Source of the DNA: Microscillaceae bacterium
Lineage (GTDB): Bacteria; Bacteroidota; Bacteroidia; Cytophagales; Microscillaceae
Direction: 5' to 3'
Length of the DNA stretch: 37,684 nucleotides
Assembly (NCBI GenBank): GCA_012031215.1
Contig: JAAUUB010000015.1
Location: 1-37,684 of the forward strand
The position numbers and the translations under genes are program-made. How positions within the stretch are numbered: position 1 is the stretch's first letter; every line of letters starts with the position of its first letter. The notes under the pieces were generated by a model that saw nothing but the letters and a program-made list of their open reading frames with translations, was not told the DNA's origin and made no database searches. Shown here piece after piece: positions 1-37,684 of this stretch.

Positions 1-531
1 AAGTGGTGAAAAGACCCAATCCTGGCGATGGATCGGCTTCAGATTGGCCACCGAAGCGTACCAGGTGTCAAAGAGAATGGTGCGGGCTTGTACCCTTTTG
101 TGGGTCACTAAGCGCATAAACATCTCCTGAAAGTAATCATTCTTGGTCTTGCCATCTGTTTCGGGATGATAAATACGGTAGTCCAAAGGCCAAAAATCGC
201 CCTCATTTCCTGAGGAATGGATCAAATTGACCAGATTGATCCCTTTGACCAAGCCCCCAACATTACCTGAATACTGCTTTTTGACCAAGTCAATAAAACG
301 GGAATAGCGTTTGTCTTGAACGCTGTTATCGACAATAATGATCGAAGTAGGACTATCTTCCAAATGAGATTCTACTAACTTCCATAAATCCGAAGGGCTA
401 AAATACGATTTGGCTAAAAAATCACTCACCACGTTGTGACTTACCCCGGCTTTATGTTCGGACAGGTTCGTACACGTATAATTGAAGGGAGTACTCAACA
501 AATACTCTACATATTCTCTCTTGCTTATCAT
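1..531 (-). CDS. DDE transposase (IS4/IS701-like), C-terminus beyond window
   Basis: An open frame of 177 codons runs from an ATG at 529-531 off the left edge, so only the N-terminal part is visible. It has the features of an RNase H-fold DDE transposase: a first Asp near residue 68 in an IIIVDNS context, followed by KRYSRFIDLVKK and VKGINLVNLIHSS, and a second Asp near residue 155 in LFDTWYASVANLK. The FDxWYAS...L block is typical of IS4/IS701-type transposases common in Bacteroidota and Cyanobacteria. The catalytic Glu and one inverted repeat should lie beyond the edge. An in-frame TAA just upstream supports the start. The visible part is uninterrupted, unlike the adjacent M60 gene. The other end of the element is not visible, so the family is an inference and its inner end between about 540 and 670 cannot be fixed. 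Confidence 0.75.
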   Translation of the reverse strand, partial: MISKREYVEYLLSTPFNYTCTNLSEHKAGVSHNVVSDFLAKSYFSPSDLWKLVESHLEDSPTSIIIVDNSVQDKRYSRFIDLVKKQYSGNVGGLVKGINLVNLIHSSGNEGDFWPLDYRIYHPETDGKTKNDYFQEMFMRLVTHKRVQARTILFDTWYASVANLKPIHRQDWVFSPL

Positions 532-678
532 ATGGCTAATTTAAGAATTTCATTCGGTACTTTTGCAATAAAGCGAAAGTCCTATGTTTAATAAATGCAT
601 TTAATATGTCATCCTGCCTTCATCTGTATGATTGAGATGGATAGCATTATCTGCCTCGTTTGTTTTGGGGAGTGCCTC

Positions 679-3162
679 TCAAAAACCGCACTCTAGTCCC
701 TGTATTTGCCAGACCGAACGATTGTAATAATTGGCATCTGCACCCACTATTTTGGGGTTTTGCCCCTCGGTTCCCGCCGAACTGCCCCCATTTACCTCGC
801 CAGTGGAAAACAACAGCCGACTGGTTGCTTTATTTTTGAGCTGATATTGCGGTCCTCCTCCTATCAGGTGCCATTGTGCCCGGTCGTCATCAGTTGGCGC
901 CACACAAGTAACCTCGGGACTGCTCAGCCATCCGCCTTCGCTTCCGGGATTGCCTTCAAATCGGTTGCCAGTAGCATAAAGAAATTGCCGGGTCGCCATA
1001 TTTTGCAGAGAAATGGTATTATCGGTGTTTTTTATAACCACCCATCGGTTCTGATTTCCATTTTCCTGGGCTATTCCCACCGCTGTGGGCTGATTTTGCT
1101 GGGCCAGGTAAAGATTGGTTTCGCTGTTTTTTAATACTATTACGGGTCGGTGGCGAAGCAGGGAGACCACTTTATTAGGGGAGGGCAATCGCAAACTGGC
1201 TACTTCCGCCCTGGCTTTGGAAGACAGTGGCAATTTCCAGGCATCGAAATGTTGGGTAAAATCAACTCCCGAAAGCGCACATATTTGCGTATAAAAGAAA
1301 TCGAGCTTTGTTTGGTCCGTGCCGCATTTTTCCTCCTCTTCCTTAGGCGAAAGGTTACGGTAGATTGTGTATAATTTTTAGAAAGGCTCCCACCCGGCAT
1401 ACAGGCGAATTTGCAGCAAAAAATAAGTCGCTGAAACACATCTTGTTCCCGGTCATAATCCAGGGAGCCATTAAGGAATTTATTACAGACCGTTTCATAG
1501 ACATTGTCCAGCCTGTCGAGGTGATGCGGAAACATACGCTCAAAAGAATGAACGGTGAATAAATTTACCGTTACTTCTACGCCAAAGCGGCTGCGAAAAG
1601 CTTGCCTTTGGTAATTGTGCCCGAGCTCATGGCCGTTTCCCCAAATATCTATCTGATCAATTACCGGATTAACCAAATCCCATTGGGTCATCATTGGAAA
1701 ACCTGAATGTGCATATCCTGCCGTAATTTGAATATCACGTGTAAATCTGTGTTTTGCTGAGGTCAGCCGGTCGGGATAGCCGGATAAAATATCATGACAA
1801 ATGACCAGAGAATCGTAATAATGAATGACTGCGTCTAATTGGGCTACACTCATTTTTTTTCAAGGTTTCGCTTCTTTCACTCAGCACAAAATACTTCCCC
1901 TCTACCTCACCCTAGGGGGTGGCTTGGATGCACATGCTTTCCCATTCCGTTTGGCTTTGAGTGCCGTTGTAATAGGGGGCCTCCAGGGCCCGTATGCTAA
2001 TGTCCAGCACCTGATTAGGGGGGCCGTCTGCCTCAATAATAATCAGGCCGCCCAGGTCGTTGCGCAGGCGAAAGGTTTCATTACTTCCAGATAAACTGAC
2101 CACACTCGAGGCCGTGGGGCTTCGGCGGTATTCTTTTTCCGTCAAAATATTGGGCGAGGTGGTTTGCAGCTTGTCCGTATGCGGATTAAATCTGACCTTA
2201 AAATACACCGGTTCAGTATTATGGATGCGTATCTCGAAATCCTGGCTCGGGGGGGCATACATTCCTGTGCTCTTCCAATTGTCCAAAACCTGCCTCCCCT
2301 GGTGGTTGTATTGCATGTCCAGCCGCAATCTTTTTTCCGTGAGGGCTTTTTCAGAACTTACTGTTCCGGGAAAGCTGCTAAAATCCCGCTGGAAGGCTGT
2401 CTGTCCATTAGCGGCCATGAGCTGATTGAGCCCCATCTTGGCTCGGTCGGCAAGCACTGAGGCGGGCTCACGCAAACTTCCATCGGCATTGACCAGCAAT
2501 TTGACCGGATAGCGCTGAGGGCTGGGGTGTGCCTGGACGGCCGCTATCAAGGTACTGGCCCTTTTCCAGGTTTGTTTGAAGCTGCCATTATATGACCAGG
2601 CAATCAGCTGGGCATAACGGTCCACCGTATTGGTTTTATCACGGATTGGCGCAGTGCGGGTGTTGACAATGGCCTGGGTTTTTTCATCAAATGTCCAAAC
2701 CTGATGGTCGGCTCCGGTATAATTTGCAACCGAGAAAGCCCTTTTACGATTGGCCCAGCCCAAAAACGTCAGGCACTTTTGCAAATCATTTAAAGGCCTT
2801 AAAGTGCCGTCGCCATTCCAGACCCACACAATGCAATGCTGAACCGGATTATTCAAGCCTACCATCGTAACAGCCCTTTCGGGGTCAGCAGGGTATTTTT
2901 CCACGCCCAAGCACTCGGTTTCGTCATACGTGGATATAAAAACATCACAACGGCAATTGGCCAGTTCGGCACTACGCCAGGCCGCCGCTTCATTATATTC
3001 TACCCGGTTTGTTTCCAGGTTGCAATAGAGCATTTCGCCTTTATTTTTTTCTGTAACGGGTTTTACGGGTATTCTAAATTTAGCCTCTGATTGGGCAAAC
3101 AAAGAAGCCAGTGTTAAAAAGGAAAAAATGATGCTAAAAAAGCAAACGGTGATGTTCTTCAT
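679..3162 (-). pseudogene. secreted M60 (enhancin-like) peptidase with ricin-type lectin domains, decayed
   Basis: One gene is split over two frames. The N-terminal piece (1912-3162) has a signal peptide ending FLTLASLFAQ, a beta-trefoil-like segment (CLTFLGWANRK ... QVWTFDE) and the M60 N-domain (GMYAPPSQDFEIRI, NDLGGLIII). Reading through TAG at 1912-1914 restores P(W)GEVEGKYFVLS, matching the usual APW.E block, so TGG to TAG is likely. An extra A in the A8 run (plus 1853-1860) shifts to the catalytic piece, with zinc motif HELGH (about 1617-1631) and a following GVEVTVNLF Glu. A missing base in the T6 run (plus 1418-1423) shifts back to LLQIRLYAGWEPF, TAA at 1378-1380, then KLYTIYRNLSPKEEEK. 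The C-terminus (to 679) is a ricin-B lectin domain. M60 enzymes cleave mucin-like O-glycoproteins. Two indels plus two nonsense codons indicate a real pseudogene. Confidence 0.85.
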
Positions 3163-3672
3163 ATCAGCTAATTTGTTGATGCCCCCAAAAAAATTAAGTA
3201 CCCAAATACAACATGTAAATATTAATATTTTTTTTCATTCGGACTTCACTTTCACCTACTTGGCCAGTTTTTTTTGCAATGCCTTGCATTTCCGTACCGA
3301 CTTCGGGCAGGCAAATCTTTTCCTGGGTAAACATAGCCACCTGTCTCACCGCTTTTATACACACAAGCCCTCCGCAACTCCTGAAATAATATGCTTTAAG
3401 TATTTGAGGCTTGAGTATTAGCACTTGTTCGCGTCAGTTGCGCATTAATAAAAACACAAAACAGCGCCGAACTTAATTATTTCATAAAAGCATCTAAAAA
3501 GGTGAAATAGAAAATTCCCGCCGCTTGGACTGCCAGCTAAAAAAGCCTCATTTTCATACATTTTTTTTTGATTTTGTGCCATAATTTGGCAAACTGTTTG
3601 ATTTTTGCGCGCAATTTTAAAAAACTTTGTAAAAAGAAGTGAAACCTCTCCTGCCAAACCTGCAATAAAAAA
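3163..3672. other. AT-rich intergenic region between divergent genes
   Basis: About 510 bases separate the start of the M60 pseudogene (minus) from the start of the DUF481 gene (plus). I see no credible coding region: the open frames on either strand have no recognisable domain or composition. The right part is AT-rich with long T and A runs and carries the promoter-like site listed at 3597-3629. No tRNA-like cloverleaf or strong terminator was noticed. Confidence 0.5.
3597..3629 (+). promoter_or_regulatory. candidate Bacteroidota promoter for the DUF481 gene
   Basis: TTTG at 3597-3600 and AAACTTTG at 3622-3629 are separated by 21 bases. This fits the Bacteroidota pattern TTTG-N19-21-TAnnTTTG with one mismatch in the -7 element. 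It lies about 45 bases upstream of the ATG at 3673. Inference from pattern only. Confidence 0.35.
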
Positions 3673-4430
3673 ATGAAAAAGGCTTTGTATTGTCTGTTCC
3701 TTTTCCCCATTTCTCTTTATGCCCAAATAAATGAAAGTGATAGCTTAAAATTAAAAGCTGACCTTGCCTTGACCGGCTTTTGGCAGGCGGGGAATGTAGA
3801 AACCCTGATTTTCAGAGGAAAAACAGGTCTAAGTTTCAGATTTATGAAGAACTGGGTTTTTAAAACTCAAAACTCTTACATCTATCAGCCTTTGGCAAAA
3901 AAAAGCGGATGAAGATATTTTAAGCCTTAATTTTTTGTATATCCATCCTGAGCGAAAAATTTATCCGTTTGTGCTGGGTTTTGTGAGTACTAATTTTCGC
4001 AGAGAGATTAATTTGCGCTATCTACTGGGTGCAGGTGCTACCTTTCAACTAATTCACAATAAAAATCACTGGCTCAAATTTTCCCTTTCAAGCGAATTTG
4101 AAGAAACCGATTTTTCCAAGACCACTTTCAACAAAGCCGAATACAATGGCCAGCGATATATAAATACTTGGCGTGCCACCCTGTGGGCTTATGGAAAGTA
4201 TCACTTTTTGAATAAAAAAAATTATCTTTTACCACGAGAGCTATTTTCAGCCCTCTATTGAAAAAATAAATAACTTCCGGTGGCAGGCCGATTTAGGGCT
4301 AGAATTGCCCCTTTGGAAGTTTCTCAATTTTAAGGTCAATTATCTTCATACTTTTGAAAGTATTGTGATTGAAAATCAAAAAAAAGAAGATAAAATTATG
4401 TCCTTTGGCTTTACGCTAAAAAGTTACTAG
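3673..4430 (+). CDS. DUF481 family outer-membrane protein, frameshifted
   Basis: A short signal peptide (MKKALYCLFLFPISLYAQ) is followed by alternating beta-strand sequence rich in aromatic residues, with LKADLALTGFWQAGNVETL and LRYLLGAGATFQLI blocks typical of DUF481 (YdiY-like) outer-membrane barrels. The reading is broken twice, both times by an extra base in an A8 run: 3897-3904, where removing one A gives LAKKADEDILSLNF, and 4214-4221, where removing one A gives LNKKIIFYHESYFQPSIE. With both repairs the protein runs to TAG at 4428-4430 and ends SFGFTLKSY, an aromatic terminal strand as expected for a barrel. Each half carries convincing family sequence in its own frame, so this is one gene. 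Whether the extra bases are assembly errors or real is undecided. The molecular function of DUF481 proteins is not established. Confidence 0.75.
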
Positions 4431-4525
4431 CTCAGCAAAGTCCGCCTGTAAAAAAATCTGGAATTAACGCTCCGCAATTGATAAAGACAGGACCTCCCGA
4501 GAAAACGCGCTATCCCGAATCCTTT

Positions 4526-5416
4526 TCATTTCAGGCCCGGGCCAAAGATTGGCCCGGTCGTCGGATGATGCAAAAAAGCAATCAAAGATTTATTGCAATG
4601 CTTATCGAGCCATTCTTGGGCCTGGCCTACCCCCAGCTCAAGGGCTTTTTTCCAATCTTCGCAAGCCAGGGTTTTATTCGTTTCGGGGTTTTGGTTGTGA
4701 TAGGCCAGGGCCCGAAAATAATACGCTTCGGCATCTTTGGGGTCAATCAGCAGGGCCTGATTAAAATCGGCCAGGGCTTCGCCAAACTTCCTCACTACAA
4801 ACCAAAATTTACCCCGGTTGAAGTAGGCATTGGCGTTTTGGGGGTCAAAGGCCAGGATGCGGCCACAATCATCGATGGCCCCCTGGTAATTTTTTAATTG
4901 AAAGCTAATGGCACTGCGGGCAAAGAGGGCTTCAATGTCATCGGCTTTTTTTTCTATCAGGGTAGTATAATCGCGATAGGCACCCCGGTAGTCCTCGAGG
5001 GTACTCAAAATCAGGGCCCGGGCGCGATACGCCTCCGAATCGTTGGGAATCAGTTCAATAATCTTGGAAAAATCTTGAGCCGCCTCTTCATAGCGGCCCG
5101 AGATTTGGCAAATGGCTGCCCGGGTGCGCAGACACTCGACATTTCGGGCATCCAGGGCCAGGGCGCGGTCGAGGTCACGGATGGCTCCGGCAAAAAACTG
5201 AAGATTGCTTTTGGCGCGTGCCCGATGGAGATAGGCCGGGGCCAGGGTGCTGTCGCGCCGCAGGGCTTCATCAAAATCAATAATGGCCAGGGAATAATCT
5301 GCTTTTTCCAGCTTTTGGAGGCCCGACTGGAGAAAATCGCGGGCGGTCTGGGCCGAAGCCAGGGGGCACCACAAGATGAGCAGCGTAATAATAAAGAAAG
5401 TTGGATTTGTGTTCAT
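4526..5416 (-). CDS. exported TPR-repeat protein
   Basis: A 296-residue protein with an N-terminal signal peptide (hydrophobic residues about 6-22, ending ASAQ) followed by about seven tandem TPR units, for example YSLAIIDFDEALRRDSTLAPAY, a YEEAAQDFSKIIELIPNDSEAY-like unit and FGEALADFNQALLIDPKDAEAY. TPR arrays are protein-protein interaction scaffolds, so a periplasmic or envelope scaffolding role is likely but no partner can be named. A C-terminal segment EDWKKALELGVGQAQEWLDKH is typical of Bacteroidota TPR proteins. Its ATG overlaps the stop of the upstream nucleotidyltransferase as ATGA (5413-5416), implying coupled translation. The last codons form a GC-rich hairpin (4537-4557) without a T tract. 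Confidence 0.85.
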   Translation of the reverse strand: MNTNPTFFIITLLILWCPLASAQTARDFLQSGLQKLEKADYSLAIIDFDEALRRDSTLAPAYLHRARAKSNLQFFAGAIRDLDRALALDARNVECLRTRAAICQISGRYEEAAQDFSKIIELIPNDSEAYRARALILSTLEDYRGAYRDYTTLIEKKADDIEALFARSAISFQLKNYQGAIDDCGRILAFDPQNANAYFNRGKFWFVVRKFGEALADFNQALLIDPKDAEAYYFRALAYHNQNPETNKTLACEDWKKALELGVGQAQEWLDKHCNKSLIAFLHHPTTGPIFGPGLK

Positions 5417-6594
5417 GGTTTTGAAGGAGTCTCTTGGGCAAAAACTTCGGTGAGTAACTGGCTTTCAATTTCATCCAGGTCTCTGTTGCGACGAGCCATC
5501 ATTCGGCGGGCCACTTCAAGAGCTTTGTCGAGGGCAAAGGTTTCCCAGCCGTCGGCACCTCCCCAGCTAAAAGAAGGCACAAATTTTGGCGGAAACCCGG
5601 CCCCAAAAACGTTGGCGCTCACGCCTACAACCGTACCTGTATTAAACATGGTGTTGATACCTGCTTTGGAGTGGTCGCCCATCATCAGACCGCAAAAAGT
5701 ACGGCCCGTGTCCATAAATTCACGCTGGGCGTAATTCCAGATTTTAACTGGGCCATAATTATTTTTGAGGTTGGAAGTATTGGTATCGGCACCCAGGTTA
5801 CACCATTCGCCCAATACTGAATTACCCAAGAAGCCGTCGTGGGCTTTGTTGCTATAGCCAAAAAACACGGAATTACTCACTTCGCCCCCCACTTTGCAAT
5901 AAGGGCCAATGGTGGTATCGCCCCGCATTTTGGCACCAGGGTTCAAAACGGCCCCTTCTCCCAGCGCAAAATTTCCCTGTATCAGGCTTCCCTCTTGCAC
6001 CTGAGCATTTTTACCCAAATAAATGAAGCCCGATTCAGCATTGAGTACCGCGGCTTTGATTTTCACGCCCTCTTCTACAAATATATTTTCTGCCCCGTAG
6101 AGAACCGTGTGGGGGTCTTGAATAAATGCCGAGCGGCGTCCCTGCGTGAGTAATTGAAAATCAGCGGCGATTTGCGCCCCGTTGAGCGCAAAAATATCGG
6201 GCAGGTATTGTATGAGTTGTATTTCGGCCTGACTGGCAATAGTGCGCAGTTTGCCCAAGTCCTCGAGGCGAAAAGGAGAAGAAAGATGCCAGGCCAGGCT
6301 ATCCGGCCCGTGTACCAGCACAGATTGGGGCGGCAGTTGGCGAATTTCGGCCACCAGGGCCGGATTGGGCAGCAAGGCTGCATTGATAAGCAGATAAGCG
6401 GAGGCTTCCCGATGAGGGTATTTGGCTTGTAGATAGCCTTCGGTAAGATAGGCCGGATTTTGCCCCAGATAATGCGCCCACTTTTCGGCCAGGGTCAAGA
6501 TTCCACATCGAATCTGGCTAATGGGGCGGGTAAGGGTAAAAGGCTTGAGATTTTCCCGGCGCAGTGGTTCATCTAGCAATACCAATTGCATCAT
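5413..6594 (-). CDS. GlmU-like sugar nucleotidyltransferase
   Basis: About 393 residues. The N-terminus (MMQLVLLDEPLRRENLKPFTLTRPISQIRCG) is the degenerate nucleotidyltransferase block of the Bacteroidota GlmU-like family often annotated as putative sugar nucleotidyltransferase or glucose-1-phosphate thymidylyltransferase (NTP_transf_4). The C-terminal half is a left-handed beta-helix of hexapeptide-like turns (VFFGYSNKAHDGFLGNSVLG, WCNLGADTNTSNLKNNYGPVK), as in GlmU acyltransferase domains, with FFGYSNKAHDGFLG a family signature. Likely role: activating a sugar phosphate for envelope polysaccharide; the substrate is unknown. Start: ATG at 6592-6594, with a second ATG at 6589-6591. The open frame extends to a TTG at 6621, but the conserved block begins right after the Met pair. 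Confidence 0.85.
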   Translation of the reverse strand: MMQLVLLDEPLRRENLKPFTLTRPISQIRCGILTLAEKWAHYLGQNPAYLTEGYLQAKYPHREASAYLLINAALLPNPALVAEIRQLPPQSVLVHGPDSLAWHLSSPFRLEDLGKLRTIASQAEIQLIQYLPDIFALNGAQIAADFQLLTQGRRSAFIQDPHTVLYGAENIFVEEGVKIKAAVLNAESGFIYLGKNAQVQEGSLIQGNFALGEGAVLNPGAKMRGDTTIGPYCKVGGEVSNSVFFGYSNKAHDGFLGNSVLGEWCNLGADTNTSNLKNNYGPVKIWNYAQREFMDTGRTFCGLMMGDHSKAGINTMFNTGTVVGVSANVFGAGFPPKFVPSFSWGGADGWETFALDKALEVARRMMARRNRDLDEIESQLLTEVFAQETPSKP

Positions 6595-6728
6595 CAGCAA
6601 TAATTTGGGAATAATTGGCAAAAAAATACCGGCTCAAATATACACGCAATCCGGCAATGGGCCACAAAACAAAACCGGCCCGGAGCTTTTCCCAGGCCTG
6701 TTTTTCAAATCTGCCCGCCTGGCAAACC

Positions 6729-6980
6729 TTATTTGCCTTTGCGTTGTCCAAAACGGCGGTTGAATTTCTCCACCCGACCAGCCGTATCCAAAAACATTTT
6801 TTTGCCAGTGTAGAAAGGGTGCGATTCAGAGCTTACCTCCACTTTTACCAAAGGGTAGGTCTTGCCTTCCAGCTCAATGGTTTCTTTGGTATCAATGGTG
6901 GAGCGGGTAATAAAATGAATTTCCGCCGAGGTGTCCATAAAGACGACTTCACGGTAGTTGGGGTGAATATTTTTTTTCAT
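6729..6980 (-). CDS. rpmE2: 50S ribosomal protein L31 type B
   Basis: An 83-residue protein beginning [16 protein letters not shown], with [32 protein letters not shown] and a final [14 protein letters not shown]. This is the zinc-independent type-B form of L31, lacking the CxxC pairs of type A, and is the usual form in Bacteroidota. The ATG at 6978-6980 is chosen because the family starts MKK.IHP; the frame stays open upstream with no homologous sequence. A -7-like element TAACTTTG lies upstream (7019-7026). A single-gene unit is likely. Confidence 0.95.
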
Positions 6981-7018
6981 AAAAATTTTCGGCTCGGGAT
7001 AAATCTTTTTTGAGGACG

Positions 7019-7026
7019 CAAAGTTA
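7019..7026 (-). promoter_or_regulatory. candidate -7 element for rpmE2
   Basis: On the minus strand this reads TAACTTTG followed by CG, a full match to the Bacteroidota -7 consensus TAnnTTTG. It lies 38 bases upstream of the rpmE2 ATG. No clear -33 TTG was found at the right distance, so the call rests on the -7 box and position. Confidence 0.35.
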
Positions 7027-7320
7027 CAGGAAAACAAAGATTAAAAATATAAGCTGGGATTTTTAGCGGGGCTAAGAAAAATGCAAGCCCTCAGCCGATG
7101 AAGCCCTTTTTCGTCAATACCAAATAAAATATGGACATTTGAGAATGCGGCCAATGGATCGGCGGAAAGCAAAAAATCACATTTCTAAGCAGGTTCTTAC
7201 TTTTTGCCCGGGTTGCAAAAAAATCCAGCTTTTTTTTACTGTATCTTTATTTTCTTTTACAAGCCTTCAATTAAGTTTGGCGAAGATTTTGAACCGAGGC
7301 CCGTATAAAACGTAAAAAAA

Positions 7321-7668
7321 ATGGAAATCAAAGAATGGGAAGAAGAGGAGTATTTTGGCATTGAGATTTGTGGTGATTTGGATGCCGCCTCCTCCATTGA
7401 ACTGGACAAGACCCTCGAAAAAGTCCTTAAAAAGGAGGTGAAGGCATTGCTGATTGATTGCCAACATCTGCATTATATTGCCTCTGCCGGGCTGGGGGTT
7501 TTTATTTCTTACATTGAACCTTTTCAAGAAAAATCGGTGTTTTTTTGCTTGTATGGTTTAAATGACAAGGTAAGAGATGTATTTCAAATACTGGGATTAG
7601 ATAAACTTTTAGTGATTGTGGACACCAAAGAGGACGCAAAAAAACGAAAGAATGATTCATTATTATAA
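7321..7668 (+). CDS. STAS-domain anti-anti-sigma factor-like protein
   Basis: A 115-residue single STAS domain: EYFGIEICGDLDAASSIELDK forms the first strand-helix unit, ALLIDCQHLHYIASAGLGVFI contains the phosphoacceptor loop (Ser in IASAGLG), and FCLYGLNDKVRDVFQILGLDKLL is the usual C-terminal block. Proteins of this type bind RsbW-like kinases when unphosphorylated and release the kinase's partner. The next gene, overlapping by 17 bases, encodes just such a kinase, so the two form a partner-switch module. No SigB-type sigma factor is adjacent, so the target is unknown. In Bacteroidota such pairs may act on effectors other than sigma factors. Confidence 0.85.
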   Translation: MEIKEWEEEEYFGIEICGDLDAASSIELDKTLEKVLKKEVKALLIDCQHLHYIASAGLGVFISYIEPFQEKSVFFCLYGLNDKVRDVFQILGLDKLLVIVDTKEDAKKRKNDSLL

Positions 7669-8092
7669 AGCTTCTTGCTCTCGCGATAATCTAAAGCTCA
7701 TTCGCAAGTTTGTGGAAGCCGTATTGTTTGAAATGCCCCTGGGTGATATCGAGACCAATCAGCTTATCCTGGCTGTGGACGAGGTGTGTGCCAACCAAAT
7801 CATCCATACTTATAAATGCAATCCTACTAAAAGCATCGAGATTGTCATTCGGGACGAAGCCCCTAACCTGGTTTTCGAAATCATCAATGATGAGGGCAGC
7901 CAATTTGACCTGACCGGATACCAGGACCCTTCTCTGCAAAACATTGTGAAAGAGCGGCGCAAAGGGGGCATCGGCTTGATGCTAGTTCATAAAATTATGG
8001 ACAAAGTAGAAGTGGACCAGCAGGAAACTAAATGCACCTGGAGGCTGGTCAAAAAAATTAATCCCAAAGTAGATATAAAGGCAAACTGTTAA
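7652..8092 (+). CDS. RsbW-like serine kinase / anti-sigma factor (HATPase_c_2)
   Basis: A 146-residue GHKL ATPase of the RsbW/SpoIIAB type. The N-box is LILAVDEVCANQIIHTY, a DEGSQFDLTG segment corresponds to the G1 region, and KGGIGLMLVHKIMDKVE is the G2 box. It should phosphorylate the STAS protein encoded just upstream. The ATG at 7652-7654 lies inside the end of the STAS gene (17-base overlap), implying translational coupling. The frame extends further 5' but only inside the STAS gene, and the family sequence begins at MIHYYKASCSRDNLK. No other domain is present. Confidence 0.87.
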   Translation: MIHYYKASCSRDNLKLIRKFVEAVLFEMPLGDIETNQLILAVDEVCANQIIHTYKCNPTKSIEIVIRDEAPNLVFEIINDEGSQFDLTGYQDPSLQNIVKERRKGGIGLMLVHKIMDKVEVDQQETKCTWRLVKKINPKVDIKANC

Positions 8093-8160
8093 TTTGAAGC
8101 TTGCCTTCCGCATCAGGTTTTTTTTGCTTTTTCTATCCTTTTTCGCCCCCGATTCCTTCT

Positions 8161-8979
8161 CTATTCAAGCCCCTGCATAATTTCCTGAAACCGTTTCCAA
8201 GCTTCTTTTTTGGCTTTTTGGTTGGCCTCGGTGCCCGCCGGGTCCTCGCCCAGGCGCATAAAAGCATGGCCCGCCCCGGCATAGACCTGGGGAAAGTATG
8301 ATTTATCAGCCGCTTTCATCTTTTCTTCGGTGATGGGGATTGTAGCATTGATGCGTTGGTCATTTTCGCCATAAAACCCATACACTGGGACCGCAATAGG
8401 GCCAAAGTCGCTTTCTGGGGCCGGAGGGCTGCCATAAAACACCAGGGCGGCGCGGAAGTCCGCATTGTGCAGGCTATAACGAAATGTTTGGGTGCCCCCC
8501 CAGCAAAAACCAGCGACCACCACTTTGCCATCACTGGCAGGCACAGCGCGGATATAATTTTGGACGGCATCCAGGTCAAGTAAAATCTGGGTTTTGTCTA
8601 AGAGGTACAAAGCTTCGCGGGCTTCGTCTGAACTGGCAAAATCCGAGGTTTTTTGTTTTTCCGCCGAAAAGCCCGAAAGCAGGTCTGGGGCAATGGCCAC
8701 ATAGCCCAGGGCCGCGACCTGGTCGGCAAAGCTGCGTACCCAATCCGTAAGGCCCCTGTTTTCGTGAATAATCAGTACCGCCGGGGCTTTTTTAGCCACT
8801 TCCGGGTAGGCCACAAAGCAATGCACCGTCCGGTTTTCGGATTTCACTTCCACCCATTCGTGGTGGCGGGGCGAGTTTTCCAGTTGGCGAAGGGCAAAGT
8901 CTTGGGCAATGGCTTGAAAGCTGGCCAGGTATGTAAGCACCACACACACAAAAAAAGAGGGGTAAATCTTTTGCTTCAT
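8161..8979 (-). CDS. dienelactone hydrolase family protein, exported
   Basis: A 272-residue alpha/beta hydrolase with a signal peptide (hydrophobic residues about 8-24, then AIAQ). The dienelactone hydrolase landmarks are present: HENRGL with Glu73, nucleophile Cys159 in AGFCWGG, Asp207 in YGENDQR and His238 in GAGHAF, giving the Cys/Asp/His triad. Family members hydrolyse dienelactones or related esters; a periplasmic ester substrate is likely but not identifiable. It starts 18 bases after the end of the anti-sigma/barrel gene upstream and is probably in the same operon as the ECF sigma factor. A poly-T rich stretch follows on the plus strand. Confidence 0.88.
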   Translation of the reverse strand: MKQKIYPSFFVCVVLTYLASFQAIAQDFALRQLENSPRHHEWVEVKSENRTVHCFVAYPEVAKKAPAVLIIHENRGLTDWVRSFADQVAALGYVAIAPDLLSGFSAEKQKTSDFASSDEAREALYLLDKTQILLDLDAVQNYIRAVPASDGKVVVAGFCWGGTQTFRYSLHNADFRAALVFYGSPPAPESDFGPIAVPVYGFYGENDQRINATIPITEEKMKAADKSYFPQVYAGAGHAFMRLGEDPAGTEANQKAKKEAWKRFQEIMQGLE

Positions 8980-8997
8980 TTTATCATCAACATTTAA

Positions 8998-10458
8998 TCA
9001 AAACTTCCATTGAATACCCCCCTCTAAGCCAAAACTGAAAGGTGCGAAGCGAAGATAAGCATCCGATTGATTGCGGGCAAACAGGCTTTGCTGAAAAAAA
9101 GGCTGGGCATACAATGACAATGAAGGGCGAAGTTGATACGCGGATTGCCAGGCCATTCTTAGCGACATACTCACATTTCGGTACGCTTTGTTCTCGAGCA
9201 AGGTAAGCCTTTTTTCACTACCCAGATGAGGGTTTTGATACTTTGCCTGCAAAAATAAATCCAGTGAAGTGCCTCCCCACAAGCTATGGGACCATCGTTG
9301 GTGTCGTCCTACTACATAACCCACTTCCAGCGGCAGACTGAGATATTGATAGCTAATTTCCAGTTGAAGTGATTTGTTCTCGTTCAAATGATTGAGATTG
9401 AGCAAATTCAGCCCATTGGGATTGTACCCGGGCAAACTACGCAGCGATCGAGCCAGGTTATCCGTTTGGATGTCCTGGGCCGAGAGTTGAGAAATGAAGG
9501 CGTAAGGCTTCTGGCTGGCCCGGTCTATAAAGTAGGCATTGGTTTGCTGGGTCATCTGCCAGTGTTGATAGGTCAGTCCGGTACGCAATTGCCACCGTGT
9601 CGAGATTTGGTAAGCCACCTGAACAAGGGCTGAAAAAGAGAAGCGGCTTTGGGTTTTTTCATCTAAAGAGGCAAAAAACTGCTCAGTCGGGATATTGGTT
9701 AACTGATGCGCATTCAGGTAGCGGGCCAGGTAGCGGGCATAGTCTTGCTGGAGGTGGGGCTTAAACTGCTGATAGCCAAAAGCCAGGGCAACTGTCCAGG
9801 GGCTTTTGGGAATTCGGGACTGCTTTTTGGGTGCTTTTGGGCTTTGGAGCGTATCCTGAGGCCAATGCCTTGAAGCCGGATTTGACAAAGGCAAAGGAAA
9901 AGCCCCCCAGGAGGGCAAAGCAGCGGCTAAGTATTGGGCCTGGTTTTGCGAAGGGGCGGGCGTAGCTGGTGCCTTTTCGTAATCCTCGGGGGCACTATTC
10001 TCCCTCAAGGGCAACAAAAATGTGTTTCCCGCTTTTTGAGAAAAATTTTTCGGCGGATTCGCTCTAAATTCTATTGAAAAAGGCGGTGGAGGCGACTTCT
10101 GAGAAAAAGAAAGCGGCGGCTCGGTTTGGGATTGCCTCGGTACCGTATGCTTCTCGAGCCTGGGCTGCGTCATGATGCCCCAGAAAGATGCGCTGTGGTT
10201 CGGCACCAAAACTTTTCCATTTTGGGTCGGCATTGCTGCCCCCCGTCTGAGAGGGGATGAAAACTTTTGGAGGCTAAGCCCTAGGCCTATCCCCAGCAAA
10301 ATCACCAGTAACCAAGCCTTTCCCTGCCAAAATCTTTTCTGGCGGTGGCGCAGCTTGCTCTCAATTTCGGCCCAAACTACGGGGCCAGGGTCCATCTTGG
10401 CACCCTCGAGAGCCTTTTTAAAATCATCGGCAAACTTATCTTCCTCGCGCATCGGCAT
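8998..10458 (-). CDS. anti-sigma-like inner-membrane anchor with C-terminal outer-membrane beta-barrel
   Basis: A 486-residue protein with three visible parts. Residues 1-45 are charged and contain PGPVVWAEIESKL, the P..(V/L)W..(I/L)E..L motif also seen in the sigma-linked gene at 27749. Residues about 47-63 (AWLLVILLGIGLGLSL) form one transmembrane helix. Residues about 70-210 are Pro/Ser/Gln-rich and low complexity, like a periplasm-spanning linker. From about 215 to the end the sequence alternates aromatic and polar residues (WTVALAFGYQQF, WQLRTGLTYQHW, LEGGIQWKF with a terminal Phe), as in the Bacteroidota outer-membrane beta-barrel family. It overlaps the upstream ECF sigma gene by 23 bases. 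I infer an envelope-spanning sensor/anti-sigma factor. An alternative start is the Met at 10452. Confidence 0.75.
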   Translation of the reverse strand: MPMREEDKFADDFKKALEGAKMDPGPVVWAEIESKLRHRQKRFWQGKAWLLVILLGIGLGLSLQKFSSPLRRGAAMPTQNGKVLVPNHSASFWGIMTQPRLEKHTVPRQSQTEPPLSFSQKSPPPPFSIEFRANPPKNFSQKAGNTFLLPLRENSAPEDYEKAPATPAPSQNQAQYLAAALPSWGAFPLPLSNPASRHWPQDTLQSPKAPKKQSRIPKSPWTVALAFGYQQFKPHLQQDYARYLARYLNAHQLTNIPTEQFFASLDEKTQSRFSFSALVQVAYQISTRWQLRTGLTYQHWQMTQQTNAYFIDRASQKPYAFISQLSAQDIQTDNLARSLRSLPGYNPNGLNLLNLNHLNENKSLQLEISYQYLSLPLEVGYVVGRHQRWSHSLWGGTSLDLFLQAKYQNPHLGSEKRLTLLENKAYRNVSMSLRMAWQSAYQLRPSLSLYAQPFFQQSLFARNQSDAYLRFAPFSFGLEGGIQWKF

Positions 10459-11059
10459 AGCTTACCCGTTCATTTTCTTTTATCATTTCTTGCAATAGCA
10501 GTTTGGCACGCGCATACTGTGATTTAGAAGTACCCTCAGTGATTTCAAGCATCTCCGCTATCTCGCGATGCCCGTAGCCTTCAATGGCATATAAATTAAA
10601 AACCAAACGACAACGTTCAGGCAGTTTTTGGACGAAGCCCAATAATTCGGTAAAATTATAGTGAGATAGGGTAAGTTCAACATCGGGAACCAGATTTTCT
10701 ATTTCGGCTACATCCTGAAAAGAGTAAGCCACGTGCTTGCGGCGGTTATGATTCAGAGCAGTATTAATAACAATGCGTTTTATCCAAAATTCGAGCGGGC
10801 AATCGCCCCGAAAAGTGCCGATATGTTCAAAAACTTTCAAAAAAGCTTCTTGGAGGATGTCCTCGGCATCGAGGCGGGAAGGGGCATAGCGCATCGCTAC
10901 GGCAAACATATACGGACTGTAATGTTCGTAGAGTTCGCGCTGTTTGCGCCTTTTTCCTTTACGGCATCCTTCTACTAATAAACTTTCATCTCGCATGGCA
11001 GCACGGCTAGAACATTCCCTTAGATTTATCTTTTCGGGACTATTTTTGGAAGAAAGCAT
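10436..11059 (-). CDS. ECF RNA polymerase sigma factor
   Basis: Up to 207 residues with region 2 (YEHYSPYMFAVAMRY, DAEDILQEAFLKVFEHI, PLEFWIKRIVINTALNHNRR) and region 4 (LPERCRLVFNLYAIEGY, HREIAEMLEITEGTSKSQ, YARAKLLLQEMI). The helix-turn-helix ending TSKSQ is typical of a Bacteroidota ECF group and also occurs in the sigma factor at 27143. The open frame starts at the ATG at 11057-11059; the Met at 10996 (MRDESLLVEGC) better matches the family N-terminus, so the first 21 residues may not be translated. The 3' end overlaps the anti-sigma/barrel gene, the expected arrangement for a sigma/anti-sigma pair. Confidence 0.88.
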   Translation of the reverse strand: MLSSKNSPEKINLRECSSRAAMRDESLLVEGCRKGKRRKQRELYEHYSPYMFAVAMRYAPSRLDAEDILQEAFLKVFEHIGTFRGDCPLEFWIKRIVINTALNHNRRKHVAYSFQDVAEIENLVPDVELTLSHYNFTELLGFVQKLPERCRLVFNLYAIEGYGHREIAEMLEITEGTSKSQYARAKLLLQEMIKENERVSYADARGR

Positions 11060-11088
11060 TTAAGAACAGGAAAAAATGTTTAGCACAT

Positions 11089-11913
11089 TCAAGAGACCTT
11101 GCCTACGGCATACGTATCACCCTCAGAAACTGGCACTCCGCCCGCTTTCTCGAGGGTAACCACGAAAGCATCGGCCCGGGGAGCAGTTTTCATTTTTTGA
11201 AGCTGTGCCGCAAAATCTCCCATTTCAAATACGCCCCCGTCCATTACCTTTTGTCCATCTACAAACCAAAGCTGATATTGTTTGCCCGTCGGAGGTTCGG
11301 GTAGGTTTTTCACCTGTAAATACACCTCCTGGGTTTGAGGATTCCAATAGACCCGGACTTGGGCCTCAGGGTGTTCTTTGACCCCTTCAAGGGAAACCAG
11401 GCGGGTGGCCGGATTCTTTAAGACACTTAATTCCTGGGTGGCTTGTGCCAATTGCTGGCGCTGAAGGGATGTCTGTTGGGCAAACTGTTGGTTGCCGAGA
11501 AGACTGGTCCGGAGTGCTGATTCGGCCTTTTGCCAGTTTTGATAGAGCCATAGATTAAGCCCCATACTGACCAGCAGAAGCAAAGAAGCCGCCACTGCCA
11601 GTAAAGGCTTTAAAGACCCCCACCTCGCCTTGTAGGCAACCGTAAGTGGCTTGGCTTCTACGGGAGCAGCAAGCAAGTCTTCTTCCTCAAGGGCCGCCAA
11701 TTTCTTAATGACCTTGTCGCGCAGTTCAAGTGGAGGCTCCTGCCTACACTCAAGAATATATTCCATCAATGCAAATTGATTGGCTTCAATTTCACGGCGG
11801 ATTTCCGGGTATTGTTGAGACAAACGTTCCAACTCCTGCGCCTCTTCAGGCGTAGCCGCCCCCAACACATAATTCTCGATTATGCCCGATTCCAAATAAT
11901 TTTTCAGATTCAA
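11089..11913 (-). CDS. RskA-type anti-sigma factor
   Basis: A 274-residue protein. Residues 1-75 form the cytoplasmic sigma-binding part (SGIIENYVLGAATPEEAQELERL, the usual anti-sigma-K start), residues about 103-124 are a transmembrane helix (LLAVAASLLLLVSMGLNLWL), a Gln-rich coiled coil follows, and residues about 180-274 are the RskA C-terminal domain (YWNPQTQEVYLQVKNLPEPP, YQLWFVDGQKVMDGGVF, AFVVTLEKAGGVP). It should hold the SigK-like factor encoded 7 bases upstream until released by regulated proteolysis. The operon is therefore sigma then anti-sigma. Another ECF gene follows 29 bases downstream. Confidence 0.9.
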   Translation of the reverse strand: MNLKNYLESGIIENYVLGAATPEEAQELERLSQQYPEIRREIEANQFALMEYILECRQEPPLELRDKVIKKLAALEEEDLLAAPVEAKPLTVAYKARWGSLKPLLAVAASLLLLVSMGLNLWLYQNWQKAESALRTSLLGNQQFAQQTSLQRQQLAQATQELSVLKNPATRLVSLEGVKEHPEAQVRVYWNPQTQEVYLQVKNLPEPPTGKQYQLWFVDGQKVMDGGVFEMGDFAAQLQKMKTAPRADAFVVTLEKAGGVPVSEGDTYAVGKVS

Positions 11914-11920
11914 TGTGTTT

Positions 11921-12463
11921 TTAAGTTAATTTTCTTAATTCTCGCAAGGCAATTTTGACCCGGGACTTGAGCGTACCCAAAGGTAAATCTAACTTCTGCG
12001 CCGCTTCTACATGCGACAAACCGCCAAAATAGATGGCTTCAATCACCTGCCTGTGCTCAGGGGCCAGGCGCGCCACCAGGCTGTCGAGCCCAATGTGTTC
12101 TACCACCAGATAGCTGTTTTCCGTCGCGGCCATCCGGGTGTTTTCCAGGGCTTGGCCCTGCTGATGGTCTTGATAAGCCCTTGAGCGCAATTTATCGATA
12201 GCAGTGTTGCGGGCAATGTTCAAAATCCAGGTAAAAAGCCGACCTTTGCTTTCATCATAGGTATCGATCTTACGCCAAATTTTTACAAAACTATCTTGCA
12301 AGGCCTCCTGCGCCCATTCTTCTGCCTTCAATACTTTGAGGCAAAGCCCATACAGGGCGGGCGAGTAGTTTTGATATAAACTTTCAAAACTACGGCGGTT
12401 TTTTTGCTTTAATCCAGCAACGAGCTCGATTTCTTCAAGGGATGGTTTTGAACTTGTCAGCAA
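11921..12463 (-). CDS. ECF sigma factor, SigK-like
   Basis: A 180-residue ECF sigma factor: LYQNYSPALYGLCLKVLK and AQEALQDSFVKIWRKIDTYD (region 2.1-2.2), GRLFTWILNIARNTAIDKLRS (region 2.4), and region 4 LAPEHRQVIEAIYFGGLSHVEAA ending LPLGTLKSRVKIALRELRKL. The KGRLFTWILNIARNTAIDKLR and GTLKSRV blocks are characteristic of the SigK-type group, which pairs with RskA anti-sigma factors. The RskA gene is the next gene, 7 bases downstream. ECF operons are usually autoregulated, but I could not identify a -35/-10 pair upstream with confidence. Confidence 0.92.
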   Translation of the reverse strand: MLTSSKPSLEEIELVAGLKQKNRRSFESLYQNYSPALYGLCLKVLKAEEWAQEALQDSFVKIWRKIDTYDESKGRLFTWILNIARNTAIDKLRSRAYQDHQQGQALENTRMAATENSYLVVEHIGLDSLVARLAPEHRQVIEAIYFGGLSHVEAAQKLDLPLGTLKSRVKIALRELRKLT

Positions 12464-12665
12464 TCTTTCTTTTTTAAATTCTATTTTTGAATGATTACAA
12501 CGACTGGATAACCCACTTGCCAGAGAGATTGTTTGCTTTTTCTCTTTCCCGGGCGAAGCAAGAGGGTTCGCATTTTTTTACCTCATAGGTTACATTTCTC
12601 AAGTACGACAGTAAGCCCTGATTTAGATTTTGTATTTACTCATTTTTGCTTAAAAATTTTTACCA

Positions 12666-13312
12666 ATGCAACATTTTTTTATGTGGACCACTCTGGTACT
12701 TGGTCTGAGTGCCTGTGGTGCCAGCAGTTATCCCGCTCAAAGCAACCGAAGCGAGATTCCTCCTTATTCAGAAGCTGGACAGCAGCAAGAGGAAAGGCTT
12801 TTGATTTATCAGCCTCCCTCACCCTTATCGTGGATGAGCCGGAGGCATTGGGCGCGAAGTTACAAACCCTGGCTGAGCAACACCAGGGCTATCTCCAAAA
12901 AACGGGCACCGAGGTCGTCGTGATGCGGGTACGTAACGAAAGCCTGGAGATGGTCTTGAGCGAGATAGAAAAAATGGGGAAAATAAAGCAAAAACAAATC
13001 AGTGGCGAAGATGTAACCGAAGCCTACCAAGACCTGAGGGTGCGCATTGAAAACGGGGAAAAGCTTCGGGAACGCTACCTGGATTTGCTCCAAAAAGCCA
13101 GCAAAGTAGAGGATTTGCTCCTAATAGAAAGGGAGCTTGAACGCCTCAATACGGAGCTAGACTTGCTCAAAGGGCGGCAAAGTCATCTGGAAAAAGAATC
13201 GGCCCTGGCCACCATCTATGTCGACATCCAGAAAAAAGTGCGGCCCGGCCCCATCGGAGCCATATTTGTGGGCATTTACAAGGGCCTGCGCTGGCTTTTT
13301 GTCTGGCGATAA
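12666..13312 (+). CDS. DUF4349 lipoprotein, frameshifted
   Basis: The 5' frame encodes a short lipoprotein signal (MWTTLVLGLSACG, lipobox LSAC), a Ser/Gln-rich linker and QEERLLIYQ. The rest lies in the -1 frame: SLTLIVDEPEALGAKLQTLAEQ, GYLQKTGTEVVVMRV, then a long coiled coil (RERYLDLLQKASKVEDLLLIERELERLNTELD) and a C-terminal hydrophobic helix ending GLRWLFVWR. This is the DUF4349 layout: lipoprotein anchor, alpha/beta domain, coiled coil and a terminal membrane segment. Adding one base near 12812 (CAG|GCC) joins the halves as IYQASLTLIVDEP. The missing base is not in a homopolymer. Function of DUF4349 is unknown; an envelope location is expected. Confidence 0.75.
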
Positions 13313-13329
13313 AGTCCCATAAAGAAGCT

Positions 13330-13356
13330 TGCCAGGCCCTTATTCCCTGCCTGGCA
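13330..13356. terminator. hairpin between convergent genes
   Basis: TGCCAGGC (13330-13337) pairs with GCCTGGCA (13349-13356) around an 11-base loop. It lies between the stop of the DUF4349 gene and the stop of the FAH-family gene. There is no strong T tract on either side, so terminator function is a guess. Confidence 0.3.
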
Positions 13357-13369
13357 GCCTTCAAAAGCC

Positions 13370-13981
13370 TTACTGCACCTTAAAATCAAACATTTGCTTC
13401 TCCTCAATAAACCCAGTGAGCTGGTCGCCCACCTGCACCGGGCCCACTCCTTCGGGAGTCCCCGTAAAAATCAAGTCTCCGGTTTTGAGGGTGATAAACT
13501 GTGAGACATAGGCCAGGGTATAAGCAAAATCAAAAAGCATGAGGGCAGTATGGCCTTTCTGGCGGGTTTGCCCATTGACTTTGAGGTGAAAGTGAATATT
13601 TTTGAGGTCAGGAAAATCGCTTACCGGCAAAAACTCCGACACAGGCGCTGCGCCATTGAAGCCTTTGGCCAGGTCCCAGGGCAAGCCCTTGGCCTTGGCC
13701 TTGTTTTGTAGGTCGCGGGCCGTAAAATCAATCCCCAGCCCAATCGCATCAAAATAACGATGGGCAAACTTTTCTTCTATATACTTGCCCTCTTTGCTTA
13801 TTCTCAGCACCAGTTCTACCTCATGGTGGATGTCCTTAGAAAACTCAGGATAATAAAAAGGATCATTATGGCGCAAAAGTGCCGTATCCGGTTTGGTAAA
13901 AATGACGGGCTCTTCGGGGCGCTCGTTGTTGAGTTCGGCGATGTGGGCGGCATAATTGCGCCCGATACAAATGATTTTCAT
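13370..13981 (-). CDS. fumarylacetoacetate hydrolase (FAH) family protein
   Basis: A 203-residue FAH-fold protein starting MKIICIGRNYAAHIAELN. It has PVIFTKPDTALLRHNDPFYYPEFS, HHEVELVLRIS with the metal-binding Glu pair region, IGLGIDFTARDLQ, GLPWDLAKGFNGAAPVSEF and GDLIFTGTPEGVGPVQVGD. These are the short-form FAH family landmarks (fumarylpyruvate hydrolase or oxaloacetate tautomerase type). It probably cleaves a C-C bond in, or tautomerises, a small 2-oxo acid using Mg2+; the precise substrate cannot be read. The ATG at 13979-13981 is chosen because homology begins there; the longer frame contains no family sequence. A -7 box lies upstream at 14032-14039. Confidence 0.92.
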   Translation of the reverse strand: MKIICIGRNYAAHIAELNNERPEEPVIFTKPDTALLRHNDPFYYPEFSKDIHHEVELVLRISKEGKYIEEKFAHRYFDAIGLGIDFTARDLQNKAKAKGLPWDLAKGFNGAAPVSEFLPVSDFPDLKNIHFHLKVNGQTRQKGHTALMLFDFAYTLAYVSQFITLKTGDLIFTGTPEGVGPVQVGDQLTGFIEEKQMFDFKVQ

Positions 13982-14031
13982 TGGCAAAATGTTAATTCCT
14001 GCAAAAACAAAGCCCTCCCTGGGGCCACTTG

Positions 14032-14039
14032 CAAAGGTA
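14032..14039 (-). promoter_or_regulatory. candidate -7 element for the FAH-family gene
   Basis: On the minus strand this reads TACCTTTG followed by C, a full match to the Bacteroidota -7 box TAnnTTTGC. It lies 50 bases upstream of the chosen ATG. The same TACCTTTGC string occurs upstream of the DksA/TraR gene. No convincing -33 TTG was seen. Confidence 0.4.
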
Positions 14040-14206
14040 AGCATTTCTGAAGAGTTGGGATTTTTGCTGGATGCCTCTTTAATGCGACCTGCATTTTGAA
14101 CTTGCGCCAAAATAAAAAATGGAGTAGGCTGATACACTCCTTTTCAGAAAAAACGGGCCGTATCCGAAAAGCCAAACGAGTAGGGCTATTTAACTTTATT
14201 AGATTG

Positions 14207-14665
14207 ATGAAGAAAACAGTGCGCTATTTTACCCTCTTGCTGGGCCTGAGTCTGGCCAGTTGTGGGGGTGGCAATAATCCCGAGGCAAAAGAAGATAAAT
14301 ATAAAACAGCAGAACAATCCGAAGAATCGGAGGGGGAGGCCGTGAATGAAGCCACTGATGCCGAAGAAACTTCGAAAGAAATGACGGGGAAAAGTGAAGC
14401 GGAATACCGGGCTTTTCTTATCAGCCCAGAGGGTACTTATGGCTGGAGAAGCCCTTCGGATGATAAATCCCTGGACTTTTTTAAAGATGGCCGTCTCTTT
14501 ATCCAAGGGCCGGATGGTGAAGCCCCCACGTGGGAAAGTAGCTGGGCTCTAGAAGGCGAGCAACTCACGATAAAGTTTGCCGACATTGAACTTGAGCAGA
14601 CCTACACTGTTCGTATAAAAGGCGAAAATCTTAAACTGGACGAGCTTGTCTATTCGCGCAATTGA
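14207..14665 (+). CDS. small lipoprotein with lipocalin-like domain
   Basis: A 152-residue protein starting MKKTVRYFTLLLGLSLASCGGG with a clear lipobox (LASC). An acidic Glu-rich linker follows (residues about 25-65), then a small folded domain: GTYGWRSPSDDKSLDFFKDGRLFIQ, WESSWALEGEQLTIKFADIE and YTVRIKGENLKLDELVY. The pattern of threshold hydrophobic strands with WxLEGxxLTIKF resembles small lipocalin-like domains common in Bacteroidota lipoproteins. No enzymatic motif is visible. The ATG at 14207 is used because it begins the signal peptide. A terminator hairpin follows at 14704. Confidence 0.75.
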   Translation: MKKTVRYFTLLLGLSLASCGGGNNPEAKEDKYKTAEQSEESEGEAVNEATDAEETSKEMTGKSEAEYRAFLISPEGTYGWRSPSDDKSLDFFKDGRLFIQGPDGEAPTWESSWALEGEQLTIKFADIELEQTYTVRIKGENLKLDELVYSRN

Positions 14666-14703
14666 TAATCTGTAATAGGCTTGTGTTTTAGGCATTTCTC
14701 CGC

Positions 14704-14748
14704 AAAAAAGGGCGCAATTGCTTAATAGCTCCCGCGCCCCTTTTTTTT
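14704..14748. terminator. Rho-independent terminator between convergent genes
   Basis: AAAAAAGGGCGC (14704-14715) pairs with GCGCCC plus one bulged C and then T8 (14734-14748). It follows the lipoprotein stop at 14665 and precedes the 3' end of the PhoD-like gene on the other strand. The flanking A and T runs would allow action in both directions. Confidence 0.7.
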
Positions 14749-14814
14749 GAATACTCATGATGGTTGTGGTGCCTGAATCCTGTTTTTTTTCAAGGCCTGC
14801 TTTCTTTTTTCTTG

Positions 14815-15813
14815 CTATTCAAAGCGCAACTCCTCTTCAAGATACACCTCGTCGCCCTCGCCCCGGATACTGGCCCGGATGATGGGTTTGTTCTTTTCCC
14901 AACGAATGTCGAGCAGCCCAAAATTGATTTTAACAATCATTTCTCCCATGCGGTGGCGATTAGGCTCTTCGCGGAGTTCGCTCCAGGTATTGGTCAGCCC
15001 GCTGGAAGTCAGCTCATACACCTTCTGGCCCAGGCCTTCGGGCGCAAATGCCGAAAGCTCGGACATGTGGCGGTCGCCACTGATGAGTAAAACATTTTTT
15101 TACTTTGGTTTTGGCCAGCAGGTCAAAAAAACGCTTTCTTTCCTGGGGAAAATTGGCCCATTTCTCGTAAGGATGCTCTTCGGGGATAAACTGAATGCCA
15201 CTGCCGATAATGTGCAAAGAAGCCTGGCTGTTTTGGAGTTCCTTTTCCAGCCATTGCCACTGGGTCTCGCCCAGCACCGTTCCGTTCTCATTTGGCAGGT
15301 ACACTCGGTTTTCACGCACAAGGGGGTCGCGAAAATAGCGGGCATCCAGCAAAATAATCTTTACCTGCTGCTTGCCCTGGCCATACACCTGGGCCGAATA
15401 GGCCCCTTCCCGCTGCCGAAGAGGGCTCTCTGCCGCCACCCCCAGGAAATCCAGCATCAGTTGCTGGCTTTCTTTTTTCTTGGGATATTCTTTGCCCCCA
15501 TCATTTACGCCAAAATCGTGGTCGTCCCAAGTGCCAATGACCGGAGTTTTCTGAATCAAAGCCTGATAATCCGGATGGCTTTTCTGCTTTTCATATTTTT
15601 GGCCTAAAACTGTCATATCCTCCGTATCGCCATAGACATTGTCGCCCAGCCAAATCCATAAATCAGGATTTTTTTGAGCGATGACCGACCACAGGGGCTG
15701 GGCCTTGTCCTGGTGGCTGCACGAACCCATCGCAATTCGGAAGTTTTTCTGCGCCATTGCCGCAGAGGGCCACAAAAAAATGAGCAGCAAGCCAAAGTAA
15801 AGTACTTTTTCAT
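14815..15813 (-). CDS. PhoD-like metallophosphatase, frameshifted twice
   Basis: The main piece has PhoD-like landmarks: IAMGSCSHQDKAQPLWSVI, NPDLWIWLGDNVYGDTEDM (metal site), TPVIGTWDDHDFGVNDGG and QVKIILLDARYFRD. It continues in another frame as VLLISGDRHMSELSAF, with the final His metal ligand, to LEEELRFE at 14815. Two one-base defects split it. An extra base in the T7 run (plus 15095-15101) separates AKTKVK from NVLLISGDRH. A missing base in the T5 run (plus 15806-15810) hides the start: with one more A the ATG at 15811-15813 opens MKKVLYFGLLLIFLWPSAAM, a good signal peptide. The likely activity is a secreted or periplasmic phosphodiesterase/alkaline phosphatase D-type enzyme; the substrate is unknown. 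Confidence 0.82.
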
Positions 15814-15946
15814 GTTATTCTTCTTTAAGATTCAAAGTTATGGTGAAGCCCGGGCGAATAAGGATGCCACTCAGGAATTTCTCGAAAAATTAATACCCCT
15901 CTATTTTACAGATTATCATTTAGGTACAAAAAATAATATTTTCTGC

Positions 15947-15977
15947 TTGCAATTTTAATGAACGTTCAATATAATTG
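15947..15977 (+). promoter_or_regulatory. candidate promoter of the tetR-type gene
   Basis: TTG at 15947-15949 and TATAATTG at 15970-15977 are spaced by 20 bases. They fit the Bacteroidota TTG-N17-23-TAnnTTTG pattern with one mismatch. The operator palindrome TGAACGTTCA sits between the two boxes, as expected for autorepression. Confidence 0.45.
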
Positions 15978-15982
15978 CAAAC
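15957..15982 (+). promoter_or_regulatory. TetR-type operator copy 1
   Basis: A 26-base block centred on the perfect palindrome TGAACGTTCA (15959-15968), ending four bases before the regulator's start codon. It matches the block at 16568-16593 at 22 of 26 positions by my count. Both copies have an AATGAA..TTCAATA core followed by AATT and CAAAC. Two copies in front of adjacent genes suggest autoregulation and control of the thioesterase by the TetR protein. Confidence 0.6.
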
Positions 15983-15985
15983 AAT

Positions 15986-16543
15986 ATGGAAAAACATCAA
16001 GACACCAAAACCGAACTCATTCTGAAAGCGGCCCAGGTTTTCAACCAGCAGGGCTATCACCAGGCCAGTATCTCCACCCTGGCCGAGGCTTGCGGCGTAA
16101 AAGCGTCCCTTTTTTACTATTACTTTCAAAATAAGGAAGACTTGATGGAGGCCGTGCTGGAATACATCCTGGGCATCAGCACCCAAAAGCTCAAAATAAT
16201 GGCTGCCGACAATGGCCTGAGCCAGACAGAAAAGCTGGGCAAAATTCGCAGATTTATGGAAAAGCTTTACCTTCATAACCCGGGCGGGTGTATAATGGCC
16301 AATACCGTGCTGGAAACCGCGCTTTTTTCTCCCAAGTTTATCGGGGTACTCAAGACTTTTTTCAGTGAATGGATAGAAGCCTATCAACTGCTCTATCAAA
16401 GCCACTACCAGGCCGAAAAAGCCCTCGAACTGGCCGAAGCCACCGTGCAGGACATAGAAGGAGGCATTATGCTGATGAAACTCTACGGCGATAAAAAATA
16501 CCTGATGAATGCCCTGGCCCGTTCTGAAAGGCTTTTGCTATGA
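15986..16543 (+). CDS. TetR/AcrR family transcriptional regulator
   Basis: A 185-residue regulator with the N-terminal TetR helix-turn-helix: ELILKAAQVFNQQGYHQASISTL (residues about 10-32), AEACGVKASLFYYYFQNKEDL (about 33-53). The C-terminal ligand-binding half (IRRFMEKLYLHNPGGCIMANTVLE, FFSEWIEAYQLLYQ) resembles members in which a Gly-Cys pair follows the fifth helix. The start codon lies four bases after operator copy 1, so self-repression is likely. The thioesterase gene follows in the same direction behind operator copy 2. The inducing ligand is unknown; an acyl-CoA is a reasonable guess from the neighbour only. Confidence 0.92.
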   Translation: MEKHQDTKTELILKAAQVFNQQGYHQASISTLAEACGVKASLFYYYFQNKEDLMEAVLEYILGISTQKLKIMAADNGLSQTEKLGKIRRFMEKLYLHNPGGCIMANTVLETALFSPKFIGVLKTFFSEWIEAYQLLYQSHYQAEKALELAEATVQDIEGGIMLMKLYGDKKYLMNALARSERLLL

Positions 16544-16567
16544 AGCGTATGTTTAAAAAGAGATTTG

Positions 16568-16593
16568 AATGAATATTCAATAAAATTCCAAAC
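16568..16593 (+). promoter_or_regulatory. TetR-type operator copy 2
   Basis: This block contains the perfect palindrome TGAATATTCA (16570-16579) and matches operator copy 1 at 22 of 26 positions. It lies 16 bases upstream of the thioesterase ATG at 16610. The conserved flanks outside the palindrome make chance similarity unlikely. Confidence 0.6.
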
Positions 16594-16609
16594 CCTATAA
16601 CCGACCCTC

Positions 16610-17049
16610 ATGAGCACTTTTCATCCTGAACGCACGCTGGCTTTTTTTAACCAAATTAGTCAGCACCATTTCCCGCGCTGCTCGGCATGGAAATTACCGA
16701 AGTACGCGAGCAGCACCTGGAGGCCAAAATGACCATCCGCCCGGATTTTTATGCCCCCAATGGCTACCTGCATGCCGGCAGTCTGGTGGGTTTTGCCGAT
16801 TCGCTGGCGGGCTATGCCACCGTGGCCCATTTTCCTCTCGGAGTAGTTGGTTTCACTACCATTGAGCTAAAAACCAATTTTCTGAGCACCGCCAAAACCG
16901 GAGAAGTCTGGGCCATTGCCACCCCGGAACACCTCGGCAAAACCACCCAGGTATGGGATGTCTTGCTCAGGCACGGCGACACGGATAAAAAAATGGCCCT
17001 TTTCCGATGCACGCAAATGCTGATTTATCCAGAAAAAAAAGGACAATGA
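16610..17049 (+). CDS. PaaI-type hot-dog thioesterase, frameshifted
   Basis: The 5' frame gives MSTFHPERTLAFFNQISQHH and then derails; the rest is in the -1 frame. Adding one T to the short run at 16669-16671 gives HHFPALLGMEITEVREQHLE, restoring a continuous protein of about 147 residues. It has the hot-dog helix signature NGYLHAGSLVGFADSLAGYA (Asn, His-Gly and Asp in catalytic positions), then GFTTIELKTNFLSTAKTGEVW and TTQVWDVLLRH. These are features of PaaI-type acyl-CoA thioesterases. It sits behind operator copy 2 and is probably controlled by the TetR regulator upstream. Physiological acyl-CoA unknown. Even without repair, the downstream frame holds nearly all of the domain (Met at 16687). 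Confidence 0.82.
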
Positions 17050-17214
17050 ACCGCGCACAATGAACAATGAGCAATCTCTTGAAATGAATTTTACAAAGGC
17101 TATCAAACCCTGATGAGCCAAGAACCGCGGGCGGGGGCCAAGTGCTTTGCCAGTGGAAAAGGCCGGGGAGGAAATTTTAACAACACAGATACATTCAAAA
17201 AAAAACAAGCCATT

Positions 17215-17695
17215 ATGCACAAAAACAGCACAACTCATCCGGGATTTTTATACCCATTTTCATCAGAGAGATTACCAAAAAATGCGGGCGGCTTATGCCG
17301 AGCAGGCCGTTTTTTTTGATGCCTTGTTTACCCTGGAAGGCATTGAGGAAGTAGGGGCTATGTGGCAAATGCTGTGTCAGGCGGCAGGGCCTGATTTTCG
17401 CGTGGTTTGCACCCGGGCCGAGGCCGATGAGCACCGGGGCCAGGCCGAATGGGAAGCCTTTTATACATTTTCGCAAACGGGCCGCAAGGTACACAACCGC
17501 ATTCAGGCAAATTTTGAATTTGAAAATGGCAAAATCAAGTTTCACGAAGATACTTTCCGCTTTTGGCGCTGGGCGACGCAAGCCTTTGGGCCTCTGGGCT
17601 GGCTTTTGGGGGGCACCTCCTTTTTCAAAAACAAGGTGCGGGAAAAAGTGAATGCTCGTTTAGAAAAATTTATCCAACAAAACCAGGAAAAATAA
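17215..17695 (+). CDS. NTF2-like (SnoaL-type) protein, probable early frameshift
   Basis: The conserved part is in one frame: AQLIRDFYTHFHQRDYQKM, YAEQAVFFDALFTLEGIEEVGAMWQML, AEWEAFYTFSQTGRKVHNRIQANFE-type strands and KIKFHEDTFRFWRWATQAFG. This is the cone-shaped NTF2-like fold used by limonene-epoxide-hydrolase/SnoaL relatives and many ligand-binding proteins. The only sensible ATG (17215-17217) is out of frame by one base. Removing one A from the A5 run at 17221-17225 gives MHKTAQLIRDFYTHF, a good start. A TTG upstream at 17147 stays in frame but would add sequence with no family resemblance. The C-terminal helix is Lys-rich. Exact function unknown. Confidence 0.7.
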
Positions 17696-17970
17696 ATCGC
17701 TTTTTCTGAATAAGCCCGATGGATTTGCCCCTGCCCGCAAAGGGTTATGCACCAGTGCAATCAAAAGGTTCCGTAATTTTGCTCAACCCGGCCAATGCTG
17801 TTATTGCTTTGAAAAAAGTTGAATATCTTGGCTTTTTCCGAAAAAATTATCGGGATAAATGCCGAAAGAACCGTGCCGGGTGGATTTCAAAGCAAATGCG
17901 CAAATCAGTCCTCCTTCGGCTCATTCGTTTTTAATTTAATAAATGGTTGTATCTTTTTTTAAACACAAGT

Positions 17971-18459
17971 ATGGAAATTCAAGCCACGCCCGAACAAAGG
18001 GAAAAAGACAAACTTTTTCTGCAAGAAGGAGTAGCCCAGGCTTTGGCCAAGATTGAAGCCAGCACAAAGCCCCAATGGGGCACCTTTGAGGCCCAGGAGA
18101 TGCTAGAACACCTGGCCGATGCCACGCGCAAGTCGATACTCAAAACCTGGGACCCCGCCCGGGAGGCAAAACCAGAACAGACGAAGTTTAAAGCTTTTTT
18201 TTACAGCGAAAAGCCTTTTATGCGCGATTTGCCCAATCCTTTGTTCAAAGAAGGCAAGCCTCCTTTGCAAAACGCTGACCTGGAAGCGGCCAAGCAGGAT
18301 TTGCAAAATGCCATTAACGAGCTCATTATCCAGTGTGAGAGCCACCCCGAAGTAGAATATTTTCATATCTATGCCGGTAATATGAGCTATACGGACCTGC
18401 TTCGCTTTCACGTCAAACATTTCACCCATCATCTCACGCAGTTTGGGGCATTGGCTTAG
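17971..18459 (+). CDS. DinB-like / DUF1569-type protein
   Basis: A 162-residue helical protein. The N-terminus has WGTFEAQEMLEHLADATRKSIL, where Glu/His residues match the first metal-site helix of the DinB/YfiT-like four-helix fold. The C-terminus has SYTDLLRFHVKHFTHHLTQFG, the usual paired-His helix ending in HHLxQF. The central PNPLFKEGKPPLQNADLEAAKQ region is a loop-helix insert. DinB-like proteins are metal-dependent thiol transferases or of unknown function; DUF1569 members are often found near phenylacetate or CoA-ester genes. The ATG at 17971 is preferred over the TTG at 17947. A terminator hairpin follows at 18521. Confidence 0.72.
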   Translation: MEIQATPEQREKDKLFLQEGVAQALAKIEASTKPQWGTFEAQEMLEHLADATRKSILKTWDPAREAKPEQTKFKAFFYSEKPFMRDLPNPLFKEGKPPLQNADLEAAKQDLQNAINELIIQCESHPEVEYFHIYAGNMSYTDLLRFHVKHFTHHLTQFGALA

Positions 18460-18520
18460 AGAAATGAAATTAAAAGCAAAAATTCCAACAATACTTTGCC
18501 TGACCAAAGCAAAATTTATA

Positions 18521-18551
18521 AAAACAGCCTTCATTACATGGGGCTGTTTTT
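18521..18551 (+). terminator. Rho-independent terminator
   Basis: AAAACAGCC (18521-18529) pairs with GGCTGTTTT (18542-18550), with a 12-base loop and a T run at the end. It lies about 60 bases after the stop of the DinB-like gene. Confidence 0.75.
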
Positions 18552-18785
18552 CTTAAAAGCTCCTTTTGAATCAAGACTTCGGCGACACAAGCGAGTAAGC
18601 ACACTCAGCCCGTTTCTACTTTTCTGCTGTTGAAATACCTCCGCCCTCATTTTTCAAAAAAAACGAACCCTTTCTTTTGCAAATGCGCTGCTTTCTTTGC
18701 CCAGAAAATAATACCTGAATTTACAAAAGCTCATTATTAGCTCCTATTTTTAGGCTTTGGTAATGCCTATAAATTTCATAAATCT
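18552..18785. other. intergenic region upstream of the DUF819 gene
   Basis: About 230 bases follow the terminator before the GTG start at 18786. It is AT-rich with poly-pyrimidine stretches and shows no coding potential or tRNA-like fold. It must hold the promoter of the DUF819 gene, but no clear TTG/TAnnTTTG pair at good spacing was identified. Confidence 0.4.
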
Positions 18786-20042
18786 GTGGAAGCAATTATA
18801 CAAAACCAAGCCGTGGTGCTGGGCATCTTAATGGCAATTCTCGCTTTGGTGTTTTGGTCAATGGAACTCAAGGCTCCTTTTTGGCAAAAGTTTTATCAAT
18901 ACGTACCAGCCCTACTGCTTTGCTATTTTTTACCCTCTCTGCTCAATATCACCTGGCTAAAAGGGAGTGCGGGGGCATTTCGGCTGGTTGATGGTGAAAA
19001 CTCGCCTCTGTATGAGGTAGCTTCCCGTTATCTGCTCCCGGCCAGTCTCATTTTATTGACCCTCAACATTGATTTTCCGGCCTTGCGGCGCTTGGGGCCA
19101 AAGGCATTGGTGATGTTTCTGACAGGCACATTGGGCATTATATTGGGCGGGCCGATTGCTTTTTTGATAGTGGCTTGGCTTTCGCCCGAAACCGTAGCGG
19201 GAGAGGTTTGGCGAGGACTCACCACCATTGCAGGCAGTTGGATTGGAGGCGGGGCTAATCAGGCCGCTATGAAGGAAGTATTTGCGGTAAACGAAGCCGT
19301 TTTTTCGGCCATGATCGCCATCGATGTCATCACGGCCAATATCTGGATGGCCGTTTTACTTTATGGGGCCGGCATTTCGCAAAGCATAGACCAGTGGTTA
19401 AAAGCAGATAACCAGGCGGTGGAAGAGGTAAAGCAAAAAGTGGCGGCCTTTGAAGCCCGCACAGCCCGGATTCCCCAATTGTCAGATTGGATGCAGATAG
19501 CCGGGCTGGCCTTTGGAGGCGTAGCCCTTGCGCACGCTCTTGCGGACATGATTGCGCCTTACCTGGCCACCCAGGCCCCCTACCTGGAAGCCTTCAGCCT
19601 TACCTCAGGATTTTTCTGGATTGTCGTGTTGGCAACCACATTTGGCTTGCTGCTCTCCCTCAGTCCGGCCCGCCAACTGGAAGGCGCGGGGGCTTCCAAG
19701 ATGGGCAGTCTTTTGTTGTATATCCTGATTGCTACGATTGGCCTGAAAATGGACATCAGCGCCATTTTAGACAAACCCATGCTTTTTGTGCTTGGTTTAA
19801 TCTGGATGCTGGTACACGCAGTTTTGTTGCTGGGGGTGGCCTGGCTTATCAAAGCTCCTTTTTTCTTTGTGGCCGTGGGGAGCCAAGCCAATGTTGGGGG
19901 AGCTGCATCAGCGCCAATAGTAGCCTCGGCTTTTCATCCGGCACTGGCCCCTGTGGGGGTGCTCTTGGCGGTTTTGGGCTATGCTTTGGGTACGTATGGG
20001 GCCTGGCTTTGTGGAATTCTTCTGAGGATATTGGCTGTTTAA
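18786..20042 (+). CDS. DUF819 family integral membrane protein
   Basis: A 418-residue protein with about ten transmembrane helices. The DUF819 (YjcL-like) landmarks are LFxxxRLLPASLILLTLNIDFPALRRLGPKAL-like sequence (residues about 85-110), TTIAGSWIGGGANQAAMKEVF (about 145-165), MIAIDVITANIWMAVLLYGAG, and a second half with IGLKMDISAIL and FVAVGSQANVGGAASAPIVA. The two inverted halves with Gly-rich SWxGGGANQ and SQANVGGAAS loops resemble the bile-acid/sodium symporter-like fold, so a transporter role is plausible; the substrate is unknown. The start is GTG at 18786 because family members begin with a similar IIQNQAVVLGILM segment and no nearer ATG fits. A terminator follows. Confidence 0.88.
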   Translation: MEAIIQNQAVVLGILMAILALVFWSMELKAPFWQKFYQYVPALLLCYFLPSLLNITWLKGSAGAFRLVDGENSPLYEVASRYLLPASLILLTLNIDFPALRRLGPKALVMFLTGTLGIILGGPIAFLIVAWLSPETVAGEVWRGLTTIAGSWIGGGANQAAMKEVFAVNEAVFSAMIAIDVITANIWMAVLLYGAGISQSIDQWLKADNQAVEEVKQKVAAFEARTARIPQLSDWMQIAGLAFGGVALAHALADMIAPYLATQAPYLEAFSLTSGFFWIVVLATTFGLLLSLSPARQLEGAGASKMGSLLLYILIATIGLKMDISAILDKPMLFVLGLIWMLVHAVLLLGVAWLIKAPFFFVAVGSQANVGGAASAPIVASAFHPALAPVGVLLAVLGYALGTYGAWLCGILLRILAV

Positions 20043-20082
20043 CCAAGGTTTTGAAAGAACAAAAAATTAGCTTGTTAAAATT

Positions 20083-20109
20083 GGCTAAAATTTGAGTTTT
20101 TAGCCTTTT
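20083..20109 (+). terminator. Rho-independent terminator
   Basis: GGCTAAAA (20083-20090) pairs with TTTTAGCC (20098-20105), with a 7-base loop and TTTT following. It lies 40 bases after the DUF819 stop codon. Confidence 0.7.
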
Positions 20110-20153
20110 CAACCCTTATATTAAAGGCCCCCTATAATTATAGTACACAAGCA

Positions 20154-21072
20154 ATGATAAAAGAAGCCCCCCATTTCCTCGTTAAGCCCACTGAACTCGA
20201 ACTGGAAGGCAAGGTTTTTAGATTTGTCTGCCTGGCCATTAACCTATTTGTAGTGTCTGTATTATTGAACGATTTGCTACTGGGTAGTCTGCAAATTACC
20301 CTCTGGCTTGATTCCATTTCACTGATTCTACTGAGTACATTCAATTATCTGGCTTGGTTTTTCCCCTATCGCCGAAGGATTGTATTGACTTATTTTTTCC
20401 TATTGTTGCTCATCAGTACCCTCTCCTGGTTTATCCTCGGGGGTATGCGTGGCCCCAGTGGTTTCAATTTTTTGGCCTTATCGGCTGTGTCGATTGTCGC
20501 AATCAAAAAGCCACATTTATATTATTTTTCGGCTTTTTTCTATATAATTATTCTGTGTTTGACATTCATTGAGGTCTGGCATCCAGACTGGGTTAATCAT
20601 GAACTTGACCCAAGCACAGAATTCTCTCTTCCCATTAGTTTTGTATTGGTGTCTTTCTCCTTAATGTTGATTGTCATTTATCTCAAAAATCAATATGATG
20701 GGGAAAGAGCATTGATTTTATCACAAAACAAATTACTGGCGGACAATAACCAATTGATTGCCGCCCAAAACGAAGAACTCAACAACAACAGGAGGAAATT
20801 GAAAAATCAACCTGATACTGGAAGAAAAGGTGAGAAGCCGCACCTCTGCCCTGGAACTCAAAAACCGGCAATTGGCCGAATTTGCCTTTCTCAATGCCCA
20901 TAAGCTCCGGGGGCCACTGACCCGCATGGTAGGCCTGATGAATGTGCTCAATTTGGGCAACTCTCTGAATCAAGAACAAAAGCACTATCTCCAGTTGATG
21001 CGCCTCTCTTCGGAGGAACTGGACGAAATCATCAAAGTCATCAACCAGAAACTTGAAGAGGAGGTAGAATAA
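20154..21072 (+). CDS. membrane histidine-kinase-like protein lacking an ATPase domain, frameshifted
   Basis: The N-terminal half has about six transmembrane helices (for example FVCLAINLFVVSVLLNDLLL, IVLTYFFLLLLISTLSWFIL, LVSFSLMLIVIYL), then a coiled coil (LLADNNQLIAAQNEELNNN). The C-terminal part, in another frame, is a dimerisation/phosphotransfer helix pair: LELKNRQLAEFAFLNAHKLR with the predicted phospho-His, GPLTRMVGLMNVL and SSEELDEIIKVINQKLEE. The gene ends there, with no N/G1/G2 ATP-binding boxes. Two missing bases separate the halves: one near 20783-20789 (gives NEELNQQQEEIE) and one in the A5 run at 20802-20806 (gives EKINLILEEKVRSRTSALEL). The NAHKLR box is typical of Bacteroidota sensor kinases. 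Without a kinase domain it may be phosphorylated by another kinase or merely dimerise. Confidence 0.75.
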
Positions 21073-21165
21073 GGCAAATATTCAGTCTTTCGTTTTAACA
21101 TTTCGTCTTGCCTAAGGGTTAGATTCTGGTAGATAACAAAATGTCTTTCCTTACCAAGCCAATTT

Positions 21166-21915
21166 ATGAGCGCCAATATTCATTTTCTTGCCGGAATGGA
21201 AAAATGCCGGCAAGAACAATACGCCGAGGCCATTCAAGATTTTACCCAATCCATCTACTTAGCTCCCCAACACCTGGAGAGTTATTTTAACCGGGGGCTG
21301 GCCCGTTTGTCCTTAGGCCTTTATCAGGAGGCTCTCAAAGATTTTGATGATGCGCTGATACTTTCCCCCAAAAATGCCCGGGTATTTGGCGAAAGAGCAG
21401 TTGCCCGCCACCATCTCAAAGACCAAAAAGGTGCCATTGAGGACCTTAACGAAGCCCTGCGCCTTGAGCCAGATAATCCCTATCGCTATGCCAGCCGGGC
21501 CTACATCCGGGCTTTCATCGGCGATACCCAAGGGGCCATAGATGATTACGCGCAAGCCCTTCGCCTTGACCCCGAAGATGCCGTATCGCTCAACAACCTG
21601 GGCCTTTTAGAAGAAAAACTGGGCTACACCACTGAGGCCCGAAAACATTTTGCCCAGGCCGATGCCCTTGCCGATGCAGGCAAGACTTTTGAAAAACCCG
21701 ATTTGGAGGAAATATTGCGCCAACACGAAGCCAAAGAAGCGCTACGCACAGCCAGTAAGCAACACCAAACCCAACCCAAAGGTACAGGCCCAACTACCCC
21801 GGTGATTGGCCACCGTTGGGCCATTATCAAATCGGTATTCACATCCGGCAAAGTTTTCCAGGAGTTTATTAATTTTGTCAAAAATGGTCTCCGAACTCCA
21901 AAAAACAAGTCCTGA
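21166..21915 (+). CDS. TPR-repeat protein
   Basis: A 249-residue protein with about five TPR units in residues 1-160: MEKCRQEQYAEAIQDFTQSI, a YFNRGLARLSLGLYQEALKDF unit, KGAIEDLNEALRLEPDNPYR, GAIDDYAQALRLDPEDAVSL and YTTEARKHFAQADALADAG. No signal peptide is visible, so it is probably cytoplasmic or peripheral. The C-terminal 70 residues are charged and unrelated to TPRs. Its TGA overlaps the ATG of the GldH-like gene by one base (TGATG at 21913-21917), implying one operon and coupled translation. A role as a scaffold for a gliding or envelope complex is an inference from context. Confidence 0.88.
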   Translation: MSANIHFLAGMEKCRQEQYAEAIQDFTQSIYLAPQHLESYFNRGLARLSLGLYQEALKDFDDALILSPKNARVFGERAVARHHLKDQKGAIEDLNEALRLEPDNPYRYASRAYIRAFIGDTQGAIDDYAQALRLDPEDAVSLNNLGLLEEKLGYTTEARKHFAQADALADAGKTFEKPDLEEILRQHEAKEALRTASKQHQTQPKGTGPTTPVIGHRWAIIKSVFTSGKVFQEFINFVKNGLRTPKNKS

Positions 21916-22385
21916 TGCGCGCTTCTCACACTTTCTTATTACTAAGTTTTTTTTGCTCTCTGGCAGCCTGCCGACCCCATTTCTTCGAAAAATATCACAA
22001 AATCCCCGAAGCCCGCTGGGACAAGACCAAGCCACTCGAATACCTGGTGCCGGTGCGGGAGGTTGGCAAGAATTATCGCCTCACTTTATTGCTGAGCCAT
22101 TTTGCCAATATCAAAGTGCCTGAAATCCAGGTATTAGTGCAAATCAAAAACGCCACGGGTGAGCAAATACTGAAACAAACCTACCAAATCCGTCTTAAAA
22201 AATGAAGCCGGAGAACCCCTCGGAGAAGTGGCGGGCGGCTATGCTGACTGGGCCGAGGTTTTGTCCGAATCCCTAGCCCTGCCCCAGGCGGGTGATTATG
22301 ATTTTTCATCTCGCAGAGTACCGACCTCCCCGTGCTGGAAGGGCTAACGCGGGTGGGCCTGCGGGTAGATGTGGCCCAGCCTTGA
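21915..22385 (+). CDS. gldH: GldH-like gliding-motility lipoprotein, frameshifted twice
   Basis: The 5' piece is a lipoprotein (LLSFFCSLAACR, lipobox LAAC) continuing HFFEKYHKIPEARWDKTKPL and YRLTLLLSHFANIKVPEIQV. It stops early at 22203-22205 because of an extra base in the A6 run at 22197-22202; with A5 it continues LKNEAGEPLGEVAGGYADW. A missing base around 22302-22307 breaks it again; repaired, it reads GDYDFSISQSTDLPVLEGL and then TRVGLRVDVAQP before TGA at 22383-22385. The order of W(D/N)K, LG....IWDA-like, Y.FS..Q...(D/E)LPG, and VGLRV is the GldH pattern. GldH is an outer-envelope lipoprotein needed for gliding and linked to type IX secretion in Flavobacterium. A terminator overlaps the repaired stop, supporting that frame. 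Similarity is judged by eye. Confidence 0.65.
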
Positions 22386-22396
22386 TAAGGCTTTTT
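22378..22396 (+). terminator. terminator overlapping the GldH-like stop
   Basis: AGCCTT (22378-22383) pairs with AAGGCT (22387-22392) around a three-base loop, followed by T4. The stem includes part of the repaired TGA stop of the GldH-like gene, consistent with the operon ending there. Confidence 0.55.
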
Positions 22397-22507
22397 CATT
22401 GCTTAGAGATGATATTTGGCAAATTCGCGAAAAAGGCCACAATCCCCTTATAGATTAATAATAGACAGAAAACAATAGTTTTCCCTGGTATTAAGCCCAA
22501 AAACCCC

Positions 22508-23227
22508 ATGGAAAAAAACAAAAACCTTATCTGGTGCTTACTTTGTCTGGGCCTGGCGGCCTGTGGCTCAGGAAAAAAAGACCTCAGCCAAAAGACACTC
22601 GATACGCCCAATGCCCAAAATGCTGTCGAGAAAAGCCGGGCCGAGGGAAATGCCTCCGCCACAAGTCCTACAAGGGGGATATATGCCTACCGCAGCGAAA
22701 AAAGTGTGGAAAAGCTATTTGTAGAATACGATTCGTCGGGTGCAGTACGCCGCCTTCGCTACCAAAGCGGCCAGGATACTTCGCCAGTAAAACTCAAGAT
22801 TCTTAATCCTGGCGATGAAACAATGGCTTTTAAAACTGAGCGCGAGGACAACAAAGAAAAATTAACTTTCAGCTCGGTGGGCCTGCTGGGAGCCAGCCTA
22901 GAGATGGCAGAAGGCGAAAGCCTGCTTTTTTCTCCGGAGATAATATGCCGCGCCCCCGACGGACAGTTGTTCATCACCTCAGGAGGGCCTTATTTCGTGC
23001 CTTTTTTTTATGCAAAAGGAGAAGGCCAGCCTTTTCAGCTTATAACTTTATTAAGTCCCGACACGCCCCCTGTCAGTGAAGGCAATGATTCCGTATTTGA
23101 GGCTACCATATCGGGTCGTCCGGGTAGGTTTAAAATCATCTGCAAGGCCTATGAAGAAAATAATCCTCTCACCCGGATTGTGCTACGAGATGAAAAAGGA
23201 GAAGAAACACGCTTTACGGAAGAGTAA
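22508..23227 (+). CDS. lipoprotein of unknown function
   Basis: A 239-residue protein starting with a lipoprotein signal (NLIWCLLCLGLAACGSG, lipobox LAAC). A low-complexity Lys/Asn/Ser linker follows, then a mostly beta-strand domain: TRGIYAYRSEKSVEKLFVEYD, SVGLLGASLEMAEGESLLF, GQLFITSGGPYFVPFFYAKG and FKIICKAYEENNPLTRIVL. I do not recognise the family. It begins about 120 bases after the GldH-like terminator and converges with dnaG. It may be co-localised with gliding or envelope functions only by chance. Confidence 0.75.
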   Translation: MEKNKNLIWCLLCLGLAACGSGKKDLSQKTLDTPNAQNAVEKSRAEGNASATSPTRGIYAYRSEKSVEKLFVEYDSSGAVRRLRYQSGQDTSPVKLKILNPGDETMAFKTEREDNKEKLTFSSVGLLGASLEMAEGESLLFSPEIICRAPDGQLFITSGGPYFVPFFYAKGEGQPFQLITLLSPDTPPVSEGNDSVFEATISGRPGRFKIICKAYEENNPLTRIVLRDEKGEETRFTEE

Positions 23228-23275
23228 CCAAACTTCCAAGGCTTTAGCCAAAGCCTGGCCTCTCTCTTATGAGCT

Positions 23276-25195
23276 TCAGGAAGTTTTGTAAATGGTATTT
23301 TGAAGGCGGCTGGCTATCTCTTGCTGAACAGCCTTGAGTCGGATGGCTTGTTGGAGGGCCTGGTCTTGGGCTGCTTCGGTAATGGCCTGAATCAGGGCTT
23401 GCTCGTTTTCTTTTTGCATTTTCTGAAGATGATACAACTTCAGCCTTAATACATGCTCAACGGCGCGTGGCAAGAGCAAGTCTTGTTCTTGTGGGGTATG
23501 AACGTGAAATTTTTCGGCCCAATGCTGGCTAATTGGGTAATGCTCAGCCAATAAATCGGCCAGAAAGGCTTTGTGCTTTGGCGGGGCCATTCCCAGAAAA
23601 GATTTAGGCACAATGGTTTGGCCGGCTTTTATGGCCTGGCACAATTGGCCAAACAGTTCTCGGCAGGCCGGGTCTTCAAAGGTAATTTCTTCCAGTTCTT
23701 GCCGGAAAAACTGACCCAGTTTTAGCCCGTTTTCTTCTAAGAGTACATCTGAATAGAGTAAAAAAAGTCGGAGAACAGCTTTTTCTTGGGGATAGGCGGC
23801 GGAAACGGCCTGGACAGCCTCTTCGGTTTCTTGATCGGGCGAGCTGGGCGTTGCCACATCGGGCAGCAAAGGCTTAGGAACAGCCTCCCGGCGCAAAAGC
23901 AGGTTGCCTTCCCGAATGAGCGTGGCTTCATCAATGTCCAAAATACGGCTACAGGCCTGAAAAAAGACCCTTCTTTTGATTTCATCCGGAATGAGGACAA
24001 TGCTTTGCACCACCTCCCGAATAGTTTCCGCCTTTCGCAGAGGGTCGTGGCGGGCTTCTTGTTGGAGCAGGCTTGCCTTATAGGTGATAAAATCCTGGCT
24101 TTCGCGGTGGAGGAATTCCCCAAAAGCGGTGGGGCCAATCTTATGGACATAGCTGTCCGGGTCTTGGCCTTCGGGAAAAAGCACCACGCGCACATCCAGT
24201 CCCTGGGCCAGAATAAGGTCAATGCCGCGTTGGGAAGCTTTCAGGCCGGCCGCATCCCCATCGTAAAGCACCGTAACCTGATGGCAAAAGCGCTTCATGA
24301 GCCGGATTTGCGCTTCGGTGAGGGCTGTGCCTGAGGAGGCGACCACATTCTCGATGCCCGCCTGGTGCAGGGAAATCACGTCGGTATAGCCTTCTACGAG
24401 ATAGCAGTTGTTTTGCTCGCGGATGGCTTTTTTGGCCTGAAAGATGCCATATAAAACCTGGCTTTTGTGATAAACCGGTGTTTCGGGCGAGTTGAGGTAT
24501 TTGGCCTGTTTAGGGTCTTTTTTGAGCAGGCGTGCGCCAAAGGCAATGGGCCGTCCGGCCAGGTTATGAATCGGAAAGATGACCCGGTCCCGAAAACGGT
24601 CAAAAGCCTTGCCCTCTTCTTTGCGGATAATCAAGCCTGCTTTCTCGAGCACCTCGACCGAAAAGCCCTGCGTGCTCGCTGCTTTGAGCAATCCATCCCA
24701 AGCCTCGCTGCTGAAGCCGAGGCCAAATTTTTCAATTACCGGATTCTTGAAACCACGTTCGCGCAGGTATGCCAGCCCGAGGGCCTGCCCCAATTCCGAG
24801 TGAAGGAGAAGCTTTTGAAAATATTGCTGGGCAAAATCGAGGGCCACGAGCAGGCTTTCCTGTTCTTTTTGAGCCGCCCGGTCTTCGTCGCTCAGGCTTA
24901 TTTCAGTTTGTAGCTCGATTTGGTATTTTTTGGCCAGGTATTGCAGTGCCTCTACATACGTACACTGCTCTATTTCCATAACAAAACTGATGGAGTCGCC
25001 CGCCCGGCCACAGCCAAAGCATTTATAAATGCCCCGACTGGGCGAGACCGAAAAAGAAGGGGTCTTTTCCTGATGAAAGGGGCAACAAGCCGTCCAATTG
25101 CTGCCCTTTTTTTTGAGGGCCACAAAATCCTGTACCACTTCCAGTATATCGGACTGCTGTTGAATTCTTTGTACGGTCTCTTCGGCAATGCGCAT
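23276..25195 (-). CDS. dnaG: DNA primase
   Basis: A 639-residue primase that makes RNA primers for replication. The N-terminal CHC2 zinc domain has CPFHQEKTPSFSVSPSRGIYK-type sequence with zinc ligands Cys38, His41, Cys59 and Cys62 (KCFGCG). The catalytic core has FRDRVIFPIHNLAGRPIAFGA and KYLNSPETPVYHKSQVLYG. The Toprim domain has YLVEGYTDVISLHQAG (Glu269) and VTVLYDGDAAGLKAS (Asp313, Asp315). The C-terminal about 200 residues are helical, as expected for the helicase-binding domain. Length is normal and the frame is uninterrupted. A minus-strand hairpin with T8 sits 36-60 bases upstream. Confidence 0.97.
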   Translation of the reverse strand: MRIAEETVQRIQQQSDILEVVQDFVALKKKGSNWTACCPFHQEKTPSFSVSPSRGIYKCFGCGRAGDSISFVMEIEQCTYVEALQYLAKKYQIELQTEISLSDEDRAAQKEQESLLVALDFAQQYFQKLLLHSELGQALGLAYLRERGFKNPVIEKFGLGFSSEAWDGLLKAASTQGFSVEVLEKAGLIIRKEEGKAFDRFRDRVIFPIHNLAGRPIAFGARLLKKDPKQAKYLNSPETPVYHKSQVLYGIFQAKKAIREQNNCYLVEGYTDVISLHQAGIENVVASSGTALTEAQIRLMKRFCHQVTVLYDGDAAGLKASQRGIDLILAQGLDVRVVLFPEGQDPDSYVHKIGPTAFGEFLHRESQDFITYKASLLQQEARHDPLRKAETIREVVQSIVLIPDEIKRRVFFQACSRILDIDEATLIREGNLLLRREAVPKPLLPDVATPSSPDQETEEAVQAVSAAYPQEKAVLRLFLLYSDVLLEENGLKLGQFFRQELEEITFEDPACRELFGQLCQAIKAGQTIVPKSFLGMAPPKHKAFLADLLAEHYPISQHWAEKFHVHTPQEQDLLLPRAVEHVLRLKLYHLQKMQKENEQALIQAITEAAQDQALQQAIRLKAVQQEIASRLQNTIYKTS

Positions 25196-25231
25196 AATTC
25201 TTTAATCAATTCACCAACAATAATCATAACG

Positions 25232-25257
25232 AAAAAAAATACCGCCACTAAGGGCGG
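25232..25257 (-). terminator. minus-strand terminator-like hairpin upstream of dnaG
   Basis: On the minus strand CCGCC (25253-25257) pairs with GGCGG (25242-25246), loop of six, followed by TA and T8 (25232-25239). It would end a transcript coming from the gene-poor gap to the right, before dnaG. No coding gene is seen there. Confidence 0.5.
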
Positions 25258-25376
25258 CGGCATTTTGGTTCACAAGAATTAATTTTGGTGTCAAAAATAT
25301 TTCGGGAGAAACACTCAAATACCTTTTTTGGCATTTAACTTGCTTAAAATATTGTAATTTGGTGTCATTTTTGGTG

Positions 25377-25420
25377 AAACAGGCCATTCGCTCATACGGA
25401 ACGGATGCCTGTTTTCTTTT
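25377..25420 (+). terminator. strong plus-strand terminator without an upstream gene
   Basis: AAACAGGC (25377-25384), a bulged C, then ATTCG pair with CGGAT and GCCTGTTT (to 25414), giving about 13 base pairs with one G-U pair and an 11-base loop. TTTTCTTTTT follows. The structure is as good as any gene-end terminator in the window, yet the 120 bases before it on the plus strand carry no open reading frame. Confidence 0.6.
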
Positions 25421-25617
25421 TGCATACTGGCTGCTAATTTATCAAATAAAATTTTAAAAGCTTGTTTTTTGGACTTTCATTTTAAATTTAATTTAATGGT
25501 GTCTTTTCTCTGACTCAATGAGGACATTCATTCTTTTATTTGAAAGAAAACAATTTACGACTTGGTTAAAAATTATCTGAAAAGCATTCTGTTTGCGCAC
25601 AAAAACCCAAAGTCAAA

Positions 25618-25870
25618 ATGATAACAACTGTGCTTGCCTGTTCAAAGTGTGGGAGCAGCAACCATTTGAGATAAGCCACACGATGGTAGGTAAATAATCC
25701 AAATAAAGCTAAAATTTTAATGGCTTTGAAGTCCACTCACTAGGCCGCCAAACCTAAAGCCGTTCTGGAAATAGATGAGCTATTCATTTATGTATGTCTG
25801 ATTGAAAATCAAGCAAATACGCAGTCGGATAGCGGAAAACAGATAAAACAGACAAAGCGCATGAAGCCCT
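25618..25870 (+). mobile_element. possible decayed IS1-family transposase fragment
   Basis: An ATG at 25618 opens MITTVLACSKCGSSN, a CxxC zinc-ribbon start as in IS1 InsA-type proteins. After a small shift it continues SHTMVGK followed by stop-interrupted sequence that would read K(Q)SK(C)K, close to the GHT..GKQ.Y.CK block of those proteins. From about 25758 another frame reads KAVLEIDELFIYV, like the LEIDEL catalytic start of InsB. The segment between these blocks is much shorter than in an intact IS1, and several stops interrupt it. This is a by-eye match, so the element is only a candidate remnant. No inverted repeats were identified. Confidence 0.4.
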
Positions 25871-26251
25871 TTAAGCGTTTTTGGCGAAAACTACCTTACT
25901 TTCACGAGGGGTTTTAAGTATCTCCGATTTTTGAAAATATAATACTTCTCTGCCCCAAGAAAGCCACAGAAAGGAAGGCGAAGAATGCGGGCCACTGCCG
26001 ACGTAGAAAGACTCAATACTAGCATTTGAAAAAGATTGTGCCGATTGGCTCGTAAAACCTTGTCCCCCTCTCAAAAAGAGTATAGGCTGACCTTACATTT
26101 CAAGCTTCGGGCCTAACTTTAAGCTGCACGCTATCCGTCAAAAACTAATATCACCAAAAATCATTGCCAAAATGTGAAATACATCTTGCGCTGGGTAGGG
26201 CGAGCATTTATGGCTTTGTGCAAAACGGCCCTGCATCAATAAAGTAAAGCC

Positions 26252-26280
26252 TTGTGATAAGGACCGCTTTTCGTAATTTG
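26252..26280 (+). promoter_or_regulatory. candidate promoter of the Cys-rich exported protein
   Basis: TTG at 26252-26254 and TAATTTG at 26274-26280 are spaced by 19 bases, close to the Bacteroidota TTG-N17-23-TAnnTTTG pattern (one T short). Transcription would begin roughly 20 bases before the ATG at 26307. Confidence 0.45.
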
Positions 26281-26306
26281 CGCCTCTAATATGAAACCCC
26301 AACCTT

Positions 26307-26951
26307 ATGCAAATCCAATCTTTTCTCAAATGGATGGCCTTATTTTGTGTGGCCAGCTTTTTATCAGGAGCGGGCTGTGGTGGCGGCAAATCGGCCCCTG
26401 GCACTGCTTCTCCGCCCGTCCGAGAAGTGCCCGAAGCCGCCCAGGTAGCCCAGGCTTTTATGGACAAACTCAAAGAGGGCAAGCTCAAAGAAATGGATGA
26501 GTTACTGAGTGAAAATGCCCAAAAAATACTGGCCCCTTTGGCTCAGGAGCAGGCCAGTCTCCAAAACTACCTGCCCAAGTCAAAGCCGCCCGTGGTCTGT
26601 GAGGTGATATCGCATGTTCGCTTGCCCGATGACCGCTGCCGGGCCAAATGTCGGGTGCGGGTGGGCAAAATCTATCGCGAAATCCCAGTGATATTGCGCC
26701 TGCACCCCAAGAAGAAACGCTGGTGTGTAGATGAACTGGAAGAGGAGGACTTTCCCGAAGCCTGCCGCTATGTGTGTTATGCCAATGCTTATCCGGTATT
26801 AATCGCTCAACGCGATTGTGAAATTCGGGTGCAACAAATTATTATCAAACCAGGCCCCCTTATCATTCGCGAAAAAGACCAAAGAAGACACCCCGGAAAA
26901 GGCTACGGAGCAAAACGAAAATTTGGTGGCGATGACGATGACGGAGATTAA
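26307..26951 (+). CDS. Cys-rich exported protein, probable lipoprotein
   Basis: A 214-residue protein with a signal sequence (FLKWMALFCVASFLSGAGCGGG); the Cys is a possible lipidation site although the lipobox is weak. Residues about 45-95 are helical and charged (AFMDKLKEGKLKEMDELLSE), like the DUF4878 or NTF2-like lead-in of small lipoproteins. The core is unusually rich in Cys: VVCEVISHV, DDRCRAKCRVRVG, RWCVDELEE, EACRYVCYAN and RDCEIRVQQ, suggesting disulfides. The C-terminus is basic and then ends in an Asp run (DDDDGD). I do not recognise the family. The ATG at 26307 is in frame with the signal; a nearby ATG at 26291 is in another frame. A strong terminator follows. Confidence 0.75.
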   Translation: MQIQSFLKWMALFCVASFLSGAGCGGGKSAPGTASPPVREVPEAAQVAQAFMDKLKEGKLKEMDELLSENAQKILAPLAQEQASLQNYLPKSKPPVVCEVISHVRLPDDRCRAKCRVRVGKIYREIPVILRLHPKKKRWCVDELEEEDFPEACRYVCYANAYPVLIAQRDCEIRVQQIIIKPGPLIIREKDQRRHPGKGYGAKRKFGGDDDDGD

Positions 26952-26973
26952 AAATAATCCGTTTTTTTGATGC

Positions 26974-27005
26974 AAACACCCAGGCTTCATCCTGGGTGTT
27001 TTTTT
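26974..27005 (+). terminator. Rho-independent terminator
   Basis: AAACACCCAGG (26974-26984) pairs perfectly with CCTGGGTGTTT (26991-27001) around CTTCAT, with the T run continuing to 27005. It lies 22 bases after the stop of the Cys-rich protein gene and marks the end of that unit before the ECF sigma operon. Confidence 0.88.
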
Positions 27006-27142
27006 GGATGGCATACACAAAAAGAATTTCATTTATGCCCAAGGGGTGCAACCATTTGCTAAACCAGCAGTCTTTGGAAAGAATAAAGGTTTTTGAAACG
27101 AGCCGCACAATCATATACCCAAATGTAAGCCAAAACCACAAG

Positions 27143-27703
27143 ATGTTGAAAATCAGAAACCAAGCTCCGCCCGATACACACGGAGCACTCGTGGAGGCCT
27201 GCCGCCGGGGAGACCCCAATGCCCAAAGGCGGCTATACGAACAGTACGCTTCGGCCATGTTTACCATCTGTATGCGGATGACCAACCAACGCGACGAAGC
27301 CGAGGATATTCTCCAGGAAGCTTTTTGCGATGCCTTCCGTAGGATTAATTCTTTTAAAGGCGAGTCAACTTTTGGGGCCTGGCTCAAGCGCATTGTCATC
27401 AATCGAAGTATTAACCATCTCAAAAGAAAACGCCTGGACTGGGTAAGCCTCGAGGGGCGCGATTTTAGGGAAGAAGAAGAAGGGCCGGAAGCAGAAACGA
27501 CCACCCATTGGGAAGTGCAAAAAGTGCATCGTGGTATTCAGGCTTTGCCCGATGGCTTCCGGATGGTGCTCACGCTTTATCTTATTGAGGGCTATGACCA
27601 CGGCGAAATTGCCGAAATACTCAACATCAGTGAATCTACCTCCAAATCACAATACAACCGAGCCAAGAAAAGATTGCTAAAAATTCTACAAACAGAAAAC
27701 TAA
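27143..27703 (+). CDS. ECF RNA polymerase sigma factor
   Basis: A 186-residue ECF sigma factor: LVEACRRGDPNAQRRLYEQY, YASAMFTICMRMTNQRDEAEDI and LQEAFCDAFRRINSFKGEST (region 2), GAWLKRIVINRSINHLKRK, and region 4 ALPDGFRMVLTLYLIEGYDHGE with helix-turn-helix EIAEILNISESTSKSQYNR. It closely resembles the sigma factor at 10436 in both regions, including the TSKSQ recognition helix end. The ATG at 27143 is chosen; the longer frame runs back through the preceding terminator. The next gene, 45 bases downstream, encodes a membrane protein with the same N-terminal motif as the other sigma partner. Confidence 0.92.
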   Translation: MLKIRNQAPPDTHGALVEACRRGDPNAQRRLYEQYASAMFTICMRMTNQRDEAEDILQEAFCDAFRRINSFKGESTFGAWLKRIVINRSINHLKRKRLDWVSLEGRDFREEEEGPEAETTTHWEVQKVHRGIQALPDGFRMVLTLYLIEGYDHGEIAEILNISESTSKSQYNRAKKRLLKILQTEN

Positions 27704-27748
27704 ACCCAACACCAGGTATTTATATTTTGAATCATTGATTTTTGCATT

Positions 27749-28327
27749 ATGAAAAAAGAACTTTCCGATAAACAGTTAGAAGATTTTATCCGACAACACC
27801 GCGAAGACCTCCAACATCAGTTTGTGCCTTCGCCCGGCCTTTGGAACAAACTCGAGAAGGAGCTGCATCCTAAGGCCCCCAGGCTCATCACGATTCGCTA
27901 CACGCACCTCCGCAACCTGGCCGCTTTTGTGTTGTTGTGTCTGGCAATTGGCCTCGGGCTTTGGTGGTCAAAAAGCGCGCCTTCCGAAAACGCGCCATCG
28001 CTCTCGCTGGCCGCTTTGCATCCCCACCTGGCCGAAGCCGAACAGTATTACAGCCGGGTCATTGCCGAAAAAAGAGCCAAAATAAACCACTATCCGCTCG
28101 AGCAAATGGGCCTGTATGATGAATTTCAAGGCGACCTGAATGAACTGGACGAAATGTATCGCCAACTAAAGACCGAACTTTTGCAAGGCCCGGCCCCGGA
28201 ATCCGTACAGGATGCGATGATACAAAATTTACAGATGCGTCTCCGGGTACTTAACCAGCAATTGGAAGTTTTAGAAAAAATGAAAGATTATCAAAAATCC
28301 ATTCCCCATGAAAAACAAATTTTTTAA
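27749..28327 (+). CDS. probable membrane anti-sigma factor
   Basis: A 192-residue protein with a charged N-terminus (LSDKQLEDFIRQHREDLQHQ), then PSPGLWNKLEKEL, the P..(V/L)W..(I/L)E..L motif shared with the protein at 8998. One transmembrane helix follows (residues about 55-73, LRNLAAFVLLCLAIGLGLWW). The periplasmic part is helical: HPHLAEAEQYYSRVIAEKRA, DEFQGDLNELDEMYRQLKTEL and a coiled-coil end (MRLRVLNQQLEVLEKMKDY). Position directly after an ECF sigma gene and this topology argue for an anti-sigma factor, though no named anti-sigma domain is certain. Its 3' end overlaps the next gene by 20 bases, implying coupled translation. Confidence 0.75.
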   Translation: MKKELSDKQLEDFIRQHREDLQHQFVPSPGLWNKLEKELHPKAPRLITIRYTHLRNLAAFVLLCLAIGLGLWWSKSAPSENAPSLSLAALHPHLAEAEQYYSRVIAEKRAKINHYPLEQMGLYDEFQGDLNELDEMYRQLKTELLQGPAPESVQDAMIQNLQMRLRVLNQQLEVLEKMKDYQKSIPHEKQIF

Positions 28328-29372
28328 ATCCCGACTTCCTATTGCCGGGGCCTTGTGGTGGGTTTTTACACTGAGCGCCGCAGCTCAGGTAAAACAAAGT
28401 AAAACCCTGCAACACAATTTTCCCTTGAGTGGGTCCAGCAGTCTGAGTATTATCAACAAATACGGCCAGATTCACGTCAATACGGCTCCGGTAGCCCAGA
28501 TACAGATCAAAATCCTGATTACAGCCGATGCAAAAAATACCGAAACCGCCCAAAAAATCCTCAGTGGCCTGGAGGTAAAAGTGCAAAGCGGCCCCCAGAT
28601 TAGCTTGGAAACCGTGGCCTCGCTGGGCTGGAAGAACCTGATGAACGAAGTGCAGATACAGTCTTTGCAAGGCAATCAAACGGTTCCTGTCAAAACCAGT
28701 TCAAAGGCCGATTATCAGGTAGATTATACCATTACAATGCCCGAAAACTTCCCCCTCAGCCTCAATAACCGCTTTGGAGGGATTTATGTAGGCAAGCATA
28801 CCGGGCGGCTTCAGCTTTGGCTGGAATATGGCAGCCTCAAAACTGGCCGCCTTGAGGGCAATGACAAAAAGATTGTGAATGTAAAATTTGGCAATGCCGA
28901 TATTGACTATGCCGAAGAAGCCGAGATTACGATGGCCTATTCCACCCTTCGGCTCAATCAAGCCCAGCGAATCTATTTTGAAGGCAAATACGGGAACGCC
29001 GAAATAGGGCAAGTCCACCATATTACGGGCAGTTCGGCTTATTCACAGTTTCAACTGAGCACATTGACCGGAAATCTGACGATGAGTACCCGCCACGACG
29101 GTCGCTTTCAGGTGGGGCCAGTGGCCAACCGCTTCGGGCAGGTCGAAATCACGGGCGAATACAGCCAGATAAGCCTTACTATGGCTCCCGAAGCCAGCTA
29201 TAATTTTGAGTTTGACCTGAAATATGCCCGCCTGGAAGGCTCTCAAAACGGTTTTCAGTTTCAACACAAGCAGGAGGCCAATACCTCCGCCTTTTATCAG
29301 GGCAGGAAAGGCTCTGGTGGCAGTAGTCGTCTTAAGGTCGTTTCTCGCTATGGCGATGTGAGCCTGCTTTAA
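28308..29372 (+). CDS. secreted DUF4097-like beta-helix protein
   Basis: A 354-residue protein with a signal peptide (LPIAGALWWVFTLSAAAQ). The rest is repetitive beta-strand sequence of the putative-adhesin (DUF4097-like) type: SSLSIINKYGQIHVNTAPVA, NFPLSLNNRFGGIYVGKHTG, LQLWLEYGSLKTGRLEG, NVKFGNADIDYAEEAEITMA, IYFEGKYGNAEIG and LKVVSRYGDVSLL. The repeated N.(F/Y)G.(I/A).(I/V) turns mark a beta-helix or stacked-strand fold. Such genes often follow ECF sigma/anti-sigma pairs in Bacteroidota. It may be the regulated product or a sensor partner of the operon. A hairpin lies just after the stop. Confidence 0.82.
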   Translation: MKNKFFKSRLPIAGALWWVFTLSAAAQVKQSKTLQHNFPLSGSSSLSIINKYGQIHVNTAPVAQIQIKILITADAKNTETAQKILSGLEVKVQSGPQISLETVASLGWKNLMNEVQIQSLQGNQTVPVKTSSKADYQVDYTITMPENFPLSLNNRFGGIYVGKHTGRLQLWLEYGSLKTGRLEGNDKKIVNVKFGNADIDYAEEAEITMAYSTLRLNQAQRIYFEGKYGNAEIGQVHHITGSSAYSQFQLSTLTGNLTMSTRHDGRFQVGPVANRFGQVEITGEYSQISLTMAPEASYNFEFDLKYARLEGSQNGFQFQHKQEANTSAFYQGRKGSGGSSRLKVVSRYGDVSLL

Positions 29373-29379
29373 AATTTTC

Positions 29380-29422
29380 CCGCCGGGTTTTGGGTAGTAT
29401 ACACTTGCCTGCAACCCGGCGG
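29380..29422. terminator. hairpin between convergent genes
   Basis: CCGCCGGGTT (29380-29389) pairs perfectly with AACCCGGCGG (29413-29422) around a 23-base loop. It lies between the stop of the secreted beta-helix protein and the 3' end of the SpoIIAA-like gene. The flanking T runs are short, so termination efficiency is uncertain. Confidence 0.5.
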
Positions 29423-29443
29423 AACCATTACAATACGATTGGG

Positions 29444-29881
29444 CTAGGCCAGAAGCCAGTCCAAGGCCTCGGTCTCTGTCTCAAAAAAACTTACCTCATA
29501 ATAAGGCATTTTGAATTCTTCGGTCATCAACTCGAGAGAGGTCTGGGCAAATACATCCGGGCTGCTGAGATAAGCTAGCTTTTTGGTATTGCCTTCGCGC
29601 ATTGCTTTGTTGACCACCTCGCCCATCCAGTTGTGCATTTCCACAGCCATTACGTACTCTAAGTGTTGGGTATCCACGATGACATAGAGTGGTTGGGTCG
29701 AGATGTGATAGCGTTGTACTAACAAAGCATACTCCCGAAAAAGCGCATCATTGTCTGTAAATGCTTGGTTACGGTTATTCCAGGTGTGCCGGAAGAGCCT
29801 AAGGTCAGGGTCAAAAGAAATGCGAAGATTTTGATTTTCGTAAAGCTTCGTGAAATTAAGCGGATTGAGAATAGTGGCCAT
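29444..29881 (-). CDS. SpoIIAA-like/STAS-like protein
   Basis: A 145-residue soluble protein. It opens KLYENQNLRISFDPDLRLFRHTW and FTDNDALFREYALLVQRYHI, has a central PLYVIVDTQHLEYVMAVEMHNW strand-helix, and ends TKKLAYLSSPDVFAQTSLEL and VSFFETETEALDWLL. The last block, a Phe-x-Thr/Asp-x-Glu-x-Ala-x-x-WL tail, matches the C-terminal helix of SpoIIAA-like (STAS-related) proteins widespread in Bacteroidota. These often bind lipids or act in signalling, but no function is established. It lies downstream of the V-type ATPase B gene with a gap of about 73 bases and could be co-transcribed. Confidence 0.65.
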   Translation of the reverse strand: MATILNPLNFTKLYENQNLRISFDPDLRLFRHTWNNRNQAFTDNDALFREYALLVQRYHISTQPLYVIVDTQHLEYVMAVEMHNWMGEVVNKAMREGNTKKLAYLSSPDVFAQTSLELMTEEFKMPYYEVSFFETETEALDWLLA

Positions 29882-29954
29882 GGAAATGAAACTTGATTAG
29901 GCACTAAAAAACATTCATTCTATCTTTATTAAAATGAGTTTTTTGTAGAAGAGT

Positions 29955-31277
29955 TCAATCTTTGGGCCAGTATTTTTCTACAAATGTCGCTTTAATGCCC
30001 AACTCGGAGGGCTGAAAATATTGCGCCAGTAAACGCCAGGCCGTATCGAGCATAGTTTCTACTTCCAGATTAACATCTATTTCCAATAACTGCAGGCCGT
30101 ATTCGCGGGCAAAATCCAGGCTCCGGCGATCATAGTCGCTCAGGTCAAAGCCATTCTCAAGCTTGGTGCGGGCATTGGCCGCATCAGCATAGAGGCGTAC
30201 GGCGGCGTTCATTACCTGGGGATGGTCTTCACGGGTTTTTTTTCCTATTACGAGTTGCTTCAGGCGCGAAAGACTTCGAAAAGGATCCACAATCACCCGG
30301 TTGATGGTAGCATCATAGCGCAGGAAAAGCTGCCCTTCGGTAATATAACCTGTATTATCAGGAATGGCGTGGGTGATATCTCCACCCGCCAGGGTCGTTA
30401 CGGCAATAATGGTAATAGAGCCCCCCTCGGGCAGTTGAACGGCCTTTTCGTAAATTCGGGCCAAGTCGCTGTAGAGCGAGCCGGGCATGCTGTCTTTGGA
30501 GGGGATTTGGTCCATCCGATTGGCAACGATGCTGAGGGCATCGGCATAGAGGGTCATATCAGTAAGCAATACCAGCACTTTGGCATGCTGGCCAACCGCA
30601 AAGTATTCGGCTACGGTCAGGGCGGTGTCCGGGATAAGCAAGCGTTCTACGGGCGGGTCTTCGGTGGTATTGATAAAGCTGACGGTGCGGTCGAGGTGGC
30701 CACTGTTTTCAAAGACCTTTCGGTAAAAGAGATAATCATCATTAAGCAGGCCCATACCCCCTAGCACAATCACATCGGCCTGGGCGCGGGTAGCCACTGT
30801 GGCCAGTACGTGGTTATAGGGCTCGTTGGGGTCGGCAAAAAAAGGGATTTTTTGCCCCGTAACAAGGGTATTGTTCAGGTCAATGCCCGCAATACCAGTT
30901 CGCAGCAGTTCGGAAGGTTGCCGTCGCTTGACCGGGTTGACTGAGGGGCCGCCAATCTCTATCATTTCGCCTTCTACCGGGGGCCCGCCATCAATGGGCT
31001 GGGCGTAGGCATCAAAAAAACGCCCCAAAAGCGCCTGGCTCACAGCTACCTGCGGGGGATGCCCCAAAAAAACCACTTCGGAATTGGTCTTTAAGCCTTC
31101 GGTGCCCGCAAATACTTGTAAAGTTACTTTTTCACCTTTAATCTTGACTACCTGCGCCAGCCGGCCGTCTATCTGTGCCAGTTCTTCGTAGCCCACCCCT
31201 TCGGCCCGGAGCGTACAAGTGGCCTTGGTGATGTCGTCTATCTGGGTATAAATGCGTTGAAAGGCTTTTACCTGCAT
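29955..31277 (-). CDS. atpB: V/A-type ATPase subunit B
   Basis: A 440-residue non-catalytic nucleotide-binding subunit of a rotary V/A-type ATPase. It starts MQVKAFQRIYTQIDDITKAT and has GIAGIDLNNTLVTGQKIPFF, where the catalytic P-loop of subunit A is replaced by ADPNEPYNHVL, as in B subunits. It continues VSFINTTEDPPVERLLIPD, YFAVGQHAKVLVLLTDMTLYADALS and ALSIVANRMDQIPSKDSMPG, ending QYFQPSELGIKATFVEKYWP. Length is normal. No A, D, E, I or K subunit gene lies beside it: the upstream neighbour is the DUF2723 protein and the downstream one a SpoIIAA-like protein, so it is isolated within this window. Confidence 0.95.
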   Translation of the reverse strand: MQVKAFQRIYTQIDDITKATCTLRAEGVGYEELAQIDGRLAQVVKIKGEKVTLQVFAGTEGLKTNSEVVFLGHPPQVAVSQALLGRFFDAYAQPIDGGPPVEGEMIEIGGPSVNPVKRRQPSELLRTGIAGIDLNNTLVTGQKIPFFADPNEPYNHVLATVATRAQADVIVLGGMGLLNDDYLFYRKVFENSGHLDRTVSFINTTEDPPVERLLIPDTALTVAEYFAVGQHAKVLVLLTDMTLYADALSIVANRMDQIPSKDSMPGSLYSDLARIYEKAVQLPEGGSITIIAVTTLAGGDITHAIPDNTGYITEGQLFLRYDATINRVIVDPFRSLSRLKQLVIGKKTREDHPQVMNAAVRLYADAANARTKLENGFDLSDYDRRSLDFAREYGLQLLEIDVNLEVETMLDTAWRLLAQYFQPSELGIKATFVEKYWPKD

Positions 31278-31376
31278 AGTTTTGCTCGTTTTTTATGGCT
31301 TGAATTTATGCATTTTTTCCTGTTTGCCAATAAAAACCCGAAAAGCTTTCTCCCCCAATACTAAAGGGCGAGCTAC

Positions 31377-31413
31377 AAAAAAACCGGCCAAAAGTAAGTT
31401 TGAACCGGTTTTT
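31377..31413 (-). terminator. terminator of the DUF2723 gene
   Basis: On the minus strand AAAAACCGG (31405-31413) pairs with CCGGTTTTT (31379-31387) around a 17-base loop, and the T run continues to 31377. It lies 26 bases beyond the stop of the DUF2723 gene. The loop includes a TACTTTTG string (minus, 31389-31396) that could serve as a -7 element for atpB, but no -33 was found at the right spacing. Confidence 0.65.
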
Positions 31414-31438
31414 GGGCGATTGTGCAAGTCTTGGTTTT

Positions 31439-34400
31439 TTAGAGGGCCAGTTTATTGTAGTGAATCTCGAGCATATCCTTAAACTTTTTGGCTTCTTTGG
31501 ACTGCTTGTTTTCCTCCATAATCAGCGAAAGGCGTTGCAGGATGTGCAGATTAGTAGAAACCTCCACTTCGTCTGGGGCTTCACGATTGGCCTGATAACG
31601 CAGCATTTCGTCGGCGCGGCGGCCCATCACCCCGGCGATTTCCTGGGCTTTTTTGCTTTGCTTCACCCGAAACAAAACATCTACAAAATCAACCGAATAC
31701 ACATCATAAGGAATCACCTGGTCCGGGATTTTGGCCAGGCAGAATGCCACAACTTTTTTGGCTTTTTCGGCCTTTCCTTCCTCGAGCAGTCCTTGGGCCA
31801 GTTCTACAAAGGCTTTGCGCAAGTTGATGGTAAAGCGCTGATAGTTTTCATCGTAATACGAATTAGGATTATTCAGTTCGCGATAATAAAAACGCTCGGT
31901 CAGGTTTTTATACATTATCTCGGTATTGGTAAAACCTTGATTGGCCCCTACCACCCGGAAAGGCATCAGGCGCAAAGCCAGGCCTTCGCGTTGCATAAAC
32001 TCGCGCAAATCCAGATAACTGGAATTGCCCAGAGTTGTAGAAAAATAAATGGGGCGTTCCCAATTATTGCTTGCGATGATGTCGAGCATAATAAGGTCGC
32101 TTTTATACAGGTCATTGCGGCGCAGGTTCCACTCGAGATAATTTTTCAGAAGAGGCAGTTTATCCTTAGGCACAAAACCCATCTTACGAACCTTTTCTGC
32201 ATCTACTTTCAGTTTGAGCTTTTGGCTAGGAAAAATACTGATTTCTTCTTCGCTTTCGCCTCCCCCGATGACGGCCCGGATGCGGTTGTCGTTTTTAGCC
32301 AGCAGCTCGAGATACGCTTTTAAGTCCATTCCCTTTTTATCCAGGTCTTCCAACACATCAGGGGCCAGGTTTGGGGTAATGCGCCAGGCTTTGGGATAGA
32401 GAATCTGGTCGTTTTTGCCCGTTGTGTAGCTTTCAGAGGGCAGCGAAATAGGCAAGGCCGCCGATTGATAAGTCGCCCGCTTCATTTGGTCAATATACCA
32501 ATCCGTGCCCAGCAAACTCAGATTACACACCCGCACGTCTGTTCGAAAACCTTCCACCTCTTGCACATACCAAAGGGGGAAGGTATCGTTGTCGCCGCCG
32601 GTAAACAAAATGGCATTGGGAGCGCAGGAATTGAGAAGGTTTTTGGCCGAATCTACCGAATGATAACGGTTAGAGCGGTCGTGGTCGTCCCAGTTTTCAA
32701 CTACCATAATTCCCGGTACAATCAGCCCCAGAGCTAGGGCATTTATTCCGGCAATTTGCAGATTGCTGCCAAACCGGGTGAAAATCTCTGCCAAAAACAT
32801 AACGCCAAGACCTATCCACATTGCGAAGACATAAAATGATCCCACATAAATATAATCCCGCTCACGAGGCTCCACGGGGGGCAGGTTGAGATAGAGCACC
32901 AGGGCAATGCCTGTCAGGAAAAACAAAAGCAGGGTTATCAGGAAAACTGGGCGGCTGCGCATATATACATAGGCCAAGCCCAGCAGGCCGAGCAAAAGCG
33001 GTAAGGCATAGTATTGGTTTCGGCCAGCATTTTGGGCCAGTACTTCGGGCAATCCCTGGGAATTGGCCAGGGGGCTGAGGCCTCCCGCCCCTTCTAGGTC
33101 GCTTTCGCGGCCCACGAAATTCCAGAAAAAATACCGGAAATACATCCGGCCCAGTTGGTCGGTAAAGAAAAAAAACAAATTATCGCCCATACTGGGTTTA
33201 AATCCTTCGGGCAGTTCTCGGTCAGCCCCATACAATTTGCGAATATAAATTTCCCGGTGATTGTCCTGGCGGCTGTAGATACGCGGAAAAAGCAAATTAT
33301 CATCATAGACATAGGCTTTCCGCTCATCGTAAAGTTCGTAGATGCCTTTTTCGCGGTTCATCCGGTAGAGCTTGCCTTTGCTTATCTGCACAGGGGCCCC
33401 ATCCGAAGTACGCTTTACATCGGAGTTGAAAGTGGGGCCATAAAAGAGTGGTCGGTCGCCATACTGCTCACGCTTGAGGTAAGACACAAACTTGATGATG
33501 TCGCTGGGGTCATTTTCATTGATAGGCGGGTTGTAATTGGCCCGAATCAGCACGATGCCATAAGAAGCGTAGCCAATCAGAATGAAAGCCAGCGAGAGCA
33601 AAGTCGTATTGGCCAGGACTTTGCCTTTGGTTTGGGTATAATAAATACCATACACCAGCCCCCCTACCAACAACACACTGATGAAGCTAATGCCCGCCCC
33701 AAAAGGCAGGCCCAGGCTATTGACAAAAAATATCTCAAAATTGCCCGCTAAGGAGGGCAGGCCCGGAATCACCCCTTCCAAAATGACAATGATAATGGCC
33801 CCACTGATGGCCAGTGCCAAAAGTAAGCCCCATTGGGTATGCACAGTATATTTTTTATAATAATATATCAATCCCAGGGCCGGGATGGTAACCAGGTTGA
33901 GCAAGTGAACACCAATGGAAAGCCCCATGGTGTAGGCAATCATTATCAACCAGCGGTTGGCCGCCGAATCGTCCTCAATGAGCTCCCATCTGAGCATTGC
34001 CCATACCACAAAAGCCGTAAAAAGCGAAGACATCGCATATACTTCGGCTTCAACCGCCGAAAACCAAAACGAATCGGAAAAGGTATAGGCCAAAGAACCT
34101 ACAAATCCAGCCCCCATCAAAGGAATTAGCTGGGCAGATGTGATATTCTGAGGGCTTGCGCCGGGCAACAGCTTAATGCCCAGGAGGGTAATGCTCCAAA
34201 ACATAAACAAGATAGTGAAGGCACTACACAAAGCCGAAGATACATTCACCCAAAAAGCGACATGATACACATCGTGGGCCAGCATAGAAAAAATACGATT
34301 GAACAAAAGGAAAAAAGGTGCTCCAGGAGGATGAGGTACTTCCAGCTTATAGGCACAGGCGATAAATTCGCCGCAGTCCCAGAAACTGGCCGTATCTTCA

Positions 34401-34537
34401 ACCGTAATGAGATATACACTGGCCGCAATGCCAAAAACCGCCCAACCTGCTACGTTATTTACCAAGCGAAAATTACTATTTGTGCCTGATTCTGGTTTCA
34501 TAGGGGTTTGTTTGACTTGTAAAGATTCTTTTCGCAT
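31439..34537 (-). CDS. DUF2723 family large membrane protein (probable glycosyltransferase)
   Basis: A 1032-residue protein. The N-terminal DUF2723 domain has VYLITVEDTASFWDCGEFIA and YKLEVPHPPGAPFFLLFNRIF, with the WDxGEF and PHPPG motifs in extracytoplasmic loops that resemble protein O-mannosyltransferase/GT-C enzymes. About twelve transmembrane helices follow, with a long soluble loop after FYGPTFNSDVKRTSDGAPVQ. A soluble C-terminal region has GGDNDTFPLWYVQEVEGFRTDV, FSTTLGNSSYLDLREFMQRE and a helical tail (KEAKKFKDMLEIHYNKLAL). A lipid-linked sugar transfer role in protein O-glycosylation is likely; the donor and targets are unknown. Start at ATG 34535-34537; a second Met is at 34501. 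Confidence 0.88.
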   Translation of the reverse strand: MRKESLQVKQTPMKPESGTNSNFRLVNNVAGWAVFGIAASVYLITVEDTASFWDCGEFIACAYKLEVPHPPGAPFFLLFNRIFSMLAHDVYHVAFWVNVSSALCSAFTILFMFWSITLLGIKLLPGASPQNITSAQLIPLMGAGFVGSLAYTFSDSFWFSAVEAEVYAMSSLFTAFVVWAMLRWELIEDDSAANRWLIMIAYTMGLSIGVHLLNLVTIPALGLIYYYKKYTVHTQWGLLLALAISGAIIIVILEGVIPGLPSLAGNFEIFFVNSLGLPFGAGISFISVLLVGGLVYGIYYTQTKGKVLANTTLLSLAFILIGYASYGIVLIRANYNPPINENDPSDIIKFVSYLKREQYGDRPLFYGPTFNSDVKRTSDGAPVQISKGKLYRMNREKGIYELYDERKAYVYDDNLLFPRIYSRQDNHREIYIRKLYGADRELPEGFKPSMGDNLFFFFTDQLGRMYFRYFFWNFVGRESDLEGAGGLSPLANSQGLPEVLAQNAGRNQYYALPLLLGLLGLAYVYMRSRPVFLITLLLFFLTGIALVLYLNLPPVEPRERDYIYVGSFYVFAMWIGLGVMFLAEIFTRFGSNLQIAGINALALGLIVPGIMVVENWDDHDRSNRYHSVDSAKNLLNSCAPNAILFTGGDNDTFPLWYVQEVEGFRTDVRVCNLSLLGTDWYIDQMKRATYQSAALPISLPSESYTTGKNDQILYPKAWRITPNLAPDVLEDLDKKGMDLKAYLELLAKNDNRIRAVIGGGESEEEISIFPSQKLKLKVDAEKVRKMGFVPKDKLPLLKNYLEWNLRRNDLYKSDLIMLDIIASNNWERPIYFSTTLGNSSYLDLREFMQREGLALRLMPFRVVGANQGFTNTEIMYKNLTERFYYRELNNPNSYYDENYQRFTINLRKAFVELAQGLLEEGKAEKAKKVVAFCLAKIPDQVIPYDVYSVDFVDVLFRVKQSKKAQEIAGVMGRRADEMLRYQANREAPDEVEVSTNLHILQRLSLIMEENKQSKEAKKFKDMLEIHYNKLAL

Positions 34538-34663
34538 TTTTCTAAATAATCGTTTTGCTTGCGAAAATAAGAAACTATGCGCGATTCACTAAATTTTTTA
34601 AAATACTTTAACGATTGGGGGGGCCTGCCCGACTATTTCGGGCTTTGTACCTTTTTGGTTTTT

Positions 34664-35217
34664 TTACAAAATTCGCTCGGGATTGGCCTGCACAAAATTG
34701 CCCAGCCAGTAGCTTTGGGTCGGGCTGTTCCGCTTTGAAAAAAATGGCAAACAGCCACCGCCAGCGCATCGGTAGCATCCAGCAAGGCGTGTTCGTCCTC
34801 AAAACGGAGGATTTGTTTTAGCATCGCCGCCACTTGTTCTTTGGATGCATCGCCGCGCCCGGTAACCGATTGCTTGATGGCCCGGGGGGCATATTCCCGA
34901 ATCGGGATGTCCTGCACCAGCGCAGCCGCCATTGCTACCCCCTGGGCCCGCCCCAGCTTTAGAGCCACCTGCACATTTTTGCCATAAAAAGGGGCTTCCA
35001 GGGCCATTTCATCTGGGTGATATTCGCGGATAAGTTCGGTGGTGCGTTCAGAAATTTTTCGTAGTTTAATAGCCTGGTTGGTATATTTTTTTAAATGAAT
35101 CACGCCATAGCAGAGCATCGTGAGCTGTGGTCCTTCGGCTTTGAGCAGCCCATAGCCCATGACCTGAGTGCCAGGATCAATGCCCATGATGATACGCTCG
35201 GCTTGTGTTTGCTTCAT
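34664..35217 (-). CDS. ruvC: Holliday junction resolvase RuvC, frameshift near the end
   Basis: RuvC resolves Holliday junctions with RuvAB. The start is the ATG at 35215-35217 ([21 protein letters not shown]); the longer frame upstream has no family sequence. Catalytic acids are visible at Asp14 (GIDPGT), Glu74 ([13 protein letters not shown]), and Asp147 and Asp150 ([17 protein letters not shown]). Other landmarks are [15 protein letters not shown] and [22 protein letters not shown]. The unrepaired frame runs to 34633 with an unusual basic tail. Adding one base near 34726-34729 gives [20 protein letters not shown] and a stop at 34664-34666, matching the usual SW..FV..NP.RI ending. The gene is divergent from trpD. 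Confidence 0.88.
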
Positions 35218-35390
35218 CTTCTTAACTTTGCTCACAAAATTAGCCGTTTTATTGAGCAATCCCTCCCTTTGGCAAAAATATTTGTCAAAATCGCTCCATT
35301 TCGCGGTTCTTGCCCACAAGGGTCGCAGCTGGCGAGGCATTGGCTAAATTTGTTTAAAATTGCATCACTTTGTATGGCAAAAATGAAGAT

Positions 35391-36386
35391 ATGAAAGAAA
35401 TATTGAACCGACTTTTTGAGCATCAGACCCTGAGCAAGGCCGAAGCCACTGATATACTTAAAAATCTGGCCCTGGGCCAATACAACGCGGCCCAGATTGC
35501 TTCCTTCCTTACCGTGTATATGATGCGCAATATCACGGTGGAGGAGTTGGAAGGTTTTCGGGAGGCCATGCTTTCGCTTTGCATTGCCACTGATTTATCA
35601 GCTTATGCGCCCATGGATTTGTGCGGCACAGGCGGGGATGGCAAAAACACCTTTAATATCTCTACGCTTTCGGCCTTTGTGGTGGCCGCCAGTGGGGTGA
35701 AAGTGGCCAAGCATGGCAATCATGGCGTTTCCTCCGTTTCAGGCTCTTCTACCGTGCTTGAGTATTTTGGCGTGCAATTCAGTGCCGCAAGAGAAGACCT
35801 GGAGCGCTCGCTTGAAGCCACCAACCTGTGCTTTTTGCATGCCCCCTTGTTTCACCCGGCCATGAAGAATGTAGGGCCTATCCGGCGCGATTTAGGCGTA
35901 AAAACATTCTTTAATATGCTTGGCCCTATGGTCAACCCGGCTTTTCCGACCACGCAACTGGTTGGGGTTTTTAGTCTTGAGCTGGCCCGGTTATACAATT
36001 ATCTCTACCAGCGCAATCCGGTTCACTACCTGATTGTACACGCCTTGGATGGTTACGATGAAGTTTCGCTCACCGGAGAAGTAAAAATATTAGGAAGAGG
36101 AAGGGAAGAAATTTTGCAGCCCACTGATTTTGGCTTGTCGCGGCTTCGGCCCGATGAGATTTATGGGGGAAATAGCGTGGCGGCTTCGGCGCGGGTATTT
36201 GCAGCAATTTTGCGGGGCGAAGGCAGTCTAGCCCAGCAAGCGGCAGTAGCGGCCAATGCCGGGCTGGCTATTCACTGCGCCCACCCGGAAATGGGCCTGG
36301 AAGATTGTGTGGGACTGGCGCAGGAAAACCTGGTTTCGGGAAAGGCGCTGGCCACTTTCGAGAAGTTTCTGGCCTATAACCAGTAG
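35391..36386 (+). CDS. trpD: anthranilate phosphoribosyltransferase
   Basis: A 331-residue enzyme that joins anthranilate to PRPP in tryptophan biosynthesis. It starts MKEILNRLFEHQTLSKAEAT and shows the PRPP loop DLCGTGGDGKNTFNIST, VAKHGNHGVSSVSGSSTVLE with the usual KHGN box, FLHAPLFHPAMKNVGPIRRDLG, and TFFNMLGPMVNPAFPTTQLVGV. VHALDGYDEVSLTG closes the active-site block. The ATG at 35391 fits the family start; a TTG at 35370 is in frame but unlikely. No other trp gene is in the window, so it is separated from its pathway partners here. A TTG-N22-TCACTTTG promoter-like pair lies at 35340-35372. Confidence 0.97.
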   Translation: MKEILNRLFEHQTLSKAEATDILKNLALGQYNAAQIASFLTVYMMRNITVEELEGFREAMLSLCIATDLSAYAPMDLCGTGGDGKNTFNISTLSAFVVAASGVKVAKHGNHGVSSVSGSSTVLEYFGVQFSAAREDLERSLEATNLCFLHAPLFHPAMKNVGPIRRDLGVKTFFNMLGPMVNPAFPTTQLVGVFSLELARLYNYLYQRNPVHYLIVHALDGYDEVSLTGEVKILGRGREEILQPTDFGLSRLRPDEIYGGNSVAASARVFAAILRGEGSLAQQAAVAANAGLAIHCAHPEMGLEDCVGLAQENLVSGKALATFEKFLAYNQ

Positions 36387-36400
36387 GTTAATCAGGGTAC

Positions 36401-36443
36401 AAAAAAAGAAACCACTTTCCTTTATAAAAGAAAGTGGTTTTCG
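36401..36443. terminator. bidirectional terminator between trpD and the DksA/TraR gene
   Basis: AAACCACTTTC (36409-36419) pairs perfectly with GAAAGTGGTTT (36430-36440) around a 10-base loop. An A7 run precedes the stem and T residues follow it, so the hairpin can end transcripts from both convergent genes. Confidence 0.85.
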
Positions 36444-36456
36444 TGAGTCAATAAGA

Positions 36457-36845
36457 TTACTGGCGGGCTATCTTGGCCTCAATAGAATGGCGGGTGTGAG
36501 GCACAGCCCGCAGGCGTTCCTTAGGGATGAGTTTGCCCGTATCTACACAAATACCGTAAGTGCCATTTTGATACGTATCAAGGCCATTTCCAATTGTTCG
36601 ATAAATTTCTTTTGTCGAGCGGCCAGTTGGTTCATATTTTCCTTTTCGGCAGTTTCGGCACTATCTTCCAAAAGCTTAGAACCGCCGATGGTGCCATCAA
36701 TGCCTTCGTCATTGCGGCGTGAGATGCTGGCCATGATATAAGTCAATTCTTTGCGGGCATCCTCCAGTTTGTGGTTGATAATTTCTTCAAACTCACGCAG
36801 TTCTTCGGCGGAGTAGCGTTGTTTTTCTTCCTGGTTCATCATCAT
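36457..36845 (-). CDS. DksA/TraR family protein, frameshifted near the end
   Basis: The N-terminal part is a charged coiled coil (SAEELREFEEIINHKLEDAR, ELTYIMASISRRNDEGIDGT) as in DksA/TraR proteins, which bind RNA polymerase through the secondary channel. The frame stops early because one A is missing in an A4 run (plus T4 at 36566-36569). With A5 it continues RIKNGTYGICVDTGKLIPKE and RLRAVPHTRHSIEAKIARQ, the family C-terminus, to TAA at 36457-36459. Only one Cys of the zinc finger is present, a common state in Bacteroidota members. The start is the first of three tandem ATGs (36843-36845). Confidence 0.85.
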
Positions 36846-36931
36846 TTTCAATATTTAAGAGACCTACAAAATGTAAACAAACAAAAGATGTAAGGATGAG
36901 GTGATTTTGCCTGCTTGTCAGAAAATTTTTG

Positions 36932-36939
36932 CAAAGGTA
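36932..36939 (-). promoter_or_regulatory. candidate -7 element for the DksA/TraR gene
   Basis: On the minus strand this reads TACCTTTG followed by C, a full match to the Bacteroidota -7 box. It lies 86 bases upstream of the first ATG. A TTG upstream (36965-36967) is 25 bases away, longer than usual. Confidence 0.35.
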
Positions 36940-37077
36940 GGGATTTTGTACTGAATCTAAAGGTCAATCGTGCGGATTCAAAACGTTGCTTTCTAAAAAA
37001 ATATATTTTTCCTAAATGGTATTTTTTGATGAATTTGTAGGCACTGATTTTCAATAACTTCCATAACAGGCCGATTT

Positions 37078-37684
37078 ATGCTTTCTAATCATTCTGGGGC
37101 TTACCTATGTCTATTAGCCGCGGGCAAGGCCCACTACCGGAAAAAAGGCAGCCGTTTTTTGGCCTTTGCCCTCCCGGTCCAAAACGAAACCGAGGTAGAA
37201 TCCCATCTCCGGCAACTTCGTCAGGAACATCCACAAGCCACTCACCACTGCTATGCCTATAGCCTAGGCCCGGCCCCGCCTCGCACCCGGGCCCACGACG
37301 ACGGCGAACCCAAACACAGTGCTGGCACGCCCATTCTCCAGCAAATCCGGGCCCGAAACCTTAGTGATGTGCTGGTAGTAGTGGTGCGCTATTTTGGCGG
37401 AACCAAGCTGGGGGTGAGTGGGCTGGTGCAGGCTTACAAAACCGCGGCGCAAGCGGCCCTCCAAATGGCTCCCACTACCTGGCGAATACCCCAGGTGCAG
37501 CTCGAAATCCGGTATGCCTACGAACAGGCCGCCCGGATACAGCAATTCATCCACCGGTTTGCGCCCCAAATCTTGGCGCAAAACTTTACGGAAACGGGCC
37601 ATATCCTGCTACAATTGCCCAGGGGCAGCAAGCCGAGGCCCAAACCTGGCTCGAGCAAGCCCTTTTTGGAGCCTATGCCTGGCA
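37078..37684 (+). CDS. IMPACT/YigZ family protein, 3' end cut by window
   Basis: The protein begins MLSNHSGAYLCLLAAGKAHY and has the family blocks KKGSRFLAFALPVQNETEVE, HLRQLRQEHPQATHHCYAYS, RTRAHDDGEPKHSAGTPIL and DVLVVVVRYFGGTKLGVSGL. These identify the UPF0029/IMPACT N-terminal domain, proposed to act in translation or stress regulation; the bacterial function is not settled. The second, beta-rich domain follows (QVQLEIRYAYEQAARIQQFI). Near 37620 the frame probably loses a base: the -1 frame then reads GQQAEAQTWLEQALFGAYAW to the edge, like the end of the domain. The gene continues beyond the window. Confidence 0.87.
   Translation, partial: MLSNHSGAYLCLLAAGKAHYRKKGSRFLAFALPVQNETEVESHLRQLRQEHPQATHHCYAYSLGPAPPRTRAHDDGEPKHSAGTPILQQIRARNLSDVLVVVVRYFGGTKLGVSGLVQAYKTAAQAALQMAPTTWRIPQVQLEIRYAYEQAARIQQFIHRFAPQILAQNFTETGHILLQLPRGSKPRPKPGSSKPFLEPMPG

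Follow-up and report, generated by a model that had tools for sequence, protein, structure and literature searches.

A 37,684-nt stretch of DNA from a Microscillaceae bacterium (hereafter, the window) carries a pair of overlapping genes that, judged by sequence, is an ECF sigma factor (Das-like) with a Dma-type anti-sigma factor. The pair is a member of the Dma family, known from Bacteroides and Phocaeicola, and no new kind of system; this assignment follows from profile matches of its relatives to proteins from B. finegoldii, P. massiliensis, and Parabacteroides, together with the low scores of controls. The named relatives of the 486-aa anti-sigma protein are mostly Cytophagales. The features of the pair and of the gene pair preceding it are:

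8998..10458, (−) strand: Dma-type anti-sigma gene, 486 aa (open reading frame, Pfam, AlphaFold2)
10324..10458, (−) strand: cytoplasmic head, residues 1–45, proposed sigma-binding module (conservation, profile, model)
10261..10317, (−) strand: predicted inner-membrane helix, approximately residues 48–66 (hydropathy, model)
9799..10260, (−) strand: disordered Pro/Ser-rich tether, approximately residues 67–220, 154 aa (pLDDT, composition)
9001..9798, (−) strand: predicted C-terminal eight-stranded OmpA-like outer-membrane barrel, residues 221–486 (Pfam, model)
10436..11059, (−) strand: ECF sigma factor gene (Das-like), 207 aa, stop included (open reading frame, Pfam)
10436..10458, (−) strand: overlap of the sigma gene end with the Dma gene start, 23 nt (open reading frame coordinates)
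11089–12463: SigK/RskA-like pair (Pfam RskA_C)

The 207-aa sigma protein contains regions 2 and 4 (Pfam Sigma70_r2, 2e-15; Sigma70_r4_2, 8.3e-14) and is 45–56% identical to the sigma factors of 18 relatives in alignment A1; a later in-frame ATG (Met22, 10996) is an alternative start. The 23-nt overlap may couple translation of the two genes, and in most relatives the sigma and Dma genes likewise overlap or are separated by a short gap. The RskA-like gene precedes the sigma gene, with a gap of 29 bp. Across the whole window, neither Rfam at gathering level nor a tRNA scan gave a match.

The 486-aa protein comprises four successive parts. The head consists of two helices around the conserved residues Pro24-x4-Trp29-x2-Ile32-x3-Leu36. 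The segment comprising residues 48–66 has a hydropathy of 1.79, with a value of at least 1.3 in 52 of 53 aligned rows, and we infer that it crosses the inner membrane and leaves the N-terminus in the cytoplasm. The charge around this helix is +4 before and +3 after, a weak bias; the expected direction of bias is present in 34 of the 53 rows. The linker between helix and barrel contains 27 Pro and 18 Ser in its 154 aa, and its length ranges from 101 to 291 aa (median 187) among the aligned rows. Residues 267–486 match PF13568 (OMP_b-brl_2) with 29.5 bits (curated cut-off 27). An AlphaFold2 model computed with an input alignment of 53 rows (mean pLDDT 74.8, pTM 0.60) has helices at residues 6–19 and 26–65, a pLDDT below 50 for most of residues 66–205, and eight strands of at least 11 residues each between residues 221 and 485, followed by a terminal Phe. 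From residue 221 on, 18 of 27 ten-residue blocks average a pLDDT of at least 90, and the loops at approximately residues 321–363 are partly helical. The model barrel matches OmpA with a VIA Z of 14.9 and an rmsd of 2.6 over 165 residues. In the OmpA fold both ends of the chain lie on the periplasmic side, and a barrel of this fold therefore suits a chain coming from the inner membrane. The structure prediction and the PF13568 match above cut-off bear out the barrel with terminal Phe that an earlier note on this DNA had proposed, and the model helices, the hydropathy, and the tether composition agree with the head, single membrane helix, and Pro/Ser stretch of about 140 residues in that proposal.

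This architecture corresponds to that of the dual membrane-spanning anti-sigma (Dma) proteins, which are described solely from Bacteroidota and have an N-terminal anti-sigma domain, a membrane helix, a disordered tether, a C-terminal barrel, and an ECF21 sigma neighbour (PMC13088901). Bacteroides thetaiotaomicron has the pairs Dma1/Das1 and Dma2/Das2: Das1 is repressed by Dma1, the dma2 phenotype requires das2, and the gene order at the second locus is das2, dma2, BT_1557, BT_1556, BT_1555 (PMC13088901). Like Dma1 and Dma2, the window's protein has a sigma-binding head (putative here), one inner-membrane helix, a tether, a barrel, and an adjacent ECF sigma gene; in contrast to the B. thetaiotaomicron loci, the window's pair has other neighbours, with an RskA-like gene upstream and a dienelactone hydrolase gene downstream. 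A similar layout, in which a large anti-sigma factor with an inner-membrane helix and an outer-membrane barrel is encoded downstream of a sigma gene, is reported for Phocaeicola vulgatus M0N98_03760/03761 and Bacteroides fragilis EcfO (PMC9308784), systems that belong to a different order of Bacteroidota than the window's pair. Transposon insertions that turn on its sigma factor led to the discovery of the P. vulgatus anti-sigma factor (PMC9308784). The proposal that a single polypeptide would link the sigma factor to the outer membrane thus holds up as a wiring reported for Dma1/Dma2 and for M0N98_03760 (PMC13088901, PMC9308784), and, because the layout is already in print, the 486-aa protein belongs to a known family.

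Profile comparisons tie the window's family to gut-bacterial proteins of this type. Sigma matches in named Bacteroidales records yielded two B. finegoldii loci: one with the order sigma gene, barrel protein, DUF4943, DUF4858, and nitronate monooxygenase, which is the dma2-type operon order, and one in which a NigD-like gene adjoins the sigma factor and barrel protein (Dma1-like). The window-family profile matches the Dma2-like protein with 61.8 bits (head plus helix 29.2, iE 1.3e-6 at Z=50000; barrel 29.0) and the Dma1-like protein with 60.2 bits (head plus helix 32.8, the match extending into the tether), the N-terminal and barrel regions of both proteins each being significant alone. A head-only profile matches the two proteins weakly (2.8 and 6.9 bits), and the link accordingly rests on head plus helix together with the barrel. 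Both proteins reach or exceed the cut-off for Pfam barrels. The same profile gives 98.3 bits for the P. massiliensis homologue and 85.9 bits for the Parabacteroides homologue; as controls, the window's RskA-like anti-sigma factor gives 10.8 bits and the other OMP_b-brl_2 barrels of the genome at most 8.6 bits. Six proteins downstream of sigma matches in plasmid records were tested with the profile; L220, a Spirosoma plasmid protein, is a weak match (E 4e-4), and L221, from Parabacteroides and 182 aa long, gives none. Identity between the window's 486-aa protein and the B. finegoldii Dma1- and Dma2-like proteins over the full length is 15–16%. For the sigma factors of these loci it is 34–37%, and a check of the sigma group brought up no ECF21 model in the libraries searched.

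The FecA/FecR/FecI system likewise has an outer-membrane barrel, an inner-membrane anti-sigma factor, and an ECF sigma factor that act as one chain. In that system a TonB-dependent receptor, a protein of its own, provides the barrel, whereas the window's anti-sigma polypeptide carries a small barrel within the same chain; in agreement with this contrast, which the earlier note had drawn, searches of the 486-aa protein at E up to 1 returned neither a TonB-dependent receptor nor FecR. The window's pair also resembles RskA/SigK, in which an inner-membrane anti-sigma factor adjoins its ECF sigma gene. RskA-type proteins differ in having RskA_C and no barrel, and the Dma profile does not match the window's example significantly; conversely, no RskA_C or zinc-binding anti-sigma domain was found in the 486-aa protein (Pfam and NCBIfam, E up to 1). 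A conserved tandem with the upstream SigK/RskA-like pair was considered and rejected: in tblastn searches at 1e-5, RskA and the hydrolase gave no match in the 80 genome loci, and no SigK with at least 36% identity is present in these loci. Weaker SigK matches were discarded because Das genes themselves produce such matches.

The pairing with a sigma gene is conserved. Among 146 genomes searched for the Dma protein, the window's own included, 24 contain it, and 23 of these 24 loci have a sigma gene immediately upstream, with the sigma stop within the open Dma frame; the sole exception (L003) starts at a contig end. Over the matched part, the upstream sigma factors are 42–60% identical to the window's sigma factor (own locus excluded); the sigma gene is split over two frames in L004 and truncated at the end of the locus sequence in L006 and L018. 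In a reverse scan, which queried named genomes with a sigma alignment built from the window's relatives, the best 80 of at least 575 loci all carry Bacteroidota names. The downstream gene is in place in 79 of these 80 loci (L073 leaves the contig), and it has the head by profile in 78 of the 79, with L081 as the exception. In both directions homologues are linked to sigma genes, contrary to the refuting outcome named in the earlier note. Other phyla give weaker sigma matches. The viral contigs searched gave no relative.

Within 53 aligned proteins, the head and the barrel are more conserved than the intervening region. In particular, Trp29 of 'PGPVVWAEIESKL' is invariant (53 of 53 rows, own included), also when the B. 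finegoldii proteins are added, and Pro24 and Leu36 are present in 98% and 94%. At E 0.01, PF13568 is found in 40 and PF13505 in 21 of the 53 members, and the mean column identity in alignment A2 is 17%.

To follow the head by itself, we applied a head profile to 296 genomes from the phylum (the window's among them), and 67 matched; since three own-genome paralogues went into this profile, the own genome does not count as independent. The search returned 125 head rows, corresponding to at most 123 proteins (G404 and G233 have two rows each for one frame), of which 61 are 400–700 aa long, 53 are 180–300 aa long, and 11 have other sizes. Among 40 hand-chosen head loci that were inspected, an ECF sigma gene lies directly upstream in 38, of which L196 and L197 come from genomes outside the window's class. 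L198 and L199, which lack a sigma gene and which we take to be SusD-like, were rejected as false head matches. In many relatives, the protein has a head, helix, and tether without a barrel and is followed by a separate secreted protein, which is sometimes a barrel. Specifically, in 17 loci with a short single-head protein (L171–L187), the next gene encodes a hydrophobic leader by eye; 11 of these secreted neighbours were scanned, and five are above the PF13568 cut-off, one is just below, and five, of Flavobacterium type, have no barrel match. A comparison of ten Flavobacterium-type secreted proteins with the barrel-containing set gives a probability of 99.8%, relating the two split sets to each other. 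The fused barrel compared with the split barrel gives 45%, and compared with the Flavobacterium-type set 0.4%, values that do not demonstrate a common origin of the two barrels. The short head protein and its separate secreted neighbour would represent a split form, the two working together. The protein encoded after the short head gene at L196, L197, L200, L213, and L221 is presumably DUF4097-like. With the bias filter off, the N-terminal part of the Dma profile recognizes five short proteins at 41 to 65 bits.

The head also occurs in tandem. L056 has five and L067 has three diverged head copies before one predicted helix, each copy scoring 24 to 30 bits with a profile built without both proteins. 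In L056 the barrel match is weak (21.4 bits, below the cut-off of 27); L067 gives none. Two to four head copies, some weak, are present without a barrel in L188, L189, and L190, and two weak copies are present in L230, from the same genome as L056. That a unit of approximately 33 residues is multiplied while the remainder stays single is good evidence for a working module. A correspondence between head number and sigma number was rejected: the five-head genome has four sigma genes (37–56% identity) and the three-head genome has five (35–54%).

The window itself contains a second, related pair:

27047..27072, (+) strand: Das-type promoter-like site, approximately 70 nt before the second sigma gene (motif scan)
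27143..27703, (+) strand: second Das-like sigma factor gene, 45% identical to the first (chosen start within open reading frame 26996–27703)
27749..28327, (+) strand: second protein with head and helix, 192 aa (24.3 bits with the A2 profile, E 4e-5 at Z=50000)

No barrel was found in the 192-aa protein, which is likely a single-membrane cousin of the Dma-type protein. With the HMMER bias filter off, and with matches that extend into the low-complexity tether, the Dma profile (A2) gives 41.0 bits for the own-genome paralogue L046, 42.3 for L047, 24.3 for the 192-aa protein, and 5.0 for L048. A head-only profile built without the paralogues gives 10.0 bits for the 192-aa protein and 11.6 for L046, against 9.9 for a chance short frame, and gives no match to L047 or L048; the kinship of the own-genome paralogues is drawn from the A2 matches and the adjacent sigma genes. 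The four clear own-genome matches to A3 are partly circular, three of those paralogues being in A3. The second pair's neighbour in the window, which we take to be DUF4097-like, has no Pfam match over cut-off, and the secreted protein after L046 has no Pfam match. The spacing in the 27047..27072 site is one base shorter than in the common form described below; because the window holds two such sites, the other at 19242 (−), its support comes from its placement.

A promoter-like motif precedes many das genes. We scanned the 250 nt before das and the first 30 nt of the gene in the best 80 of at least 575 sigma loci. T-N-CAAC-N15..18-GTC is present in 46 of the 80 das loci, 42 of them with N18, and is missing from 34; the counts are not independent cases, since many of the 80 loci are closely related. 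None of the 80 loci has the motif inside the sigma gene, and none has it on the reverse strand; 50 shuffles gave a mean of 1.0 (maximum 5). The strict form gives 55 sites in 804 kb (6.1 expected), and the 8-mer TTCCAACC is present in 17 of 36 upstream stretches (35 loci across genera plus the window). In 24 of the 80 loci an LVIVD beta-propeller gene lies downstream (PF08309 in all four scanned), and CAAC-N15..19-GTC lies at most 220 nt before the LVIVD gene in 19 of the 24, with T-N-CAAC-N18-GTC in 18; the corresponding counts on the reverse strand and inside the gene are 1 of 24 each. The window's genome has one LVIVD gene elsewhere (39% identity, PF08309), with a site of the common form approximately 60 nt before its start. 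Taken at the level of sequence, the relatives' das genes and the LVIVD gene share the promoter T-N-CAAC-N18-GTC and form a putative regulon with LVIVD as a likely target. The das promoter is absent from the 300 nt before the 10436–11059 sigma gene, leaving self-regulation unsupported there, and from three other Das-like genes of the own genome and seven named plasmid-record loci. An ECF promoter class of Flavobacterium psychrophilum has a CGT box at −10 and precedes a sigma/anti-sigma operon and T9SS genes (PMC9723704); it may be of the same type, in which case the das promoter would be partly in print.

From these data we tentatively propose, at a confidence just short of even, that the head of approximately 33 residues is a self-contained sigma-binding module of a Bacteroidota anti-sigma superfamily larger than Dma. 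In this superfamily, the barrel would be fused, supplied as the separate secreted product of the next gene, or absent; heads present two to five times would hold several sigma molecules or kinds; and the freed sigma factors would use T-N-CAAC-N18-GTC to drive their own operon and the LVIVD beta-propeller surface protein.

For the window's pair, the explanation we favour, and hold to be very probably correct, is a Das-like sigma factor that is held by a Dma-type anti-sigma factor linked to the outer membrane and is freed upon disturbance. The head (residues 1–45) would keep the sigma factor bound in the cytoplasm, by analogy with the binding reported for Dma1; the helix at residues 48–66 would span the inner membrane, N-terminus inside; the 154-residue disordered tether would span the periplasm; and the C-terminal eight-stranded barrel would be seated in the outer membrane. 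A disturbance of the outer membrane or of barrel assembly would sever or loosen this link, most likely through regulated proteolysis of the tether or helix, and the sigma factor set free would transcribe its regulon, in the relatives probably its own operon and the LVIVD beta-propeller gene. Sigma binding, topology, signal, and the proteolysis step are inferences for the 486-aa protein. A Runella sigma factor and head folded as a single chain gave a pTM of 0.43 and no sign of docking; the head blocks have a pLDDT of 68–91 and drop to 58 at the very end. Only residues 1–177 of this model, the sigma part, were covered by the structure comparison, and the result does not speak against binding.

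It is highly improbable that the helix instead acts as a signal sequence that has a long N-region and is cleaved, and that the protein is an ordinary small barrel whose gene happens to lie beside a sigma gene. The protein does have a sole hydrophobic helix, 47 residues from the start, and the same genome does encode secreted OMP_b-brl_2 barrels. However, a hydrophilic N-terminal stretch of some 45 residues in which Trp29 (53/53), Pro24 (98%), and Leu36 (94%) are conserved is no signal-peptide feature; moreover, the head recurs with other C-terminal parts behind an ECF sigma gene (38 of the 40 inspected loci) and in tandem copies. Some FecR-type regulators act as co-activators, and genes that overlap and stay paired in 23 of 24 loci would also suit a head that is both inhibitor and co-activator of the sigma factor. 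This reading is improbable too: loss of the P. vulgatus anti-sigma gene activates the regulon (PMC9308784), and the effect of the B. thetaiotaomicron dma2 deletion needs das2 (PMC13088901).

The remaining alternative is a variant of the favoured explanation and a credible one, to which we give somewhat less than even weight: the barrel would sense outer-membrane assembly and no ligand, such that an inserted barrel keeps the system off and failed insertion leads to attack by proteases and release of the sigma factor. In P. vulgatus, a bacteroidetocin that binds BamA induces many of the genes that BcpT induces (PMC9308784), and the barrel is retained despite the strong sequence divergence of the family (mean column identity 17%, A2). 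Against this variant, the loops at approximately residues 321–363 could bind a ligand, and the authors of the Dma2 study favour a glycan, namely an unknown surface glycan, as the signal (PMC13088901). The P. vulgatus sigma gene itself is up 33-fold after BcpT (PMC9308784). For the sigma factor held through a link to the outer membrane, the BcpT and bacteroidetocin data (PMC9308784) lead us to favour outer-membrane or barrel-assembly stress as the signal.

The Dma design itself is already known from gut bacteria; not met with in the literature searched are the head repeats of approximately 33 residues, the split relatives, and the promoter shared by das and LVIVD. Our literature search for Dma found no tandem heads, split barrels, or das promoter; the founding paper of the family, reportedly in PNAS, lay outside that search and possibly covers some of them. 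With the present analysis the Dma design extends to Cytophagales, and its sequence links to Bacteroides proteins of known phenotype make results from gut bacteria transferable to free-living bacteria. The tandem and split relatives make the sigma-binding part and signalling across the periplasm open to simple experiments, and the promoter common to das and LVIVD provides a reporter for the signal. The relatives suggest that the end of the protein that holds the sigma factor is a small module that has been repeated, split off, and reused in nature.

The SigK/RskA-like sigma/anti-sigma pair of the window ends 29 bp before the first Das-like gene (an ECF sigma factor gene akin to Das1/Das2), placing two sigma systems in tandem. 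None of the 80 related loci, the best 80 of at least 575 sigma matches in named genomes, showed this tandem. Two overlapping ORFs, which we take to resemble a STAS-domain protein and an RsbW-like kinase, are perhaps a candidate partner-switch pair.

7321-8092 (+): two overlapping ORFs
11089-12463 (-): SigK/RskA-like pair

The window that holds the first Das-like/Dma pair also holds a second sigma/head pair (27047-29372, +), in which the head-bearing protein comprises a head and a helix, without a barrel.

27047 (+): Das-type promoter-like site, ahead of the sigma gene
27143 (+, start): second Das-like sigma gene
27749-28327 (+): 192-aa head-plus-helix protein
28308-29372 (+): secreted protein

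Elsewhere in this genome, a Das-type promoter-like site precedes an LVIVD beta-propeller gene by ~60 nt (L240:1349-1373), and a further sigma/head locus has a long frame downstream (L048, contig C72). Both the sigma and head frames of L048 are broken, which may reflect either assembly error or decay.

In relatives, the ~33-residue head occurs in tandem, in two to five copies, some weak, preceding one predicted membrane helix (L056, L067, L188, L189, L190, and L230).

L056:5533-7212: tandem-head gene
L067:1920-3512: tandem-head gene

In further head-profile matches from Bacteroidota genomes (L171-L187), head-helix-tether proteins of ~240-265 aa are encoded ahead of a separate gene whose product has a leader; five of the 11 leader-bearing neighbours scanned contain an OMP_b-brl_2 barrel, with one more just below the cut-off.
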